From contig NZ_JMIP02000014.1 in assembly GCF_000691505.1 (NCBI RefSeq), forward strand, positions 237,943-301,942: a stretch of DNA of 64,000 bases, written 5' to 3'. A model generated the notes under the pieces. The model ran no database searches and was not told the DNA's origin. It was given only the letters and a program-made list of their open reading frames with translations. Below are positions 1-64,000 of this stretch, in pieces. Position 1 is the first letter of the stretch. Every line of letters starts with the position of its first letter. Made by a program: the position numbers and the translations under genes. The stretch is from Halostagnicola sp. A56. GTDB lineage: Archaea; Halobacteriota; Halobacteria; Halobacteriales; Natrialbaceae.

Positions 1-414
1 CCCCTCGAAATCGACTCTCGGTGCGTCCATCGCGGCGGCGTGGGCGAGGTCGTACAGTCGGTGGTCGCCCTCGAGGAGGTCGTGGCGTTCGGTCAGCGCT
101 AGTGCGAACGCGGCGTTTACGGCCGTGATTTCGGGGTCGGAACTCGACGATATTCGCTCGAGGCCGGGCCTCGAGGGCGTTTCCGGCCGATCCGCGACAG
201 CAGCCGCGAGCGACGACTCGAGGAAGGAAAGCAGTTTCTCGCCGGGACCTACAGAGAGGGTGATGTCGTCGGCGTAGATGTCTTTCATGTGATTTGCGAT
301 TTGGTAGCAGTGAGCGAGTTGCCGTCGCTCGATGCGTTTGCCCCCGAGCGCGAGATAGAGCACTTCGTCGATCGACTGGGTGTGTGAGGGGTGGGCCTGT
401 TCGTAACGGGCCAT
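1..414 (-). CDS. Hypothetical protein, C-terminus beyond the window
   Basis: The frame is open for 138 codons from an ATG at 414 to the window edge and has haloarchaeal codon use with many C or G third positions, so it is a real gene cut by the window. The protein begins MARYEQAHPSHTQS, has a short basic stretch (KRIERRQ, about residues 26-32) and then an alternation of acidic and alanine-rich helices. I see no signal peptide, membrane segment or metal motif. I do not recognise the family and assign no function. A later start at Met45 is possible but would drop well-formed coding sequence. Confidence 0.6.
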   Translation of the reverse strand, partial: MARYEQAHPSHTQSIDEVLYLALGGKRIERRQLAHCYQIANHMKDIYADDITLSVGPGEKLLSFLESSLAAAVADRPETPSRPGLERISSSSDPEITAVNAAFALALTERHDLLEGDHRLYDLAHAAAMDAPRVDFEG

Positions 415-969
415 GTGTCGGACGGGATGTTTAAGCCCGCGGAGAAGATATCCAATCATGGCAACCGATCCTCTAAGGGGTTGGAAGCCACGTCTCGGGT
501 GTCACTACCACCCGGGGCATTTCAATACGAAACGCCCCCTTCCGTGGAGTTTTGGCTTCCATTTGCTGCAATGATTTGTAGTGTCATATAACTACTGTTT
601 CAGCCCGGGAATAATGTCTCCTCGAATGAGTAGGAGGTGTCTCGAGTTGTTCGACACGGATTGCTGCTAGAGTCTTGAACACTACTATCGCTGGCAACAC
701 TGATTTCCACACCCTCCCCAGCCGATTCGCTCACTCGTTCCCTCGTTCGCTCATCCCTCGCACGGCTTTCTGTCGCGGATCGCTATCGCGACCCGCGATA
801 GAGCGCGCGCCACCGCACGTGGCTTCGCCGGCACAGTGTGACAACTTCGGTTCGTTCCATTGGATCACAGGGGTTCTCTATTCGTTTTCCTGCTCTTCCT
901 TTCGCTCGAGGCCGTGGTTGCAAGCGCCCGGCGTAGCTTCTTACTCTCGAGCGGTGTACCTCGCCCGCC
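415..969. other. Non-coding stretch with structured segment
   Basis: There is no convincing gene in these 555 bases. The part from 483 to 560 contains nested inverted repeats (listed separately), and 616-657 holds two smaller ones (CTCCT/AGGAG and GTGTC/GACAC). The part from about 700 to 830 is repetitive CGTTCGCTC-type sequence often found between haloarchaeal genes. The short frames that cross it have poor haloarchaeal amino-acid composition (arginine- and serine-rich, few acidic residues). The promoter of the following oxidoreductase gene must lie in the last 100 bases. Confidence 0.6.
483..560. repeat. Nested inverted repeats, three-way-junction-like
   Basis: GGAAGCCA at 483-490 pairs perfectly with TGGCTTCC at 553-560. 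Inside it lie two adjacent hairpins: CGGGTG (496-501) with CACCCG (509-514), and GGGGCATTTC (514-523) with GAAACGCCCC (529-538), the latter with one G-T type mismatch and a 5-base loop. The set could fold as a three-branched RNA. It is not a tRNA because no T-arm sits directly before the closing stem. Function unknown. Confidence 0.4.
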
Positions 970-1821
970 ATGGCTATCGACACAGTCCTCGTCGTGGGAG
1001 CGACGGGAACGCAAGGCGGTGCCGTCGCCCGGCACCTCCTCGAGCGGGATTTCGAGGTCCTCGCGCTGACTCGAGACAAGGACAAGCATCAGTCTCACCA
1101 CCTCGCCGAGCGGGGGGCCGAACTCGTCGAAGGGTCGCTCGCGGAGAAAAACACCATCGAGCCGCTGGTCGAGGAGGCCGATGGCGTCTTTCTGATGACT
1201 AACTACTGGGAGCACGGCTACGACGACGAGGTCGCCCAGGGACGAAACGCGGTCGAGTTGATCGACGAAGTAGGCGTCGAGCATCTCGTCTTCTCGTCGG
1301 TCGGCGGGGCCGACCGCGACACCGGAATCTCGCACTTCGACTCTAAGTGGGAGATCGAGGGGCTGATCGACGACCACGGTATTCCAGCGACGGTCGTCCG
1401 TCCGGTCTTCTTCGCCCAGAACTTCGAGGGCTTTCGTGACGCCATCGAAGACGGCACGCTCGCGATGGGTCTCGAACCCTCGAACCCCCTCCAAATCCTC
1501 GACATCGAAGATCTGGGGGCGTTCGTCGCGGCGGTGTTTTCAGACCCCGGCGAACACGAGGGTGAATCCTACGAACTAGCGAGCGACGAACTCCCGCTTC
1601 GCGCGATGGCGATTCGATTCGCCGACGCGCTCGAGCGACCCGTTCGCGCCCAGCACCTTTCGATCGACGACGTCGAGGAGAGCCAGGGCGAGGAGTTCGC
1701 CGTGATGTTCGAGTGGTTCAACGACGCGGGCTACGAGTCGCCGATCGACGACCTCCGGGCGGAGTTCGACGTTTCGTTCAATCGCCTCGAGACCTACCTC
1801 GAGCGAGAGTGGCTCGAGTAA
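970..1821 (+). CDS. NmrA-family NAD(P)-binding oxidoreductase/regulator
   Basis: This 283-residue protein starts with a Rossmann dinucleotide-binding loop, GATGTQGGAVARHLL (about residues 10-24), followed by the NmrA-like pattern of a second strand ending in TRDKDK and a loop SSVGGADRDTGISHFDSKWEIE around residue 114. The atypical short-chain dehydrogenase fold of the NmrA/HSCARG family fits; these proteins bind NAD(P) and often act as redox sensors rather than classical enzymes. The YxxxK catalytic pair of true short-chain dehydrogenases is replaced by a HFDSK segment, as is usual for the family. The gene stands alone, with long non-coding sequence on both sides. The substrate or partner cannot be told from the sequence. 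Confidence 0.85.
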   Translation: MAIDTVLVVGATGTQGGAVARHLLERDFEVLALTRDKDKHQSHHLAERGAELVEGSLAEKNTIEPLVEEADGVFLMTNYWEHGYDDEVAQGRNAVELIDEVGVEHLVFSSVGGADRDTGISHFDSKWEIEGLIDDHGIPATVVRPVFFAQNFEGFRDAIEDGTLAMGLEPSNPLQILDIEDLGAFVAAVFSDPGEHEGESYELASDELPLRAMAIRFADALERPVRAQHLSIDDVEESQGEEFAVMFEWFNDAGYESPIDDLRAEFDVSFNRLETYLEREWLE

Positions 1822-2056
1822 CCGCTGTGTACGCTGACGGACGTGATTCCGCAGACGACCGTCTCTCGAGTCGACACGCCGACCCGTAGCATTTACCGGA
1901 AAATTCGTCCGGGAATCGGTCTAAACTCGGGCCGACACCGATCACCACCGAACTCGTCGCGTTTGCCTCGAGGATTCCGTTCGTTCACCCGGCGGCCGGA
2001 TGTGGCAACATTTTCCTGATTAGCCTAGCCCCGTCAGGGTTCGCCTGATTGCGGAA

Positions 2057-2090
2057 GGGTATAGGAGTCGGGTGCTAGTCTCCGATACCC
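2057..2090. promoter_or_regulatory. Palindrome over TATA box of the reductase operon
   Basis: GGGTATAGGAG (2057-2067) is matched 10 of 11 by the reverse complement of CTCCGATACCC (2080-2090), with a 12-base spacer. The left arm includes a TATA-like TATAG at 2060-2064, about 30 bp before the ATG at 2092, and the right arm ends one base before that ATG. This is where a repressor would block a leaderless transcript. The regulator is unknown. Confidence 0.5.
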
Positions 2091-2091
2091 G

Positions 2092-2160
2092 ATGAGCGCG
2101 ACAGTTATCTCGAGTACGGTAGCGGCTACTCGTCTTCTGACACGGCGGTGGTTTGCGTGA
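2092..2160 (+). CDS. Putative 22-residue leader peptide ORF
   Basis: An ATG at 2092 opens 22 codons (starting MSATVISSTVAATR, ending TRRWFA) whose TGA at 2158-2160 overlaps the GTG start of the reductase at 2157 (GTGA). The ATG lies at the expected transcription start for the TATA-like element at 2060, so the ORF would be the first translated unit of a leaderless mRNA and would couple translation into the reductase. It is too short to judge by codon use alone. It contains no cysteine, unlike some bacterial leader peptides of sulfur operons. Real translation is an inference. Confidence 0.4.
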   Translation: MSATVISSTVAATRLLTRRWFA

Positions 2161-3857
2161 ACACGACAGAGCAATACAAACAGAATAAACACCCCCTCGA
2201 TGTCATCGACGACGTCTACGAGTACGCCGAGGACGAACTCACCTTCGAGGAGATCGAAGAGCGAGCGGGCGACGGTGAGTGGGAACGGCTGAAGTGGGCC
2301 GGCATGTACGCCCAGAAGCAGCAGGGCTACTTCATGATCCGAACGAAGGTCCCCGGTGGAAAACTCACGCCGGAGCAGGCCGAGGTCATCGGCGAGGTCA
2401 CCGACGACCTCGCTGTCGCTCCCGAGGAGTACGGCGGCGAAGAGCAGAACGAACTCTGGGGCGACGCGTACCTCGACATCACGACCCGACAGGACATCCA
2501 GAAACACTGGATCCGCGTCGAGGACGTCCCGGAGATGTGGGACCGGTACGACGAGGTCGGCCTGACGACGGTACAGGGCTGTGGCGACGGCGCTCGAAAC
2601 GTCCTCGGCTGCCCCGCGGCCGGACTCGACGATCACGAGTGCTTTAACGCACAGCCGGTTATCGACGCGGTCTCGGACTACTTCACCGGGAACCGCGAGT
2701 ACGCCAACCTCCCGCGGAAGTTCAAAATGACGATCACCGGCTGTGCCCACGACTGCGCACAGTCCCAGATCAACGACATCGGACTCGTCCCCGCGAAAAA
2801 GGAAATAGACGGCGAGTACCTCTACGGATTCCACGCCCGCGTCGGCGGCGGCCTCTCCGACGGCCCGCGGATGGGATCGGAACTCGACGCCTTCATCCGA
2901 CCCGAAGACGCCGTCGAGTTCTGTCGCGCCGTCGCCCAGACGTTCAAGGAGATCGGTGACCGCAACAACCGCGGCGTCTGCCGCATGCGGTATCTGGTCC
3001 AGCAACTCGGTCCGGAAAAGTTCGAGGAAGCCATCCGCGACCGCTGTACGATCGACCTGCCTACCGCTGGCGAGAACCTGACCGTCGGCTACAAGGGCGA
3101 CCACGTCGGCGTCCACGACCAGAAACAGGACGGTCTGCAGTACGTCGGCTTCAACGTAATCGCTGGCCGGATGGGTGGCGACGAGTTCGCCCAAGCCGCC
3201 CGCGCAGCGGAGAAATACGGCACCGAGGAGGCCTCCGTTCGCCTCGCGACCGACCAGAACTTCCTCATCACGCACATCCCCGAGGAGAACGTCGAGGATC
3301 TGCTCGCAGAGCCCTTCGCCGCAGACTACCAGCCGGATCCCGGCCCGTTCTCCCGCGGTGCGGTCGGCTGTACGGGCAACGAGTTCTGTAACTACGCGAT
3401 CATCGAGACGAAAAAGCGTACCAAGCGCTGGGCTCGAGAACTCGACGAGCGCATCGACACGCCCGACGACCTCGAGGTCGTCCGGATGCACATGTCGGGC
3501 TGCTCGGCTTCCTGTGCACAGCCCCAGATCGCGGACATCGGCTTCCGCGGCGAGACCGTCAAACTCGAGGGCGACGACTCACCCAACGAAGAGGGCGACA
3601 ACCTCGTCGAAGGGATGGACTTCGGCCTCGGCGGTTCGCTCGGTACGGACAACGAGTTCCTCGACTGGATCGAACACGCGGTTCCGGCCGATTCGGTGAT
3701 TCCGGCGCTCGAGCGACTGTTCGACGCCTACGCCGACGAAAAGTACGACGACGAGCAGTTCTACGCCTGGTGTCGCCGCGTCGACAACGACCGGCTACGC
3801 TCGATCATGCAACAGGCCGACGCTCCCGTTGCAGGAGGTGTTGCCCATGGGGACTGA
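2157..3857 (+). CDS. Siroheme nitrite/sulfite reductase
   Basis: The 566-residue protein belongs to the ferredoxin-type nitrite/sulfite reductase family, which performs the six-electron reduction of nitrite to ammonia or sulfite to sulfide with siroheme coupled to a 4Fe-4S cluster. The C-terminal half carries the diagnostic cluster/siroheme cysteines CTGNEFC (Cx5C) and GCSASC (Cx3C), followed by AQPQIADIGF. The N-terminal half has a parallel TGCAHDCAQSQINDIG and an RxVLGCPAAG segment. I chose the GTG at 2157 (MNTTEQYKQ) because it overlaps the leader ORF; a GTG at 2148 is the alternative. It overlaps the next gene by 11 bases, so the two form an operon. Whether nitrite or sulfite is the physiological substrate cannot be read directly; the partner gene favours an F420-fed sulfite or nitrite reductase. 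Confidence 0.9.
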   Translation: MNTTEQYKQNKHPLDVIDDVYEYAEDELTFEEIEERAGDGEWERLKWAGMYAQKQQGYFMIRTKVPGGKLTPEQAEVIGEVTDDLAVAPEEYGGEEQNELWGDAYLDITTRQDIQKHWIRVEDVPEMWDRYDEVGLTTVQGCGDGARNVLGCPAAGLDDHECFNAQPVIDAVSDYFTGNREYANLPRKFKMTITGCAHDCAQSQINDIGLVPAKKEIDGEYLYGFHARVGGGLSDGPRMGSELDAFIRPEDAVEFCRAVAQTFKEIGDRNNRGVCRMRYLVQQLGPEKFEEAIRDRCTIDLPTAGENLTVGYKGDHVGVHDQKQDGLQYVGFNVIAGRMGGDEFAQAARAAEKYGTEEASVRLATDQNFLITHIPEENVEDLLAEPFAADYQPDPGPFSRGAVGCTGNEFCNYAIIETKKRTKRWARELDERIDTPDDLEVVRMHMSGCSASCAQPQIADIGFRGETVKLEGDDSPNEEGDNLVEGMDFGLGGSLGTDNEFLDWIEHAVPADSVIPALERLFDAYADEKYDDEQFYAWCRRVDNDRLRSIMQQADAPVAGGVAHGD

Positions 3858-5493
3858 TGGCGAGAACGAGCGAAGCGAGTCCTCGGAGCGAACGAGCGGC
3901 GAGGACCAGCCGTTCCCGGGCGTTCCCGAATCGGACAGTGACGACGGCGACAAAGACGTAATCGTTCCCGAGACCACCGGCCACGCGCCGCGGTCGCGAG
4001 CCGTCACCGACAACGCTCGAGAGGGTGCGATTCAGCCCGCAGCCGATGGTGCAAGCGGCCATTCCGATGGCGCTGGTGGCAGTTGCTCACCCAACACCTG
4101 TACCTGCGGCGAGAAAACGCAGGAAAAGACCGTCGCGACCGACGGTGCGGGTGTCGCGAACGTCGACGAGATGGGCGAACTCGGCGACCTCGAGTTCACC
4201 GACCCCGCGGAGGGGATCAGTCAGGACGTCGACAACGGTTCGCCAGACGAGCGCGTCGGCGTTCCCGACGGCGTCGACCTTGAGACGCCCGAGTACTCGA
4301 TCCGCTCGGAGATGAACGACATCGAGACGCCGGACGAGAAGACCTGGTTCATGGAACTGGACGAGGCAGTCATCGACGACGGCCGCTGTATCCAGTGTGG
4401 AACCTGTGTCGCCGCCTGTCCATCGGACTCGATCGGCGTCGGCGACGACGGCCTGCCGGAACTGGTCAAGATGTGTACGGGCTGTTCGCTCTGTTGGGAC
4501 TTCTGTCCCCGCGGCGGCATGCGCTACGAGCGCCAGTGGAAGATCACCGGCGGCGACGACAACGTCAAGGGCGCCGGCGACCCGATCACGGAGTTCTCCG
4601 CCCGGGTCGACGAGGACTGGACCGAGGGTGCACAGGACGGCGGCGTCGTCACGACCGTCCTCTCGCACCTCCTCGAGGCTGGCGAGATCGACGGCGCGCT
4701 CATCGCGACCGAGAGCGACGAGGAAGCCTGGAAGGCCGAAAGCTACCTCGCGACGAGCCACGAGGATCTGATCGAGAACGCCGGCACGATATACAACCAG
4801 ACGCTGGCGCTCGGCAACCTCGACCTCGAGCAGTGGGAGCATAAGCTCCCGGACAAGCCGTTCGACGAACTTAGCCTCGCGCTCGTCGGAACGCCGTGTG
4901 AGATCGAGGGGATCCGCGCGCTGCAGGACTTCGAGTGGGACTATCAGGCCCAAAACGAGGGCATCCGCGCGGTCGATTACACAATCGCGCTGATGTGTAC
5001 GAAGAACTTCAACTACTACAGCCTCATGGGCGAGCAGTTGGAGGACCAGCGCGGCATCTCCCCCGACGAGATCGGCAAGATGGACGTCCTCCACGGCAAG
5101 CTCATGGTCTACGACCACGACGGCGAGATGATCTTAGACGAGGACATCGAGAACTTCCACGACGCCGCGCTCAAAGGCTGTGACGAGTGTGCGGACTTCA
5201 CCGGCTTCTGTGCCGACCTCACCGTCGGCTCGGTCGGTTCTTCCGACGAGTACTCGAGCGTTATCGTTCGAACCGAACAGGGCATGAAAGCCTGGGAGAT
5301 CACCGAACCCGATCTGGACTACCACGATCTGGAGGACAAGTCCGCGGTCGGTAAGCTCCAGGGCTGGGACAAGAAAAAGGCCTTCGAGAGCCTCGAACGA
5401 CCGTTCGATCCCGACGCGCCTCGGTTCATCGACTATACGGATCACGCGGAGAACTACGGCACCGAGTTGAATCCGCACGACTACGGTCACTAA
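3847..5493 (+). CDS. FrhB/FpoF-like F420H2 dehydrogenase subunit with two 4Fe-4S motifs
   Basis: The 548-residue protein has a long acidic N-terminal extension (about 160 residues) with a small cysteine group C80, C85, C87; then two 4Fe-4S motifs, CIQCGTCVAACP (C181-C191) and CTGCSLCWDFCP (C210-C220); then the FrhB N- and C-terminal domains, with the landmarks ALVGTPCEIEGIRAL and CDECADFTGFCADLTVGSVG. FrhB-type subunits bind FAD and coenzyme F420 and pass electrons between F420H2 and iron-sulfur clusters; haloarchaea make F420. The ATG at 3847 has a GGAGGTG ribosome site six bases upstream. Overlap with the siroheme reductase implies that it delivers electrons from F420H2 to that enzyme, as the fused N-terminal half of methanogen Fsr does. 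That partnership is inferred. Confidence 0.85.
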   Translation: MGTDGENERSESSERTSGEDQPFPGVPESDSDDGDKDVIVPETTGHAPRSRAVTDNAREGAIQPAADGASGHSDGAGGSCSPNTCTCGEKTQEKTVATDGAGVANVDEMGELGDLEFTDPAEGISQDVDNGSPDERVGVPDGVDLETPEYSIRSEMNDIETPDEKTWFMELDEAVIDDGRCIQCGTCVAACPSDSIGVGDDGLPELVKMCTGCSLCWDFCPRGGMRYERQWKITGGDDNVKGAGDPITEFSARVDEDWTEGAQDGGVVTTVLSHLLEAGEIDGALIATESDEEAWKAESYLATSHEDLIENAGTIYNQTLALGNLDLEQWEHKLPDKPFDELSLALVGTPCEIEGIRALQDFEWDYQAQNEGIRAVDYTIALMCTKNFNYYSLMGEQLEDQRGISPDEIGKMDVLHGKLMVYDHDGEMILDEDIENFHDAALKGCDECADFTGFCADLTVGSVGSSDEYSSVIVRTEQGMKAWEITEPDLDYHDLEDKSAVGKLQGWDKKKAFESLERPFDPDAPRFIDYTDHAENYGTELNPHDYGH

Positions 5494-5604
5494 TCGGTCC
5501 GCTTCCGTTCGATTTCTTCGGTTTTGCCGCGTTTCTCCTGCCCACGCTGACCGGTCCAACCTCCCGTGCAGTGGACTTATCGACGGACGGGCGGAAGTGA
5601 GGGT

Positions 5605-6201
5605 ATGGCGTCTACAATTCGAATCGCGACGCTCGCTGACGCTGACGCGATTCGCGACATCTACGCCCCGTTCTGCGAGGAGTCGGCGGTGACGTTCGAG
5701 GAAACGGTCCCCACCGAAGCCGAGGTGGCAGCGCGCGTCGAGTCGACGCTCGAGCGCTATCCGTGGCTCGTCTGCGAACGCGACGAGGTCGTCGGCTACG
5801 CCTACGCGAGCGCGTTGCGCCCGCGTCGGGCCTACGAGTGGGTCGTCGAACTCTCCGTCTACGTCGCCGACGGTGCTCGCGGCGACGGGGTCGGCCGCGG
5901 ACTGTACGCGTCGCTGTTCGCGATTCTCGAGCGCCAGGGCGTCTGTGACGCCTACGCCGTGACGACGCTGCCGAACCCGGAGACGGTCCGATTTCACGAA
6001 CGCCTCGGCTTCGAGCGGTTAGTCGACTTCCCGCGGATCGGATACACGCAGGGCGAGTGGCACGACGTGCGCTGGTGGCGACGGCCGATTGCGACGAAAC
6101 CCGAGACCCCCTCCCGTCCAACCCCGCTTCCAGACGTTCGCGACTCGCCCGACTGGGCGGAACTGGTTGCGACGGGTGAAACGCACCTCGAGTCGGCCTA
6201 A
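5605..6201 (+). CDS. GNAT acetyltransferase, phosphinothricin-acetyltransferase-like
   Basis: The protein has 198 residues. The opening IRIATLADADAIRDIYAPFC and the acetyl-CoA loop region VYVADGARGDGVGRGLY (RxxGxG/A type, about residues 88-104) identify the GNAT fold, and the pattern FEETVPTEAEV plus GFERLVDFPRIGYTQGEW is that of the PAT/BAR-like subfamily of amino-group N-acetyltransferases (for example methionine sulfone or sulfoximine acetylation). The likely role is acetylating an amino acid or analogue; the substrate is unknown. The proline-rich tail of about 35 residues after the domain is unusual in length. Transcribed alone, with thiE following 76 bases later. Confidence 0.85.
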   Translation: MASTIRIATLADADAIRDIYAPFCEESAVTFEETVPTEAEVAARVESTLERYPWLVCERDEVVGYAYASALRPRRAYEWVVELSVYVADGARGDGVGRGLYASLFAILERQGVCDAYAVTTLPNPETVRFHERLGFERLVDFPRIGYTQGEWHDVRWWRRPIATKPETPSRPTPLPDVRDSPDWAELVATGETHLESA

Positions 6202-6277
6202 CGGTCCCGCTCCGACTTGCTACCCGCCGCCGCGTGCCGTCCAAAGCGATTTACCCGACCACCTCATGATATCTCCC

Positions 6278-6973
6278 ATGAATCAATCGATGTGGCGAAC
6301 CTACCTCGTCACCCAGTCGTCGCTGTCTGAGGGCCGATCGACACCCGAGATCGTCCGGGCTGCGATCGACGGCGGGATCGACGCCGTCCAGCTCCGAGAC
6401 AAGGGCCTCGAGGCGCGGGATCGATACGAGATCGGCCTCGAGTGCAGGGAACTCACCGACGCGGCGGGCGTCGATCTGATCGTCAACGACCGTGTCGACC
6501 TCGCGCGGGCGATCGACGCCGATGGCGTCCACCTCGGCCAGTCCGATCTCCCGATCGCGGTCGCTCGAGACCTGCTCGGACCCGACGCGATCGTGGGCTG
6601 TTCGGCCTCGACGGTTGCGGAGGCGACGAAAGCGGAAGCCGACGGCGCGGATTATCTCGGCGTCGGTTCGATCTACGGTACGTCTTCGAAGGACGTCGAG
6701 GAGTCAAAAGACGGCGTCGGCCCCGATCGGATTCGCGATGTCGTCGACGCGGTGTCGATTCCGGTCGTCGGCATCGGCGGCATAACCGCCGAGAACGCGG
6801 GGCCGGTCGTGCGATCGGGCGCGGCGGGCGTCGCGGTCATCAGCCAGATCACGGCGGCCGCCGACCCGCGCGCGGCGACCGAATCGCTCTCTGAAGCCGT
6901 CGAGTCGGCCCGGACGACCGACGGCCCGCCGGGAAACGGACCGGCGGCCGTCGATGGAGGTGATACTCGATGA
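6278..6973 (+). CDS. thiE: Thiamine-phosphate synthase
   Basis: ThiE joins hydroxymethylpyrimidine diphosphate and thiazole phosphate to give thiamine phosphate in the cytosol. The 231-residue protein has the family's TIM-barrel landmarks in order: YLVTQ, GGIDAVQLRDKG, DLIVNDRVDLA, DGVHLGQSDLP, VGCSAST, ADYLGVGSIYGTSSK and VVGIGGITAEN. The C-terminus carries an extra glycine- and proline-containing tail of about 30 residues. The start MNQSMW at 6278 is preferred; an in-frame ATG at 6266 is the alternative. The stop overlaps the start of thiM by four bases (ATGA), so the pair is translationally coupled. Confidence 0.95.
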   Translation: MNQSMWRTYLVTQSSLSEGRSTPEIVRAAIDGGIDAVQLRDKGLEARDRYEIGLECRELTDAAGVDLIVNDRVDLARAIDADGVHLGQSDLPIAVARDLLGPDAIVGCSASTVAEATKAEADGADYLGVGSIYGTSSKDVEESKDGVGPDRIRDVVDAVSIPVVGIGGITAENAGPVVRSGAAGVAVISQITAAADPRAATESLSEAVESARTTDGPPGNGPAAVDGGDTR

Positions 6974-7803
6974 CCGAACTCGGTACTGCGACGAGTACGG
7001 ACCTCGGGCGGACACTCGAGCGACTCCAGGAGGCGGAACCGCTCGTCCAGGCGCTGACGAATCAGGTGACGATGAACGACGTGGCGAACCTCATCCTCCA
7101 CTGGGGCGCGCTGCCGGTCATGGCCGATTCGCCCGGCGACGCGGGCGAGATGGCCCAGATAGCGGGCGGGGTTCTCATCAACGCCGGGCAGATCGAGGAG
7201 TACAAAGTTGAGGCGATGATCGAGGCCGGACGGGCGGCGAACGACCGCGGAATCCCCGTCGTCCTCGATCCGGTCGGCGTCGGGTCGACGTCGTCCCGAA
7301 AGGCCGTCGCCGAGCGACTCCTCTCGGAAGTCGACTTCGCCGCGATCAAGGGGAACTACGGCGAGATCAGCGCGCTCTCGGGCGTCGAGGCGGACGTCAA
7401 GGGCGTCGAATCGATCGGCGACTACGACGACATCGACGAGACGGCTCGCTCGCTCGCGGATTCGACGGGCGCGGTCGTCGTCGCCTCCGGCGTCGAAGAT
7501 ATCGTCGTAGACCACCATCGCGCCGTCGGCGTCGCCGCGGGCCACGAGATGATGGGCGAGGTCGTCGGCACCGGCTGTATGCTCGGCGCGACCCTCGCCG
7601 CGTTCTGCGGCGCACTCGAAGACAACCGCGCGGGAGCGCTTTTCGGGACGCTCGCGTTCGGACTCGCCGGCGAACGCGCGACCGATCTGTCGTACAACGG
7701 TCCGGCGAGCTACAAAACGAACTTCCTCGATTCCGTCGCCGAATTCTCCCCTGCGATCGTCGATGAGATCGATCTCGAGGGCCGGGTGACGCGACTCGAG
7801 TGA
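6970..7803 (+). CDS. thiM: Hydroxyethylthiazole kinase
   Basis: ThiM phosphorylates 4-methyl-5-hydroxyethylthiazole, a salvage step that supplies ThiE. The 277-residue protein shows the ribokinase-like ThiM landmarks: LVQALTNQVTMNDVAN (residues 24-39), the PVMADSP loop, NAGQ, VVLDPVGVGSTSSR, KGNYGEISALSG, and the phosphate/anion-hole segment VVGTGCMLGATLAAFCG with the expected GTGC core. Length is typical. It overlaps thiE by ATGA. No TPP riboswitch is visible upstream of the pair, so control, if any, would be by a protein regulator. Confidence 0.95.
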   Translation: MTELGTATSTDLGRTLERLQEAEPLVQALTNQVTMNDVANLILHWGALPVMADSPGDAGEMAQIAGGVLINAGQIEEYKVEAMIEAGRAANDRGIPVVLDPVGVGSTSSRKAVAERLLSEVDFAAIKGNYGEISALSGVEADVKGVESIGDYDDIDETARSLADSTGAVVVASGVEDIVVDHHRAVGVAAGHEMMGEVVGTGCMLGATLAAFCGALEDNRAGALFGTLAFGLAGERATDLSYNGPASYKTNFLDSVAEFSPAIVDEIDLEGRVTRLE

Positions 7804-7960
7804 GAGTTCGGCGATCCGACTCGTTGACTCGACGTCGAGTGTGCGGTCTCGAGTGGCGCTCGGTCGGTTCGACTCGAGTGACGCGGTTCGCGTACGTCAC
7901 TTCGATCGATCGAAGTCTCCAACAGCTATGTCCCTCGAGCGAGAACGCTACTCTGTACCA

Positions 7961-8233
7961 ATGACACGAACTGCACTCGAAGCGGCGGCCCAGTCACTAT
8001 CGGATGCGGCGGATGCGGCAGATAGCGACGAAGCCAGCGACCGACTGGAAACGCAATCGACGAAACTCGAACAGCTCGCGACGGCCGACCGCGGCCCCGA
8101 CCACGGCCGACTCGCTCGTCACGAACACATCCTCAACGAAATCGCCGACGAGCAAGGCGGTACGGTCGCGGACCGCGTCGAGGACGCCCTCGACTCGATC
8201 CACGAGTTCCGAGAGACGCTCGAAGGCGTCTGA
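7961..8233 (+). CDS. Small conserved haloarchaeal protein (DUF7553-like)
   Basis: This 90-residue, acidic, almost entirely helical protein has an AADAADS repeat-like N-terminal half and the pattern RGPDHGRLARHEHILNEI in the middle, which I recognise from a widespread haloarchaeal family of unknown function (DUF7553, from memory). No membrane segment or metal-binding cluster is visible. The ATG at 7961 is chosen because upstream codons look non-coding. It is flanked by thiM and, tail to tail, by the ferritin-like gene. A coiled-coil dimer is possible. Confidence 0.7.
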   Translation: MTRTALEAAAQSLSDAADAADSDEASDRLETQSTKLEQLATADRGPDHGRLARHEHILNEIADEQGGTVADRVEDALDSIHEFRETLEGV

Positions 8234-8264
8234 GCGGGCGAAAAACGATCGAATCGGTTTCGAA

Positions 8265-8894
8265 TCAGCAGACGGGCTTCGGGTTCGCGCCCATCGCCTC
8301 GAGGCTCTCGACGTACTCGCCGTAGGCGGCCTCGATTGCGTCGGTCGCGGCCTCTTCTGCTCGATCCCAGTCGTCGTCGCCGTCACAGACTGCCTCGAGC
8401 AGGTCGCTTACCCGCTCGAGTTGGTCGTCCAGATCGTCGCCGAACTCGCGAAACAGCTGTGCGCTCTGTGGGTCGGCGTTACCGACGAAGAAGCCGACGA
8501 CCTGCTCTTTCGAGCGCTTGCTCGCGAGGATGCGGCCGGCGAACGCGCCGGCGCGAGGGATCGTCGACTCGAGCCCGCGGAGGTACTCGTGGAGCGCGGG
8601 GACTTCGTCCGGGTCGTACTCCTCGAGTCGCTCAGAGACGGTTTCGTAGTGGTTTCGTTCCTCGTCGGCCGTCGTTTCGAACGCCTCGCGTGCTTGCTCG
8701 TCCGACTCATCGGCCGCCCACTCGTCGAAGGTCTGCCACGCGGCGTACTCGGCGTCGGCGGTCGCCTCGAGAACGGGCTCGGTGTCGATGTCGCCGTCCG
8801 TGCTTGCATACAGCGACTTCGAGGATCCCAGTCGGGATAGGGCTGTCTGGTTGTGTTCGCGAACGCGGTCGAGGACTGTCTCGGCATCCGTCAT
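8265..8894 (-). CDS. Ferritin-like/rubrerythrin-family protein
   Basis: The 209-residue protein is a helical, acidic member of the haloarchaeal rubrerythrin-like group. Candidate di-iron ligands are visible in two helices: ATADAEYAAWQTFDEW (about residues 44-59) and TTADEERNHYETVSERL with ExxH (about residues 74-90). The second half (ASKRSKEQVVGFFVGNADPQSAQLF) lacks the paired ExxH of classical rubrerythrin and there is no rubredoxin domain, so the di-iron site may be incomplete or formed differently. Role in oxidative stress or iron handling is an inference from the fold. It lies between, and on the strand opposite to, a small conserved gene and a lipoprotein gene. Confidence 0.7.
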   Translation of the reverse strand: MTDAETVLDRVREHNQTALSRLGSSKSLYASTDGDIDTEPVLEATADAEYAAWQTFDEWAADESDEQAREAFETTADEERNHYETVSERLEEYDPDEVPALHEYLRGLESTIPRAGAFAGRILASKRSKEQVVGFFVGNADPQSAQLFREFGDDLDDQLERVSDLLEAVCDGDDDWDRAEEAATDAIEAAYGEYVESLEAMGANPKPVC

Positions 8895-8937
8895 GGCTCC
8901 CGTTTCGACCGGCGGCGAGTTAGGTGTGTCGTGTCGA

Positions 8938-9007
8938 TTCCACGCAGGTGCCGTACGCGCCGCCGTCGTTTTTCCACGCAGGTGCCGTAACGTACCGCCG
9001 TCGTTTT
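8938..9007. repeat. Tandem 34-bp direct repeat, two copies
   Basis: TTCCACGCAGGTGCCGTA at 8938 is repeated at 8972, and both copies continue into CCGCCGTCGTTTT with a small difference between (CGCG versus ACGTA). The period is 34 bp. It lies between the divergent starts of the ferritin-like gene and the lipoprotein gene, so it may be a double binding site, or simply a recent duplication. Confidence 0.7.
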
Positions 9008-9105
9008 GCGGACCCTACCGTCCGGTACGCACCTCCTTTAATTGGCTTCGGGGACAGTAACGACGCGATAACAATCACCTTATCAAAACTATTCTCGAAT
9101 GCACA

Positions 9106-10320
9106 ATGAAACGACGAACGTATCTCGTGACGGCGGCCGGTGCGGTCGCACTCGCAGGCTGTGCGGGTTCGGGAAACGACTCGGACGACGAAAGCGAGGA
9201 CGATCCGAACGACGATACGCCCGAAGACCACGGCGGCGACGGCCCCGACGACGAGACCGGAACCTTCGACGACTTCGAGGACCTCGAGTACTGGTTCACG
9301 AAGCAAGGAACCATGTCCGCCGACGAAGACCGATCGGCTGTCGGTTCCCAGTCGGTCAAGCTCGAGGCGTCCATGTCCGACGAGGGCGTGATGATCTCGC
9401 GAACGTTCGACTCCCCGCAGGACTTCTCCGATATGGTTCCCGGTATGGCGGTCGCCTCGGAGGTCGAGTTGAACCCGATTATTCAGCTGTCGGACGACAG
9501 CGGTGACCGGATCGAGTATCGCGGACGCGTCGATCCCGACCTTCCGTTGGTTCGGTACAACTTCGGCGTCAGCAAGATCGTTGGCGACCCGACGCTCTCC
9601 GAGATCACCTCCATTCAGATCACGACCTGGACAGGCACCGAGAAAGAGCGGACGTTCTGGTGTGACGACCTCTACTTCGTACCGCGCCTCGAGACAGGGA
9701 CGGTGCTGGTGCAGTTCGACTACGGCCACGAGACGATTTACACCGAGGGTTACTCGGTCCTCGAGGAGTACGACATTCCGGCGACAGCGTTCGTCAACAC
9801 CGATTACGTCGGAGGCGACGGTCGCATGGATCTGGGACAGCTCGAGGAACTCCACGACGACGGCTGGACCATCGCTAGCCAGTCGGCGACGACCGCAGAC
9901 TTGACCGAGTCCGACGATCCGGCCGGCCAGATCCAGTCGGGCGTCGAGTGGCTCGAGGAGAACGGATTCGAGGACGGCGCGGGCTACTTCGCGTACCCGC
10001 TCGGCCGCTTCGACGAAGCCGCCGTCGATGCCGTCAAGAGCCATCACGATCTCGGGTTCGCGAACGGATACGGCGTCGGCGGCGAGGTCACCAACACGGC
10101 CCTCTGTCCGCGCGTCGGCAACCCGGATACAGACGATGCAGAACAGTTGCTCGAGCGAACCGCCGAGATGAACGGACTCACGACCATCTACTACACCGAA
10201 CTCGACGACGACCGTCTCGACTCGTTCGAAGAGACGATGGCAACGCTCAGCGAGATGGAATCGGACGGCGACCTCAAAGTCGTTCTCCCGAGCGACGTCG
10301 AAGAAAAATACGTGTTCTAG
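9106..10320 (+). CDS. Lipoprotein with degenerate polysaccharide-deacetylase domain
   Basis: The 404-residue protein has an archaeal lipoprotein signal: KRR near the start, a hydrophobic stretch and the lipobox LAGC (Cys19), then a 35-residue Asp/Glu/Gly-rich linker typical of haloarchaeal exported lipoproteins. A beta-rich domain (about residues 55-195) precedes a NodB-like domain. In that domain the usual TFDDG is VQFDYG, and the following H(S/T)xxH metal site appears as SQSATTAD, with both histidines missing, although the later strand AYPLGRFDEAAVD is well preserved. The fold therefore fits carbohydrate esterase family 4 but zinc-dependent deacetylation seems unlikely. It probably binds a surface glycan; this is inference. 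Confidence 0.75.
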   Translation: MKRRTYLVTAAGAVALAGCAGSGNDSDDESEDDPNDDTPEDHGGDGPDDETGTFDDFEDLEYWFTKQGTMSADEDRSAVGSQSVKLEASMSDEGVMISRTFDSPQDFSDMVPGMAVASEVELNPIIQLSDDSGDRIEYRGRVDPDLPLVRYNFGVSKIVGDPTLSEITSIQITTWTGTEKERTFWCDDLYFVPRLETGTVLVQFDYGHETIYTEGYSVLEEYDIPATAFVNTDYVGGDGRMDLGQLEELHDDGWTIASQSATTADLTESDDPAGQIQSGVEWLEENGFEDGAGYFAYPLGRFDEAAVDAVKSHHDLGFANGYGVGGEVTNTALCPRVGNPDTDDAEQLLERTAEMNGLTTIYYTELDDDRLDSFEETMATLSEMESDGDLKVVLPSDVEEKYVF

Positions 10321-10480
10321 GCGTTACCAGACGCGAGTCGGCTTCGTCCGGTCCGCGATTCCCTCTCGGTCACCGCTTCGCCTCGAGGCGAACGCCTTCG
10401 CTTCGCTCAGTTGTCGGCTTCGCCTGTCTCACGGGTCACTTCGTTCCCCGTTCGACTTCTCGAGGCCTCGTTCCCGTTGG

Positions 10481-11344
10481 TTACTCGGCCTCGCCTGTCT
10501 CTACCGGCGCGTTGACGAGATTACCCCACTCAGTCCAGGATCCGTCGTAGTTGACGGCGTCCTCGTAGCCGAGCAGTTCGTGCAGTGCGAACCAGGCGAC
10601 GGACGAGCGCTCGCCGATTCGGCAGTAGGCGACGGTCGTCTCGTCGCCGTCGATGCCCTTCTCGGCGTACAGTTCCTCGAGCTCCTCCTGGCTCTTGAAC
10701 AGGCCGTCGTCGTCGGTGACCGCCGCCCAGGAAATGTTCTGGGCGCCGGGGACGTGGCCGCCGCGCTGGGCCGTCTCCTGGAGTCCTGGCGGCGCGAGGA
10801 TGTCCCCGCGGAACTCCTCGGGCGAGCGAACGTCGACGAGCGGAACGCCGCGCTCGATCGCGTTCTCGACGTCTTCGCGGTAGGCGCGAATGCTCTCGCG
10901 CGGGCCGGCCGCGTCGTACTCGACGGCCGACAAGTCCGGCTCCTCGTCGGTCGTCGGGTAGTCGTTCTCGAGCCAGTACTCGCGGCCGCCATCGAGCAGA
11001 TAGACCTCGTCGTGGCCGTAGTACTTGAACTGCCAGTAGGTGTAGGCGGCGAACCAGTTCGAGTTGTCGCCATAGAGGACGACGGTCGAGTCCTCGGAGA
11101 TGCCGTGACTGCCCAGTAGGTCCTCGAAGTCTTCCTTCTCGAGGATGTCCCGTCGCGTCTGGTCCTGAAGCTGGGTCTCCCAGTTGAAGCCGACCGCGCC
11201 CGGCGCGTGGGCGTCGTCGTACGCTTCAGTGTCGACATCGACTTCGACCAGTCGAAGGTCGGAATCGTCACTTTCGAACTGGTCGAGTCGGTCCTCGACC
11301 CAGCCAGCCGTTACGAGTACGTCGTTGGCGTATTCTGTTGCCAT
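10481..11344 (-). CDS. tssA: Thiosulfate/3-mercaptopyruvate sulfurtransferase
   Basis: The 287-residue protein consists of two rhodanese domains. The first (about residues 7-125) is inactive, with VVLYGDNSNWFAAY where the catalytic loop would be; the second ends with the active loop VAYCRIGERSS, whose cysteine would carry the persulfide. Such enzymes transfer sulfane sulfur from thiosulfate or mercaptopyruvate to cyanide or thiols. The start MATEYAND at 11344 is preferred over an upstream in-frame ATG at 11371. A second sulfurtransferase gene lies divergently 281 bases away, so the two share an upstream region. The symbol follows haloarchaeal usage from memory. Confidence 0.88.
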   Translation of the reverse strand: MATEYANDVLVTAGWVEDRLDQFESDDSDLRLVEVDVDTEAYDDAHAPGAVGFNWETQLQDQTRRDILEKEDFEDLLGSHGISEDSTVVLYGDNSNWFAAYTYWQFKYYGHDEVYLLDGGREYWLENDYPTTDEEPDLSAVEYDAAGPRESIRAYREDVENAIERGVPLVDVRSPEEFRGDILAPPGLQETAQRGGHVPGAQNISWAAVTDDDGLFKSQEELEELYAEKGIDGDETTVAYCRIGERSSVAWFALHELLGYEDAVNYDGSWTEWGNLVNAPVETGEAE

Positions 11345-11625
11345 ACACACCCGTAGGAACCTGCCCCACATAGTTCCCCTTCTAACCGGATAATGCAGTC
11401 ACCGCTTCATTTTACAGGAATATTTTGCCGGATTGGTCTGCGACGAACGATCGTATGCGGTTGAAACGACCGTATTCGATGTTTTCAGCCCTTCGTCTCT
11501 CTGCAACCGGAGAGACGATGAATCGGTCGACCACTGATGCGGATATATTTGCCACAACCTCGGCACCGATGAGAGCGGTGCCGGAACCGGTGACCTCTCG
11601 AGTCTGCGTCGAGATGGTTTCCTTA

Positions 11626-12420
11626 ATGGACGACGCCTACGTCGTTTCGCCGGAGTGGACCGAAGCGCACCTCGAGGATCCGTCCGTTCGCCTCGTCGAC
11701 GTGCGAGACGCCTGGGAGTTCGACGCTATCGGACACCTTCCGGGTGCCGTCAACGTTCCGTTCGACAGCTATCGCGACGAGGACAGCGACGAGCCGGGCA
11801 CGCTCCCCGGCGCGGCGGCGTTCGCCGACCTCCTCGAGGCCGCCGGCATCGAACCCGACGACGCCATCGTCGCCTACGACGACATGCACGGCGTGTTCGC
11901 CGCCCGATTCGTGCTGACCGCACGAGTCTACGGCCACGAGGACGTTCGGCTCTTAGACGGCGACTTCAGCGCGTGGAATCGGGAGCGAGAGACGACGAGC
12001 GACGAGCCCGAATTCGAGCCCTCGAGCTACGAGCCGGATCCACTCTCCACCGAGGAGAGCCCGTTGATCGACCTCGAGGGAGTCGAAGCCGCGCTCGAGC
12101 GCGACGCAATCTTTGTCGACACCCGCGAACAAGACGAGTACGAGGAGGCTCGCCTGCCCGGCGCGGTTCGGTTCGACTGGCGGGAGGTCGTCGACGACGA
12201 GACGCGGCGACTCAAGCCCGAGGCTGAACTCGAGGAGCTACTCTCCGAGCACGGCATCACGCCCGATCGTGAGATTATCCTCTACTGTAACACGGCGCGG
12301 CGGATCAGCCACACCTACGTCGTCCTCCGGGCGCTCGGCTACGAGAATATCGGATTTTACGAGGGGAGCCTCACCGAGTGGATCGCCGCGGACGGCGTGC
12401 TCGAGACCGGCAGCGAGTAG
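11626..12420 (+). CDS. tssB: Tandem-rhodanese sulfurtransferase
   Basis: The 264-residue protein has two rhodanese domains: an N-terminal inactive one (YDDMHGVFAARF in place of the catalytic loop) and a C-terminal one with the loop LYCNTARRISH, where Cys is followed by a loop unlike that of the divergent neighbour (CRIGERS). The different loops suggest different donors or acceptors. The ATG at 11626 (MDDAYVVSPEW) starts exactly at the domain; an in-frame ATG at 11614 is also possible, and longer versions read through non-coding-like sequence. It ends 153 bases before a small gene on the same strand. The symbol is from memory of haloarchaeal annotation. Confidence 0.85.
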   Translation: MDDAYVVSPEWTEAHLEDPSVRLVDVRDAWEFDAIGHLPGAVNVPFDSYRDEDSDEPGTLPGAAAFADLLEAAGIEPDDAIVAYDDMHGVFAARFVLTARVYGHEDVRLLDGDFSAWNRERETTSDEPEFEPSSYEPDPLSTEESPLIDLEGVEAALERDAIFVDTREQDEYEEARLPGAVRFDWREVVDDETRRLKPEAELEELLSEHGITPDREIILYCNTARRISHTYVVLRALGYENIGFYEGSLTEWIAADGVLETGSE

Positions 12421-12573
12421 CGTTTGCGGGCTGGGCACTGGAGTCAAGCACGGCTCCTCGCAGTCGTGTCCGAGAGCACTGGTCGACAAATCGGGACAGC
12501 GTTACCGTCGAGATACCTTGCGTGTGCAGGCCAAGGGCGTTTTTCTGGGAGACGCTTTGGATAATCCGTACTG

Positions 12574-12774
12574 ATGTCTACTGCCGATACTCGAGCGGAG
12601 ACGCTCAAGAAAGCGAGCACCGTCACGACAGTAATCGACGCGATGGCCGAATTTGCGAAGGGCCGGCGGGCTGGCGGCCTCGTACTGCTCGGCGCCGCCG
12701 CCCTTTCTTCGCGAATTCCCGGCGTGGGGACCGCCGCTTCGGTCCTCCTTCGAGCGTATCGTCGACTCCGGTGA
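12574..12774 (+). CDS. Small hypothetical protein
   Basis: A 66-residue protein, MSTADTRAETLKKAST at the start, then a Gly/Ala/Leu-rich segment GGLVLLGAAALSSRIPGVG (about residues 34-52) that could sit in or on the membrane, and a basic tail RAYRRLR. I do not recognise a named family. The N-terminal half looks helical and amphipathic. It has a reasonable codon pattern and no competing frame, which is why I keep it. No function is proposed. Confidence 0.5.
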   Translation: MSTADTRAETLKKASTVTTVIDAMAEFAKGRRAGGLVLLGAAALSSRIPGVGTAASVLLRAYRRLR

Positions 12775-12811
12775 GGATCGTCTCCTTACTCTGATGGAAC
12801 CATGAAGAGGT

Positions 12812-12830
12812 CCCGGCCCTTGTGGCCGGG
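12812..12830. repeat. Perfect 7-bp-stem hairpin
   Basis: CCCGGCC (12812-12818), loop CTTGT, GGCCGGG (12824-12830). It lies between two small genes, without a following T-run. The surrounding text resembles the subterminal hairpin of IS200/IS605-type elements, but no transposase remnant is seen, so the origin is unclear. Confidence 0.4.
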
Positions 12831-12950
12831 GTCGTTCACTGGCTTGGAGTCCCGTGCGAATATCACCGCTCACCACCCTTCCCCGGATACGCATATTATA
12901 TGAAGCGACCACAAATTATATACTGCGAACGGTCGTATGTTGCTCACGGA

Positions 12951-13271
12951 ATGAATCGAGACGAGTCCGGTAGGGAGCCTCCATCGGTCGCGACTGAGTG
13001 GACGGAACAGCGAACGACGGAATCGACCAAGGATCGTGTCTACGCCGTCGCTATTCAACTGTACGAACCGACACGCGTCGCTACCGTTGCGGAAGATGCA
13101 GACGTTTCTAAGGAGACCGCTCGAGAGTACCTGAAGTGGTTCGCCGAAATCGGAATGATAACGCAGGACGGCGAATCACCCGATCTGTTCAGCAGGAACG
13201 AATCGTACTTCGAGTGGCGACGAATTCAGCGCCTTCGCGGACAGCCGATCGAGGAGTTAGAACGAACCTAA
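12951..13271 (+). CDS. Winged-helix regulator, DUF7342-like, probably C-terminally truncated
   Basis: The 106-residue protein carries a helix-turn-helix (about residues 38-75: DRVYAVAIQLYEPTRVATVA then EDADVSKETAREYLKWFAEIGM) followed by a wing and the sequence FEWRRIQRLRGQPIEELERT. This is the N-terminal part of a haloarchaeal regulator family (DUF7342, from memory) whose members are usually longer, with a coiled region after the RIQRLR segment; here a stop follows after EELERT. A TATA-like AATTATATAC at 12915-12924 sits about 30 bp before the ATG, suggesting a leaderless transcript. The target genes are unknown. Confidence 0.65.
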   Translation: MNRDESGREPPSVATEWTEQRTTESTKDRVYAVAIQLYEPTRVATVAEDADVSKETAREYLKWFAEIGMITQDGESPDLFSRNESYFEWRRIQRLRGQPIEELERT

Positions 13272-13425
13272 TTATTCGATCGGTCGTCGACCGCCCTGCT
13301 CAGAAGTGGATTGGCATTATATATTTCACGTATATGGAGAAATTTGAACACATATGGTACAAATTTTGGATATTCTGTTTGATAGTGGAAATACTTTACC
13401 GCAACCGGCTTGTATTGTGTCCAAA

Positions 13426-15372
13426 ATGGGTTCTTCATCTGTGGCTGGTACGGAACTCGAGACACGAGTTCAACAGCAGGACGTTCTCTCGCGACTCGGC
13501 TCGCGCGCCATCGAAACCGACGATCCGGGTCGGTTGCTCGAGCACGCGGCGGACGCAATTCGTGCGTCACTCGATGCTGATCACTGTCACGTCCTCGAGT
13601 TTCGCTCGGATGTCGGGCAGTTGCGCTCTCGCGTCGATATCGGGCCGGGCCCCGAACTGGTCGATCCGACGATGCTCTCGACGACGCCCGATTCCTACGT
13701 CGGCTATACGCTGTGTGCTGTCGAGCCGGTCCTCGTCCCCGAGTTCGAACTCGAGGAGCGTTTTTCTGCCCCTGTACGTCTCGTCGACCGTGACATCGCG
13801 AGCGCGCTCGCCGTTCGAATCGGTTCGAGCTCCGAACCGTGGGGTGTTCTGGGCACGTACGCGACCGAGCCACGAGCCTTCACCGAACGCGACGCCCGCT
13901 TTCTCGAGAACGTCGCACGGGTCCTCGCGTCGGCGCTCGCGGATGGAGAATCGAAGTCGAAACGTGGTGGAGTATTGACGGACGAGCAAATCCTCGAGAT
14001 GTGCCCGGTCGGAATCACGGCGATCGACGCGGACGGTCGGATCGTGTTCGCAAACGAGTACGCCGCGGACGCTCTCGGTGGTCCCGCGAGTGACCTTCCG
14101 GGATGCGTCGACGAGGAATCGTGGCGGTTCGCGGGCCCGGACGGGGACGCCGTTTCGGTGAGCGAACTTCCCTACACCCGTGTGAAACGAACCGGCGAAC
14201 CGGTCACCGAGGAACTGCTCGGCATCACGAACGACGACGGGAACCGGGTCTGGTTGTCGGTCGACTGTCTGCCCGTGTTCGACGACGACTCGTTCGAGGG
14301 CGCTATCTGTGCGCTCACGGATGTCACCGACCGCAAGCAACTCGAGGGGAAACTCGAGGAGATCCTCGGCCGGATCGACGACGCGTTCTGTGCGTTCGAC
14401 GAGGACCTTCGGTACACGCTCGTCAACGACCGCGCGGAGGAACTCCTCGAACACTCCGAAGCCGAACTGCTCGGCAACACGCTCTGGGAGATGTTTCCCG
14501 AGGCGACCGACGATCCGGATGTCCGCGAGAGCTTCGAGACCGCCATCGAAACCAACGAACCGACGAGTTACCAGCACTACCACGAACCGCTGGGGAACTG
14601 GATCGAGGGGAACATCTACCCCTCGGACACTGGCGTTTCGGTGTACTTTCGTGACATTACCGAGCGCAAGGAGTACCAGCAGCGACTCGAGCGCTCGAAC
14701 GAGCGCCTAGAGCAGTTCGCCTACGCGGCGAGTCACGACCTGCAGGAACCGCTTCGGATGGTCACGAGTTATCTGAACCTGATCGATAGACGGTACGGAG
14801 ACGATCTCGAAGACGACGCACAGGAGTTTCTCGCGTTCGCCGTCGACGGTGCCGAACGGATGCGCGAGATGATCGACGGGCTCCTCGAGTACTCACGCGT
14901 CGAGACGCACGGTGATTCGTTCGATCTCGTCGATCTGAACGATGTCTTCGCGGACGCACGGCAAGACCTGATGGTTCAGATCGAAGAGACCGACGCGGAG
15001 ATCTCCGTGGGTTCGCTCCCCGTCATCGAGGGGGACGGCAACCAGTTACGACAGGTGTTTCAGAACCTCCTGAGCAACGCGCTCGAGTACTCGGGCGAGT
15101 CGCCGCCCCGCATCGATGTCTCGGCGACGCGGGACGGAGACGAGTGGCTACTTCGCGTTCGAGACAACGGGATCGGAATCGAATCGACGAACGAAAACAG
15201 AATTTTTCAGGTGTTTCAACGGGTACACGACGCCGAAGAGGAGAGCGGCAGCGGAATCGGCCTCGCGCTCTGTAAGCGCATCGTCGAGCGCCACGGCGGG
15301 TGGATCGACGTCGATTCGGAACCCGGTACCGGGTCGGTGTTTACCGTGGCGTTTCCTGTCACGAACAACTAG
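13426..15372 (+). CDS. Sensor histidine kinase (GAF-PAS-PAS-HisKA-HATPase)
   Basis: The 648-residue soluble kinase reads: a GAF-like domain (about residues 15-175, with AAFDAIRASLDADHCHVLEF-type start), a PAS domain around GITAIDADGRIVFANEYAAD, a second PAS around AFCAFDEDLRYTLVNDRAEELL, a HisKA helix with the phosphoacceptor His437 in YAASHDLQEPLR, and an ATPase domain with the N box NLLSNALEYSG, G1 DNGIGIE and G2 GSGIGLALCKRIVERHGG. No membrane segments are present, so it senses a cytoplasmic signal. The bacteriophytochrome-like HisKA subtype is common in haloarchaea. No response regulator lies next to it. The ATG at 13426 is chosen because the earlier in-frame ATG at 13354 lies in AT-rich non-coding sequence. 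Confidence 0.93.
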   Translation: MGSSSVAGTELETRVQQQDVLSRLGSRAIETDDPGRLLEHAADAIRASLDADHCHVLEFRSDVGQLRSRVDIGPGPELVDPTMLSTTPDSYVGYTLCAVEPVLVPEFELEERFSAPVRLVDRDIASALAVRIGSSSEPWGVLGTYATEPRAFTERDARFLENVARVLASALADGESKSKRGGVLTDEQILEMCPVGITAIDADGRIVFANEYAADALGGPASDLPGCVDEESWRFAGPDGDAVSVSELPYTRVKRTGEPVTEELLGITNDDGNRVWLSVDCLPVFDDDSFEGAICALTDVTDRKQLEGKLEEILGRIDDAFCAFDEDLRYTLVNDRAEELLEHSEAELLGNTLWEMFPEATDDPDVRESFETAIETNEPTSYQHYHEPLGNWIEGNIYPSDTGVSVYFRDITERKEYQQRLERSNERLEQFAYAASHDLQEPLRMVTSYLNLIDRRYGDDLEDDAQEFLAFAVDGAERMREMIDGLLEYSRVETHGDSFDLVDLNDVFADARQDLMVQIEETDAEISVGSLPVIEGDGNQLRQVFQNLLSNALEYSGESPPRIDVSATRDGDEWLLRVRDNGIGIESTNENRIFQVFQRVHDAEEESGSGIGLALCKRIVERHGGWIDVDSEPGTGSVFTVAFPVTNN

Positions 15373-15696
15373 CTCTCGGTCGCCCGTGTTCTTCGGTCCG
15401 TCGGCGGATGGATTCGATGGAGTTCTCGTAGCCGTCGGGACGGTTGCGTTCGTTTTGAAGTGTCTCCAGTCTGGGCAAAACGAGAACAAATTATAAAACC
15501 ATCATCTCTGTGCTATATCCACGATCGTATGCGGGATTTGTGCCGAAACCACACAATTATCCACATTTAATAATGTATTTTCCGAATCTCACTTCGGCTC
15601 GTTGCGGATACGTCAACTGTAATCGCGAATACGAGTTTAGATGAACAACAGCTGGTCCAGAAAGTATAAGATGGTTCCGTTTAATCCGTATTCAGT
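15373..15696. other. AT-rich intergenic region before the BMP transporter
   Basis: These 324 bases carry no gene I can support. From about 15480 to 15580 the sequence is clearly AT-rich, and several TATA-like elements (for example GTATAAG near 15666 and GTTTAAT near 15679) lie within 40 bases of the lipoprotein start at 15697, so the transporter operon promoter is here. A T-rich terminator for the kinase gene is not obvious. Confidence 0.6.
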
Positions 15697-16752
15697 ATGC
15701 GACGACGAACATTCCTGACGTCGGTCGGCGTGGGCGCAACTTCGGGGCTTGCCGGTTGCCTCGTGAACGATGGAAACGGCTCAGGCGAGGCCGACGTCAC
15801 CATCGGTATCGTCTACTCAACGGGGGGACTGGGCGACGAATCGTTCAACGACATGGCGAATGCGGGCGTCGAGCAGGCGGTGTCGGAGTTCGACATCGCC
15901 TACGAGGATGCCGAACCCGAGGAGGTCGGCGATATGAACGAGATGCAACGGCAGTTCGCGCGCCAGGAGGACATCGACCTCGTCTGCTGTATCGGTTTCG
16001 ATCACCAAACAGATCTGGAACAGAACGCTGCGGAGTTTAGCGATCAGCAGTTCATGATCGTCGACTCGACGGTCGACGCTGACAACGTCATCAGTTACGT
16101 CTTCCGCGAACACGAAGGTTCGTTCCTCGTCGGGCAGCTCGCTGGAATGTTGACCGAAATCGAGTACGCACACGGCGGCGGCGAGTCAAACCCCGACGAA
16201 TCGGTCGTCGGCTTCGTCGGCGGCCGAGAATCGTCGCTCATCGAGCGCTTCGAGGCGGGATACATCGCGGGTGCGGAACACGCCGTCGAGGGCATTGATG
16301 TCCAGAGGGCTTACGCGGGGAGTTTCAACGATTCCTCGACGGGACAGGAGATCGCAAACGGGATGTACAACGACGGGGCCGACGTCGTCTACCACTCCGC
16401 GGGCAACACGGGCGGCGGCGTCTTCGAGTCGGCCCAGTCCAACGGCCGATTCGCGATCGGCGTCGACGACGATCAGTCGATCAGCTCCGAATCGTTCAGC
16501 GACGTGATCGTCGCCAGCATGGTCAAACGAGTCGACAACGCCGTCTACGAATCGATCCAGTCGGTCGTCGAGGATTCGTTCGAAGGCGGAACGACCAACG
16601 ATCTCGGTCTCGAGGAAGAGGGCGTCGCCGCGGTGATCGGACAGGACTTCGAGGGCGAACTCCCCGAAGACGTCACCAGTTCGCTCGAGGAGTCCCGTCA
16701 GCAGATCATCGACGGCGAAATAGACGTTCCGACGACGACTGACGATTCCTAG
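15697..16752 (+). CDS. BMP-family ABC transporter substrate-binding lipoprotein
   Basis: The 351-residue protein begins with an arginine-rich Tat-like lipoprotein signal (RRRTFLTSVG, lipobox LAGC, Cys21). The mature part has the PnrA/BmpA pattern: IGIVYSTGGLGDESFND near the N-terminus, DLVCCIGFDHQTDLEQ, VGFVGGRESSLIERFEAGYIAGA, HSAGNTGGGVFES and IGVDDDQ. Family members bind purine nucleosides and deliver them to the ABC permease. It is the first gene of a four-gene operon with an ATPase (5 bases downstream) and two permeases. Anchored to the outside of the membrane by lipid. Confidence 0.93.
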   Translation: MRRRTFLTSVGVGATSGLAGCLVNDGNGSGEADVTIGIVYSTGGLGDESFNDMANAGVEQAVSEFDIAYEDAEPEEVGDMNEMQRQFARQEDIDLVCCIGFDHQTDLEQNAAEFSDQQFMIVDSTVDADNVISYVFREHEGSFLVGQLAGMLTEIEYAHGGGESNPDESVVGFVGGRESSLIERFEAGYIAGAEHAVEGIDVQRAYAGSFNDSSTGQEIANGMYNDGADVVYHSAGNTGGGVFESAQSNGRFAIGVDDDQSISSESFSDVIVASMVKRVDNAVYESIQSVVEDSFEGGTTNDLGLEEEGVAAVIGQDFEGELPEDVTSSLEESRQQIIDGEIDVPTTTDDS

Positions 16753-16757
16753 AGACC

Positions 16758-18359
16758 ATGTCTGCTGACGACGAGTCGGCCGACGGAGCGAGACCCGGTG
16801 CAGCCGCCGTCCACATGGACGGAATCACGAAGCGGTTTCCTGGCGTCGTCGCGAACGACGACATCGATTTCGCCGTCGATCGGGGGACCGTCCACGCCCT
16901 CGTCGGCGAGAACGGAGCCGGCAAGACGACGCTGATGAACGTACTGTACGGGTTGTACGAACCGACCGAGGGATCCGTACGCATCGACGGCGTCCGCCAC
17001 GAGTTCGACGGGCCCAGCGACGCGATGGACGCTGGTATCGGCATGATTCACCAGCACTTCATGCTCGTGGATACGATGACCGTCGCCGAGAACGTCGTGC
17101 TGGGAAACGAACCCACGAAATGGGGCGGATTCGCGACCGATCGTGCACAAGCCATCGAGGAGACCAAAGCCCTCGCAGAGCGGTACGGCTTCGACCTCGA
17201 CCCGACCGCACAGATCGACGAGATCAGCATCGGCGAACAACAGCGCGTCGAGATCCTCAAGGCGCTCTACCGCGGCGCCGAGATTCTGATCCTCGACGAA
17301 CCGACGGCGGTGCTCACCCCACAGGAGGTCGAGGGCCTGTTCGACATCCTCGAGGAGTTGATCGCCGAGGGGAAGACGATAATCTTCATCACGCACAAAC
17401 TCGGCGAGGCGCTCGAAGCGGCCGACGAGATTAGCGTTTTGCGCGACGGAAAACTCGTGGGAACCGTCTCGTCGGCAGCGGCCTCCCAGGAAGAACTCGC
17501 GCGGATGATGGTCGGGCGAGACGTGCTACTCGACCTCGAGAAACCAGCGGCTCAACGCGGCGACCCGATCCTCGAAGTCGAGGAAATGAGCGTCGAGGAC
17601 GACCGCGGTGTGACGGCGGTTTCGGACGTCGACTTCGCCGTCCACGAGGGCGAGGTGTTCGGGATCGCCGGAGTCGACGGAAACGGACAGTCCGAACTCA
17701 TCGAAGCGATCACGGGACTGCACCAGCCCTCGAGCGGGACGATCACGTTCGACGGCTCGCAGATTACCACCGCCTCGCGCAGCGACCGAATCGGGATGGG
17801 AATGGCTTACATCGCGGAGGACAGACAAAAGCGCAGCCTCGTCATGGACTACGATCTCAGGCGAAACGGGCTGCTCGGCTGTCAACGCCTGCCCGAATTC
17901 TCGAACGGGTTTCGAATCGACTGGGAGAGCACCGAGGAGTACGTCGACGACGTGATCGACGAATACGACGTCCGGCCGCCGGACCCCAGCGCGGACGCAC
18001 ACTCGTTCTCGGGCGGCAACCAGCAGAAGTTCATCGTCGGCCGCGAGTTCGAGCGTGACCCCTCGCTGGTGGTCGCGTCCCAACCGACTCGCGGCGTTGA
18101 CATCGGCAGCATCGAGTTCATCCACGACCGACTGCTCGACCTTCGGGCGGACGGGACGGCGATCTTGCTGGTGTCCTCGAAACTCGACGAAGTGAGACAG
18201 CTCTCTGATCGACTCGCGGTGATGCACGACGGCGAAATCGTGGCTGTCGTCGATCCCGACGCGGTCAGCGAAGAGGAACTCGGCCTCCTGATGGCCGGCG
18301 AGCAGCCCGCCGGGATCACCGCCGAGAGCGCGCGCGTTCGAGGAGGAGAGTCCGCATGA
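16758..18359 (+). CDS. ABC transporter ATPase with two nucleotide-binding domains
   Basis: The 533-residue protein is the energy subunit of the BMP-type nucleoside importer, related to bacterial NupO/YufO and sugar ATPases such as RbsA. The first domain has Walker A GENGAGKTTL, signature ISIGEQQRVEIL and Walker B ILILDEPTAVL. The second has a degenerate P-loop GVDGNGQSELIEAI, signature FSGGNQQKFIVGREF and VVASQPTRGVD in place of the usual DEPTRG acid pair, as is typical for this class, so hydrolysis is likely asymmetric. The stop overlaps the first permease start by four bases (ATGA). Confidence 0.93.
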   Translation: MSADDESADGARPGAAAVHMDGITKRFPGVVANDDIDFAVDRGTVHALVGENGAGKTTLMNVLYGLYEPTEGSVRIDGVRHEFDGPSDAMDAGIGMIHQHFMLVDTMTVAENVVLGNEPTKWGGFATDRAQAIEETKALAERYGFDLDPTAQIDEISIGEQQRVEILKALYRGAEILILDEPTAVLTPQEVEGLFDILEELIAEGKTIIFITHKLGEALEAADEISVLRDGKLVGTVSSAAASQEELARMMVGRDVLLDLEKPAAQRGDPILEVEEMSVEDDRGVTAVSDVDFAVHEGEVFGIAGVDGNGQSELIEAITGLHQPSSGTITFDGSQITTASRSDRIGMGMAYIAEDRQKRSLVMDYDLRRNGLLGCQRLPEFSNGFRIDWESTEEYVDDVIDEYDVRPPDPSADAHSFSGGNQQKFIVGREFERDPSLVVASQPTRGVDIGSIEFIHDRLLDLRADGTAILLVSSKLDEVRQLSDRLAVMHDGEIVAVVDPDAVSEEELGLLMAGEQPAGITAESARVRGGESA

Positions 18360-19546
18360 GCGGGCTTCGTGATCGGCTCGCCGGGACGCTCGATCGACTC
18401 GTCGACGCCTCGCCGCTCGAGCGCCTTCTCATCAGCGTCGCGTCGCTGGTTTTCGCGCTCGTACTCGGCGCAGTGTTGATTTTCGTCTCCGGGTTCGTCG
18501 CCACCTGTAACAGCCCCGTCGTCTTCATTCCGGGGGTCGGATACGGCTGTTACAATCCGATCGAGGTGTATTCGACGATGCTCCAGGGCGCGTTCGGCTC
18601 CCCGATCAGCCTCGGACAGACCTTACAGGAAACGACGCTGCTACTGTTTACCGGCCTCTCGGTCGCCGTGGCGTTCCGGGCCGGCCTGTTCAACATCGGG
18701 ACGCAGGGACAGATGGTACTGGGCGCGCTGGCGACCGCCGTGACCGTTCTCTGGCTCGGTCCGTTCGTTCCCAACAACGCGATCGGAACGATCGTCGTGA
18801 TTCCGGCCGGCATCGCCGCGGGCGCTGTCGTCGGCGGCTTCTGGGGGATGATTCCCGGCGTGATGAAAGCCTACGCGGACGCACACGAGGTGATCACGAC
18901 GATCATGCTCAACTTCATCGCGACCGCCATCGCGTTCTATCTCGTCAACAACCACGTCGGTGACCCCTCGTCCGACTCGGTCCTGACCGAGACGATTCCG
19001 GCGGTTGCGCAGTTCCCTGCGGCTATCGACGGCTCGCGCTTCTCTTTCTTCGCGCTCGGCGCCGGACTCCTTGTCGCGATCGGGATCACGCTCCTGTACA
19101 CGCAGACCGTGATAGGGTACGAACTACGCACGAGCGGAATACAGGAGACTGCGGCCGAGTACAGCGGCGTCAACGCCGAACGAAACATCGTGACGAGCAT
19201 GACGCTCTCGGGCGCGCTCGGCGGCGTCGCCGGCGCGATGTACGTCATGATGGCCCAGTACCGCTGGCAAACCGGTATCCCGTCGCTCGGTTTCGACGGC
19301 ATCGCGGTCTCGATCCTCGCCGGAAACAATCCGATCGGTATCATTCCGACGTCGCTCCTGTTCGGGACGCTCAAAAGCGGGAGCCTCGCGATCAATCTCT
19401 CGCTCGGCGTGCCGACCGAACTCGTCGAGGTCATACAGGGCCTGATCATCCTCTTCATCGCGATGCCCGAGTTCTTCCGACTGATCGGAAAACGATCCGG
19501 CTTCGGCTCCGACACCCCCGCAACCAGCGGAGGTGAGCAAGCGTGA
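18356..19546 (+). CDS. ABC transporter permease (NupP/YufP-like)
   Basis: The 396-residue integral membrane protein has about ten hydrophobic segments, including LLISVASLVFALVLGAVLIF near the N-terminus and the BPD_transp_2 region AGLFNIGTQGQMVLGALA. A cysteine pair flanks a periplasm-facing loop (VATCNSPVVF...GYGCYNP). With the ATPase and second permease it forms the channel of the nucleoside importer. It overlaps both neighbours by four bases (ATGA upstream, GTGA downstream), indicating one translational unit. Confidence 0.92.
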   Translation: MSGLRDRLAGTLDRLVDASPLERLLISVASLVFALVLGAVLIFVSGFVATCNSPVVFIPGVGYGCYNPIEVYSTMLQGAFGSPISLGQTLQETTLLLFTGLSVAVAFRAGLFNIGTQGQMVLGALATAVTVLWLGPFVPNNAIGTIVVIPAGIAAGAVVGGFWGMIPGVMKAYADAHEVITTIMLNFIATAIAFYLVNNHVGDPSSDSVLTETIPAVAQFPAAIDGSRFSFFALGAGLLVAIGITLLYTQTVIGYELRTSGIQETAAEYSGVNAERNIVTSMTLSGALGGVAGAMYVMMAQYRWQTGIPSLGFDGIAVSILAGNNPIGIIPTSLLFGTLKSGSLAINLSLGVPTELVEVIQGLIILFIAMPEFFRLIGKRSGFGSDTPATSGGEQA

Positions 19547-20574
19547 ACGTCTCGAGCGTCTCGGTCTCCAGACAGGAAATGCTGTACGCCGGGGCCGGTC
19601 TCGCCGTCGTGGCCGTGGCCTGTCTCTGGCTTTTCGGGCCGGTGGACGCGTCGTCGATAGCGATGGCGTTGCGGTTTACGGTCCCGATCGGGTTCGCCGC
19701 GCTGGGCGGAATCTTCTCCGAAAAAGCGGGTATCATCAACATCGGTCTCGAGGGACTGCTCATCATCGGCGCGTTCAGCGCGGTCGCGAGCATGTACGCG
19801 CTGTCGCTGACGCCGATCGGCGCGAACGTCTGGCTGGCGTTCGGGTTCGCGATCGTCGCCAGCGCGGTGGTCGCGCTCCTGTTCGCGATCGCCTGCATCG
19901 AATTCAAGGCCGATCAGGTCATCGCGGGGCTCGCGGTCTGGCTGATCGCGCTCGGATTCGCCCCGTTCGCGAGCACCATCGTCTGGGGCCAAGTGAACAG
20001 TCCCAGCGTCGACGGGTTCTCAAAATGGGCGATTCCGGGTCTCGCAGATCTCCCCGTTTTCGGGGACATATTCGTGATGCGGCCGCCCGTCATGTTGCTC
20101 ATCGTAGCGGGCCCGCTCACGTGGTACGTCCTCAATCGAACGCGATTCGGGCTGTGGATCGAAGCGAGCGGCGAAGACCCGAAAGCGCTCGATACGGCGG
20201 GCGTCGACGTGCAACTGGTTCGGTACGTCGGAACCGTTCTCTCCGGCGTGTACTGCGGGATCGGCGGCGCTGCACTGGCTCTCAGAGTCGGCCAATTCAC
20301 CGGCGGCGGCGAAACGATGGTGAACGGACGCGGCTTCATCGGCCTCACCGCGTACCTGATCGGCAACTACAATCCGATCGGCGCCTTCTTCGCGTCGTTC
20401 CTGTTCGGCGGCCTCGAGGTGATCCAGCTCAGTATTCAACGGACCTCTGACATCGGAATTCCCACGAGACTGGTCGGAGTGCTCCCCTACGTGATCGTAC
20501 TCGTCGTGCTCGTCTTCGTCGGAAAGACCCAGATGCCCTCGTCCGCCGGGGACCACTACGAGTCGGACGACTGA
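19543..20574 (+). CDS. ABC transporter permease (NupQ/YufQ-like)
   Basis: The 343-residue membrane protein starts with GTG inside the preceding stop (GTGA). It has the BPD_transp_2 pattern GGIFSEKAGIINIGLEGLLIIGAF and GADQVIAGLAVWL-type motifs (here FKADQVIAGLAVWLIAL), and about nine transmembrane helices. It pairs with the other permease as a heterodimer. In related operons a nucleoside-processing gene such as cytidine deaminase often follows; here the next gene is an unrelated acetyltransferase on the other strand, so the operon ends. Confidence 0.92.
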   Translation: MNVSSVSVSRQEMLYAGAGLAVVAVACLWLFGPVDASSIAMALRFTVPIGFAALGGIFSEKAGIINIGLEGLLIIGAFSAVASMYALSLTPIGANVWLAFGFAIVASAVVALLFAIACIEFKADQVIAGLAVWLIALGFAPFASTIVWGQVNSPSVDGFSKWAIPGLADLPVFGDIFVMRPPVMLLIVAGPLTWYVLNRTRFGLWIEASGEDPKALDTAGVDVQLVRYVGTVLSGVYCGIGGAALALRVGQFTGGGETMVNGRGFIGLTAYLIGNYNPIGAFFASFLFGGLEVIQLSIQRTSDIGIPTRLVGVLPYVIVLVVLVFVGKTQMPSSAGDHYESDD

Positions 20575-20709
20575 TTCGGCTCCGTCCTGGTGTCCGTTCG
20601 AGGCGGATTCGGTCTCGAACGGTTCGACTCGAGCACGAGATCGTTTTCTACACGGATTCTGACAGTTCTGCTCGAGCGACGACGATATCCGTATCGCTCC
20701 GAAGCCGGC

Positions 20710-21936
20710 TCAGAAGTGCTCCCGGAGATAGACCTCGGTTTCGGGAAAGAGCGACTCGAGCACTTCGAGTTCGTTCGCAGACTCCGCTCGAAGCCGCCCG
20801 ACCCGCTCGAGGTCGGCGGCAGACCGAGTTCCGACCAGCAGTTGCGAGAGCGCGCCCACATCGAGTTCGACGGTGGCTTCGCCGACGGTTCGTTCGCAGG
20901 TCGCTTCTCCGCTCGAGACCTCGAGGGAGAAGGTCCCGTCGTTCCACTCGATAAGCGGGTCCGAGACGGAGAGCGTCAGTCGACGGGGTCGCTCGGATAC
21001 GCCTGCGTCCGGATACGCGACGCTCGAGAGCGCCGACTCGACGTCGACGATTCGGACCATCGGCCCGGTTTCGACGGTACAGTCGACCGCCTCCGGGTTC
21101 GGCGTCAGATCGAGCAGCGAGGAATCGGTCGGTCCGGGGAGTTCGACGGCGTCGACTTGCGAATCGTGCGTGTGACAGAACGAAAGCAGGGAAAGGTAGG
21201 CATCGTGGTCGTCCGCAGCGAGTTCCTGTACGGACATCGTTCGAGAGCCTTGTTCCTCGCCGTCGACCGTGTACACGAGGTATCCAGCGGGTGAGCCGTC
21301 GCGCTCGAGGACGTAGACGAACGGATCCGGACCGTCGTTCGAGAGCACGCGGTGGCGCCACCACGCCTCGTCGCGTTCGATCGAGAGGGCGTACTCGCTC
21401 GCGTGTCGCTGGTACACGTCATCGAGTGCGTCGTACGAGTCGGAACTGACGGCAACGAACTCCGGGTCGTCGACCGCCGCAGTCGCGAACGCGAGCGCGT
21501 TCGGTGGACACGCGTAGCGCACGCGCTTGTTGGCTGTCTCCCAGCCGTATTTCCGGTAGAAATCGTACTGAAACGGCCAAAGGACCGATAGGATCCGATT
21601 CCGCTCGCGGTACTCCTCGAGCGAGCGCTCGAGCAGCATCCGGACCATGCCCTTTCGACGCGATTCCGGGGGTGACGCGACCGACGCGAGTCCGGCGACC
21701 GGGTGCGGTTCACCGCGGACGGTCGCCTCGAGCCAGTATTGCCGGCAGACGACGCTCGGCTTGCCGTCGCGGTCGCCACCCTCGTAGAGGCCGCGCGGCG
21801 ATCCGAGGGACAACCGCGGCGTCTCGTGCTCGTCCGGATCGTACGCTATCGGTCCCCGTTGCGGGGCGAACGCGTAGTTCGTGTACTCGAAAAAGGTCTC
21901 CATTCCGTCCTCCGGCAGGGGACGATACTCGGCCAT
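20710..21936 (-). CDS. Eis-like GNAT acetyltransferase
   Basis: The 408-residue protein matches the Eis family architecture: an N-terminal GNAT domain with VAGLASVASPPESRRKGMVRMLLERSL (acetyl-CoA loop RRKG), a second GNAT-like domain (YRKYGWETANKRVRYACPP onward) and a C-terminal sterol-carrier-like domain ending LREHF, the conserved C-terminal carboxylate region. Eis enzymes acetylate amines on small molecules or peptides; the haloarchaeal substrate is unknown. The start MAEYRPL at 21936 is chosen over an upstream in-frame ATG at 21963. It is a single gene, convergent with the transporter operon. Confidence 0.85.
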   Translation of the reverse strand: MAEYRPLPEDGMETFFEYTNYAFAPQRGPIAYDPDEHETPRLSLGSPRGLYEGGDRDGKPSVVCRQYWLEATVRGEPHPVAGLASVASPPESRRKGMVRMLLERSLEEYRERNRILSVLWPFQYDFYRKYGWETANKRVRYACPPNALAFATAAVDDPEFVAVSSDSYDALDDVYQRHASEYALSIERDEAWWRHRVLSNDGPDPFVYVLERDGSPAGYLVYTVDGEEQGSRTMSVQELAADDHDAYLSLLSFCHTHDSQVDAVELPGPTDSSLLDLTPNPEAVDCTVETGPMVRIVDVESALSSVAYPDAGVSERPRRLTLSVSDPLIEWNDGTFSLEVSSGEATCERTVGEATVELDVGALSQLLVGTRSAADLERVGRLRAESANELEVLESLFPETEVYLREHF

Positions 21937-21987
21937 ACTCCCGCGAACGGATCGAACGCGCAATAACGTGGCGACTTGCCGGGTTTG

Positions 21988-23169
21988 CTACGGATCGGCG
22001 CTGCTCGCGATCGGCTCGTGTTCCTCGAGGAACGCCTCGATCCGATTCAGCGCCTCCTTCAGGTCCTCGAGTCCCGTCGCGTAGGATACTCGGAGGTGAC
22101 CCGCAGCACCTTCGCCGAACACGTCGCCCGGAACGGCCGCGACGCCCTGTTCCTCAAGCAGCGTCTCGGCGAACTCCTCCGAACTCCAGCCAGACGGCAC
22201 CTCGGGGAAGACGTAGAACGCGCCCTTGGCTTCGAAACAGGGCATGCCGATCTCACGGAAGCGCGAGAGGACGAATCGTCGCCGCCGGTCGTACTGCTCG
22301 ACCATCTCCCGCACGTCGTCCGCGCAGGTGTCGAGCGCCTCGAGGGCGGCGTACTGGGGCGTCGTCGGCGCCGAAAGCATCGTGTACTGGTGGATCCGGT
22401 TCATCGCGCCGATCGTCTCGGCGGGACCGAGCGCGTAGCCCAGTCGAAGCCCCGTCATCGCGTGGGCCTTCGAGAACCCGTTGAAGACGATGGTCCGCTC
22501 GCGCATCCCCTCGAGAGTGGCGATCGAGGTGTGTTCTCCGTCGTAGGTCAACTCGGCGTAGATCTCGTCGGCAAGCACCGTCAGGTCGTTTTCTCGCGCG
22601 AAGGCCGCGACCGGCTCGAGGTCCTCGCGCGTCATGATCGCTCCCGTCGGATTGTTGGGATAACAGATGACGAGCACGTCCGCGTCGGCCGCCCCGGCGG
22701 CCTCGAGTTGGGAGACGGTGAGCCGGAAGTCGTCTTCCTCGCGGGTCGGAACCGGGAGCACCTCGCCGCCGGCGAAGATCACGCCAGGCTCGTAGGAGAT
22801 GTACGACGGCTGGGCGATCGCCACCGTGTCGCCGGGATCGACGACGGCCCGAAACGCCAGATCGACCGCCTCGCTCGCGCCGGCCGTCACGAGTATCTCC
22901 TCGTCTGCGCCGTACTCGAGGTCGAAGCGATCGTCGACGTACCCTGAGATGGCTTCGCGAAGCTCGCGTTTCCCCCGATTCGCGGTGTAGGAGGTTTTCC
23001 CCTGCTCGAGGGAGGCGATCGCGGCGTCTCGGGCGGCCCACGGGGTCGAGAAGTCTGGTTCGCCGACGCCGAGTGAGATGACGTCGTCGCGCTCTTCTGC
23101 GATCTCGAAAAAGCGGCGGATCCCGGAGGGGCCCACCGACTCGACGCGTTCGGATAGGTCGATCGTCAT
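21988..23169 (-). CDS. PLP-dependent class I/II aminotransferase
   Basis: The 393-residue enzyme has fold-type I signatures: VISLGVGEPDFSTP near the start, TAGASEAVDLAFRA, CYPNNPTGAIMTRED, DEIYAELTYDG and the PLP lysine in FNGFSKAHAMTGLRLGY. It is of the aspartate/aromatic aminotransferase AT-I group; the exact amino acid cannot be assigned. It overlaps the upstream Lrp-type regulator gene by four bases (ATGA), so the regulator is co-transcribed and probably governs it in response to an amino acid. Confidence 0.92.
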   Translation of the reverse strand: MTIDLSERVESVGPSGIRRFFEIAEERDDVISLGVGEPDFSTPWAARDAAIASLEQGKTSYTANRGKRELREAISGYVDDRFDLEYGADEEILVTAGASEAVDLAFRAVVDPGDTVAIAQPSYISYEPGVIFAGGEVLPVPTREEDDFRLTVSQLEAAGAADADVLVICYPNNPTGAIMTREDLEPVAAFARENDLTVLADEIYAELTYDGEHTSIATLEGMRERTIVFNGFSKAHAMTGLRLGYALGPAETIGAMNRIHQYTMLSAPTTPQYAALEALDTCADDVREMVEQYDRRRRFVLSRFREIGMPCFEAKGAFYVFPEVPSGWSSEEFAETLLEEQGVAAVPGDVFGEGAAGHLRVSYATGLEDLKEALNRIEAFLEEHEPIASSADP

Positions 23170-23651
23170 GGGGACACAGACAGCCGGTCGTCGTCGTCGC
23201 CGTCGCCGAGTTCGATCCCGTTTTCCTTGTAGGAGGTCATCACGTAGTGGGTGACCGTCTGGGTGATCTCGGGGACGGGCGCGACCTTCTCGCTGATGAA
23301 CTGAGACACCTCGCGGATCGAGTCGCCCTCGACTTCCATGTCGAAGTCGTAGTCGCCGCTGACCAGTCGCAGGGCCGTCACCTGCGGGAATCGCGCGAGC
23401 CGTTCCGCGATGTCGCCGTAGCCCGTCTCCCGGTCGAGCATGACGTTCAACTCGACTTCCGCGCGGACCCGTTCGTCCTCGAGTTCGTCCCAGTCGACGA
23501 CGGGCTGGTAGCCACAAATTACGCCCGCCTCCTCGAGCGATTCGATCGTCGCCTCGACCGCCGACTCCTCGAGGTCGGTCATTCGCGCGATATCCGCGGT
23601 ACTGTATCGCGCGTTCTCACGGAGCAACTCGAGAACTTCGCGTTCGCTCAT
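23166..23651 (-). CDS. Lrp/AsnC-family transcriptional regulator
   Basis: The 161-residue protein has an N-terminal winged helix (LELLRENARYSTADIARMTDLEESAVEATIESLEEAG, about residues 6-42) and a C-terminal RAM effector domain (VRAEVELNVMLDRETGYG, LRLVSGDYDFDMEVEGDS). These regulators form dimers and higher oligomers and bind amino acids. The overlap with the aminotransferase gene indicates a local regulator of that gene and possibly of itself. The promoter is in the short gap 23652-23751. Confidence 0.93.
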   Translation of the reverse strand: MSEREVLELLRENARYSTADIARMTDLEESAVEATIESLEEAGVICGYQPVVDWDELEDERVRAEVELNVMLDRETGYGDIAERLARFPQVTALRLVSGDYDFDMEVEGDSIREVSQFISEKVAPVPEITQTVTHYVMTSYKENGIELGDGDDDDRLSVSP

Positions 23652-23751
23652 ACGGACGGATGCGCGAGCGCGAGTAAATTTCTTCCGGACTCGTGTCGGT
23701 GGTTCACATACACGGACGGCTCGACGTGTTCCGGACCCGACCCACCCGCGC

Positions 23752-24357
23752 TCAGCGGTAGTTCTTGAACAAAATTGCTCGCACGTCGTCTTTGGTCTGG
23801 ACGTCCTCGGTCGACCCGTCCGGCAGTTCGACGCTGTAGCGGTGGTCGCCGGAATCTGACTCCTCCCACTTGTCGTCGTGGGTCTCGAGCAGACTCATCA
23901 TCTCGTCTAGCATCTCGTCGTCGTCGGCCGCGCCGTCGCCCTCGTCGGATTCATCGTCGTTTTCGTCGATCTCGTCGTCGTCCGATTCGGCGTCGTCTCC
24001 GTCCGCCGATTCGTCGTCCTCGGCGTCCGGTCCGGCGTCGTCTTCACCGTCCGATTCGCCGTCTCCTCCATCGGATTCAGCGCCGTCGCCGTCCGCTTCG
24101 GCGTCGGCATCGCTCTCGTCGTAGGAGACTTCCTCGAGCCGGTCGCCCTCGCTGGCGTCCTCGAGTGGATCCGCCGAGACGTCCGCCGCGTCGAACTCGC
24201 CCTCGATCTCGAGGTCGCCGTCGAGATTGTCGATCAGAAACTGGACGGCGTCTTTCTCGCGAACGTGACCGTATTTCCCGACGACCTGTTCGGATATTTC
24301 CTCGCGGAGGTGCTGTACGAAGGCGTACTGTTCGTCGGTGACCTCGAGTGACTTCAT
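23752..24357 (-). CDS. Acidic hypothetical protein with conserved ends
   Basis: The 201-residue protein has a conserved-looking N-terminal 45 residues (MKSLEVTDEQYAFVQHLREE, which resembles a helical DNA- or protein-binding segment), a 95-residue low-complexity middle made almost only of Asp, Glu, Ser, Gly and Ala, and a C-terminal 40 residues with SGDHRYSVELPDGSTEDVQT and RAILFKNYR. The disordered acidic middle suggests a linker between two small domains. I do not recognise a function. The ATG at 24357 is chosen because upstream codons are not acidic. It follows the regulator gene's upstream gap and is transcribed alone. Confidence 0.75.
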   Translation of the reverse strand: MKSLEVTDEQYAFVQHLREEISEQVVGKYGHVREKDAVQFLIDNLDGDLEIEGEFDAADVSADPLEDASEGDRLEEVSYDESDADAEADGDGAESDGGDGESDGEDDAGPDAEDDESADGDDAESDDDEIDENDDESDEGDGAADDDEMLDEMMSLLETHDDKWEESDSGDHRYSVELPDGSTEDVQTKDDVRAILFKNYR

Positions 24358-24498
24358 ACGTCGTGAATGTCGTGGGGGATACAAATATGTGAGTCGTCGT
24401 CAACAGGCATCCGTTCGAAACCGCGGCGGCACGCCCCGGTCGCAGATGCGAATCCCCCAGGAGTTCCACGGAGGCGATGCGCCCGTGGTCGATCCCGC

Positions 24499-25635
24499 TC
24501 ACCGACCGAGCGATTCCCGTCGCTCGGTTAGTCCCGCAGGAGGGTCCTGATAGAAGAAGTTCGGTTTCTCGACGGTGTTATCGTAGTCGTTCTCGAACAC
24601 GTGCGTCGTCGCCGGACTCATCGGTGGCAACAACCACGATCGATCGCCAGTCACGGCCCGTCCGGCCGCGGCTTCGTTTTCCTCGAACCGCTCGAACTGG
24701 TCGGTCACTGTGTGGTGATCGACGATCTGGACACCGTCTTCGGCGAAGGAGTGTAACACCGCGCGGTTCAACTCGACTAACGTCTCGTCTTTCCAGAGGG
24801 TCCGGTCGTTGCGCGTATCGAGCCCGAGCCGCTCGGCGACGGCCGGCAGCATATCGTAGCGATCGCGGTCCGCGAGATTTCGCGCTCCGATCTCCGTCGA
24901 CACGTACCAGCCGCTGAACGGGGCGGCCGTGTAGTGTATGCCGCCAATTTCCAAGCGCATGTTCGTGACGACGGGGACGTCGTACCACTTGAGGCCGAGA
25001 TCCTCGAACCACTCGTACTCGGGGTGGCGAAGTCGCACCTCGCCGACGACCGACTCGGGAACCTCGAACAGCTCCGGTTGCTCGTCTCGAACCTGTATCA
25101 CGTGGGGCAAAATGTCGAATCGAGTTCCTTCGCCCTCCCAGCCGCGCGATTGGCAGTACTCGGTCAGCTCGATTTCGTCGGGATCGCCGACGATGCCATC
25201 TTCCGTTCGATATCCGGCGTACCGTAACAGTTCGTAGTTCCAGAGCCTGACCTGGTGTTCCCCGTCGATCATCGGTTTGAACACCGTGATCAGCGGTCTG
25301 ATGTTGCCCCCATTGCGCGCCCGCTCGAGGTGTCTACAACAGGCCTCGTGTACCGCTCGAGCCGTCCCACAATCGCGCGCGTCGGCGACGTTCAGCTGCT
25401 GCCAGAACAGGCGGCCCACACAGCGGTTGCTGTTGCGCCAGGCCATCTTCGCGCCGTGCTCGAGCTCGAAAGACGTGTGCTCGTACCGGCCTCGCCGCTC
25501 GATCTCATCGGCTATCTCGTCGAGTCGGTCCTCGATCTCGGACTCGCGGCCGAGTTCTGCGTAACACGCACGGACGAAGGCATCGGCCTCCGCGTAGAGC
25601 GCTCGCGGAGAGTACTCAGTGGGGGACGCATGCAT
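24499..25635 (-). CDS. nos: Nitric oxide synthase oxygenase
   Basis: The 378-residue protein is a complete NOS oxygenase domain without reductase, as in bacteria. The heme-thiolate segment AWRNSNRCVGRLFW contains Cys72; the arginine-binding and pterin region is present (FVDVPVVTNMRLEIGG-type, here YDVPVVTNMRLEIGGIHY, and PFSGWYVSTEIGARNLAD with the conserved Glu). The product NO and citrulline come from arginine, using electrons from an unlinked reductase. NOS is rare but known in haloarchaea. It stands alone and divergent from a run of redoxin genes. Confidence 0.95.
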   Translation of the reverse strand: MHASPTEYSPRALYAEADAFVRACYAELGRESEIEDRLDEIADEIERRGRYEHTSFELEHGAKMAWRNSNRCVGRLFWQQLNVADARDCGTARAVHEACCRHLERARNGGNIRPLITVFKPMIDGEHQVRLWNYELLRYAGYRTEDGIVGDPDEIELTEYCQSRGWEGEGTRFDILPHVIQVRDEQPELFEVPESVVGEVRLRHPEYEWFEDLGLKWYDVPVVTNMRLEIGGIHYTAAPFSGWYVSTEIGARNLADRDRYDMLPAVAERLGLDTRNDRTLWKDETLVELNRAVLHSFAEDGVQIVDHHTVTDQFERFEENEAAAGRAVTGDRSWLLPPMSPATTHVFENDYDNTVEKPNFFYQDPPAGLTERRESLGR

Positions 25636-25841
25636 ACAGAAACGTGACCGAGTTCGGGTTTACACTTGGCGACTGCGGTGAATTCCTTCGAAGGGTTCCT
25701 CGAGGCGTTCGGCCTCCTTCGCCTGCAGACGACTTCGCAGGGTCACTATCAGCGAGTAGCTCGGTGATTTCAACCTGTCGACCCAACCCGCAGAAGCGAC
25801 GAACCCGACGCTTAAGGCCCGACGAGTAATACCCTCCGGAT

Positions 25842-26405
25842 ATGGTCCTGAAAGAATCCGAGACCGAACTGGACGAAGGCGACACCGCCCCGTCGTTCGA
25901 ACTCGAGGGAGCCGACGGCGGGACGTACTCGCTCGAGTCCTTCGCCGACAACGAGGCGCTGTTGGTCGTCTTTACGTGCAACCACTGTCCGTACGCCCAG
26001 GCCAAGTTCGACCTGTTGAACGAACTGGCCGCCGAGTACGACGACGTCGCCGTCGTCGGCATCAACCCGAACGACGCCGAGGAGTACCCCGAGGATTCAC
26101 TCGAGAAGATGCGCGAGTACGCGGGCGAGGGGCCGATCGACTTCGACGCCTACCTGCGGGACGAGAGCCAGTCGGTGGCCGAGGCCTACGGCGCGGTCTG
26201 TACCCCCGATCCGTTCCTGTTCGAGAATCGGGACGGCGAGTTCCGCCTCGCCTATCAGGGGCGACTCGACGACGCGTTGAACCCCGAGGACGAACCGACC
26301 AGATTCCAGATCCGCGAGGCGATCGACGCCGTACTTGCCGGCGAGTCCGTCGACCTCGAGTGGAAGCCCTCGCAGGGCTGTTCGATCAAGTGGATCGAAC
26401 AGTAA
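25842..26405 (+). CDS. Redoxin/thioredoxin-family protein
   Basis: The 187-residue protein has an AhpC/TSA-type fold: APSFELEGADGGTYSLESF, then VVFTCNHCPYAQAKFDLL with CNHCPYA in the position of the peroxidatic or CxxC site, the strand VAVVGINPNDAEEYPEDS, and a conserved C-terminal SQGCSIKW. The single-cysteine CPYA centre with a resolving cysteine in the last 10 residues suggests a thiol peroxidase-like or TlpA-like role. A TATA-like CTTAAG near 25813 lies about 28 bases before the start. It is followed 57 bases later by another thioredoxin-fold gene. Confidence 0.85.
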   Translation: MVLKESETELDEGDTAPSFELEGADGGTYSLESFADNEALLVVFTCNHCPYAQAKFDLLNELAAEYDDVAVVGINPNDAEEYPEDSLEKMREYAGEGPIDFDAYLRDESQSVAEAYGAVCTPDPFLFENRDGEFRLAYQGRLDDALNPEDEPTRFQIREAIDAVLAGESVDLEWKPSQGCSIKWIEQ

Positions 26406-26462
26406 CTGGAAACGCCTGCCAGAAACACGGCGGTTAAGCGTCCCGATCCACAACGTGTGCCC

Positions 26463-26846
26463 ATGAGTCTCGAGACCATGGAACCGAACCCGACGTGGGA
26501 CGCGCCGTCCTACGAGGGGACCGTCGAAACGCTCGAATCCTACCGCGACGAACTGACCTACAAAGTCTGGGGCGGCGACTGGTGTAAGGACTGTCGCGCG
26601 CTCTTGCCCGACTTCGGCGCGGCCCTCGAGGCTGCGGATGTCCCCGACGACCGGATCGACGAAATCGCTCTCGACGAGGACAAGCAGGGTCCCGGCGTCG
26701 ACGAGTACGACATCGAGTTCATCCCGACGATCGTCGTGTTCGACGACGACGGCGAGGAAGTCACCCGGTTCGTCGAATCGGAAGACCAACCGCCTGCGGT
26801 CTGGCTCGCCGAGCAACTCGAGGCGACGCTCGAGCCGGCGAACTAA
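26463..26846 (+). CDS. Thioredoxin-like protein (CKDC)
   Basis: The 127-residue single-domain protein has the active-site motif GGDWCKDCRALLPDF (CxxC, about residues 37-40) and the cis-proline strand EFIPTIVVFDDDGEEV, so it is a thioredoxin-fold oxidoreductase. CKDC is not the canonical CGPC, so the redox potential and partner differ from thioredoxin. The ATG at 26463 is chosen; a GTG two codons upstream is possible. It probably shares a transcript with the preceding redoxin. Confidence 0.88.
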   Translation: MSLETMEPNPTWDAPSYEGTVETLESYRDELTYKVWGGDWCKDCRALLPDFGAALEAADVPDDRIDEIALDEDKQGPGVDEYDIEFIPTIVVFDDDGEEVTRFVESEDQPPAVWLAEQLEATLEPAN

Positions 26847-26948
26847 TCGCTCGAGAGGCTCGAGCCCGCAAATTAGTCTTAAGTCGACACTCGAGCCGAC
26901 TGATTTTCACCGCCGCGTGATCGTCCGCGACGAAATCAGACCGGCCGC

Positions 26949-29129
26949 TCAGAACGGAACGTCGTCCTCGTCGATACCGTCTAGTTCTGTCTCTCGGCGT
27001 TTCTCCGCCAGGACTTCGAGCGCCTCCTCGATATCTGTCGTCGGCGGCGAGCACGCCCGATCTCGACAGACGTACAGCGTCGGTTCGCCGTCTCGAGCCT
27101 CGCGGGCGGCCCAGATCGGCGGCGCGTCCGCAAGACCGAGGCGGTCGAGCCACGACTCGAGTTCGGCATCGGTGGCCGGTCGCTGCGCGATGAGTTTCTC
27201 GGGGAGGTACCGATCGCCGAGCCGATCGAGCCACGCGTCGGGCAGTTCCTCGGCGGCGACCGTGATCTCGAGCAGGCCGTTCTCGAGTCGGTCGGCGGCG
27301 AGACACAGCGTTGCGTACTGGAGCGGGTTCGATTCGATCGTGTCGGCGTGGGTCTCGAGCGCGCCGGCCGCGATCTCCTCGAACGGCGAATCGGTAAAGC
27401 CGTCCAGTGCGAGCAGCGTTTCGATGGCGACGCCCATCGACGACGGCGTCGAACTGTCGTCGAGTTCCTGGGGTCGTGCCACCAGCGACTCGCCGTGTTC
27501 GGGGGTGAAATACAGCGTCTCTCGATCCGCGTCCCAGAACTCGGCCTCGACGGTCTCGGCCAGTTCGAGCGCGAATGCGAGGTGATCTACGTCACCGGTC
27601 GCCTCGTAGCAGTGAAGCGCCCCGCGAGCGAGAAACGCGTAGTCCTCGAGGTAGCCGTCGACGGCGACATCCCCGTCTTTGTACCGCCTCGAGAGCCGAC
27701 CCGTCTCCTCGTCCCAGAGGGTTTCGCGGACGAACTCGAGGGCATCGATCGCCGCGTCGGCGTCGGAATCCTCGCCGAGGACGAGCGCGGATTCGGCGAA
27801 CGCGGAGATCATCATCCCGTTCCAGCCGGCGAGGACCTTCTCGTCGCGGTTCGGACGGGGCCGTTCCTCGCGCGCGTCGAACAGCGTTTCGAGCGCGCTC
27901 TCGAGTCGCCGGCCGACCTCCCGTTCGTCCAGGTCGAACTCCTCGGCGAGTTCCTCGAGGGTCGCGTTGCGGTTCAGCACGTTCGATCCCTCGAAGTTCC
28001 CCGACGCGGTGATGTCGTAGGCCGCACAGACGAGTTCCGCGGTGCGTTCGTCCTCGAGCACGGCTTCGACTTCTTCGGGGGTCCAGACGTAGAACGCGCC
28101 CTCTTCCGTATCGCCGTCCTCGTCGAGACTCTGGGCGTCGAGCGTGCTGAAGAAGCCGCCCTCGTCGTGGGTTAGTTCGCGTTCGACGAACCCGAGCGTC
28201 TCCTCGACGACCTCGGCGTAGCGCTCGGTGCCGGTCAGCTGGTAGCCCGCGAGGAACGCGCGCGGAATTTCGGCGTTGTCGTAGAGCATCTTCTCGAAGT
28301 GGGGTACCGTCCAGTCGCGGTCGACGCAATAGCGGTGGAACCCGCCGCCGACGTGGTCGTAGAGTCCGCCCGCGGCCATCGCGTCGAGGGTCTTCTCGAG
28401 GGCGTCGCGGTAGCCGTCCCGGTCGGTCCGATCGGCCGCTTGAGCGAGGATGTGGAGTCGACCCGGTTGCGGGAACTTCGGGCCGTCGGAGCCGAAGCCG
28501 CCGAACTCTCGGTCGACGCTCCGCAGGGCCGTCCGCGCCGCGCTCTCGAGCGTGTCGCTCGAGGGCGGCGTCGATTCGCCCGTGTCGGCCCGCTCGCCGC
28601 TCGTCGTCCCCTCGAGTTGGTCTCTGGCCGCGTCGGTCCACTTTTCGGCCCGGTTTTCGATCGCCTCCCGGTCTTGGGCCCACGACTCGCTCGTCTTCTC
28701 GAGTAAGTTGAGAAAGCCCGGCATACCTCGCTTTTGTTCCTTCGGAAAGTAGGTCCCGACGTAGAACGGTTTTCCGTCGGGCGTGAGCCACGCCGAGAGC
28801 GGCCAGCCGCCGCGGCCGGTGACGACCTGGGAGACGGTCATGTAGACGCTGTCGACGTCCGGGCGCTCCTCGCGGTCAACCTTGATCGGAACGAAGTTCT
28901 CGTTGAGAACTTCGGCGACTTCATCGTCGGAAAAACTCTCGTCTTCCATGACGTGACACCAGTGACACGCCGAGTAGCCGATCGAGAGGAAGATCGGCAC
29001 GTCGTGTTCGCGTGCAGTCTCGAGAGCCTGCTCGTCCCACGGCTGCCAGTTGACGGGGTTGTCCGCGTGCTGGCGCAGATACGGGCTCTGTTCGTCCTCG
29101 AGCCGGTTCCGGCGGGTTGGGGTCGTCAT
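26949..29129 (-). CDS. SPATA20/YyaL-type thioredoxin-domain protein
   Basis: The 726-residue protein starts with the DUF255 thioredoxin-like domain: RRNRLEDEQSPYLRQHADNPVNW, YSACHWCHVMEDESF (CHWC) and the strand FVPIKVDREERPDVD. The rest is an (alpha/alpha)6 barrel resembling N-acylglucosamine epimerases and glycoside hydrolases (GGFHRYCVDRDWTVPHFEKMLYDN, KVLAGWNGMMISAF). The combination is conserved from bacteria to humans (SPATA20), with the enzymatic role unsettled. Stop codon lies 102 bases past the CKDC thioredoxin on the opposite strand, so the genes converge. Confidence 0.9.
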   Translation of the reverse strand: MTTPTRRNRLEDEQSPYLRQHADNPVNWQPWDEQALETAREHDVPIFLSIGYSACHWCHVMEDESFSDDEVAEVLNENFVPIKVDREERPDVDSVYMTVSQVVTGRGGWPLSAWLTPDGKPFYVGTYFPKEQKRGMPGFLNLLEKTSESWAQDREAIENRAEKWTDAARDQLEGTTSGERADTGESTPPSSDTLESAARTALRSVDREFGGFGSDGPKFPQPGRLHILAQAADRTDRDGYRDALEKTLDAMAAGGLYDHVGGGFHRYCVDRDWTVPHFEKMLYDNAEIPRAFLAGYQLTGTERYAEVVEETLGFVERELTHDEGGFFSTLDAQSLDEDGDTEEGAFYVWTPEEVEAVLEDERTAELVCAAYDITASGNFEGSNVLNRNATLEELAEEFDLDEREVGRRLESALETLFDAREERPRPNRDEKVLAGWNGMMISAFAESALVLGEDSDADAAIDALEFVRETLWDEETGRLSRRYKDGDVAVDGYLEDYAFLARGALHCYEATGDVDHLAFALELAETVEAEFWDADRETLYFTPEHGESLVARPQELDDSSTPSSMGVAIETLLALDGFTDSPFEEIAAGALETHADTIESNPLQYATLCLAADRLENGLLEITVAAEELPDAWLDRLGDRYLPEKLIAQRPATDAELESWLDRLGLADAPPIWAAREARDGEPTLYVCRDRACSPPTTDIEEALEVLAEKRRETELDGIDEDDVPF

Positions 29130-29260
29130 AGTCGAGGCTACGGTCGACGTGGATAAAAGAAACGGGTGATCGGATATCGGGGACGCGTTACTGGATGCCA
29201 CGAACAGAGAGGAATGGCAGTGCTTCAGCATCAGGGCTCTCGAGCGCGGCGGTACCCCAT

Positions 29261-29265
29261 AAAAA
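29261..29265 (-). terminator. Short poly-T terminator
   Basis: AAAAA on the + strand (T5 on the coding strand) sits 36 bases after the stop of the Tat-exported protein gene, which matches the T-run termination used by archaea. No stem is required or seen. Confidence 0.4.
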
Positions 29266-29300
29266 GAAGCGAGACGAAAAGAACTGGACGAGTGGTGGAG

Positions 29301-29876
29301 CTAGTTGCCGCCGCCACCGCCGCCACCGCCGTCGCCATCCATTCCGCCGTCGCTCTCGTTACCAGCGCCGGAGTCACCGCCGTCGGTACCAGTGTCGCCA
29401 TTGCCTCCGTTGCCACCGTTACTGTTACCGCCATTACCGGAGGCTCCGAGAGTCGCTTCGACCATCGCGAGCGACGGGTTACGGAACTCACCGTCCTCAC
29501 CCATCGTATCACTATCACCCTGACTGAGGTCGGCATTCTCCGACATTATGACCCCCATCGATGGAGCGGATCCACCGAGGTCGTAGTTGATGATGTACGC
29601 GTCCCAGTCGTCTGGGGTGTCGAACTCGTCGGCCGCTCCGGTCTCATCGAGCAGATCGTCTCTCGCACTGTCGGTCAGCGACGCGGCGACGGTGAATTCG
29701 ACGCCGGGGTTGTAATCTTCAGCGTGGACGATTACTTCGCCGTCACTGTCGTCCTGGGCGGCCGCGGTACTCGCACCTGCGGTTCCGAGCGCGACCGCGC
29801 CCGCCGCGAGGGCTCCTTTTTTCATGAACGATCGTCGCGTGTCGTCGAACAGTCCGCTATCTGGTTGGTCTGTCAT
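29301..29876 (-). CDS. Tat-exported haloarchaeal protein with Gly/Asn-rich tail
   Basis: The 191-residue protein starts MTDQPDSGLFDD followed by a Tat signal TRRSFMKKGALAAGAVALG and a cleavage region around STAAAQ. The mature part has the conserved haloarchaeal pattern VHAEDYNPGVEFTVAASL and WDAYIINYDLGGSAPSMGVI, then a 50-residue tail rich in Gly, Asn, Asp and Ser. I recognise the type as an exported haloarchaeal family of unknown function. The start at 29876 puts RR at residues 14-15. Transcribed alone; the promoter lies upstream of 29876. Confidence 0.78.
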   Translation of the reverse strand: MTDQPDSGLFDDTRRSFMKKGALAAGAVALGTAGASTAAAQDDSDGEVIVHAEDYNPGVEFTVAASLTDSARDDLLDETGAADEFDTPDDWDAYIINYDLGGSAPSMGVIMSENADLSQGDSDTMGEDGEFRNPSLAMVEATLGASGNGGNSNGGNGGNGDTGTDGGDSGAGNESDGGMDGDGGGGGGGGN

Positions 29877-30568
29877 GTCTCTCACTCTGAGTTCCCCTCT
29901 TCGGGGTAGACGGTTCTTGACCCAATTTTCGCATAAGTGCGGGCTATCGTTTCACCGTCTACGCTCGCTTTCTCTCCCGAGACAGTTTCGTTGGCGTTTC
30001 TTCCTCCGTATTACGCCGATTCGTGACTCGACAACGGCGGCGACGAGCAACGATCGTTTGTCGGTCGAAACTGGACTGTAGGTACCTGTTTCGACGCGGC
30101 CCTCGTCGTTCGCTTGAACGAACGAAGACGGGCGAGTTATCGACGGCGAACGACCCTCGAGAGCCGACGATTCGGCCGCGATAGACGCCGTAAACACCCT
30201 CCACGCGACAACCGTGACTTGGTCCGGAACGTTCTCACAACAAAACAGACGATTTACGCGGACTGTTCGTCCGGAAATCACCACCCGGAACCGGTCGAAT
30301 CGCGTCACTGACCGACCGACCTGACCGTCGTGGCCAGCCGATGGTGGTCTCCCTCTCGAGGTTCCGACGGATGATTCGATTCGCCGGAACGGTCGCCCAC
30401 CTCGACAGTGATCGAGTCGGTGGACGGGGCCAACCGCGAGGCAAACGGCCTGCAGCGGAGCGCCAAATTACCGATTACCACGCTGAAACGAACACGACGA
30501 CCACCTCGAAACGAATCCGACGGATTTGACCTCGTCGACGATACGACGCCCGACCTCCTCCTGACAGG
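29877..30568. other. Non-coding stretch of 692 bases
   Basis: No reading frame here has haloarchaeal composition; the longest frames are arginine-rich shadows. The first 70 bases hold the promoter of the leftward Tat-protein gene (a CTTATGCG-type TATA candidate on the minus strand at about 29929-29940). The last 250 bases lie past the folA stop. I see no tRNA or strong repeat in it. It may hold a small RNA, but nothing in the sequence shows one. Confidence 0.55.
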
Positions 30569-31183
30569 CTATCGTCTCTGCTGGCCGGTTTCGCGCGCTC
30601 GTCGGCCGTACTCCACGAACACGAACCCGTCGCGTTCGTCTCGAGCGAGTTCGTCCCACGCCGCCCGGTCCCACGACGGGAAGGTGGTGTCGCCCGTCGG
30701 CTCCTCGTGTACCTCCGTGACGATCAACCGGTCGAGCGCGGGCAGGAACTGCCCGTAGACGGTCGCCCCACCCGCGACGAAGATCCGGTCGGCGTCGTCG
30801 TGACGCTCTCGCGCGGCGGTCTCGGCCGCCTCGAGTGCCGCCTCGAGTCCGGCGGCCGTGACGGCGTTCTCGGGCGTCTCGAGATCCTGGCTCGTCAGAA
30901 TGACCGTCGTCCGGCCGGGGAGCGGTTCGCCCAGCGCCTCGAGAATCCCCCCGTAGGTGACCCGACCCATGATGACCGGGTGGTCCATCGTCGTCTCCTT
31001 GAAGTGCTCGAGGTCCGCTGGGATGTGCCACGGCATGTCGCCGTCCCTGCCGATGACGCCGTTGTCCGCGACGGCCACGATGCCGACGAGTTCGCGGTCG
31101 GTCTCGAGCGCGCCCGCGCCGTTCGAATCTGTTCCGTTCGTCGCGGCGGTGCTCTCGGCGGCCCGTCCGTCTTCCCCGCTCAT
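30569..31183 (-). CDS. folA: Dihydrofolate reductase
   Basis: The 204-residue protein reduces dihydrofolate with NADPH. The core starts at residue 33 with VGIVAVADNGVIGRDGDMPWHIPADLEHFKETT, and continues HPVIMGRVTYGGI, TVILTSQD, FVAGGATVYGQFLP and VTEVHEEPTGDTTFP, all DHFR landmarks. A 30-residue N-terminal tail, rich in Ser, Ala, Asp and Glu, precedes the domain and is not part of the usual fold. The start overlaps the thyA stop by ATGA, so thyA and folA are co-translated, a classical pairing because ThyA makes dihydrofolate. Confidence 0.95.
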   Translation of the reverse strand: MSGEDGRAAESTAATNGTDSNGAGALETDRELVGIVAVADNGVIGRDGDMPWHIPADLEHFKETTMDHPVIMGRVTYGGILEALGEPLPGRTTVILTSQDLETPENAVTAAGLEAALEAAETAARERHDDADRIFVAGGATVYGQFLPALDRLIVTEVHEEPTGDTTFPSWDRAAWDELARDERDGFVFVEYGRRARETGQQRR

Positions 31184-32196
31184 TCGGCGACCGCGAACTC
31201 GAGTCCGTCGTGGGACTCGTAGTCCTCGAGCGTGACGTCCTCGGCGGTGAGTTCATCGATCGAGACATCGGCGACGGAGAGCGTCGGTCGCTCGAGCGGT
31301 TCGCGGGCGAGTTGCTCGAGCAGTCCGGGAACGTGGTCGAGGCGCTCGTCTCCCTCGGCCTCGGCCGGAGCGGTCGACTCGAGCCACGATTTCACGTCCC
31401 GGTACTCTTCGGGCTCGTCAACAGTTGCCAGTCGCGACTGCAGCGCCTCGAGGTTGTCTGCGTACCACTCCCCGCGCTCGCCGCGACCGCAGTAGACGTG
31501 CGAGTCGACGACCGTGTGGGCGAAGGTCCCGGGTTCGAAGCCGGTCTGGGAGGCGACAACCTTCGTCAGGAGCGCGTACGCGGCGATGTTGAAGGGCACC
31601 CCCAGCGCGATGTCGCCCGAGCGCTGCGTGAGGTGGCAGTTGAGCCGGTCTCCCTGCACGTTGAAGACGAAGGTGTAGTGACACGGCGGGAGCGTCGAGA
31701 CCGCCGCGTTCGCCGGGTGCCAGGCGTTGACGACGAGCCGTCGCGAGTTCGGGTTCTCAGAGAGCGTGTCGATCACGTACTGCAGTTGATCGAACGTTCG
31801 CCGCCCGTCTGCTTCTTCGGTTACCCACTGATGGCCGTCCTCGGGCCAGGACTCGCCCTCGAGCTGTCCCGTCTCGTCCGGGACCGGATATCGTCGCCAG
31901 AAACGACCGTAAGCGGTGTCGAGATGTCCGGCGTCGTCGGCCCACGCGTTCCAGATCTTCGTCTCCTCGCGGAGGTTTCTGACGTGTTCCTCGCCGGAGA
32001 GGTACCAGCAGACCTCGTGGATCATCGAGTTCCAGCGGTAGCCGTCCATCGCCTTGGTCGTCAACAGCGGGTAGCCCGCCTGCAGATCGACCTCGTAGTG
32101 CTCGCTAAACGACGAAATTGTGTCGACGCCGGTCCGATTCGGCTTGTGTGTCCCGCCCGAGAGGACCGACTCGACCAGCTCGAGGTACTGACGCAT
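31180..32196 (-). CDS. thyA: Thymidylate synthase
   Basis: The 338-residue ThyA methylates dUMP using methylene-tetrahydrofolate. Landmarks are MRQYLELVESVL at the start, RTGVDTISSFSEHYEVDLQ, the active-site region LPPCHYTFVFNVQGDRLNC with the catalytic cysteine of PCHY, and HLTQRSGDIALGVPFNI. The usual family tail is extended by about 70 residues ending DGLEFAVAE, containing an acidic linker. Its product dihydrofolate is recycled by the overlapping folA. Confidence 0.95.
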   Translation of the reverse strand: MRQYLELVESVLSGGTHKPNRTGVDTISSFSEHYEVDLQAGYPLLTTKAMDGYRWNSMIHEVCWYLSGEEHVRNLREETKIWNAWADDAGHLDTAYGRFWRRYPVPDETGQLEGESWPEDGHQWVTEEADGRRTFDQLQYVIDTLSENPNSRRLVVNAWHPANAAVSTLPPCHYTFVFNVQGDRLNCHLTQRSGDIALGVPFNIAAYALLTKVVASQTGFEPGTFAHTVVDSHVYCGRGERGEWYADNLEALQSRLATVDEPEEYRDVKSWLESTAPAEAEGDERLDHVPGLLEQLAREPLERPTLSVADVSIDELTAEDVTLEDYESHDGLEFAVAE

Positions 32197-32373
32197 TGTC
32201 CCTCCGTTTCGGCGGGGATCCCAAAATCGATTCGGTTCCGGCGGTCGAGGATCGACGCTTCGGTTTCGGACGGGACGCTCGAAGAGCGGGACACTAGAGA
32301 GGCGGGATGCTCGTGGGTTACTTTCACCGCGGTCTCACAACGCTCATACTTGCGGCCCGTCTTCCGGCGACCA

Positions 32374-33949
32374 ATGAGCAACCGAGACGGGTCCCGCGTG
32401 CTCTCGATTTCGCCCGAGGTGCTCTCGAGGCGATCGCTCGCTGCGTTACAGGACGCTCGAGCGTACTTCGCCCCGGACCTCGTGCTCGTCCCCGGCCCCT
32501 CTCGAGCGCCGCAAGCCGACGCGCGCGCCCGCCACGTGTTCGAGGTGCCGGTCGTCCACCCCCCGCTGGCGGACGCCGCCGAGCCGGTTCGACGACACGA
32601 TATCGGCTCGAAGTCGCTCCTCACCGCACGCGGAGCCGATGCGCTGGTCGACGCCGAACCGGCACTCGAACGCCGCCTCGAGACCGATCCCTCGGTCGCC
32701 GCCGTGGTCTGTGACGACGTGACGACGACGGTTCGCCCGACGGCGCTCGAGACCGACCTCGCCCGCCGAAGCGAACTGTCCGCAGCGTTGCCCGCCGGCG
32801 AAACGACGACCGTGCTAACCGGCGGACTCCCCGCCGGCTACGACGAACGCTGGCGGCTCGTGGCGGACGATGGTGCTGTCGTCGGCGTCGGGGTCGACGG
32901 CGGGAATTCGAAAACGGAATCGACGGTAGACACCACGGTCGGCGTCCGAATCGTCGGAACCGGCTCCCGAGAGGGGGTACGGATCCGCGGGGTCGCTCTC
33001 GTCGATAGCCGTCGGCGCCGGTCCCGATGGGGATCTCGAGAACCGCAACATAGGGCCGATCGAGACGCTCGCGGCGGACGAATTCGGGCTCGAGGCCGTC
33101 TCCGGCGTCGGCCCGAAAACCGTCGACAAACTCGAGGGCCGCGGCGTAACGAATCGGTCCGACCTCCTCGAGACGTCGATCGAAACGCTCGCGTCGATGT
33201 CGGGGATCGGCCGGCAAACGGCGGTGCGGATGCACCAGCACGCGACGGTTCTCGAGTCGGGAGCGCCGCGTCGACTTTCGGACGAACCCCTCCCCGCCGA
33301 GGATCGCCCGCGGCCGCCGCTGTGTCTCGACATCGAAACTGACGGCCTCTCGCCAACGATCATCTGGCAGATCGGCGCGTACGATCCCGCGACCGACGAG
33401 CACCGCGCCTTCGTCGAGCGCTCGGACCCGACGGACCCGAGCGCCGTTCTCGAGTCGTTTTGCGACTGGCTGTTCGGCGTCCACCCGGACCGGGCGCTTC
33501 TCACCTGGAACGGCTGGCGCTTTGACTACCGGCACCTCGAGTCGTTTCTCGCTCGATACGTCCCCCAATTCCTCGATACGTGGGGTGATGTTCCGAAGCT
33601 GGATCTCTACGGGTGGACCGTCCGCGACGACAACGCCGTCCTCCCCGGTCGGACGAACGCGCTCGAGGACGTTTCGGCGGCGCTCGGCTACGAAGATGCG
33701 GCCACCGGCCTCGACGGCGCACGAACCGCCGCCGCGTACCAGCGGTTTATTCGAAGCGGCGCGGAACTCGAGTGGGACCGCCACGAGGCCTACTGCGAGG
33801 ACGACTGCCGGGCGTTGTGGCACGTCTACGAGCGGCTCCGCGACGCTCCGACGGCCGCCGAACTCGCAGGAACCGCGGGTGCAGACGGGATCGCGACGAC
33901 GAACGACCGCTCTCGAGGCGGGTCACAGACCGGACTCGGTGATTTCTGA
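32374..33949 (+). pseudogene. MrfB/YprB-like HhH + RNase H-fold exonuclease, frameshifted
   Basis: The gene reads from ATG 32374 in one frame (MSNRDGSRVLSISPE onward, about 200 residues of a haloarchaeal N-terminal domain) and must shift to the next frame between about 32930 and 33020, after which it continues to TGA 33949 through an HhH motif (GLEAVSGVGPKTVDKLEG, MSGIGRQTAV) and a DEDD-type exonuclease: LDIETDGLSP, WNGWRFDYRHLESF and YCEDDCRALWHVY. Removing one G from the G5 run at 32973-32977 joins the frames smoothly. The downstream part alone has no good start; its first ATG (33197) splits the HhH. The product resembles bacterial MrfB, which works with the neighbouring MrfA-like helicase. 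Error or true inactivation cannot be told apart here. Confidence 0.7.
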
Positions 33950-33980
33950 TGCGAACCGCGAAGACGCGAGCGTCGGGGAC

Positions 33981-34040
33981 GGATCGAACGCGATCGTTCG
34001 GAGCGGACCGAACGCGATCGTCAGAATCGTATCGAACGCC
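33981..34040. repeat. 24-bp direct repeats, about 2.5 copies
   Basis: GGATCGAACGCGATCGTT at 33981, GGACCGAACGCGATCGTC at 34005 and GTATCGAACGCC at 34029 repeat at a 24-bp spacing, in the gap between the exonuclease and helicase genes. Each unit contains the palindrome CGATCG. It may be a regulatory cluster or just a duplication. Confidence 0.55.
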
Positions 34041-34142
34041 CCGTGCCAGAGCGGTTCGAGAGCGCTCGAGAGACACCGCTCGAGGGCAATGGAGAGAGGG
34101 AACTCCAGTACGGTGGGAAGTCACAGGGCGGGGAGAAGCCAA

Positions 34143-36941
34143 ATGACGAACCCCGAGCACGGAACGGGCGGGACGCGCATCGACGGGACGATAACGGGCG
34201 ACGAGGTCCACGAGACGTTTCCGCGGTATCGCGACTCGGCGGACGCGACCGTCCTCGAGCGGCCGGGGCGCGACCCGGAGACGGTCCCGAACGAAACCCT
34301 CCTACGACCCGAACTCGCTGCGCCGCTCGAGAACGACTGTTATACCCACCAGGCCGCGGCCCTCGAGGCGCTCGAGCGCGGCGAGAACGTCTGCATCGCG
34401 ACGAGTACGTCCTCGGGCAAAACGCGGATCTACGCGCTTCAGATCGCTCGGAACTATCTCGAGGCCCAGAGCGAGCCGACGGGTTCCGAATCGACCGATT
34501 CGACGGCGTACGTTCTCTACCCGACGAAGGCTCTCTCGCGGGATCAGGAGCGCGAACTCAACGATTTCTACGACCAGTTGGGCCTGGACATCACGGTGCG
34601 GGTCTACGACGGGGACACCGAACGCGGGAGCGAGCGACGGCAGATCCGCGAGGAGGCGGACGTCATCATCTCGAACTTCGCGGGGGTGAACACGTACCTC
34701 CACGACCACGACCGCTGGGCGCGATTCCTCTCGGCGTGCGATCTGGTCGTCATCGACGAATCTCACACCTATACGGGCGTCCACGGTATGCACGTCGCCT
34801 GGATCCTCCGGCGGCTTCGGCGGGTTCTCGAGTACTACGGCTCGGAGCCGCAGTTTGCCCTGACGAGCGCGACGATCGGCAATCCTAGAGAACACTCCGA
34901 GACGCTGATCGACGAACCGGTGACGGTCGTCGACGAGGACGGCTCACCGCGGGGCCCGCGCGATATCGTCCTCTGGAACCCGCCGCCTCGACCGCGCGAA
35001 GACAAAACTGACGGTCTCGAGGACGGTGCGGACGTTGACGCCGTTCCCGACGATAGCGAGGATTCGAGCACTGTTCCCGACGACGGGTCCAACTCGGATT
35101 CGGGCGTCCTCGAACGCGTTCCGGCGACCGTCGAGGCCCCGAAACTCCTCTCGCACCTCGCGTATCACGACGCCCAGACGCTCCTATTTACGCCCTCGAG
35201 AAAGCTCGCCGAACTCTCGGTCAAGCGAGCGAGCAAGCACCGGACCGACCGCAGTCGGTACTACACGGACCCCGAACGGGGAAACGCAATCGAACCCTAC
35301 CACGCGGGCCACTCGAGGCCGAAACGCCACGGGACCGAACACCAGCTAAAGAACGGGCTGCTCGACGGCGTCGCCTCGACGAACGCGCTCGAACTCGGGA
35401 TCAACGTCGGCGAGATCGACGCGACGGTCCAGATGGGGTATCCCGGCCAGCGCCAGTCCTTTTGGCAGCAGATCGGCCGCGCGGGGCGGGGAACGGACCG
35501 AGCGCTCTCGGTACTCGTCGCCGAGCACCGAACGCTCGATCAGTACGTGGTCTCGAATCCCGAGTTCCTGCTCGAGTCAGACATCGAGGACGCCGTCGCG
35601 GACATCGAGAACGACGCGGTCTTCGCCCAGCACCTGCTGTGTTCGGCGGACGAACTCGCGATCGCCGAAAGGGACGTCGGGTCGTTCGCCGATCGCGAGC
35701 GTATCGAGCGCGGCCTCGAGATGTGGCGGCGAGCGGGGAAGGTGACCGGCGCGCTCGAGACGGGCATCTCCTACTGCGGGCCACCCCGTCCCCAGTCGAC
35801 GATCTCGCTCTACGCGACTCGCGGCGAGGAGTACGAGGTTCGACTCGCCGAGGGTGTCGACGAGGAACACGATCCGGAGATGGAACCGCTCGCGCGCGAA
35901 CGCGTCTACAGGGACTTTCACGAGGGTGCTGTCAGACTCCACGAGGGACGCCAGTACGAAGTCACTGACGTGGTTCACGACGGCCCCACTCCGCACGTCA
36001 CGGTGCGGCCGACCGACGTGGACTACTACACGGTCACGCGAAGCGACGTGACGGTGCTGGACGCCGTCTCTGAAGAAAGCCGCGACGTCGGCGACTTTAC
36101 GCTCCACTACGGGCGCGGTCGGGTACTGGTCTACCACGGCACTTACGACGAGGTCGGGGTGCACGGCGGTAAGCGTCGGGCGCAGGGCGTTCCGACCGAT
36201 AACCCGCCGCTCTCGATGAAGACCCAACTGTGTTGGCTCGAGGTCCCCAGGAGGGTCGAACGACAGCTCGTCGAGAAATACCGCGACTTCGCTGTCCCCG
36301 GGCTCGACTCGGAGCTCGCCGACAGCCCGCATCTGGGCTACGCCGCCGGGCTCCACGCGGCGGAACACGCCACGATCGGCGTCGCGCCGCTCGAGCTCAT
36401 GGTCGACAAACGCGACCTCGGGGGGCTCGCGACGCTGACGATCGACTCGCACCTCGATCCCGAGGCGGCGGACGACCGGTCCGTTTCCCCGTCCGAAGCC
36501 GCCCACGCAGGCGCGTCGACCGACGACGAACCCAAGAACCTCGCCGCGGCGCGGGCGACGGTTCGGGCGACCGCGGCCCGACTCGAGGAGACGCCCTCGA
36601 GCGGCTGGTTCATCTACGACGGAATCGAGGGTGGCCTGGGCTTCTCGCGCTCGATCTACGAGAATTTCGAGCGGATCGCACGGCGTGCGCGCGAACACAT
36701 CACCGACTGTGAGTGCGGGCGAATCGACGGCTGTCCGGCCTGCGTGATGGACGAACAGTGCGGGAACGACAACCAGCCCTTACACCGCGGTGTGGCGATC
36801 GACGTACTCGATCGGCTGCTCGACGCCGCTGGCGACTCGAGTGGGACTCCCGATCACACCGGTTCGGGCGAGGCCGTCGAATCCGGTGCGGATTCGGACG
36901 AGCGTGATGATCAGCGACGGCCGCCGCTGTTTTTCGCGTAG
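34143..36941 (+). CDS. MrfA/YprA-like DEAD/DEAH helicase
   Basis: The 932-residue helicase has superfamily 2 motifs in order: Walker A CIATSTSSGKTRIY (about residue 83), DESH in VVIDESHTYTG, SATIGNP, STNALELGINVGEID, and the arginine-finger motif QQIGRAGRG. The C-terminal DUF1998-type zinc region has CECG, CPAC and CGN, four or more cysteines. This matches bacterial MrfA, a 3'-5' helicase that with MrfB removes mitomycin C adducts. The ATG at 34143 (MTNPEHG) follows an AGTCACAGGGCGGGGAG stretch; an in-frame ATG at 34089 is possible. The helicase follows the exonuclease by 193 bases. Confidence 0.88.
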   Translation: MTNPEHGTGGTRIDGTITGDEVHETFPRYRDSADATVLERPGRDPETVPNETLLRPELAAPLENDCYTHQAAALEALERGENVCIATSTSSGKTRIYALQIARNYLEAQSEPTGSESTDSTAYVLYPTKALSRDQERELNDFYDQLGLDITVRVYDGDTERGSERRQIREEADVIISNFAGVNTYLHDHDRWARFLSACDLVVIDESHTYTGVHGMHVAWILRRLRRVLEYYGSEPQFALTSATIGNPREHSETLIDEPVTVVDEDGSPRGPRDIVLWNPPPRPREDKTDGLEDGADVDAVPDDSEDSSTVPDDGSNSDSGVLERVPATVEAPKLLSHLAYHDAQTLLFTPSRKLAELSVKRASKHRTDRSRYYTDPERGNAIEPYHAGHSRPKRHGTEHQLKNGLLDGVASTNALELGINVGEIDATVQMGYPGQRQSFWQQIGRAGRGTDRALSVLVAEHRTLDQYVVSNPEFLLESDIEDAVADIENDAVFAQHLLCSADELAIAERDVGSFADRERIERGLEMWRRAGKVTGALETGISYCGPPRPQSTISLYATRGEEYEVRLAEGVDEEHDPEMEPLARERVYRDFHEGAVRLHEGRQYEVTDVVHDGPTPHVTVRPTDVDYYTVTRSDVTVLDAVSEESRDVGDFTLHYGRGRVLVYHGTYDEVGVHGGKRRAQGVPTDNPPLSMKTQLCWLEVPRRVERQLVEKYRDFAVPGLDSELADSPHLGYAAGLHAAEHATIGVAPLELMVDKRDLGGLATLTIDSHLDPEAADDRSVSPSEAAHAGASTDDEPKNLAAARATVRATAARLEETPSSGWFIYDGIEGGLGFSRSIYENFERIARRAREHITDCECGRIDGCPACVMDEQCGNDNQPLHRGVAIDVLDRLLDAAGDSSGTPDHTGSGEAVESGADSDERDDQRRPPLFFA

Positions 36942-37040
36942 GTCGGCCGAGGCGATTCCGCGAGTATGGCGACTTGGGCTGGCGCTATTGTCCACCACCC
37001 GTCGTCGTAGCACCGCTCACGCTCGATACCGCGCTGCCGC

Positions 37041-37724
37041 TCACTTCTCGTCGCGATCCATGTTCATCTCGTCGATGACCCTAATCTCGGTTCCCTCCCG
37101 CAGTTTCGTATTGGCGCTGTCGGCGTCCCCGAAGCCGGCGCTGACGACTCGAGTGAGCGCCGATTCGAGGGATTCGTCGAGCGTCGTCACCTGCTCCGGC
37201 GAGACCTCGACGACGAAGCCGCTCGCGATGTTCGGCGACGTCGGAACGAAAAGCCGCATGTTCCCGCTCTCGGTGTTTCGACCCGTTTTGAACGCAGTCA
37301 TGCGGGCCCCCTTCCACGTTTCGACTTTGACCGGCGTCTGCAACGCGTCGTTCTCGCCGACGGTCGTTTCCGTCGCGGTTTTCGACGCGTTGTAGACCAG
37401 CCGCAGGCCCGGAACGCGATTGGCGCCGTAATCGACGAGGTCCTCGAACAGCGCTCCGAGTTTCGTTCTGACCAGCGGGCCGACGACGATCATCACGGCG
37501 GTGAGGAGCACCAGAAAGACCACGACTCGCAGAAAGCGCGCGAGTTCTTGCCGGGCCGGCTCTCCGACGGTCGGGAAGAATCCCTCGAGGAACTCCGCGT
37601 TGATCAGGACGCCGGGCAGGAGGTTCGCGATGAACGAATACAGCACGTAACAGATGAACAGAGTCGCGAGGATCGGACCCAGGACGATGAGTCCGCTCGC
37701 GAAGTCACGCTTCCACCGGCTCAT
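37041..37724 (-). CDS. DUF502 membrane protein
   Basis: The 227-residue protein has two N-terminal transmembrane helices (FASGLIVLGPILATLFICYV and FLRVVVFLVLLTAVMIVVGP) followed by a soluble domain with ARMTAFKTG and VPTSPNIASGFVVEV. This is the DUF502 pattern (GPL...VPGLRLVYNASK, PTTPNPTSG-type). Its role is unknown; bacterial members are membrane proteins of unsettled function. The gene is divergent from purD. A TGTGA-TTG-TCACA palindrome at 37769-37781 is in the shared gap. Confidence 0.88.
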   Translation of the reverse strand: MSRWKRDFASGLIVLGPILATLFICYVLYSFIANLLPGVLINAEFLEGFFPTVGEPARQELARFLRVVVFLVLLTAVMIVVGPLVRTKLGALFEDLVDYGANRVPGLRLVYNASKTATETTVGENDALQTPVKVETWKGARMTAFKTGRNTESGNMRLFVPTSPNIASGFVVEVSPEQVTTLDESLESALTRVVSAGFGDADSANTKLREGTEIRVIDEMNMDRDEK

Positions 37725-37768
37725 ACGCGCATCACGAGCGCGAATACGCGACGATGTTGTTAGTAGAT

Positions 37769-37781
37769 TGTGATTGTCACA
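37769..37781. promoter_or_regulatory. Small palindrome between DUF502 and purD
   Basis: TGTGA, three-base spacer, TCACA. It sits in the 204-base region between the divergent DUF502 and purD genes, 45 bases upstream of the DUF502 start and 148 bases before the purD start. It could be an operator, but a 5-bp arm is expected often by chance. Confidence 0.2.
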
Positions 37782-37928
37782 GCGTTCGATCCGACCGCGA
37801 CGGACACCGCCCCGCGGAACGCTGCCGGCCGTGGTGTACGCGCCGCCGGCTGGATTGTGCACAAACGTGTCGATATTGCCGCCGCGAAAAGAGCAACGCT
37901 TACAGGTTCGTGCGTCCGGCTATCGAAC

Positions 37929-39221
37929 ATGCGCGAACACGTGTTGCTGATCGGCGGCGGCGGGCGCGAACACGCGATCGCTCGCGAACTCGCGGAAAGC
38001 GAGGCGAAGCTCTCCGCCTGCGCGGGGAACAAGAACCCGGGTATCGCTCGACTCGCGGCCGAGTTCGAAACGCTCGAGACGACCGACCCGGCGGCGGTCG
38101 CAGACTATGCCGAGGAAATCGAAGCCACGATCGCCGTCGTGGGTCCCGAAGCGCCCCTTGACGCGGGCGTTTCGGACGCGCTCGAGGACGTCGGCGTCTA
38201 CGCCTTCGGGCCGAAGCAAGCCGACGCGAAAATCGAGACGGACAAAGCGTTCCAGCGCCGGTTCATGGCGGACAACGACATCCCCGGCTGTCCCGACTTC
38301 GAGACGTTCGAGGACATGGACGCCGCGTGCGAATTCATCGACGAATACGACGGCGACCTCGCGATCAAACCCGCCGGGCTCACGGGCGGAAAGGGCGTGA
38401 AAGTCATCGGCGATCAGGTGACTTCCGAGGAGGGCAAGGCGTACATCCGCGAGTCGGAGTACGACCGGATCGTCCTCGAGGAGCGCCTGATTGGCGAGGA
38501 GTTCACAGTCCAGGCGTTCGTCGCCAACGGCGGCCTCGAGACCGCCCCGGCTGTCCAGGACCACAAGCGCGCCTACGAGGGCGACGAGGGGCCGAACACC
38601 GGCGGGATGGGATCCTACACCGACGCGACGTTCGAACTGCCGTTCATGACCGACGCCGACTACGCCGACGCCGTCGAGATCATCGAGGCGACGGTCGACG
38701 CCCTCGAGGACTATCGCGGCATTCTCTACGGCCAGTTCATGCTGACCGCCGAGGGGCCGAAAGTCATCGAGTTCAACGCCCGATTCGGCGACCCGGAGGC
38801 GATGAACACGCTGCCGGTGCTCGAGACGGATCTGCTTGATATCCTCGTGGCCGCTCGAGACGGCGACGAGCCGCCGGCACTCGAGTTCGCAGCGCAGGCG
38901 ACAGTCTGTAAGTACGCGGTTCCGGAGGGGTACCCGACTGACCCATCCGCCGGAGCCAAGGTGCAGGTCGACGAGGAGAGCGCTGGCGACGCTCTGCTGT
39001 ACTACGCGAGCGTGGACGAACGCGAGGACGGCATTTACACGACGACCTCGCGGTCGTTCGCGCTCGTCGGCGTCGCGGACTCGATCAGCGAAGCGGAGGA
39101 AATCGCCGAGGACGCACTCGCCGTCGCCGGTGAGGAGGGACTGCACATGCGCCACGACATCGGCAAAGCCGAGCTGGTTCAACGGCGAATCGACCACGTC
39201 GCGGAACTTCGAAGCGAGTAG
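37929..39221 (+). CDS. purD: Phosphoribosylamine-glycine ligase
   Basis: The 430-residue enzyme joins phosphoribosylamine and glycine with ATP, the second step of purine synthesis. The landmarks are VLLIGGGGREHAIARELA, VVGPEAPLDAGVSDAL, the ATP-grasp region IKPAGLTGGKGVKVIG, GPNTGGMGSYTDA and KVIEFNARFGDPEAMN. Length is typical. The start at 37929 is preferred over an in-frame upstream codon because it begins directly at the fold. purM lies 3.7 kb away on the other strand. Confidence 0.95.
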   Translation: MREHVLLIGGGGREHAIARELAESEAKLSACAGNKNPGIARLAAEFETLETTDPAAVADYAEEIEATIAVVGPEAPLDAGVSDALEDVGVYAFGPKQADAKIETDKAFQRRFMADNDIPGCPDFETFEDMDAACEFIDEYDGDLAIKPAGLTGGKGVKVIGDQVTSEEGKAYIRESEYDRIVLEERLIGEEFTVQAFVANGGLETAPAVQDHKRAYEGDEGPNTGGMGSYTDATFELPFMTDADYADAVEIIEATVDALEDYRGILYGQFMLTAEGPKVIEFNARFGDPEAMNTLPVLETDLLDILVAARDGDEPPALEFAAQATVCKYAVPEGYPTDPSAGAKVQVDEESAGDALLYYASVDEREDGIYTTTSRSFALVGVADSISEAEEIAEDALAVAGEEGLHMRHDIGKAELVQRRIDHVAELRSE

Positions 39222-39633
39222 ATACGGCGAACCGAGCGGTCTTTGGTGACGATTCGAGCGGCTCTCGGTGACAGTTTAGTCTCTCGAGCGGATGTGTGAT
39301 GTGGTCCGCTTGTCCGTTTGTGACGAACACCAACTAGTAGATCAATCACACCTTCTCACTCGTCACGACCTCGTCCTCCCCAGCCGCGGCGGTTCACGCC
39401 GTTCGCGGATCGCTTCGCTCACCGCTCACTGGTCGAGGGCTGAACGAAGTGAAGCCCTCGCCGTTCACCGCCGCCCTCGCGCGGCTTCGGTGGGCCGCGA
39501 GCGGCCCACCAGCGCGCGCCACCGGGGCGGATGGTCGGTCGTAGTTTGTCTCATGTATTTCAGACTCTGAACGAACCCTCGAGAAACCTTGAGAAAAGAC
39601 AGCGACAGCGGCGTTTCGCGGGCGCGATCCGGC
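39222..39633. other. Intergenic region between convergent genes, with hairpins
   Basis: In 412 bases, no coding frame is convincing. CGAGGGCT (39434-39441) pairs with AGCCCTCG (39453-39460), and GGTGGGCCGC (39489-39498) pairs perfectly with GCGGCCCACC (39501-39510). The region is GC-rich and ends both purD and the aldehyde dehydrogenase transcription units, so these may act as bidirectional terminators; no T-run follows. Confidence 0.5.
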
Positions 39634-41103
39634 TTAGAGGACGATGCTCTTCTTGCGCATCATCTCGTGGATCGAGGCGTCGATGCCTTCGCGGCCGATG
39701 CCCGAATCCTTGTTGCCGCCGAAGGGGACGTCACCAAGTCCGTGGCTCGGTGCGCCGTTGATTCGGACACCGCCGGCGTCGACGCGCTCTGCGACGTCCA
39801 TCGCACGGTTGTAGTCGCTCGTGAACACGGCGGCGTCGAGCGCGAGGTCGGAGCCGTTGGCGATCTCGAGGGCCTCCTCGCGGCCCTCGAAGGTGGTTAC
39901 GACGGCGACCGGACCGAACTGCTCTTCGTCGACGATCCGGGCATCGTGGGGGACGTTCGCCAGCAGCGTCGGCTCGAAGAACTGGCTGCCGAGTTCGTCC
40001 GGAACGCCGTCGGGTGCTTCTCTGGTGCCGCCCCGGACCAGATCCGCGCCCTTCTCGACGGCGTCCTCGACGAGTTCCTCGACCCACTCGGCCTGGTCCT
40101 CGGAGATCAGCGGCCCGAAGGCGGTGTCCTCGTCGAAGAGGTCGCCGGCCTGCCACGTGCTCATGTTGTAGTCGATGCGCTCGACGAGGTCGTCGTGGGC
40201 CGACTCCTCGACGAGGACGCGCGAGACAGCCGAACAGCGCTGGCCGGCGTACTTGAGCGAGCCCGACGTACAGGCCCCGGCGACCTCCTCGAGATCGGCG
40301 TCGTCGAAGACGATGGCGGGGGCGTTTCCGCCGAGTTCCATGTGGAGGTTGACCATGCCGCTTTCCTTTGCGACGTGTTTGCCCGCGCCCGACGAACCGG
40401 TCATCGCGATGGCGTTGATGCGGTCGTCGCCAGTGAGGATGTCGCCGATGACGCTCGCCTCGCCGGGGACGAAGTTGAACGCGCCCTCGGGAATGCCGTC
40501 GACGTCGGCGATGACTTCCGCGAGGATCGCGGCCGAAATCGGCGTCTTGCTCGCAGGCTTGAGCAACACGCTGTTGCCCGCCGCAAGCGCCGGCGCGACC
40601 TGTAGCGCGGTCGTCGCGAGGGGGTAATTGTACGGGGTGATACAGAGGACCGAGCCAATCGGCTCGTGTTTGACGATCGCCTGCCAGCCCTCGTGGCCCG
40701 CCGTCGAGCCCTCGCGGAATTCGCCTTTGCTGACGATGTTTCGAGCTTCCTCCGCGGCCCGGTCGAAGCGTTCCGCGGCCGAACCAACTTCGCCGCGCGC
40801 CGAGGAGATCGGCTTGCCCGCCTCGCGAACGATAATCTCTGCGAGTTCTTCCTCGCGCTCGCGCAAGCCATCCGCGATGGTTTCACACCACTCGGCGCGC
40901 TCGACGACGGTCGTCTGACGCATCGTCGGTTTCACCTCGTGTGCGGCCGCGAGTGCGTTACGCGCTTCGGCCGGCCCCGCTGCGGCGACGTTTGCGAACG
41001 TCCCGCCGTCGGCGAGGTCCGAGACCGAAATCGATGCGCCGGTCTCGAGCCAGTCGCCGTCGACGTAGATCCGCTCCGTCCGCTGTGCTGTCCTCGTTGC
41101 CAT
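39634..41103 (-). CDS. NAD(P)-dependent aldehyde dehydrogenase, GAPN-like
   Basis: The 489-residue enzyme has the aldehyde dehydrogenase superfamily signatures MELGGNAPAIVFDDADLE and the catalytic-cysteine segment YAGQRCSAVSR, with the oxyanion Asn upstream in ICITPYNYPLAT. The RCSAVSR context is typical of non-phosphorylating glyceraldehyde-3-phosphate dehydrogenase (GAPN) and of archaeal relatives acting on lactaldehyde or glyceraldehyde, so the likely substrate is a small hydroxyaldehyde. The start MATRTAQ at 41103 is chosen; an in-frame ATG lies at 41124. Convergent with purD, adjacent to dpsA on the other side. Confidence 0.88.
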   Translation of the reverse strand: MATRTAQRTERIYVDGDWLETGASISVSDLADGGTFANVAAAGPAEARNALAAAHEVKPTMRQTTVVERAEWCETIADGLREREEELAEIIVREAGKPISSARGEVGSAAERFDRAAEEARNIVSKGEFREGSTAGHEGWQAIVKHEPIGSVLCITPYNYPLATTALQVAPALAAGNSVLLKPASKTPISAAILAEVIADVDGIPEGAFNFVPGEASVIGDILTGDDRINAIAMTGSSGAGKHVAKESGMVNLHMELGGNAPAIVFDDADLEEVAGACTSGSLKYAGQRCSAVSRVLVEESAHDDLVERIDYNMSTWQAGDLFDEDTAFGPLISEDQAEWVEELVEDAVEKGADLVRGGTREAPDGVPDELGSQFFEPTLLANVPHDARIVDEEQFGPVAVVTTFEGREEALEIANGSDLALDAAVFTSDYNRAMDVAERVDAGGVRINGAPSHGLGDVPFGGNKDSGIGREGIDASIHEMMRKKSIVL

Positions 41104-41245
41104 ACCTCCCTCTAGGACCTCCACCTTGAAAATATTTACTCAAGCGTGAAAAAACGGCAATCTGTCCGTTACAGTCTGTCTAACCGAGAAGTCACGTTCG
41201 AGAGGGGGTTACCCGAACCATCGGTCGGCAATAGACAACATAAGT

Positions 41246-41259
41246 TTTGGCTACCCAAA
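41246..41259. promoter_or_regulatory. Possible operator upstream of dpsA
   Basis: TTTGG, four-base spacer CTAC, CCAAA: a perfect 5-bp inverted repeat 57 bases before the dpsA start and about 25 bases upstream of its TATA box. Position upstream of TATA would suit an activator. It differs from the TTAGG/CCTAA site near 42.2 kb. Confidence 0.3.
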
Positions 41260-41282
41260 GAAAAATTCCTCCATGGGGAAGC

Positions 41283-41288
41283 TTTAAG
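41283..41288 (+). promoter_or_regulatory. TATA box of dpsA
   Basis: TTTAAG centred 30 bp before the ATG at 41316, so the mRNA is probably leaderless. The AT-poor surroundings make the element stand out. Confidence 0.5.
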
Positions 41289-41315
41289 TGGAATGCTCCT
41301 GTATGTAGAAACGAG

Positions 41316-41861
41316 ATGAGCACCCAAAAGACCGTCCGACAGCAGGCAGATCACGTCGAGGAGAACGAGCTTCGACTTGACCGTGAGAAAGCCGAACAGG
41401 TCGTCGACGCGTTGAACACGGAACTCGCGAACGCGTACGTCCTGTATCACCAGCTCAAGAAACACCACTGGGTCGTCGAGGGTGCGGAGTTCCTTGACCT
41501 CCACGTCTTCCTCGAGGAAGCCTACGAGCACGCAGAAGAGGGCGCAGACGAGATGGCAGAGCGCGCACAGGCCCTCGGCGGCGTTCCGGTATCGGGGCCG
41601 ACGAACCTCGAGGAGCGTGCGACCGTCGAGTTCGAGGGCGAGGACGTCTATGACATCCGAACGATGTTCGAGAACGACCTCGAGATGTACGGTGACATCA
41701 TCGAGTCGATGCGCGATAGCATCGAACTCGCGGAGAACCTCGGCGACTACGCGACGGCCGAGATCCTCCGAGAGATCCTAGTGGAACTCGAAGACGACGG
41801 CCACCACTTCGAACACTACCTCGAGGACGACACGCTGGTCTTAGAAGAAGCGACCCACTAA
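41316..41861 (+). CDS. dpsA: Dps-family ferritin DpsA
   Basis: The 181-residue protein is a DNA-protection ferritin, which forms a dodecamer that oxidises and stores iron. The ferroxidase centre between subunits appears in KKHHWVVEGAEFLDLH and EEAYEHAEEGADEMAERA (Dps signature HW...E). The protein starts MSTQKTVRQQADHVEEN. It has an acidic C-terminal tail DDHHFEHYLEDDTLV-like, as in Halobacterium DpsA. The TATA box and a small palindrome lie upstream, and a T6 run follows the stop. It is next to a possible iron-regulated small gene. Confidence 0.95.
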   Translation: MSTQKTVRQQADHVEENELRLDREKAEQVVDALNTELANAYVLYHQLKKHHWVVEGAEFLDLHVFLEEAYEHAEEGADEMAERAQALGGVPVSGPTNLEERATVEFEGEDVYDIRTMFENDLEMYGDIIESMRDSIELAENLGDYATAEILREILVELEDDGHHFEHYLEDDTLVLEEATH

Positions 41862-41900
41862 ACGCCTGCGAAGAACCAACGGTCGCAGATTCTACGAGCG

Positions 41901-41906
41901 TTTTTT
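41901..41906 (+). terminator. Poly-T terminator of dpsA
   Basis: TTTTTT lies 40 bases past the dpsA stop, in an otherwise GC-rich stretch, matching archaeal T-run termination. Confidence 0.5.
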
Positions 41907-42024
41907 GTTGCCGATCGTGTCCGTAAGACAGAGATACCGAACTCAGCAGTCGGTGAAGCCTTCCGGGGAGTCGGTCCCGATTGGTACAGTATCGATCGAT
42001 CGACCGAAACTACCGACCGATCAA

Positions 42025-42192
42025 CTACGGCTCGAGATCGACGGCTGTATCGCTCGCGATCCAGCCGTCCGTGTTGTTTCGTTCGGTGACGACTAGCTTG
42101 CCTGGTCGGGGCTCGTGAGATGAGATAACCGTCGGCGATTCGGCCTCGACGCGTTCGGTGTCAGTATCCTGTTCTGGAACGGGGGCGTCCAT
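42025..42192 (-). CDS. Small DUF7331-like protein
   Basis: A 55-residue protein (MDAPVPEQDTDTERVEAESP, then TVISSHEPRPGKLVVTERNN and a WIASDTAVDLEP end). The C-terminal pattern, a short beta strand ending in TDGWIASDTAVDL, resembles a tiny haloarchaeal family of unknown function (DUF7331, from memory). The ATG at 42192 follows a TATA-like TTTTTAGA on the coding strand and a TTAGG/CCTAA inverted repeat between TATA and start, so this gene is probably regulated. Function not known. Confidence 0.6.
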   Translation of the reverse strand: MDAPVPEQDTDTERVEAESPTVISSHEPRPGKLVVTERNNTDGWIASDTAVDLEP

Positions 42193-42201
42193 CACGTGGA
42201 G

Positions 42202-42215
42202 TTAGGCGACCCTAA
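42202..42215. promoter_or_regulatory. TTAGG/CCTAA operator (possible iron-dependent repressor site)
   Basis: TTAGG, four-base spacer, CCTAA. It lies between the minus-strand TATA-like element (about 42217-42226) and the ATG at 42192 of the small gene, the position where a repressor would block transcription. The arms resemble DtxR/SirR-type boxes. The nearby iron-storage gene dpsA adds weak support. The regulator identity is inference. Confidence 0.45.
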
Positions 42216-42309
42216 ATCTAAAAAGGTTTTGGTCGGCCTAAGATCGTGGTCGGCTCGACCGTGATTCGCGTGGCCCACTTTCAAACGGCTGGCCGTCCGC
42301 CCCTCGCCC

Positions 42310-42870
42310 ATGGAATTCGACATCGTTCAGGGAGATATCGCCAGCCAGTCCGCCGATGCGCTGATCAACGCTGCGGGCACGAGCCTCGAGATGGGCTCCG
42401 GCGTCGCGGGCGCGCTGCACCGGGGTGGCGGCGAAGACCTGAACCGAGAAGCGAAAGCCAACGGCCCCGCCGACCTCGGCGACACGGCCATCACAGACGC
42501 TACGACCTCGACGCCGAGTACGTGATCCACGCCGCCGCGATGCCCCACTACGGCGACGGGCAGGCGACCGCAGAGAGCGTTCGGAACGCGACCCAAAACA
42601 GCCTCGAGGCCGCCGACGACCTCGCCTGCGAGTCGCTCGTGATCCCCGCCCTCGGCTGTGGGGTCGCGGGATTCGATCTCGCGGACGGCGCGCGGATAAT
42701 CGGAGACGAACTGGCGAGCTATCGGCCGGACGCGCTCGAGGACGTCCGATTCATCGGGTATAGCGACGAGGAGTACGATACGAAGCGCGCTCGAGGAAAG
42801 CGGCCGCAAGAATACGAACGAAGACGCTCCGGAAACCGAATCGCACGCCGAAAGCGAAACGGATCGATAG
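42310..42870 (+). pseudogene. Macrodomain (ADP-ribose) hydrolase, frame changes at about 42500 and 42782
   Basis: The gene starts MEFDIVQGDIASQSADALINAAG with the macrodomain Asn-containing NAAG and continues GSGVAGALHRGGG. At about 42500 the frame breaks: the original frame stops at 42516-42534 region (TGA), whereas the next frame carries YDLDAEYVIHAAAMPHYGDG and ESLVIPALGCGVAGFDL, the rest of the fold. At about 42780-42784 the original frame resumes with an acidic tail ending in ETDR and TAG at 42868. Both breaks fit single-base indels (a G lost before 42501; one A or G gained at 42783-42786). The protein would remove ADP-ribose or hydrolyse its acetylated form. Confidence 0.7.
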
Positions 42871-42912
42871 CGATCGCGACGAAGGCGGACGAACTCGACC
42901 GGAAACGATGGT

Positions 42913-43914
42913 TCAGGAGAGCGACAGCCCGCGGATCTCGACGCTCTCGCCGTCTTCGACCCGTCCGATTATCTGCCCGTCCGTCCGTTCGACGAGCGAG
43001 TCCGCTCGCTCGGACGGGACGGCGACGACGAAACCAGTGCCCATGTTGAACGTCCGGTGCATCTCCTCGTCGGTCACGCCGCCTTCGGTCTGGACGAACT
43101 CGAAGATCGGCTGTGCGGGAAGCGGATCGTCGACGATGTACCGGTTCTCGCCCATCCGAAGCAGGTTGGTCCAGCCGCCGCCGGTCACGTGGGCCGCCGC
43201 GCGCACGTCGGCCTCGACCATCGGCTCAAGCAAATCCGTGTAGATCCGAGTCGGTCGAAGGAGTTCCTCGCCGATCGTCACCTCGGGATCGAGCGGGAAC
43301 GTCTCCGTGTAGTCGTGGTTTCGCGTGACGGCTTCGCGTGCGAGCGTGAGCCCGTTCGAGTGGATGCCGTTCGAGGGAAAGCCGACGAGCGCGTCGCCGA
43401 CGGCGGCCTCGCCATCGAGGAGTTCGTCTTTCGGCGCGAGTCCGACACAGGTACCCGCGAGATCGAATCCGGTGACGACGTCGGGCATGACGGCGGTCTC
43501 GCCCCCGAGGAGAGTGAGATCGGCCTGCTCGAGGCCGACGGCGAGTCCCTCGCCGATCTCGTTTGTGATCTCGTCGTCCGGTTCGTCGATCGCGAGGTAG
43601 TCGACGAACCCGGTCGGTTCGACACCGGCGGCGACGAGGTCGTTGACGTTCATCGCGATGCAGTCGATCCCGATCGTCGAGAAGTCCTCGATCGCTTCGG
43701 CGACGAGCAGTTTCGTACCGACGCCGTCGGTCGCCAGCGCGAGGTACCGATCACCGATGTCGAGCAGGCCGGCGTACTCCGTCGTCAGGTCGCTCCCGAA
43801 GGCCTCGAGCAACGCCGCGGTCGCGTCCTCGCTCGCCTCGATATCGACGCCCGTTTCGGCGTAGGTGAGTCCATCCTCGGACGCGGACTCCGATCCGTCC
43901 GTCTGGTCGGTCAT
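42913..43914 (-). CDS. purM: Phosphoribosylformylglycinamidine cyclo-ligase
   Basis: The 333-residue PurM makes aminoimidazole ribonucleotide from FGAM with ATP. Landmarks: LTYAETGVDIEASEDAT, LALATDGVGTKLLVAEA, DCIAMNVNDLVAAGVEP, GGETAVMPDVV, GFPSNGIHSNGLTLAREA, AHVTGGGWTNLLRMG and FNMGTGFVVAVPSE. The typical length of about 330-350 agrees. The start MTDQTDG at 43914 is chosen over an upstream in-frame ATG at 44019 inside the neighbouring gene's region. Single gene, reading away from the membrane protease. Confidence 0.95.
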   Translation of the reverse strand: MTDQTDGSESASEDGLTYAETGVDIEASEDATAALLEAFGSDLTTEYAGLLDIGDRYLALATDGVGTKLLVAEAIEDFSTIGIDCIAMNVNDLVAAGVEPTGFVDYLAIDEPDDEITNEIGEGLAVGLEQADLTLLGGETAVMPDVVTGFDLAGTCVGLAPKDELLDGEAAVGDALVGFPSNGIHSNGLTLAREAVTRNHDYTETFPLDPEVTIGEELLRPTRIYTDLLEPMVEADVRAAAHVTGGGWTNLLRMGENRYIVDDPLPAQPIFEFVQTEGGVTDEEMHRTFNMGTGFVVAVPSERADSLVERTDGQIIGRVEDGESVEIRGLSLS

Positions 43915-44019
43915 ACCTGACAGACCTCGCGGATCGGCTAAAAGGCCACCGGTCCGGCCCTGAGACGACTCGAGACGGCTACACGCGAGTCCTCGAGAAG
44001 GCGAGTGACGCCAAGCCAC

Positions 44020-44643
44020 CTACCAGAGTCCGATCCCGAACATCAAGATGAACCCGGCCAGCAGAGCAACGCTCGCGAGAAAGACGACGGCGAAGACGCC
44101 TTTGTTCCAGTTCCAGACCGACTTACCGTCGAGCGGGCCGAACGGGATCATGTTGAATGTCGCCAGAAAGAGGTTAATGAGGACGCCCATGTGACCGACG
44201 ATGCCGATCCCTGGAAAGATCATCAAGGGGAAAAACAACAGCGCGAGACCGTGGTTCGTCAGCGGCCCCGCGAGCGCGATCATCGCGTTCTCGCGTTCGG
44301 TTATCCGGCCGGCGTGATAGACGGCACCGGGCGCGGCAAAGAGGAACCCGATCAGCGCGCTCATGATGGCCAGAAAGAGCATCTGGTAGTCGGCGCGAAA
44401 CTCCGCGATCTGTCCATACCGGATCGCGACGACCTTGTGTGCGAGTTCGTGGCAGAGAAAGCCGACGCCGACGGTTACGAAGCTCAATGCGACGCTCAAA
44501 ACGAAGGTTGTCGGCGTCCCGACGCCTCGGTGAATCGGTTCCAGAAGCAATGCGAACGCGACGCTCAAGGCGATCCACGCGGCGGCGAGATCGAGCAGTT
44601 CTTCGTCACTGAACTGTACCCCCGACTGCGTCGGATAACTCAT
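44020..44643 (-). CDS. Membrane metalloprotease, M50/site-2-like
   Basis: The 207-residue protein has five or six transmembrane helices, the zinc motif CHELAHK (HExxH, in the third helix) and the family's second zinc/aspartate region NMIPFGPLDGKSVWNWN (usually NxxPxxxxDG). It lacks PDZ or other added domains, as in small archaeal M50 members. The substrate is unknown. Stop and start are close to the TraB gene upstream (58 bases), so a shared transcript is possible. Downstream gene is purM on the same strand. Confidence 0.85.
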   Translation of the reverse strand: MSYPTQSGVQFSDEELLDLAAAWIALSVAFALLLEPIHRGVGTPTTFVLSVALSFVTVGVGFLCHELAHKVVAIRYGQIAEFRADYQMLFLAIMSALIGFLFAAPGAVYHAGRITERENAMIALAGPLTNHGLALLFFPLMIFPGIGIVGHMGVLINLFLATFNMIPFGPLDGKSVWNWNKGVFAVVFLASVALLAGFILMFGIGLW

Positions 44644-44701
44644 CGGTCGCTCACCCTCGTCACGAGCGATTCGCAGGCGAAGTCGGCGGTTGTCTCGTAG
44701 A

Positions 44702-46474
44702 TCACGTGAGGTACCCCCGGATTAGTTCGAGACTGTTCTCTGCACCCTGGAGTAGCTCTGCGAAGAGCGCGTCGACGCCGCCGATGCCCGGGGCGATCCA
44801 CGGGAGAACGACGAACGGGAACAGGACCGTCGCGATCAGGCTCCCGATGTTGGTCAACGCGACGATCATGATGAGCCGAAACAGCGGCACGTCGAACATG
44901 TCTTCGACGGCTTCGCCCAGCGGCCGTTCCGTATCGTCGATGATCTCGTTCAAGAGCTGAATATCGCGGACGTTGACCGGTCGGTGTTTGAGTTCCACGT
45001 AGCCCGCGAACCAGCCCGGCGCGAGCAGCGGGTTGATACTGGTGAGCCAGGCGACTGCGCCGCCCAGCCCTGCACTGTCCCAGCGCGCCCCGGCGAGGCG
45101 AGCGAGCGTGAAGGCGAAAAAGCCGTTGAACAGGAACCAGGCCGCGAACAATCGGAACAAGAACGCGTCCTGTACGCCGGCCATAATCAACAGGAAGAAA
45201 AAGCCGACGAAGACGGCCATCACGAGATAGCCGAACACTTTCATGAGCGAAAACCGACGACCGGAGTCCGTTCCGCTGATCGACTCGAGCGGCGGCAACG
45301 TTTCCGGATCCTCGAGGTACCGTTCGATACCCGCTTTGTGGCCCGCGCCGACGACGGCGAGAACGTCGTATCCCTTCTCCGAGAGTGTGTGGAGGTTGTG
45401 TGCGATATAGGCGTCGCGCTCGTCGATCAACGCCTCGGCGCCGCCGGGGCTGAACCGGCGAAACTCCTCCATCATCGCCGCGACGACGTCGCCGTCGGTC
45501 ATCTCCTCGATGTCGATTTCGTCTACGTCCTCTACGTCCGTCGTGAAGACATCCAGTGCGATTCCACAGAGTCCGCCGACGATTGCCCCGATCCCGAGTC
45601 CGGCGAGGATGCCGACGCCGCCGCGGATCGAGTACGACCCGACGTTCTCGAACAGGCCGGCCGAGATGGGACCGACGAACGTCTCGGTCACGACGATGCC
45701 GAGAGCGACGAGGGGCCCGAGCACGACACCGATCAGGAGCCGGACGGAAAATCCGTCGAGCAAACCGCCAGTTCCGCTTCCGGCGTTCTCGAGCGAGGGG
45801 AGAAAGATCAACCCCACGAGTGCGCCGACGATGACTCCACCGCTGACGGCGCCGGCGTACTGCAAGCTGGATACTCCTGTGATCCCGAGCAACAGGAGGT
45901 CGTTCAGACCCAGGAATGGGGCCACTATCGCCGAGAAGACGAATCCGAAAAACGCCCCGACGACCGCGCCGAAGGTGATTCCGATCGTTCGGGGATCGGT
46001 CACGCCGAGGGCCAGCCCGCCGACCATCTTTAACTTCTCGATGATCGATAATCGCGCCCAGAACCGCTGAATCGTTATCTGGATGTCTCGGTCGACGAGC
46101 GCGACGCCGTGACCGTTCGCCTCGGCCGACTCGATCGCCGCCCGCATATCCGCACCGGGTTCGATGTCGAACTGATCGCCGAGCCGAGACTGGACGTACG
46201 AGAGCATCCAGTACGCGAGAAACTGAAAGACGGTGTTTCCGGAGAGGAGGTCTTCTGCCTGCACGTCGTCGGGCGTCCCGCCTTGCATCTGGCGGTATCG
46301 CCCCTCGTCGAGTTCGACGGCGACCATGTCGGGAGATTCGTCCCGGATCGTCTCTCTGACTTCGTCGACGCTGGCCTGAGAGACGTGAGCGGTCCCGAGA
46401 ACCTGTACGGATCCGCTCTCGCCGTCCGGCGGGTCGGCTGCGTCGGGGACATCGACGTCACCTGCATCGCTCAT
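44702..46474 (-). CDS. TraB/TIKI-family protein with internal membrane insertion
   Basis: The 590-residue protein begins with the TraB/TIKI pattern QVLGTAHVSQASVDEV, VAVELDEGRYRQM, PGADMRAAIESAEANGHGVALVDRD and ends the catalytic part with EALIDERDAYIAHNL and VLAVVGAGHKAGIE. Between the two, instead of a direct link, come about four or five hydrophobic helices (about residues 150-290), and after it four to six more (ending RGYLT). TIKI-type TraB members are metal-dependent proteases; the two GxxH-type histidines here (GTAH, GAGH) match. The start at 46474 is selected because the domain follows at once. The standard family is shorter. Confidence 0.85.
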   Translation of the reverse strand: MSDAGDVDVPDAADPPDGESGSVQVLGTAHVSQASVDEVRETIRDESPDMVAVELDEGRYRQMQGGTPDDVQAEDLLSGNTVFQFLAYWMLSYVQSRLGDQFDIEPGADMRAAIESAEANGHGVALVDRDIQITIQRFWARLSIIEKLKMVGGLALGVTDPRTIGITFGAVVGAFFGFVFSAIVAPFLGLNDLLLLGITGVSSLQYAGAVSGGVIVGALVGLIFLPSLENAGSGTGGLLDGFSVRLLIGVVLGPLVALGIVVTETFVGPISAGLFENVGSYSIRGGVGILAGLGIGAIVGGLCGIALDVFTTDVEDVDEIDIEEMTDGDVVAAMMEEFRRFSPGGAEALIDERDAYIAHNLHTLSEKGYDVLAVVGAGHKAGIERYLEDPETLPPLESISGTDSGRRFSLMKVFGYLVMAVFVGFFFLLIMAGVQDAFLFRLFAAWFLFNGFFAFTLARLAGARWDSAGLGGAVAWLTSINPLLAPGWFAGYVELKHRPVNVRDIQLLNEIIDDTERPLGEAVEDMFDVPLFRLIMIVALTNIGSLIATVLFPFVVLPWIAPGIGGVDALFAELLQGAENSLELIRGYLT

Positions 46475-46583
46475 TACCGAACCAACTCGGGCGCGACTTT
46501 TACCAGTATCGAAGCGTGTCAACGGGCAACGTTCCCGGAGCCGTGTCGAGAGATTGATTGCACTCGTCGGAAAAGACCGGGCG

Positions 46584-47027
46584 ATGACCGATCTCCTCGA
46601 GACCGTGGTCGAAAACCGGGAAATGGTCCAGCCCCACCACGCGAACGCGCTCGACGTGACCCACGGCGGCAACGTGATGAAGTGGATGGACGAAGTCGGC
46701 GCGATGGCCGCGATGCGCTTTGCCGGCGAGGCCTGCGTCACCGCCCGCGTCGATCAGATGAATTTCGAGCGGCCGATCCCGGTCGGCGATACCGCGTTTA
46801 TCACCGCCTACGTCTACGACGTGGGCGACTCGAGCGTGAAGGTTCGAATCGTCACCGAGCGCGAGGATCTCCGGACTCACGAGCGCGAACGGACGACGGA
46901 GTCGTACTTCGTGTACGTCGCCATCGACGAGGACGAACGGCCGACGAGCGTCCCCGGACTCACCGTCAGCACCGAGGAGGGCGAGCGGCTGCGACGCGAA
47001 GCGCGTACGGGCGAGAACAGCCGCTAA
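46584..47027 (+). CDS. Acyl-CoA thioesterase (hotdog fold)
   Basis: The 147-residue protein has the single hotdog pattern of YciA-type acyl-CoA thioesterases: MVQPHHANALDVTHGGNVMKWMDEVGAMAAMRF, with the conserved Asn/HGG and Asp, then ACVTARVDQMNFERPIPVGD, and ESYFVYVAIDEDERP. It hydrolyses fatty or short acyl-CoA esters. The start MTDLLETVVE at 46584 is preferred over an upstream in-frame ATG at 46554. The gene is divergent from the TraB gene. Confidence 0.9.
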   Translation: MTDLLETVVENREMVQPHHANALDVTHGGNVMKWMDEVGAMAAMRFAGEACVTARVDQMNFERPIPVGDTAFITAYVYDVGDSSVKVRIVTEREDLRTHERERTTESYFVYVAIDEDERPTSVPGLTVSTEEGERLRREARTGENSR

Positions 47028-47156
47028 TGGCTCTGATGGTCGGGAAATACTAGATTGTGATTTCGGGCGGGTATCCGTGCTCGAGACGGTTCTCGAAATA
47101 GTTCGTCAAACGACTCGAGAACGGTTCGCCGAACGACTCGAGGACGGTCTCACGAG

Positions 47157-47942
47157 CTAGTCCTCGATCAGCTCTTCGAGTTCGCCGATCGATTCGAGGA
47201 CGTAATCCGGGTCGACGGCGGCGCGCTCGATATCGCTTCGATCGGTGATCCCCGTGAGGACGACGGCGGTCGCCATTCCGGCTCGTTCTCCCAGTTCGAT
47301 GTCGGTATCGAGTCGATCGCCAACGACGAGCGTTCGTTCGGGTGGTGTCTCGAGTCGCCCCATCGCGGCCTCGACCGCGACCGCGGAGGGTTTGCCAAGA
47401 ATCGCATCCGGCTCGCGGCCCGCCACCGCTTCCATCGCCGCCAGGATCGATCCCGATCCCGGAATGTCACCGCCCTCCGTCGGAATCGTCGCGTCCGGGT
47501 CGGTTCCGTAGAAGGGGGTCGATCCCTCGAGCGCCCGCAGCGACTCCCAGATCGTACCGTACGAGAACTCCCGGTCGAACGAGCCGAGGACCACGCCGCT
47601 CTCGCCTGGATCGGTAGTTACCGAGAGGTCGGACTCCTCGAGGAGCGTTTCCAGCCGATCGTCGCCGACCAGGAAGATCGGCTCGTCCGGGTGGTTCGCC
47701 CGAAGAAATTCGGCGGTGACGACGGCGGACGTGAGCACGGCATCAGCGGAGATATCGATCCCGTGACTGCCGAGTTTCGCCTCGTAATGGGACGCCCCTC
47801 GCGTGGGGTTGTTCGAGAACAGTACCGTGTCTATTCCGGCCGTCTCGAGCGTCGTCAGCGCGTCGACCGCGCCGGGAATCACCCGCTCGCCGCGCAGGAT
47901 CGTTCCGTCGACATCGAGAATCGCGGCCTCGAACCCGGTCAT
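47157..47942 (-). CDS. HAD-IIA phosphatase (NagD/PGP-like)
   Basis: The 261-residue protein has the HAD motifs AAILDVDGTIL (nucleophile Asp and acid Asp), VLFSNNPTRG, ILGKPSAVAVEAA, and the metal region LVVGDRLDTDIELG. The cap between motifs places it in subclass IIA, like NagD and phosphoglycolate phosphatases. Substrate unknown. The stop is 130 bases from the thioesterase gene, which reads the other way, so the genes converge. Confidence 0.9.
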   Translation of the reverse strand: MTGFEAAILDVDGTILRGERVIPGAVDALTTLETAGIDTVLFSNNPTRGASHYEAKLGSHGIDISADAVLTSAVVTAEFLRANHPDEPIFLVGDDRLETLLEESDLSVTTDPGESGVVLGSFDREFSYGTIWESLRALEGSTPFYGTDPDATIPTEGGDIPGSGSILAAMEAVAGREPDAILGKPSAVAVEAAMGRLETPPERTLVVGDRLDTDIELGERAGMATAVVLTGITDRSDIERAAVDPDYVLESIGELEELIED

Positions 47943-48029
47943 TGTCCGGTCAACGGCCGGCGGAAGGTTGAGCGTTCGGGTTCGCTCGCGGAGGGAATTC
48001 TTATCCGGGGACGGCGCGTAGGCCGCTCT

Positions 48030-48494
48030 ATGGGACTTGAGGTCGAGCCCCCGAATCCGCCCGAACTGTCGTTCGTCGATCCGAACGAGTACGACGACGC
48101 GACGATCAGCGGCGGGGACGAGGTCGATTATCGCCGCGAAGAGCTACAGGGGTTTCTCGAGGACGGAGCGTGGGAGGAAGCGTTCGAGGAGTGGCTCACG
48201 GACACGGATCTCGAGCGACGGGAGTTCGAGATCGCCCGTGACCTCGATCTCTTCGCCGGGTTCGACTTCTTCTGGGACGACTTCGCGGACCGGGTCGGCT
48301 ACCACGCGCCGGGGATCCCCGAGGACTGGCAGGCTCGAGAGTACCACCCGGATCTCGAGTCGTGGGGAACCGTCTCGTCGATCAACGCGGAATTGACCGA
48401 GTTCGGACAGCTCGTCTCGGTCCTGCTCAAAGAGGAGTACATCGACTGGGAAGCCCAGTACGAACCGCCGGAGGACCTTCCCGACTTCGATTGA
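48030..48494 (+). CDS. Conserved haloarchaeal hypothetical protein
   Basis: A 154-residue, very acidic protein beginning MGLEVEPPNPPELSFVDPNEYDD, with the middle FDFFWDDFADRVGYHAPG and the end DWEAQYEPPEDLPDFD. The regular pattern of helices and conserved aromatic residues suggests a folded single domain; there is no membrane or metal signal. I think of it as a haloarchaeal orphan family but do not know a function. The start at 48030 (CTCTATGGG) follows the HAD gene start by 87 bases on the other strand. Confidence 0.7.
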   Translation: MGLEVEPPNPPELSFVDPNEYDDATISGGDEVDYRREELQGFLEDGAWEEAFEEWLTDTDLERREFEIARDLDLFAGFDFFWDDFADRVGYHAPGIPEDWQAREYHPDLESWGTVSSINAELTEFGQLVSVLLKEEYIDWEAQYEPPEDLPDFD

Positions 48495-48554
48495 GGCGTG
48501 TCGTCGCCGACCGAGATTGCTTTCGACTGTTTTCGAGCGGGATCGCCGGCGTTG

Positions 48555-49364
48555 TTAGCGCAAGGTCGCGGACGATTCTCGATGGGGTTCGACCACGACC
48601 GGGTCTCCGACGGTCAAACGGTCGCCCCAGACGCGCTCGGGGACCCGCGTGTTGACCATCAGTCGGTAGTAGTGATCGAACCAGGCCGGGTTCGCCCACT
48701 CCGGGAGGGTCGCCTCGCGCCGGTCGACGAACCGTTCGCGGAACCCGTCGGTCGGTTCGCCGGTATCGGGATCTCTCGTCGGAACGACACACCGCTGACA
48801 CGGATTGACCCCTTCGAGCCGACTCGAGCCGATCTCGAAGGGGACGGTCGTCCCCGGCCGATCGTAGAGGCGATCCTCCCAGAACGGTTCCGTCTCACCG
48901 ACAACGAGATTCGGTCGGAGACGACGACGCATCTCTGCGGGGTCGATGCCGTCGAACCACGACGCGACTGCCTCGAGCGTTCCCGAACTGATTATTGTCG
49001 GTCCGGCGGCGTCGGTATCGTCCGGAAACCCGCCCTCGTCGGCGCGGACGACATCGACCTCGTATCCGAAAAAACACGTCAACCACGAGGCGAAGGCGTC
49101 CCGGTCGACGTCGAGGTGAAAGGAGAAGGGGTCGTCACTCCCCTGCTTCCGGACGGTGATCGTCTTCCGCTCGAGATCGTACGATGCGCGCAGTCGATGG
49201 ACGGCACGCTCGCCTTTTCCGTTGACGTAGGTCCCGTCTTCGTCGACGATCGCGTACCGACGGTCCCACTCGGTCCCGCCGCGGTCGCGAATCGACGTCG
49301 TTTCAACCGTCGTTCCGTCCAGCGATTTGACGGGGTAGACGTGTATTCTCTCGAGGCGAGCCAT
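48555..49364 (-). CDS. MOSC-domain protein
   Basis: The 269-residue protein consists of an N-terminal MOSC beta-barrel (VYPVKSLDGTTVETTSI, WDRRYAIVDEDG) and a MOSC domain with the conserved cysteine in GVNPCQRCVVPTRDPDTGEP, near residues 196-199. MOSC proteins, such as molybdenum cofactor sulfurase C-terminus and amidoxime reducing component, bind molybdenum cofactor or carry sulfur. Which of these applies is open. The start at 49364 (MARLERI) follows a codon chosen over an in-frame ATG at 49385. Confidence 0.88.
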   Translation of the reverse strand: MARLERIHVYPVKSLDGTTVETTSIRDRGGTEWDRRYAIVDEDGTYVNGKGERAVHRLRASYDLERKTITVRKQGSDDPFSFHLDVDRDAFASWLTCFFGYEVDVVRADEGGFPDDTDAAGPTIISSGTLEAVASWFDGIDPAEMRRRLRPNLVVGETEPFWEDRLYDRPGTTVPFEIGSSRLEGVNPCQRCVVPTRDPDTGEPTDGFRERFVDRREATLPEWANPAWFDHYYRLMVNTRVPERVWGDRLTVGDPVVVEPHRESSATLR

Positions 49365-49741
49365 TGGCTGTTCTAACGGGATCACCGCTGAAAGCAGTAC
49401 CTATATCATGGTTTTTTGCTCGAGTGACGCCGTCGGTTTTCCGGGCGTCTCGAACGGGATGCTGATCTCGAAATATCTTATCTCCGACCCGAGTTAAATC
49501 TCAAACCAAACAGATTAATTACCCTTTGTATCGGAAACCGTATCCGGGCCGTTTCAGGATCGGCTGTCGTCCACGACTACTGAAGCCGAGGAACGGCCAC
49601 ACAATAAACGACAGGGAAGTAACCAGCAAAAAATAAAATAATTCAAAGAATAGTGAACATCATAAAAATAGATATATTTGAGTACTATCATGTATGAGCG
49701 TGTCGCTCGAGGGATCACGTTCCGAGCCGAAAACACCCGAC
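49365..49741. other. AT-rich intergenic region
   Basis: The 377 bases hold no convincing gene. From about 49590 to 49690 the sequence is very AT-rich (AAAATAAAATAATTC, AAAAATAGATATATTTGAG), unlike the rest of the window. An ATG at 49694 opens 34 codons that overlap the end of cheD antisense, which I reject as a gene. A T6 run at 49410-49415 is upstream of the MOSC gene. The AT-rich core could be a recent insertion or a promoter region. Confidence 0.5.
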
Positions 49742-50467
49742 TTAGATGACCTGTTCGGTACTATCAGATCGTTGAATAGACACCGAAGCGGTCTGTGAGT
49801 CGACTATTATCGATCGGCCGATCGAACCGCCGGTATCCGTTCCGGTGATCGGGATACCGCGGGATTCGAGGGCCGTGCGTGCCGCGATCGCGTTCTGTTC
49901 GCCGATCGAATCGCCGTCGTTTTCGAAGTTCATCATCGTCGCGCCGCCAGCGAGTTTGGCCGTCGTTCGCGAGACGGATCCACCGAGTGCCGTGAACGAA
50001 TCGATCATCGCCTCGATCCCGGCGTCGCCGAACTTTGCGGGGTTCGGACCTGGGTTCGAAATGCGCCCGATCGACGGCAGCATGAAGTGCAACAGCCCGG
50101 TGACGGCTGCGGACTCGTCGTGTAACACGACCCCGATGCAGGATCCGAACCCGCTCGAGCGAAGCGTCTGGTACTCGTTGCGACCGGTGAGGGCGTACTC
50201 GGCGATTCCGACTTTGAACGCCGACTCCTCGAGGTCGTCGGCCGGTCCCGGAACTACGGTCGGTGATTCGACTCGTGCAGCCTGGTGAACGGTCACCGGA
50301 TCGTCCGATCGAGAACTGATCGAGTCGGACGATGGCGTCTTCGAGTGAAACGGCGTCGAAGCGGACCCGGTTGTCAGTTGGGATCGAACCGTATCCATAT
50401 CCGTTCGAGGGGGCTTCGTCTCACGCGATTCGAATTCACCTGCTCGAGCGACACTATCGTCAGTCAT
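49742..50467 (-). CDS. cheD: Chemoreceptor glutamine deamidase CheD
   Basis: The 241-residue protein has an 85-residue N-terminal extension of low complexity, not found in bacterial CheD (about 160 residues), and the CheD domain: VGIAEYALT, the catalytic cysteine Cys110 in SSGFGSCIGVVLHD and His127 in LLHFMLPS, followed by KFGDAGIEAMI and KLAGGATMM. CheD deamidates receptor glutamines and in archaea is linked with CheC. The substrate receptors (Htr/transducers) are not in the window. It is leftward and alone, divergent from cheW. Confidence 0.92.
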   Translation of the reverse strand: MTDDSVARAGEFESRETKPPRTDMDTVRSQLTTGSASTPFHSKTPSSDSISSRSDDPVTVHQAARVESPTVVPGPADDLEESAFKVGIAEYALTGRNEYQTLRSSGFGSCIGVVLHDESAAVTGLLHFMLPSIGRISNPGPNPAKFGDAGIEAMIDSFTALGGSVSRTTAKLAGGATMMNFENDGDSIGEQNAIAARTALESRGIPITGTDTGGSIGRSIIVDSQTASVSIQRSDSTEQVI

Positions 50468-50772
50468 TTGAATTTCGGTCCCGAATCTGGTCCAGAACGG
50501 GCCGCTAGTAGTACAGTAGTGGATCCGGGTGGCAAAAGGGATCTGGCCGATAACCTGACATATGTGCCACTGTCCGCTGTTTGCACGTCGTCCTCGCGGC
50601 CGTCGAATCAGTTGGATACTGGCTGCCAGGCTGGCGGGGTAGTAGCCTCCGAGCCGGCCGTAATATCAGATAATTGAACGTTCGTGGCCGCGAGAATTAA
50701 GTACGTGTCCGGGAAACGGTTCGGTACGAAGACGATTTCAACACCGGTTGGGATCGGGGGCGAATTCAACGT
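50468..50772. other. Divergent promoter region, cheD and cheW
   Basis: 305 bases between cheD (leftward) and cheW (rightward). An AATTAAG TATA-type element lies at about 50694-50700, some 75 bases before the cheW start, and other AT-rich steps lie close to the cheD start at 50467. No repeat or small gene stands out. The shared motif found before cheA and the HemAT remnant is absent here. Confidence 0.5.
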
Positions 50773-51237
50773 ATGGCAGCAAAAGAGTACGAGCAGGGAG
50801 CCGTCGACGAGGGTATCGAGGAGACGAACGAGCGGGATGCAGTAGACGTACTGGAGTTCGAACTCGATACTGACGGGTTCTGCGTCGAGATAGGCTACAT
50901 CGCAGAGATCGTAAACTGCGGCGAGTTGACCAACCTGCCGAGCACGCCGGCCCACATCGAGGGCGTTCTCAACCTCCGTGAGGAGGCTGTGAAGGTGATA
51001 AACCTCAAGCGGTTGCTCGAGGTCGGCGAGGAGTACACCGACGAGAAACTCATCGTCTTCAAGCGAAAAGACGGCGCGGATAGCCGGCTCGGCTGGCTCG
51101 TCGACGGCGTCCGCGGGGTCCACTCGTTTCCCCCGAGCGAGGTCGAAGCCGGTGGTGACGAGCCGGGCGTCGAAGGCGTTATTCGGCAAGGCGACGATTT
51201 CGTCATCTGGCTCGATCCGGCGCGGATGCGCATCTAA
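50773..51237 (+). CDS. cheW: Chemotaxis coupling protein CheW
   Basis: The 154-residue protein has a 25-residue acidic lead and then the CheW fold: VLEFELDTDGFCVEIGYIAEIVNCGELTNLP, GVLNLREEAVKVINLKRLLEVG, KLIVFKRKDG, and a final DDFVIWLDPARMRI. CheW links transducers to the kinase CheA. It is rightward, 123 bases from the cheB stop on the other strand. A second, longer CheW-domain gene lies in the same island. Confidence 0.9.
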   Translation: MAAKEYEQGAVDEGIEETNERDAVDVLEFELDTDGFCVEIGYIAEIVNCGELTNLPSTPAHIEGVLNLREEAVKVINLKRLLEVGEEYTDEKLIVFKRKDGADSRLGWLVDGVRGVHSFPPSEVEAGGDEPGVEGVIRQGDDFVIWLDPARMRI

Positions 51238-51359
51238 GACTCTCACGGTCGAATTGACAGCTCACGACCGGACTGGGGACTCACAACCGAATTGACGACT
51301 CACGGCCGAACAGGCAACTTCTATCTGTCGTGTCGATAGCGAACGATCGAAAACTCCGA

Positions 51360-52490
51360 TTAGTCGCTACGCTCGTCGGTACAGAGGCTGACGATCGCCT
51401 CCGGGATGTCGTCGATCGCCAGGACCTGTTCGATCGACCCGGTTTCGATCGCGGCCTTCGGCATCCCGAAGATTCGCGAGGTCGCTTCGTCCTGGGCGAT
51501 CGTTCGACCGCCCGCATCGGCGACCGCCTTGATTCCGATCGCACCGTCCTCGCCCATGCCGGTCAGAATCACCCCGATCATGTGATCGTCGATGACGTCC
51601 GCGGCGGTTCGCATCGTCGCATCGACGGCCGGCCTGACGTTGTTTATTTTGGGCGCTTTCGAGAGGTCGATGTCGATCCGGCCGCGCCGGTAGCCGGTTA
51701 CCTCGAGGTGATACCCGCCCTTCGCGAGAACGCCCTCTCCGCCGCGTACGGTCTCGTTGGGGCCCGCCTCGCGAAACTCGAGATCCGTCGCCGCGTCGAG
51801 ACGCTCGGCGAACGAGCCGGTCAGGGCGTCGGTCATGTGCTGGACGACGATGACCCGAAGATCGAGACTCGCCGGGAGGTTCGCGAGCAACGTCTCGACG
51901 GTTTTCGGACCGCCGGTCGAGGAGCCGACGAGTAGCGTCGTCGTCTTCGACGACTCGGGTGCGTCCGCCGAGACGGATCCCGCCCGTGACGACTCGCTGC
52001 TCGACGCTTTCGATTCCGCCAATCGCCCGGTTCCGGCCCCGGTCCCTCGAGTGGCGGATCCCGCCGTCGAGTTGGCCATCGACCCCGGCCGGGCACTCGA
52101 CTGTGACGCCCCGGCGATACGCTCGACGACCTCGTCGGCGCGATCCCAGAGCGAAACTGATCGCTCTTTGCCACCGGGTTTTCTGATGATGTCGACGACG
52201 CCACGTTCCATCAACTCGAGTGCCTCCTCGGCGTCCTCGTGGACGTGTGCACTCAAGACGACGATCGGGACCGGGTGTCGCTCCATGATCCTGTCAACGG
52301 CCCAGTGGCCCCCCTGCCCCGGCATCGAGATATCCATCGTAATAACCTCGACATCCGTGCTTTCAACGAGTTCGACCGCGGATTCGCCATCGCTGGCTTC
52401 TCCGACGACGTCGTGTCCGCGCTGCTCGAGAATTTCTGTGAGAATGTTCCGCATGAACGCGGAGTCGTCGACGATGCCAACGGTAACCAT
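51360..52490 (-). CDS. cheB: Protein-glutamate methylesterase CheB
   Basis: The 376-residue protein has a receiver domain (VGIVDDSAFMRNILTEIL, phosphorylated Asp53 in VITMDISMPGQGG, Lys in IIRKPGG) and a methylesterase domain with the catalytic Ser191 in LLVGSSTGGPKTVE, a conserved His in VQHMTD, and Asp in TGMGEDGAIG. The 80-residue linker between them is rich in Ser, Ala, Gly and Thr and is longer than in bacteria. CheB demethylates transducer glutamates. It is the last gene of the leftward parA, cheW-like, cheB operon, 24 bases past the preceding stop. Confidence 0.93.
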   Translation of the reverse strand: MVTVGIVDDSAFMRNILTEILEQRGHDVVGEASDGESAVELVESTDVEVITMDISMPGQGGHWAVDRIMERHPVPIVVLSAHVHEDAEEALELMERGVVDIIRKPGGKERSVSLWDRADEVVERIAGASQSSARPGSMANSTAGSATRGTGAGTGRLAESKASSSESSRAGSVSADAPESSKTTTLLVGSSTGGPKTVETLLANLPASLDLRVIVVQHMTDALTGSFAERLDAATDLEFREAGPNETVRGGEGVLAKGGYHLEVTGYRRGRIDIDLSKAPKINNVRPAVDATMRTAADVIDDHMIGVILTGMGEDGAIGIKAVADAGGRTIAQDEATSRIFGMPKAAIETGSIEQVLAIDDIPEAIVSLCTDERSD

Positions 52491-52514
52491 GTACGAACGT
52501 TCTGGGATCCAGTA

Positions 52515-53678
52515 CTAATACTCTTTCAGTGTTTCCATGAGCGCCGTGAAATCCACCAGCGGCACCTGGGCCTGCTCGTCGGCCCGATAGCCGTGGATGA
52601 TGCCCTCGAGGTAGGACTCGTCGATCGTGACCAGGTCCATCTCGGTGATGTCGTATATCGGCGTGATCGACTCCTCGCTCGCGGATTCGACGTGGCTGAT
52701 GTCGTCGACGCGTACCCCGATCCGGTGTTCGTCCTCAACCTCGTCCTGGACGATTATGTAGTCCCCGCCGGCACCGTTTTGGTGGCTCGCGTTCGAGAGG
52801 TCGACGATCACCTTCGGGTTCAAGACCGCGATGATCTTGCCCCGCATGTCGGTTACGCCGTCGATCGGTTCCGGCGACCGCGGGTACCGGGTCAGCCCTG
52901 AGAGTTCCTCGACGGAACTGATGCTCTCAAGGGGGGCGGCGAACAGTTCGTCGTTGAGCTCGAAATACAGCAGTTTCGTTTGCTCGACTTCGTTCGTTTG
53001 TGCTTCGTCTCCCGTGACGAAGTCGACCTCCGTCTTCGTGACCGCCATCCGCTCGCCGGTCGTCACGCCGCCGAAGCCGGCTATCGCTCCGTTCGACTGC
53101 TCTGTGTTCGCCTCGGTCGTCGGTCGCTGGTCGTCGACGGACGGGTCTCGCCCGTGCTCGAGTTTCGAATTCATGTCGTTGTATTCGTATACCGTCCCCG
53201 TTCCGGAGCCGGTCGATTCGGTTTCGGGCGCTGACGGTTGGGTTCGGTCGTCCGGGGCGGGAGTGGTGGCGTCTCCCCCTTTGGGGGGAACGTCAGTACC
53301 CGCGCCACCGGACGGCCGGTTGTCGTCACTGGTACTCTCGACATCGGCGTCAGTATCGTCTCTCTCGGTACTGGCGTCGACATCGTCTCCGTCGTCATCT
53401 GCGGCTGCACCGGTATCCGTTGTGGCACTACCAGCGTCGGCACCGGTATCCGCTGTGGCACTACCGGCGTCGGCACCGGTATCCGTTGTGGCACTACCGG
53501 CGTCGGTGGTATCGGCGTCTGCCACGTCGTCTGCCGACTCGACCGACTCGCCCGGGGAGACGCCGAGCTTTTCCGCTTTCTTCCGTTCTTCCGCCGAAAA
53601 CTTCTCGCGCGTTCGAGAGCCAACGTCCGATAGCTGGTCTTCGAACTGGTCGTCTGGGTCGGGTGTATCATCGCTCAT
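52515..53678 (-). CDS. Long CheW-domain protein with acidic repeat linker
   Basis: The 387-residue protein has a first 200 residues of Asp/Thr/Ser/Ala-rich low complexity, including tandem 11-residue repeats (TDTGADAGSAT type, three copies in DNA at 53408-53506), followed by a CheW domain (EQTKLLYFELNDELFAAPLE, about residues 226-387; RYPRSPEPIDGVTDMRGKI, VIVDLSNASHQNG). It resembles a CheW/CheV without a receiver. It overlaps parA by four bases (ATGA) and may couple chemoreceptors to CheA or tie them to the ParA partner. Confidence 0.85.
   Translation of the reverse strand: MSDDTPDPDDQFEDQLSDVGSRTREKFSAEERKKAEKLGVSPGESVESADDVADADTTDAGSATTDTGADAGSATADTGADAGSATTDTGAAADDDGDDVDASTERDDTDADVESTSDDNRPSGGAGTDVPPKGGDATTPAPDDRTQPSAPETESTGSGTGTVYEYNDMNSKLEHGRDPSVDDQRPTTEANTEQSNGAIAGFGGVTTGERMAVTKTEVDFVTGDEAQTNEVEQTKLLYFELNDELFAAPLESISSVEELSGLTRYPRSPEPIDGVTDMRGKIIAVLNPKVIVDLSNASHQNGAGGDYIIVQDEVEDEHRIGVRVDDISHVESASEESITPIYDITEMDLVTIDESYLEGIIHGYRADEQAQVPLVDFTALMETLKEY
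53408..53506. repeat. Tandem 33-bp repeat, three copies
   Basis: CACCGGTATCCGTTGTGGC starts copies at 53408, 53441 and 53474, with a few substitutions between them. It lies inside the long CheW gene and encodes the 11-residue repeat on the minus strand. Length can vary by slippage or recombination. Confidence 0.85.
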
Positions 53679-54574
53679 GCGTTTACCTCCTGCTCTCGGT
53701 TCTGCTCTCGCCGACGGCGAATACCGTCGAGCGACAGTTGTGTCGCCGCCTCGACGTCGATTCCGAACGTCGGCGGCTCGGTCTGTGCCATGACGAGTTC
53801 GACGAGCCTATCGTAGGTCTCGAGTTCCGCGTTCGCGAGCGATTCCTCGTAGGCGTAGACCGACCGCTGGTTCTTCTTGGCCCTTGCGAAGGCCGCCCGG
53901 TGGTCGGTTACAACGCCTTTCTCGCCGAACGTGTCCTCGAACCAGGAGACGATCCGCTGGTGCTCGCTCGTCATCTTCGTCGAGTCGACTGTCATCACCG
54001 AGGCGAGATAGGAGATGTCGAGTTCGTGCATCATCTCGAGGACGTCGTACTGGTCGAACAGCAAGTCGACCGAGTGGGGCATCTCCATCTCCGGGATCAT
54101 CGGGATGACGATATTCTCGCCGGCGGTTACCGCGTTCTTCGCGTACGGCGAGAAGTCGGGCGGGCAATCACAGACGACATAGTGGTACTCGCCTTCGAGG
54201 TGCTCTAAGAGCCGTCCGAATCGGTTCCCGCCGGCGTCAGCGGCGTCGAGGGGCGTCTTGTTCCCGTTGTACGATTGGTTCGCGGGGACGAGATCGAACT
54301 CCTCGTGGTCGGTCTCGATCAGCTCTGTCACTCGATCCCATTTCGATGGATCGAGTAGTACTTCGTCCAGCGAGAGCGTGTCGAGGTCGAAATACTGCTC
54401 GCGCTTGCCGAGATTGGCACTCAGCGTTCCCTGCGGATCGAAATCGACCAGCAGTACCTCGAACCCGCGGGCTGCAAGGCCCCCAGCGAGGTTCATCGCG
54501 GTAAACGTTTTGCCGGTTCCGCCCTTCTGGAGTGACACGGCGATCACTTCCGGCGTCTCGTCCGGCGCTGTCAT
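53675..54574 (-). CDS. ParA/MinD-family ATPase in chemotaxis operon
   Basis: The 299-residue protein has the deviant Walker A SLQKGGTGKTFTAMNLAGGLA (about residues 13-33), switch I VLLVDFDPQGTLSANLG and a C-terminal signature DCPPDFSPYAKNA. ParA ATPases position cargo by binding DNA or membrane. Its first gene position, overlapping the long CheW gene (ATGA), ties it to chemotaxis, possibly positioning arrays like the bacterial ParC/PpfA. I chose the ATG at 54574; a GTG start at 54631 is possible. Confidence 0.88.
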   Translation of the reverse strand: MTAPDETPEVIAVSLQKGGTGKTFTAMNLAGGLAARGFEVLLVDFDPQGTLSANLGKREQYFDLDTLSLDEVLLDPSKWDRVTELIETDHEEFDLVPANQSYNGNKTPLDAADAGGNRFGRLLEHLEGEYHYVVCDCPPDFSPYAKNAVTAGENIVIPMIPEMEMPHSVDLLFDQYDVLEMMHELDISYLASVMTVDSTKMTSEHQRIVSWFEDTFGEKGVVTDHRAAFARAKKNQRSVYAYEESLANAELETYDRLVELVMAQTEPPTFGIDVEAATQLSLDGIRRRREQNREQEVNA

Positions 54575-55040
54575 TCTTTCCCCATCTGATCGTGTGCTTG
54601 AATCGTACTCGTTTCGTGGTTCGTCATACACCGACTCCCTCGATTGCTGTTCGGTCGTTCTGCAAAGATCTGCGAAGTTCGTGTGCTGTTACACGAGAAC
54701 TGACAAACGCGACCCGGATAACTGTTCTGGCCCCTCTCCTCCAGTCGGTCGAAAAGCGGCCTCGAGAGCCCCGTTCTGCAGCGATCAGGCTTGTTTTGAT
54801 TGGACCGCTCGACGGGCTTGAACCTCGGACGGGCGGAGACGCAACTGTGACGACCGGTTGGTTACCTGGTGTTCCAACCTACTGATGGGTCACCGCTCGG
54901 ATGACTATCCAACTCAGCCTATATACGGCGGTTTCGTCCCTTCTAACGACCGATAACGGCAGTTCAAGAATACTATTCAAATCTGATAATTCAGCCAGTA
55001 AGCCTAAACCGTTGGTGTTCGACGTACTACGTATCAAGGT
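54575..55040. other. Divergent region between parA and cheA
   Basis: These 466 bases separate parA (leftward) and cheA (rightward). TATATA at 54920-54925 is the clearest promoter-like element, but it lies about 115 bases from the cheA start. A conserved motif just upstream of cheA (listed separately) is a stronger candidate. I see no gene, tRNA or strong hairpin here. Confidence 0.5.
54994..55035 (+). promoter_or_regulatory. Shared promoter motif, cheA copy
   Basis: GCCAGTAAGCCTAAACC at 54994-55010 followed by GTATC at 55031-55035, ending 5 bases before the cheA ATG at 55041. The same pair with one substitution occurs before the HemAT remnant at 57135. Sharing between two chemotaxis genes with near-identical spacing points to a common regulatory element. 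Confidence 0.5.
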
Positions 55041-57017
55041 ATGAGTGACGTTTTTGATACATTCATTCGGGAAAGCCAGGACGACCTTCTCCAGCTCAAC
55101 AATTCGTTGCTGGCTCTCGAGGACAATCCGACCGACGCCGAGGCAATCGACGCGGTCTTTCGGGTAAGTCACAACCTCAAGGGGAACTTCGGCGCGATGG
55201 GGTTCGAAGCGCCATCAGACCTCGCACACGCGCTCGAGGACTTACTGGATGAGGTCCGAGAGGGGAACATGGCGGTGACCAACGACCGGATGAATCTGCT
55301 GTTCGAAGCGGTCGATTCGCTCGATAAGATGGTCACGCAGATCGACGAGTCGGGAGAGGTGCAACTCGATCCGAGCGCGACGGTCGCACAGCTCAGAGCG
55401 GAGATCGACGGCAGCGACGGCGAGGAAGTCGCCGCCCCGCCGGGCGACGGTGACGACTCGACCGACGAATCGGTCGATGTCCCGTTCGACACCCTCGCCG
55501 AGACGGAGGCAGCCAGCGCTGAATCGGTCTTTCACCTCGATCTCTCGATCGGCGACGGCGAATCGAACCTGGTCGATGCGATGTTCGTACTCGGGGACAT
55601 TCAGGACGGTTACACTGTTCATGCGGGAGTGCCGGCCATAACCGACATCGAATCCGGCGAGTTCGAGGACGGGTTCGAACTGTACGTCACGCCGGACTCG
55701 AGTGCGGATGCGGACAAGATTTTCGAGGAGTACGACGACCACCGATACCTCGAATCGGTCGGGGTGACCGACGTAACCGACGCGGTGAAACGAGGACTTA
55801 CGGGCGAAGAAGGTGACGAAGACGGCGGTTCGCCAGAGGACAGCGGCGGCGAGTCAGTGCTCGACAACCACGGGACGGAGATCGAGTCGATCCGCGTCGA
55901 CGTGACGACCATCGACGAGCTGTACAACCAGGTCGAGGAGATGGTGACGAGTCGAATCAAGCTTCGAAACACCATCGAAGAGCTGGGCGTTTCGGAGGTC
56001 GAAAAGGAACTCAGCGAACACGACAAGATCACCTCCAGGATTCAGGACACCGTCCTCGAGATGCGGCTGGTCCCAGTTCGGACGATCGCCGGTCACTTCC
56101 CGCGACTCGTCCGGGACATCGCACAGGATCAGGGCAAGGAGATTACCTTCGAGATGACCGGCGTCGACATCGAGATGGACCGGTCGATCTTAAACGAGAT
56201 GCGCGACCCGCTCGTCCACCTCATTCGGAACGCGATCGATCACGGGATCGAAGATCCGGACGTCCGCGAAGCGAAGGGAAAACCCCGCGGTGGTACCATC
56301 GAACTTCGGGGTACGCGCGAGCGAGATACGGTAACGCTCGCTATCGAAGACGACGGCGCGGGCCTCGATCCGGAACGGATTCGGAAGAAGGCGATCGAGA
56401 AGGACGTCATGTCCCCTGCGAAAATCCAGTCCCTCGAGCGCTCTGCGGTCTACGAACTGATCTTCCACCCCGGCTTCTCGACGAACGACGAGGTGACGGA
56501 TATCAGCGGTCGCGGCGTGGGAATGGACGTCGTCAATCGCGTCGTCCAGAGTGTCGACGGTGACATCGACGTCGAGAGCGAACCCGGAGAGGGAACGTGC
56601 GTTACGTTGACTCTCCCCGTGAGCGTCGCGATCGAACGGGTGTTGTTCGTCGAGATCGGTGAGGAGGCATACGGCATTCCGATCAAGAACGTCGACGACA
56701 TCTCGGTGATCTCGGATTTGGACGTTCAGTCGATCGACGATTCGAAGATTCTCAGTCACGACTCGAAGACGTACCCGATCATCGATCTCGGCGAGTCGTT
56801 GTCGGTTCCGAACTCCCAACAGGAAGACGACGATCTGATCGTTCGGGTCAAAGACGACATTCGAAAAGTCGCGATGCGGTGCAACGGGATGAACGGTCAG
56901 GAGGAGGTCGTCATCAAGCCGTTTCACGGCTCGCTCAGCTCCACCGAGGGAATCAGCGGCGCGTCCGTCCTCGGCGAAGGCGACGTGGTGATGATCCTCG
57001 ACGTCGAATCGCTGTAA
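55041..57017 (+). CDS. cheA: Chemotaxis histidine kinase CheA
   Basis: The 658-residue kinase has the domains in order: HPt with phosphorylated His44 (FRVSHNLKGNFGAMGF), a P2-like region (about residues 165-260), dimerisation helices (SIRVDVTTIDELYNQVEEMVTSRIKL), the ATPase with HLIRNAIDHGIEDPD, EDDGAGLDPERI and RGVGMDVV, and a CheW-like regulatory C-terminus (ERVLFVEIGEEAYGIPI). It phosphorylates CheY and CheB in response to transducer state. CheY is not in the window. Rightward, divergent from parA. Confidence 0.95.
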   Translation: MSDVFDTFIRESQDDLLQLNNSLLALEDNPTDAEAIDAVFRVSHNLKGNFGAMGFEAPSDLAHALEDLLDEVREGNMAVTNDRMNLLFEAVDSLDKMVTQIDESGEVQLDPSATVAQLRAEIDGSDGEEVAAPPGDGDDSTDESVDVPFDTLAETEAASAESVFHLDLSIGDGESNLVDAMFVLGDIQDGYTVHAGVPAITDIESGEFEDGFELYVTPDSSADADKIFEEYDDHRYLESVGVTDVTDAVKRGLTGEEGDEDGGSPEDSGGESVLDNHGTEIESIRVDVTTIDELYNQVEEMVTSRIKLRNTIEELGVSEVEKELSEHDKITSRIQDTVLEMRLVPVRTIAGHFPRLVRDIAQDQGKEITFEMTGVDIEMDRSILNEMRDPLVHLIRNAIDHGIEDPDVREAKGKPRGGTIELRGTRERDTVTLAIEDDGAGLDPERIRKKAIEKDVMSPAKIQSLERSAVYELIFHPGFSTNDEVTDISGRGVGMDVVNRVVQSVDGDIDVESEPGEGTCVTLTLPVSVAIERVLFVEIGEEAYGIPIKNVDDISVISDLDVQSIDDSKILSHDSKTYPIIDLGESLSVPNSQQEDDDLIVRVKDDIRKVAMRCNGMNGQEEVVIKPFHGSLSSTEGISGASVLGEGDVVMILDVESL

Positions 57018-57134
57018 CCGTCTCGAGCGTTGCGTTCGATCGTCTCGCTGTACCGTCTCGAGCGGACTCCCATCGGGCCATGTAACTTTCAGCGGTCTCG
57101 AGACCGTCGAGTACGCTACTCGAGCACGCTCGGG

Positions 57135-57175
57135 GCCAGTAAACCTAAACCTCGATAGCGACGAGTTTCAGTATC
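57135..57175 (+). promoter_or_regulatory. Shared promoter motif, HemAT-remnant copy
   Basis: GCCAGTAAACCTAAACC at 57135-57151 followed by GTATC at 57171-57175, 10 bases before the ATG at 57186. It matches the cheA copy at 16 of 17 positions. Confidence 0.5.
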
Positions 57176-57185
57176 GACCACACAC

Positions 57186-57359
57186 ATGACTGAGAACTCA
57201 TATTTAACGGATGGCGGAACTGAAGCCGGCGTCGATCAGTCCGAGAAACTCGGCATCGACGGCGAATCGCTGGCGTGGCGAAAGGAGTTCACGCGATTCG
57301 ACGAGAGCGATCGGAAACGACTCGAGGAAATCTCGTCGGTCATCCGATATCGTCTGTAA
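57186..57359 (+). pseudogene. HemAT-like globin transducer, N-terminal remnant
   Basis: A 57-residue reading frame (MTENSYLTDGGTEAGVDQSE, then LGIDGESLAWRKEFTRFDESDRKRLEE and SSVIRYRL) matches the start of haloarchaeal HemAT aerotaxis transducers, whose globin domain begins LGLD...IAWRKxFTxFD. The typical protein continues for over 400 more residues of globin and signalling domain; here a stop follows and the next sequence is AT-rich and non-coding. The preceding promoter motif is intact. The identification is by remembered pattern, so it is moderate in confidence. Confidence 0.55.
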
Positions 57360-57378
57360 TTAGATATAATTACTTCGC

Positions 57379-57510
57379 TTAAACCGTTTGGGGGAGCGGA
57401 AACGTCTGTCGGAATTTCGGATCGCCGGAAACGCTCTCGTATGCGGCGTCTTCGCACGGAACTGGCTCCGACGATCGAGCGTATCGAGTCGCCACGTGCT
57501 CGCTTGTCAT
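57379..57510 (-). CDS. Possible small protein of 43 residues
   Basis: A 43-residue frame (MTSEHVATRYARSSEPVPCE at the start, ending FRQTFPLPQTV) lies between the HemAT remnant and wecB, on the wecB strand. The codon usage is acceptable, and it has no overlapping rival. It is too short to be sure of. No family recognised. Confidence 0.2.
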   Translation of the reverse strand: MTSEHVATRYARSSEPVPCEDAAYESVSGDPKFRQTFPLPQTV

Positions 57511-57553
57511 CTTTATGGTCTCTCGCGCTCGATTCGGTGTGAATTTCAGTGAT

Positions 57554-58669
57554 TCAATCCGCGAGCCCGTTCGGCAACGGCTCGACGGCCGGACTCGCAC
57601 CATCGTCGACGGCCTGTTGGAGAAGTCCGACGATCCGGCGACTCGCGACGCCGTCGCCGTAGGGCTGGGGCGTCGAGTGCACCCCTCGCTCGCGCTCGAG
57701 TGCGTCACGAATTCGGTCCTCGTCCGGGTCGACGAGTTCGTTCCACCCGGCCTCGACCGTCTCGGTCCACTCCGTTTCGCCCCGGAGGGTCACGCAAGGC
57801 GTCTCAAGGAAGAACGCCTCCTTCTGGACGCCGCCGGAGTCGGTTGCGACCCGCTCTGCGGCATCGAGGAGTCGAACGAAATCGAGATAGCCCTGCGAGT
57901 CGATCAGCCGAAGGTCGTCCTCGGCCCTGTCGCGTAGGTCGTACTCCTCGAGTCGGGCGATCGTCCGCGGGTGGGCGGGAAAGACGACCGGCAGCGGCGA
58001 CGACGCGAGGCCGTCGAGGATCGACTCGAGATTCGACCTGTCGTCCGTGTTGCTCGCGCGGTGGACCGTCGCGAGCACGAACTCGTCGGGGGTGAGTTCG
58101 AGATCCTCGAGGATCGTCGACCGGTCGTGTGCGCGAGTGCGCGCCTCGAGAATCGCGTCGTACATCACGTCGCCGGTCCAGTGGACGCCGTCGTCGATGC
58201 CCTCCACGGCGAGGTTCTCGACCGCCGCCTCGCTCGGCGCGAAACACAGATCCGAGACGTGATCCGTGAGGACCCGGTTCGTCTCCTCGGGCATGTCGCG
58301 GTTGTAACTTCGCAGCCCTGCCTCGACGTGCGCGACGGAAACGTCGCGTTTGGACCCGACGACCGCGCCTGCGAGCGTCGAGTTCGTGTCGCCGTACAAC
58401 AGGAGGACGTCGGGATCGGTCTCCTCGAGTACCGGCTCGAGGCTGGCGATCATCGCCGCAGTCTGGCGTCCGTGCGTGTCCGACTCGACGCCGAGGTTGT
58501 AGTCCGGTTCCGGAATCTCGAGTTCGTCGAAGAAGACGTCCGAGAGCTCCTCGTCGTAGTGTTGTCCCGTGTGGACGAGGACTTCCTTGCCGACCGCTCG
58601 CAGCTCTCTCGAGACGACCGCGGCCTTGACGAACTGCGGTCTGGCACCGACGACCGAACAGACCTTCAT
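57554..58669 (-). CDS. wecB: UDP-N-acetylglucosamine 2-epimerase
   Basis: The 371-residue enzyme interconverts UDP-GlcNAc and UDP-ManNAc. Landmarks are MKVCSVVGARPQFVKAAVV, VHTGQHYDEELSDVFF, LLYGDTNSTLAGAV, VAHVEAGLRSYNRDMPEETNR, LATVHRASNT and ATDSGGVQKEAFFLETPCVTLR, the standard WecB set. Product UDP-ManNAc feeds surface or N-linked glycan synthesis. The start overlaps the stop of the DUF354 gene by four bases (ATGA), so the two act together. Confidence 0.95.
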   Translation of the reverse strand: MKVCSVVGARPQFVKAAVVSRELRAVGKEVLVHTGQHYDEELSDVFFDELEIPEPDYNLGVESDTHGRQTAAMIASLEPVLEETDPDVLLLYGDTNSTLAGAVVGSKRDVSVAHVEAGLRSYNRDMPEETNRVLTDHVSDLCFAPSEAAVENLAVEGIDDGVHWTGDVMYDAILEARTRAHDRSTILEDLELTPDEFVLATVHRASNTDDRSNLESILDGLASSPLPVVFPAHPRTIARLEEYDLRDRAEDDLRLIDSQGYLDFVRLLDAAERVATDSGGVQKEAFFLETPCVTLRGETEWTETVEAGWNELVDPDEDRIRDALERERGVHSTPQPYGDGVASRRIVGLLQQAVDDGASPAVEPLPNGLAD

Positions 58670-59745
58670 CCGCTCACCTCCGCGACGTCGCTGAGGGTCG
58701 TTTCGCGGGCCGACTCGGTGAACGTCAGGGCGACGGTACACAGCAGCTCCGTGAGGTTCACCATCTCGGAAACGTACTCGTCGCGGCGTCGTTCCCACTG
58801 CTCGGGTACCGACTCGTCGGCCAGCAGCGTCCGCGATCGATCGAGGACCGCGTCGAACGACGAGAGGTTGTAGATGAGCCCCTCGTCTTCAAGCTCGAGG
58901 AAGTTACCCATGTCCGACTCGCCGACGAAGGAGTTCGACCTGATCGCCGGGGTCCCGAGCAGGGCGGCTTCGGTGACCATCGTCTGGGTATCCGCGACCA
59001 GCAGATCGGCTTCCGAGAGCGCGTCGTGCAGTTTCGCTGGGTGGAGGTCGAACGGGCGAGCGTCGAGGCGTTCGAGATCGAGATTGCTCCCTTCGTCCGA
59101 GACGAAGACGGTCGCCTCGGTCGCGAGTTCCTCGAGCAATCGGCGTCGTTGCTCGAGCGAGAACCCCTTCCGTCCGACGTCGTGGTGGCCGTTAAAGGAG
59201 TTGAGACGGACGATCGCGAACGACTCGTCGGGACCGACGCCGAGGGCGTCGCGAATACCGGGATCGGGTTCGAAGATATCCGGGTGGAGGTAGGCGGACT
59301 CTTTGAATCCGCGGAACCGGTAGTGATTCTCGCCCAGTTCCTTCTGGAAGGCCTCCGGCGTGAGAAACGCGCGGACGAACGGTCGGGCGACGACGTGGTC
59401 CAGCGAGGGCTCCGAATCGAGGACCGCGATCGCTGGCGACCCCGTCACGAGGCCGGTGTAGGCGGCGTAGGGGCCGATCCCGAAGATCACGTCGGGACCG
59501 AATTTCCGGGCTCGCCAGACGATACGGCCGAGCTGGACGGGCAGCTCCCACAGCAGCGAGTGTTTTTTCTCCCCCCGACCGCCGTAGATCACGTACGGGA
59601 GTTCGTGGGCCCGCAGCAGGGCCTCCGTACACTCGTCGCTTCTGGCGAACACGAGCACGTCGTGGCCCAGCTCCTCGAGGCGGTCGATGGTGTGCTTGTA
59701 GAGATGAACGTGTGCCGGCGTGTTCGTAAAAAAGAGACAGTTCAT
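58666..59745 (-). CDS. DUF354 GT-B-fold protein, WecB partner
   Basis: The 359-residue protein has the DUF354 pattern: LFFTNTPAHVHLYKHTIDRL, ELGHDVLVFARSDE, PDVIFGIGPYAAYTGLVTGS, VLDSEPSLDHVV and ADTQTMVTEAALLGTPAIRSN. The fold is that of GT-B glycosyltransferases and of WecB itself. DUF354 genes are commonly paired with wecB in archaea and bacteria; the reaction is not established to my knowledge. First gene of the leftward pair. Confidence 0.88.
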   Translation of the reverse strand: MNCLFFTNTPAHVHLYKHTIDRLEELGHDVLVFARSDECTEALLRAHELPYVIYGGRGEKKHSLLWELPVQLGRIVWRARKFGPDVIFGIGPYAAYTGLVTGSPAIAVLDSEPSLDHVVARPFVRAFLTPEAFQKELGENHYRFRGFKESAYLHPDIFEPDPGIRDALGVGPDESFAIVRLNSFNGHHDVGRKGFSLEQRRRLLEELATEATVFVSDEGSNLDLERLDARPFDLHPAKLHDALSEADLLVADTQTMVTEAALLGTPAIRSNSFVGESDMGNFLELEDEGLIYNLSSFDAVLDRSRTLLADESVPEQWERRRDEYVSEMVNLTELLCTVALTFTESARETTLSDVAEVSG

Positions 59746-60061
59746 TCAGGTACACCTCGTGCTTTCATTACACGTCGGGCTACACGTCGGCCGTATATTG
59801 TTATGAGACATCTATGGCTCCAGACGGGCGATTCGTCGGTTTAGACCCTTCTGTCTCCGTGAAACCGCTGTTGTCGTTTCCGCGTAAGTGAGTCCCTCAC
59901 TTCCTGAAACGGTCACCTTCTCTGATAGGTGTGTGCGCGCTCGTCGTTCAGCTACGATATGCCGAGCGACCGCCGCTCCGTGCGATCGTGAGCTGTCGTT
60001 AAATCGTATAAACGATCGTGCCTCGAGTGAAAACGAGATTACTCCGCGGTTCCGTCGCAAC
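59746..60061. other. Intergenic region
   Basis: 316 bases. AAGTGAG (59886-59892) and CTCACTT (59896-59902) form a 7-bp hairpin with a 3-base loop. The sequence GTTAAATCGTATAAACGATCG at about 59999-60019 holds AT-rich steps. The frames here are not haloarchaeal in composition. The wecB-pair promoter must lie at the left end, and the 3' end of the aldo-keto reductase at the right. Confidence 0.5.
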
Positions 60062-60892
60062 TCAGTTCCACGGGCCGAACGCCGGGTCGACCTCCCGGTG
60101 GGTCTCCTCGATCGCGTCGATCGCCTCGAGGTCCGCTCGATCGAGCTCGAGCGTCAGCGATTCCCAGTTGTCCCGGATGTGGGCCTCGCCGGTCGCTTTC
60201 GGAATCGCGGTGACGCCGCGTTCGCGGAGCCACGCGAGACTGACTTGCACTTCGTTCGTGTCGTGTTTGGCCGCGATTTCTTCTAAGACGGGCTGGTCGA
60301 AGACGCTGCCGCGGGCCAGCGGGGAGTAGGCGACGACTTCGACGTCGAGATTCTCGCAGGTCTCGCGGATATGCTCCTGTGGGAGCAACGGATGCAACTC
60401 GACCTGGTTGGCGAAGATCGGCGCGTCACAGACGTCGACGGCGACCTCGAGCTGTTCGGGTTCGAAGTTGCTCACGCCGACGTTGTCGATCAGCCCGTCG
60501 TCGTACAGTTCCGAGAGGGCACCGAGAGTTTCCTCGGGGTCGTAGGCCTCGGTCGGCCAGTGGACGTACAGCAGGTCGACCGAGTCGACGCCGAGGCGCT
60601 CGAGACTCTCACGGGTCGTCTCGAGGACGTCCTCGCGCCCGAGGTTCTCCGGGAGGAGTTTGGTCGCGAGGAAGATATCCTCACGGTCGACGTCTGCTCG
60701 GGCGATACCGTCGCCGACGGCCGACTCGTTGCCGTACATCTGAGCGGTATCGATGTGTCGATACCCCGTTTCGAGGGCGGTGCGAACGCTTTCGGTGCAC
60801 TGCTCCGGATCGGTGTTTTGCCACGTGCCGAGTCCGAGCATCGGCATGCCACTCGCCGTCGGACACGTCCCGGGTGCGATTTTGTCTGCCAT
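60062..60892 (-). CDS. Aldo/keto reductase
   Basis: The 276-residue NAD(P)H-dependent reductase has the AKR catalytic tetrad: Asp in YRHIDTAQMYGNE with Tyr, Lys in LATKLLPEN, and His in LLYVHWPTE. Other landmarks are MPMLGLGTWQN, VGVSNFEPEQLE and NQVELHPLLPQ. It most resembles the 2,5-diketo-gluconate reductase-like group. Substrate not known. The start MADKIAPGTCP at 60892. Confidence 0.93.
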   Translation of the reverse strand: MADKIAPGTCPTASGMPMLGLGTWQNTDPEQCTESVRTALETGYRHIDTAQMYGNESAVGDGIARADVDREDIFLATKLLPENLGREDVLETTRESLERLGVDSVDLLYVHWPTEAYDPEETLGALSELYDDGLIDNVGVSNFEPEQLEVAVDVCDAPIFANQVELHPLLPQEHIRETCENLDVEVVAYSPLARGSVFDQPVLEEIAAKHDTNEVQVSLAWLRERGVTAIPKATGEAHIRDNWESLTLELDRADLEAIDAIEETHREVDPAFGPWN

Positions 60893-60989
60893 GTGCGAGT
60901 GTTGGGCGACGAGCGGAAAAGGGGATTGTGAAAGCGGAAGGAGATGGGGTGGACCAGTCAGTCTCCGCTGGGCGGGTAACCCGCGGTGG

Positions 60990-62360
60990 TCAGTACTTGG
61001 GCTCTGCGCCGGTGATCTCGTAGACGCCGTCCATCACGCCGTCTCGGTCCCGCCGCCAGGCGTCGAAGTATTTCGGACTCGAGGGGTAGCTGTCATAGAT
61101 CTCCTTGAGCGAGTTCGCCTCCTGCTGGAGTTTGTAGAGCTTGTAGAGAACGTCCCAGTGGCCGACCGTCTTGAGGATCGTCTTGAGTTTCAATCCGAGC
61201 GTCATCTCCGCGGTACCTTTCTTGCCCAGCGCGTCGACGAGTTGCTGGCCCGGCAGGGCGGTGATGACGCCGATCAGGTCGTCGATGTCGTGTGCGCCGC
61301 CGAAGATGTTGTACAGGTCCATCGCGGCGAAGCGCTTGCCGAAATCGGTCTGGACGCGACGGTTGTACTCCCAGAGGGCCGCCTCGCTCACGTCGCCGTC
61401 GCTGATGGCCTCGGTCGCGACTTTCGCCGCCCAGTGGCCCGCCTTCGCCGCGCCCGGAATCCCGCCGCCGGTACAGGGGTTGACGTGGCCGGCCGAGTCG
61501 CCGACGGCGACGTAGCCCGGATGCACCGCCGAATCGTAGGGCCGTCGCGTCGGGAGTGCGGCACCAAGTTTGTTCTTGACCGTCGCGCCCTGAAACTCGG
61601 GGTGGGTCTCGAGGTCGTTTTTGAGAACGTCGACGAGTTCCATCGACGGCTTGTTCATTTGAAAGCCGAGTCCGGCGTTGATCTCGGTCGAGGAGCGAGG
61701 GAAGTACCACAGGTAGCCGAGCTCCTCGGTCGGCTTGAACACGAGCGCGTCGTCCCACTCGACCGGCTCGGGAACCTCGAGGACCTCGCGGTAGGCAGAG
61801 CAAAACTGCGAGTAGTCGACGCGAGTGTCGAAGGTAGACGCGGAAAAATCGGCTTTGTCCTGCAGCAGGGAGAGGGCACCGGCACCGTCGATAACGACCT
61901 CGGCCTCGTAGTCGACCGGGTCGCCGTCACGGACGGCCCTGACGCCTTCGACGCGTTCGTTCGGCTGGATAACGTCCGATACGACCGTGTTGTAGTGGAG
62001 GTCGACCCCGGCTCTGTCCGCTTCGTCGAGGAGGATCTGACCGTACTTCCAGCGGTCGATGACGGCCCCGGTTTCGTTGAAGGGGATGTCGACTTCTTCG
62101 CCCGTCTGGGGGTTCTGGAAGATCGCTCTGTTGATATTTCGGTTGGTGAACGACTCCGATTTGAGCCGGTCCCTGTCGATCACGTCCGGGAGCGAACTCT
62201 TCCCTTTCAACCCGTCGCCACACGCGATCTTCCCGCCTTCGTCCTCGGTTTTCCGCTCGAGAAGCACGACGTCGAGGCCCTCCCGAGCAGCGGTCGCCGA
62301 GGCGAAACAGCCGGCCGTCCCGCCGCCGACGACCACTACGTCGTGGGATTCGGTAGTCAT
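60990..62360 (-). CDS. Geranylgeranyl reductase family flavoprotein
   Basis: The 456-residue protein has an FAD-binding Rossmann motif VVVVGGGTAGCFASATAARE, the loop GKIACGDGLKGKSS, the substrate-site motif YLWYFPRSSTEINAGLG (YxWxFP), and the flavin phosphate motif VGDSAGHVNPCTGGGIPGA. These enzymes saturate the geranylgeranyl chains of archaeal lipids or of menaquinone. Haloarchaea need it for archaeol. Alone, 112 bases from PAC2. Confidence 0.9.
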   Translation of the reverse strand: MTTESHDVVVVGGGTAGCFASATAAREGLDVVLLERKTEDEGGKIACGDGLKGKSSLPDVIDRDRLKSESFTNRNINRAIFQNPQTGEEVDIPFNETGAVIDRWKYGQILLDEADRAGVDLHYNTVVSDVIQPNERVEGVRAVRDGDPVDYEAEVVIDGAGALSLLQDKADFSASTFDTRVDYSQFCSAYREVLEVPEPVEWDDALVFKPTEELGYLWYFPRSSTEINAGLGFQMNKPSMELVDVLKNDLETHPEFQGATVKNKLGAALPTRRPYDSAVHPGYVAVGDSAGHVNPCTGGGIPGAAKAGHWAAKVATEAISDGDVSEAALWEYNRRVQTDFGKRFAAMDLYNIFGGAHDIDDLIGVITALPGQQLVDALGKKGTAEMTLGLKLKTILKTVGHWDVLYKLYKLQQEANSLKEIYDSYPSSPKYFDAWRRDRDGVMDGVYEITGAEPKY

Positions 62361-62471
62361 CTCTATCGCTTCTGAACGGCCGGCGTACTAAAAAATACGT
62401 GGAACCTTTCTGATGGAAACAAACCAACAGGAACGAGACAGTCGTTGCCTCTCGGCTCGAGCGGTGACCGC

Positions 62472-63212
62472 TTACTGATACATCCGCAGCGGCCGCGCCT
62501 GCGAACTCTCGTCCTGTCCCATCTCTTGCATCCGCTGGGCGAACTCCTCGCGGTGGTGCTGAATCTCCTCATCTCGCTCTCGGAGCCGCTCGACATCGAT
62601 CGAGAGATCGGCCAGCGGCGCGATCGCCCGTTCGATGAGTTCGCTCGCGGCTTCTGGGTCCGGGAAGTTCGGACTGCACTCGACAACCAGCCCGATAGCG
62701 TCGAGATCTAACTGTGCGGCTCGATTGAGCAACGCGCCGGTGGGGCCGCTGATAATACCGTCTTCGGACGGTAGTTCGACACCGATCGACTCCAGCGCGT
62801 CGCCCCCGTCCCCGGTCGCGACGCCGGAGAGTGCGTGTGCCCCGTCCTCGTCGGCCGGCCGACCGCTCAGATAGATCGGTCGTACGCCCTCGTCGACGAG
62901 CCAGCCGGTGAGACAGGACGCGACGGTCTCGGCGGCATCGGCGCTGATGGGCGTATCGCTCTGAAGCGCGAGGAGGTCCTCGTCTTCGCTGACGTAGAGG
63001 CGAACCGGCGGGCGAACGGTTCGATCGCCTTTGCGGTAGACTCCGACCTGCGGGAGCCCCTTGCAGTGGACGCTGGCGTAGTAGCGCATGTCCAGTTCCT
63101 CGATGAGGTGATCGGTGGCAATCTTGCCGACCAGCCCGATACCCGGGAACCCCTCGACGAGCGTCGCGTTCTCGAGGTCGGCCTCCGGCCCCTGGATGCG
63201 GATACGTGACAT
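62472..63212 (-). CDS. PAC2-family proteasome assembly chaperone
   Basis: The 246-residue protein starts with the PAC2 pattern ATLVEGFPGIGLVGKIATDHLIEEL, then VGVYRKGDRTV and SGPTGALLNRAAQLDLDAIGLV. The C-terminal 40 residues are a coiled coil (LRERDEEIQHHREEFAQRM). PAC2 proteins help assemble the 20S proteasome. ATG at 63212 is chosen. Confidence 0.9.
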   Translation of the reverse strand: MSRIRIQGPEADLENATLVEGFPGIGLVGKIATDHLIEELDMRYYASVHCKGLPQVGVYRKGDRTVRPPVRLYVSEDEDLLALQSDTPISADAAETVASCLTGWLVDEGVRPIYLSGRPADEDGAHALSGVATGDGGDALESIGVELPSEDGIISGPTGALLNRAAQLDLDAIGLVVECSPNFPDPEAASELIERAIAPLADLSIDVERLRERDEEIQHHREEFAQRMQEMGQDESSQARPLRMYQ

Positions 63213-63399
63213 ACCTGACCGATGTTTCGGAGCCATCATAAATTACCGGGCGACCAACCGTCTCGAACCCGTGAAAATAGGTGAGAGCCGACGGCCACGA
63301 CACCAGTTCTCGTCCGTTAGTCGATTGCGGGGGAGTTCGAACCCACAGTGGGGATGCGCTTCGAAACCCACAAACGAGGTGCGGCCGAAGGTGGGCCCA

Positions 63400-64000
63400 A
63401 TGGAGCCACTCGAGCGGTACCGACCCATTATCGACGATTTCGAGGCGTTTCTCGAGGCGTGCCGACGGCCGCTCGGGACCGCCGTCCGAGTGAACACGAT
63501 CAAGGCATCGGTCGAACGAGCGATCGCAGTGCTCTCCGAGACGGGCACCGCGTACGAACGGGTCGACTGGAACCCGCGCGTGTTGCGCCTCGAGACCGAT
63601 TCGCCGGGGTCGACGTGGACCTCGTTTCACGGATTTACCTACGGGCAGGAGGAAGTCTCGGCGGTGCCGGCGGGCGTTCTGGACCCCCAACCGGGCGAGC
63701 GGGTTTGGGACGCTTGCGGCGCGCCGGGCGGGAAGACCACCCAGATCGCGGCGCTGATGGACGACCGCGGAACGGTCGTCGCGAACGACAACAACCTCGG
63801 CCGCCTGTCGGCGCTGCGGTTCAACGCCGAGCGACTCGGCGCGACGAGCCTGGCGGTGACGAACCAGGACGCCAGGAACTTCTCGATGAAGCCGTTCGAG
63901 TTCGACCGCTTCGATCGGGCGCTCGTCGACGCCCCGTGTTCCTGCGAGGGGACGATCCGGAAGAACCCCGACGCGCTCGAGGACTGGTCCGAGGACCACC
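63400..64000 (+). CDS. RsmB/NOP-family m5C RNA methyltransferase, C-terminus beyond the window
   Basis: The frame starts with ATG at 63400 (MEPLERYRPIIDDFEAFLEA) and runs to the window edge. It shows RVNTIKAS, the SAM-binding DACGAPGGKTTQIAALM, NDNNLGRLSALRFN, and the m5C motif VDAPCSCEGTIRKNP with its catalytic cysteine. These enzymes methylate cytosine-5 in rRNA or tRNA. The target RNA cannot be told. It is divergent from the PAC2 gene. Confidence 0.9.
   Translation, partial: MEPLERYRPIIDDFEAFLEACRRPLGTAVRVNTIKASVERAIAVLSETGTAYERVDWNPRVLRLETDSPGSTWTSFHGFTYGQEEVSAVPAGVLDPQPGERVWDACGAPGGKTTQIAALMDDRGTVVANDNNLGRLSALRFNAERLGATSLAVTNQDARNFSMKPFEFDRFDRALVDAPCSCEGTIRKNPDALEDWSEDH

Follow-up and report, generated by a model that had tools for sequence, protein, structure and literature searches.

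Two overlapping genes in the window (the whole stretch of 64,000 nucleotides of Halostagnicola sp. A56 DNA that was analysed) probably encode a two-subunit F420H2-dependent sulfite reductase of the assimilatory type (aFsr), a reading to which we give a probability of about 0.77. In the proposed mechanism the β subunit would oxidize F420H2 on its FAD and pass single electrons via three [4Fe-4S] clusters to an α subunit held in complex with it, which would reduce sulfite to sulfide with six electrons, the siroheme-[4Fe-4S] centre for this step lying in the C-terminal half of α. The idea of a two-gene F420-linked siroheme reductase, which the first-pass annotation put forward for this locus, is right in outline and not new. 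The haloarchaeal pair was named 'aFsr' by Susanti and Mukhopadhyay in 2012, including the proposed F420H2-linked reaction (PMC3448663), and aFsr-β was reused in an alignment in PMC9295563. The present genes do not differ in kind from those of 2012, being of the same class, with the same two subunits, genomic association and proposed reaction; the earlier sequences include Haloterrigena turkmenica, and here a close ortholog is found in Haloterrigena salina, others occurring in Natrinema, Natronococcus and further haloarchaea. With an aSir-type siroheme subunit, an Fsr-N/FpoF-type partner (FrhB plus two N-terminal 4Fe-4S motifs) and a haloarchaeal host, the pair appears to be a well-supported member of this predicted enzyme family. 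A literature search that covered mostly papers outside subscription, bioRxiv being left aside, yielded PMC3448663 and PMC9295563 as the only relevant papers on aFsr and F420 and found no biochemistry on the enzyme. New compared with the 2012 work are the evidence for sulfite, the hypothesis of a cluster in the N-terminal half of α, the alternation with a paralog called N2, a rhodanese-fused sister clade and a Cys3 motif in β. Neither the last three nor the N-terminal-half cysteines and a Lys/Asn contrast are mentioned in the accessible part of the main text of PMC3448663.

Table 1. Features of the α-β locus and free rhodaneses in the window (α residues are counted from GTG 2157; A, window-type α)
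Feature	Position	Strand	Remarks
aFsr-α	2157..3857	+	566 aa, GTG start; Pfam NIR_SIR / NIR_SIR_ferr
α start	alternative GTG at 2148		ortholog alignment A1 begins MNT at codon 2157
Sulfite-binding positions R111 (TTRQ), R147 (ARNV), K188 and K190 (PRKFK)	2487..2726	+	invariant in 43/43 orthologs
C142, C152, C196, C200 (CX9C...CX3C), candidate second [4Fe-4S] site	2580..2756	+	43/43 in A
Siroheme-coupled [4Fe-4S] ligands C405-x5-C411 ... C449-x3-C453	3369..3515	+	invariant in 103/103 aligned haloarchaeal paralogs
AGGAGGT, Shine–Dalgarno-like, before β ATG	3833..3839	+	direct reading
aFsr-β	3847..5493	+	548 aa; Pfam FrhB N and C; overlaps α by 11 bp
CX4CXC (CSPNTCTC) in variable acidic N-terminal tail of β	4084..4107	+	CX2-4CXC in 40/41 β-A tails
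β [4Fe-4S] motif A, CX2CX2CX3CP	4387..4422	+	invariant in 61/61
β [4Fe-4S] motif B, CX2CX2CX3CP, complete as in FpoF/FqoF	4474..4509	+	invariant in 61/61
Free double-rhodanese sulfurtransferase	10481-11371	-	
Free double-rhodanese sulfurtransferase	11635-12420	+	52-55% identical to clade B α N-terminus

Both ORFs are complete, and the coordinates, the motifs and the overlap (3847-3857) agree with what the first-pass annotation had given. The β ATG, as read from the sequence, begins 7 bases past the end of an AGGAGGT stretch, an arrangement consistent with translational coupling of α and β. A scan for promoters of the sigma-70 type, which is unsuited to an archaeon, yielded nothing useful. When 392 Halobacteria genomes were searched with α and with β separately, each had its ortholog in 118 genomes, and the two sets were identical. 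In all 118 the β gene lies directly downstream of α on the same strand, which excludes the family-wide separation that had been named as an argument against a functional pair. In 116 of them the gap between the genes lies between −164 and +374 bases; the two larger gaps, 852 and 952 bases, are those of G323, with a frameshifted α, and G136, in which β was matched as two pieces. In G323 (L132:3985-7353) α is broken into two frames next to an intact β, reflecting either a sequencing error or a pseudogene. Since the same 118 genomes hold both genes, on the same strand and with α immediately before β, this obligatory pairing is not due to chance. The two proteins have also diverged in parallel: their pairwise distances, uncorrected for shared descent, show a Spearman coefficient of 0.93 over A and its sister clade B (61 pairs) and a correlation of 0.86 within A (41 pairs). 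Shared descent by itself also yields high correlations of this kind.

The fold of α is that of an assimilatory, NirA/aSir-type A-B-A-B protein. Pfam detects two NIR_SIR stretches (NIR_SIR E 6e-53) and two NIR_SIR_ferr stretches, and no Fer4 domain was found in the same scan. Among PDB entries α is closest to plant nitrite reductase (E about 1e-85) and Mycobacterium tuberculosis NirA (E about 4e-69), with Fsr far behind (E 2e-7). This domain plan is shared with the ferredoxin-dependent NirA/SirA enzymes, which are single subunits fed by ferredoxin, whereas α would have a dedicated flavoprotein partner. Like the group I Fsr of methanogens (7np8, 7npa), the haloarchaeal pair combines an FrhB-type F420H2 oxidase with a siroheme centre, and it has the same four sulfite ligands (PMC10229431). 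However, Fsr is one polypeptide while here there are two ORFs, and its siroheme half is Dsr-like, with only one repeat, into which a ferredoxin domain is inserted, while α is NirA-type and duplicated and has no such Fsr-C insertion. The siroheme half thus rules out a methanogen Fsr cut in two, which the designation 'split Fsr' had implied; what holds of that proposal is a two-subunit, probably F420H2-linked siroheme reductase whose genes are always together.

The β subunit is predicted to be an F420H2 dehydrogenase subunit resembling FpoF and the N-terminal half of Fsr. Its FrhB_FdhB_N and FrhB_FdhB_C domains follow a dicluster ferredoxin region, and its best PDB match is the F420-dependent sulfite reductase 7np8 (E 5e-39). 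The domain plan and the complete CX2CX2CX3CP motifs, whose definitions were taken from PMC9295563, are those of FpoF/FqoF; FpoF feeds a membrane complex, whereas β presumably feeds α and differs also by its long acidic tail, in which a Cys3 motif lies. No CX2-4CXC motif was seen in the tails of 20 β-B proteins, and binding of a metal or of sulfur by the β-A motif is a guess. All 61 β sequences share 12 core cysteines, which would be enough ligands for three [4Fe-4S] clusters, one beyond the two motifs reported earlier. A third β paralog, 69% identical and without an α neighbour, was encountered in two loci (L130:4801-6084, minus strand; L131:5059-6342, plus strand). In L130 it adjoins an FAD-dependent reductase-like gene and a short-chain dehydrogenase, and is possibly part of another F420-linked reductase.

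Haloarchaea possess four siroheme paralogs: N1, the stand-alone N2, A (the window type) and B, an A-like protein extended at its N-terminus by a double rhodanese. In a maximum-likelihood tree rooted with a single distant outgroup each of them forms one clade, and A and B group together (98/92) against N1 and N2 (97/94). As A and B share this branch, the association with β may have arisen once. The clade B fusions (L080-L099, e.g. L087:2603-6277) are followed by a β of their own in 20 of 20 sampled loci, mostly starting at or beside the B stop codon. PMC11237513 had already mentioned the rhodanese fusion, without a link to an F420-type partner in the accessible part of that paper.

Whether such an enzyme would act on sulfite or on nitrite, a choice that the first-pass annotation had left undecided, can be approached from the active site. 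Two Arg and two Lys residues of the anion site are conserved across sulfite reductases (PMC10229431), and α has all four together with the CX5C...CX3C pattern of siroheme sulfite reductases; no variation occurs at the equivalent positions of A, B and N2. The fourth anion-binding position is Asn in 20 of 20 N1 paralogs and in plant nitrite reductase, as in nitrite reductases of the NirA/NasD kind, versus Lys in 43 of 43 A proteins. It is also Lys in M. tuberculosis NirA, an enzyme that Schnell 2005 (cited in PMC11237513) calls a sulfite reductase in its title. A literature search for N226K found nothing. N1 adjoins the nitrate reductase gene nasA in 18 of 21 loci, and the one adjacent representative scanned scored above the cutoff of NCBIfam NasA_Halo. 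NasA is not among the conserved neighbours of A, which by eye look housekeeping (ribosomal, prefoldin, FtsY) and carry no information on the substrate. Over a set of 97 genomes, A tends to be present where N2 is missing and vice versa (both in 5, A only in 17, N2 only in 59, neither in 16; Fisher p 3e-6, uncorrected for phylogeny), and in the family of the window's host N2 is present in just 1 of 16 A genomes. This alternation suggests one shared function for A and N2, with the nitrite job falling to N1. The source genome (84% complete) has only two siroheme reductases, α and an N1; three relatives in the genus (99% completeness) have two α matches each, the second confirmed as N1 in two of them. 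The invariant Lys, the separate Asn-type N1 linked to NasA and the alternation with the Lys-type N2, which is not seen with N1, together favour sulfite over nitrite as the physiological substrate. The same evidence makes an F420H2-dependent nitrite reductase, with a role in assimilating nitrate/nitrite or in detoxifying nitrite, an unlikely reading of the pair, even though α is NirA-like and F420-dependent nitrite reductase activity has been reported for FsrII of ANME, which is related to Fsr (PMC9295563). Three further points count against the assignment to sulfite. The top NCBIfam score of α, below the cutoff, is that of ferredoxin-nitrite reductase, and ATP sulfurylase (PF01747) is detected in only 3 of 97 genomes. 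Sulfite reductases, moreover, frequently reduce nitrite as well. The PAPS_reduct family PF01507 matches in all genomes and does not discriminate, the copy of the source genome being CysD-like and below cutoff.

Two other readings concern the partner protein and the source of the sulfite. A haloarchaeal β paralog adjoins another flavoprotein, and β could be an adaptor for ferredoxin or some other donor that no longer uses F420. This seems quite unlikely for a protein with both FrhB domains, all the clusters of FpoF and its best similarity to F420-using enzymes, in a genome that encodes F420 biosynthesis (CofD) and F420-NADP reductase (npdG); F420H2 would accordingly be the donor on the reading we prefer. 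On the other hand, the pair might handle thiosulfate or polysulfide, with a rhodanese delivering sulfite and the β Cys3 tail acting as sulfur carrier. In clade B the same reductase does come fused with a double rhodanese, and one free rhodanese of the window resembles its N-terminus (Table 1). However, in A the rhodanese lies 6 kb off, outside the operon, and methanogen Fsr does not take thiosulfate (PMC10229431), which leaves this possibility very improbable.

Coming back to the F420H2-dependent sulfite reductase, α probably has a second [4Fe-4S] cluster in its N-terminal half. The cysteines C152, C196 and C200 are kept in 20 of 20 proteins of clade B and align to the siroheme-cluster ligands when the two halves of α are compared with each other (hhalign, 95% probability); M. 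tuberculosis NirA and plant nitrite reductase lack them at the positions that align. Among the N1 and N2 proteins all three are Cys in 28 of 40, and all three are gone in 10 of the other 12. Canonical aSirs have lost one of two sites (PMC10229431), and it is from this loss, the conserved cysteines and the alignment of the halves that we infer a retained site. An AlphaFold2 model of α built with 27 orthologs (mean pLDDT 56) was too poor for cysteine distances, and an electron-relay role of the second cluster is speculation. We tentatively propose, at somewhat less than even odds, that α is an aSir-type protein that never lost its N-terminal-half cluster. The F420-linked A and B would keep the site in all their sequences, and electrons from β would perhaps enter α there, the stand-alone paralogs would lose it repeatedly, and the rhodanese-fused clade would be an F420-linked thiosulfate-to-sulfide enzyme.

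A review of 2021 counted just one reported F420-dependent reaction in halophilic archaea, where the importance of the cofactor was called enigmatic (PMC8305020). In this context the pair, which about 30% of the Halobacteria genomes sampled carry, is a strong candidate for a main F420-consuming enzyme, and a candidate sulfite reductase of those organisms without the stand-alone type. The cysteines in the N-terminal half of α may, in addition, preserve a step between the two-site Dsr-type and the one-site aSir-type sulfite reductases.
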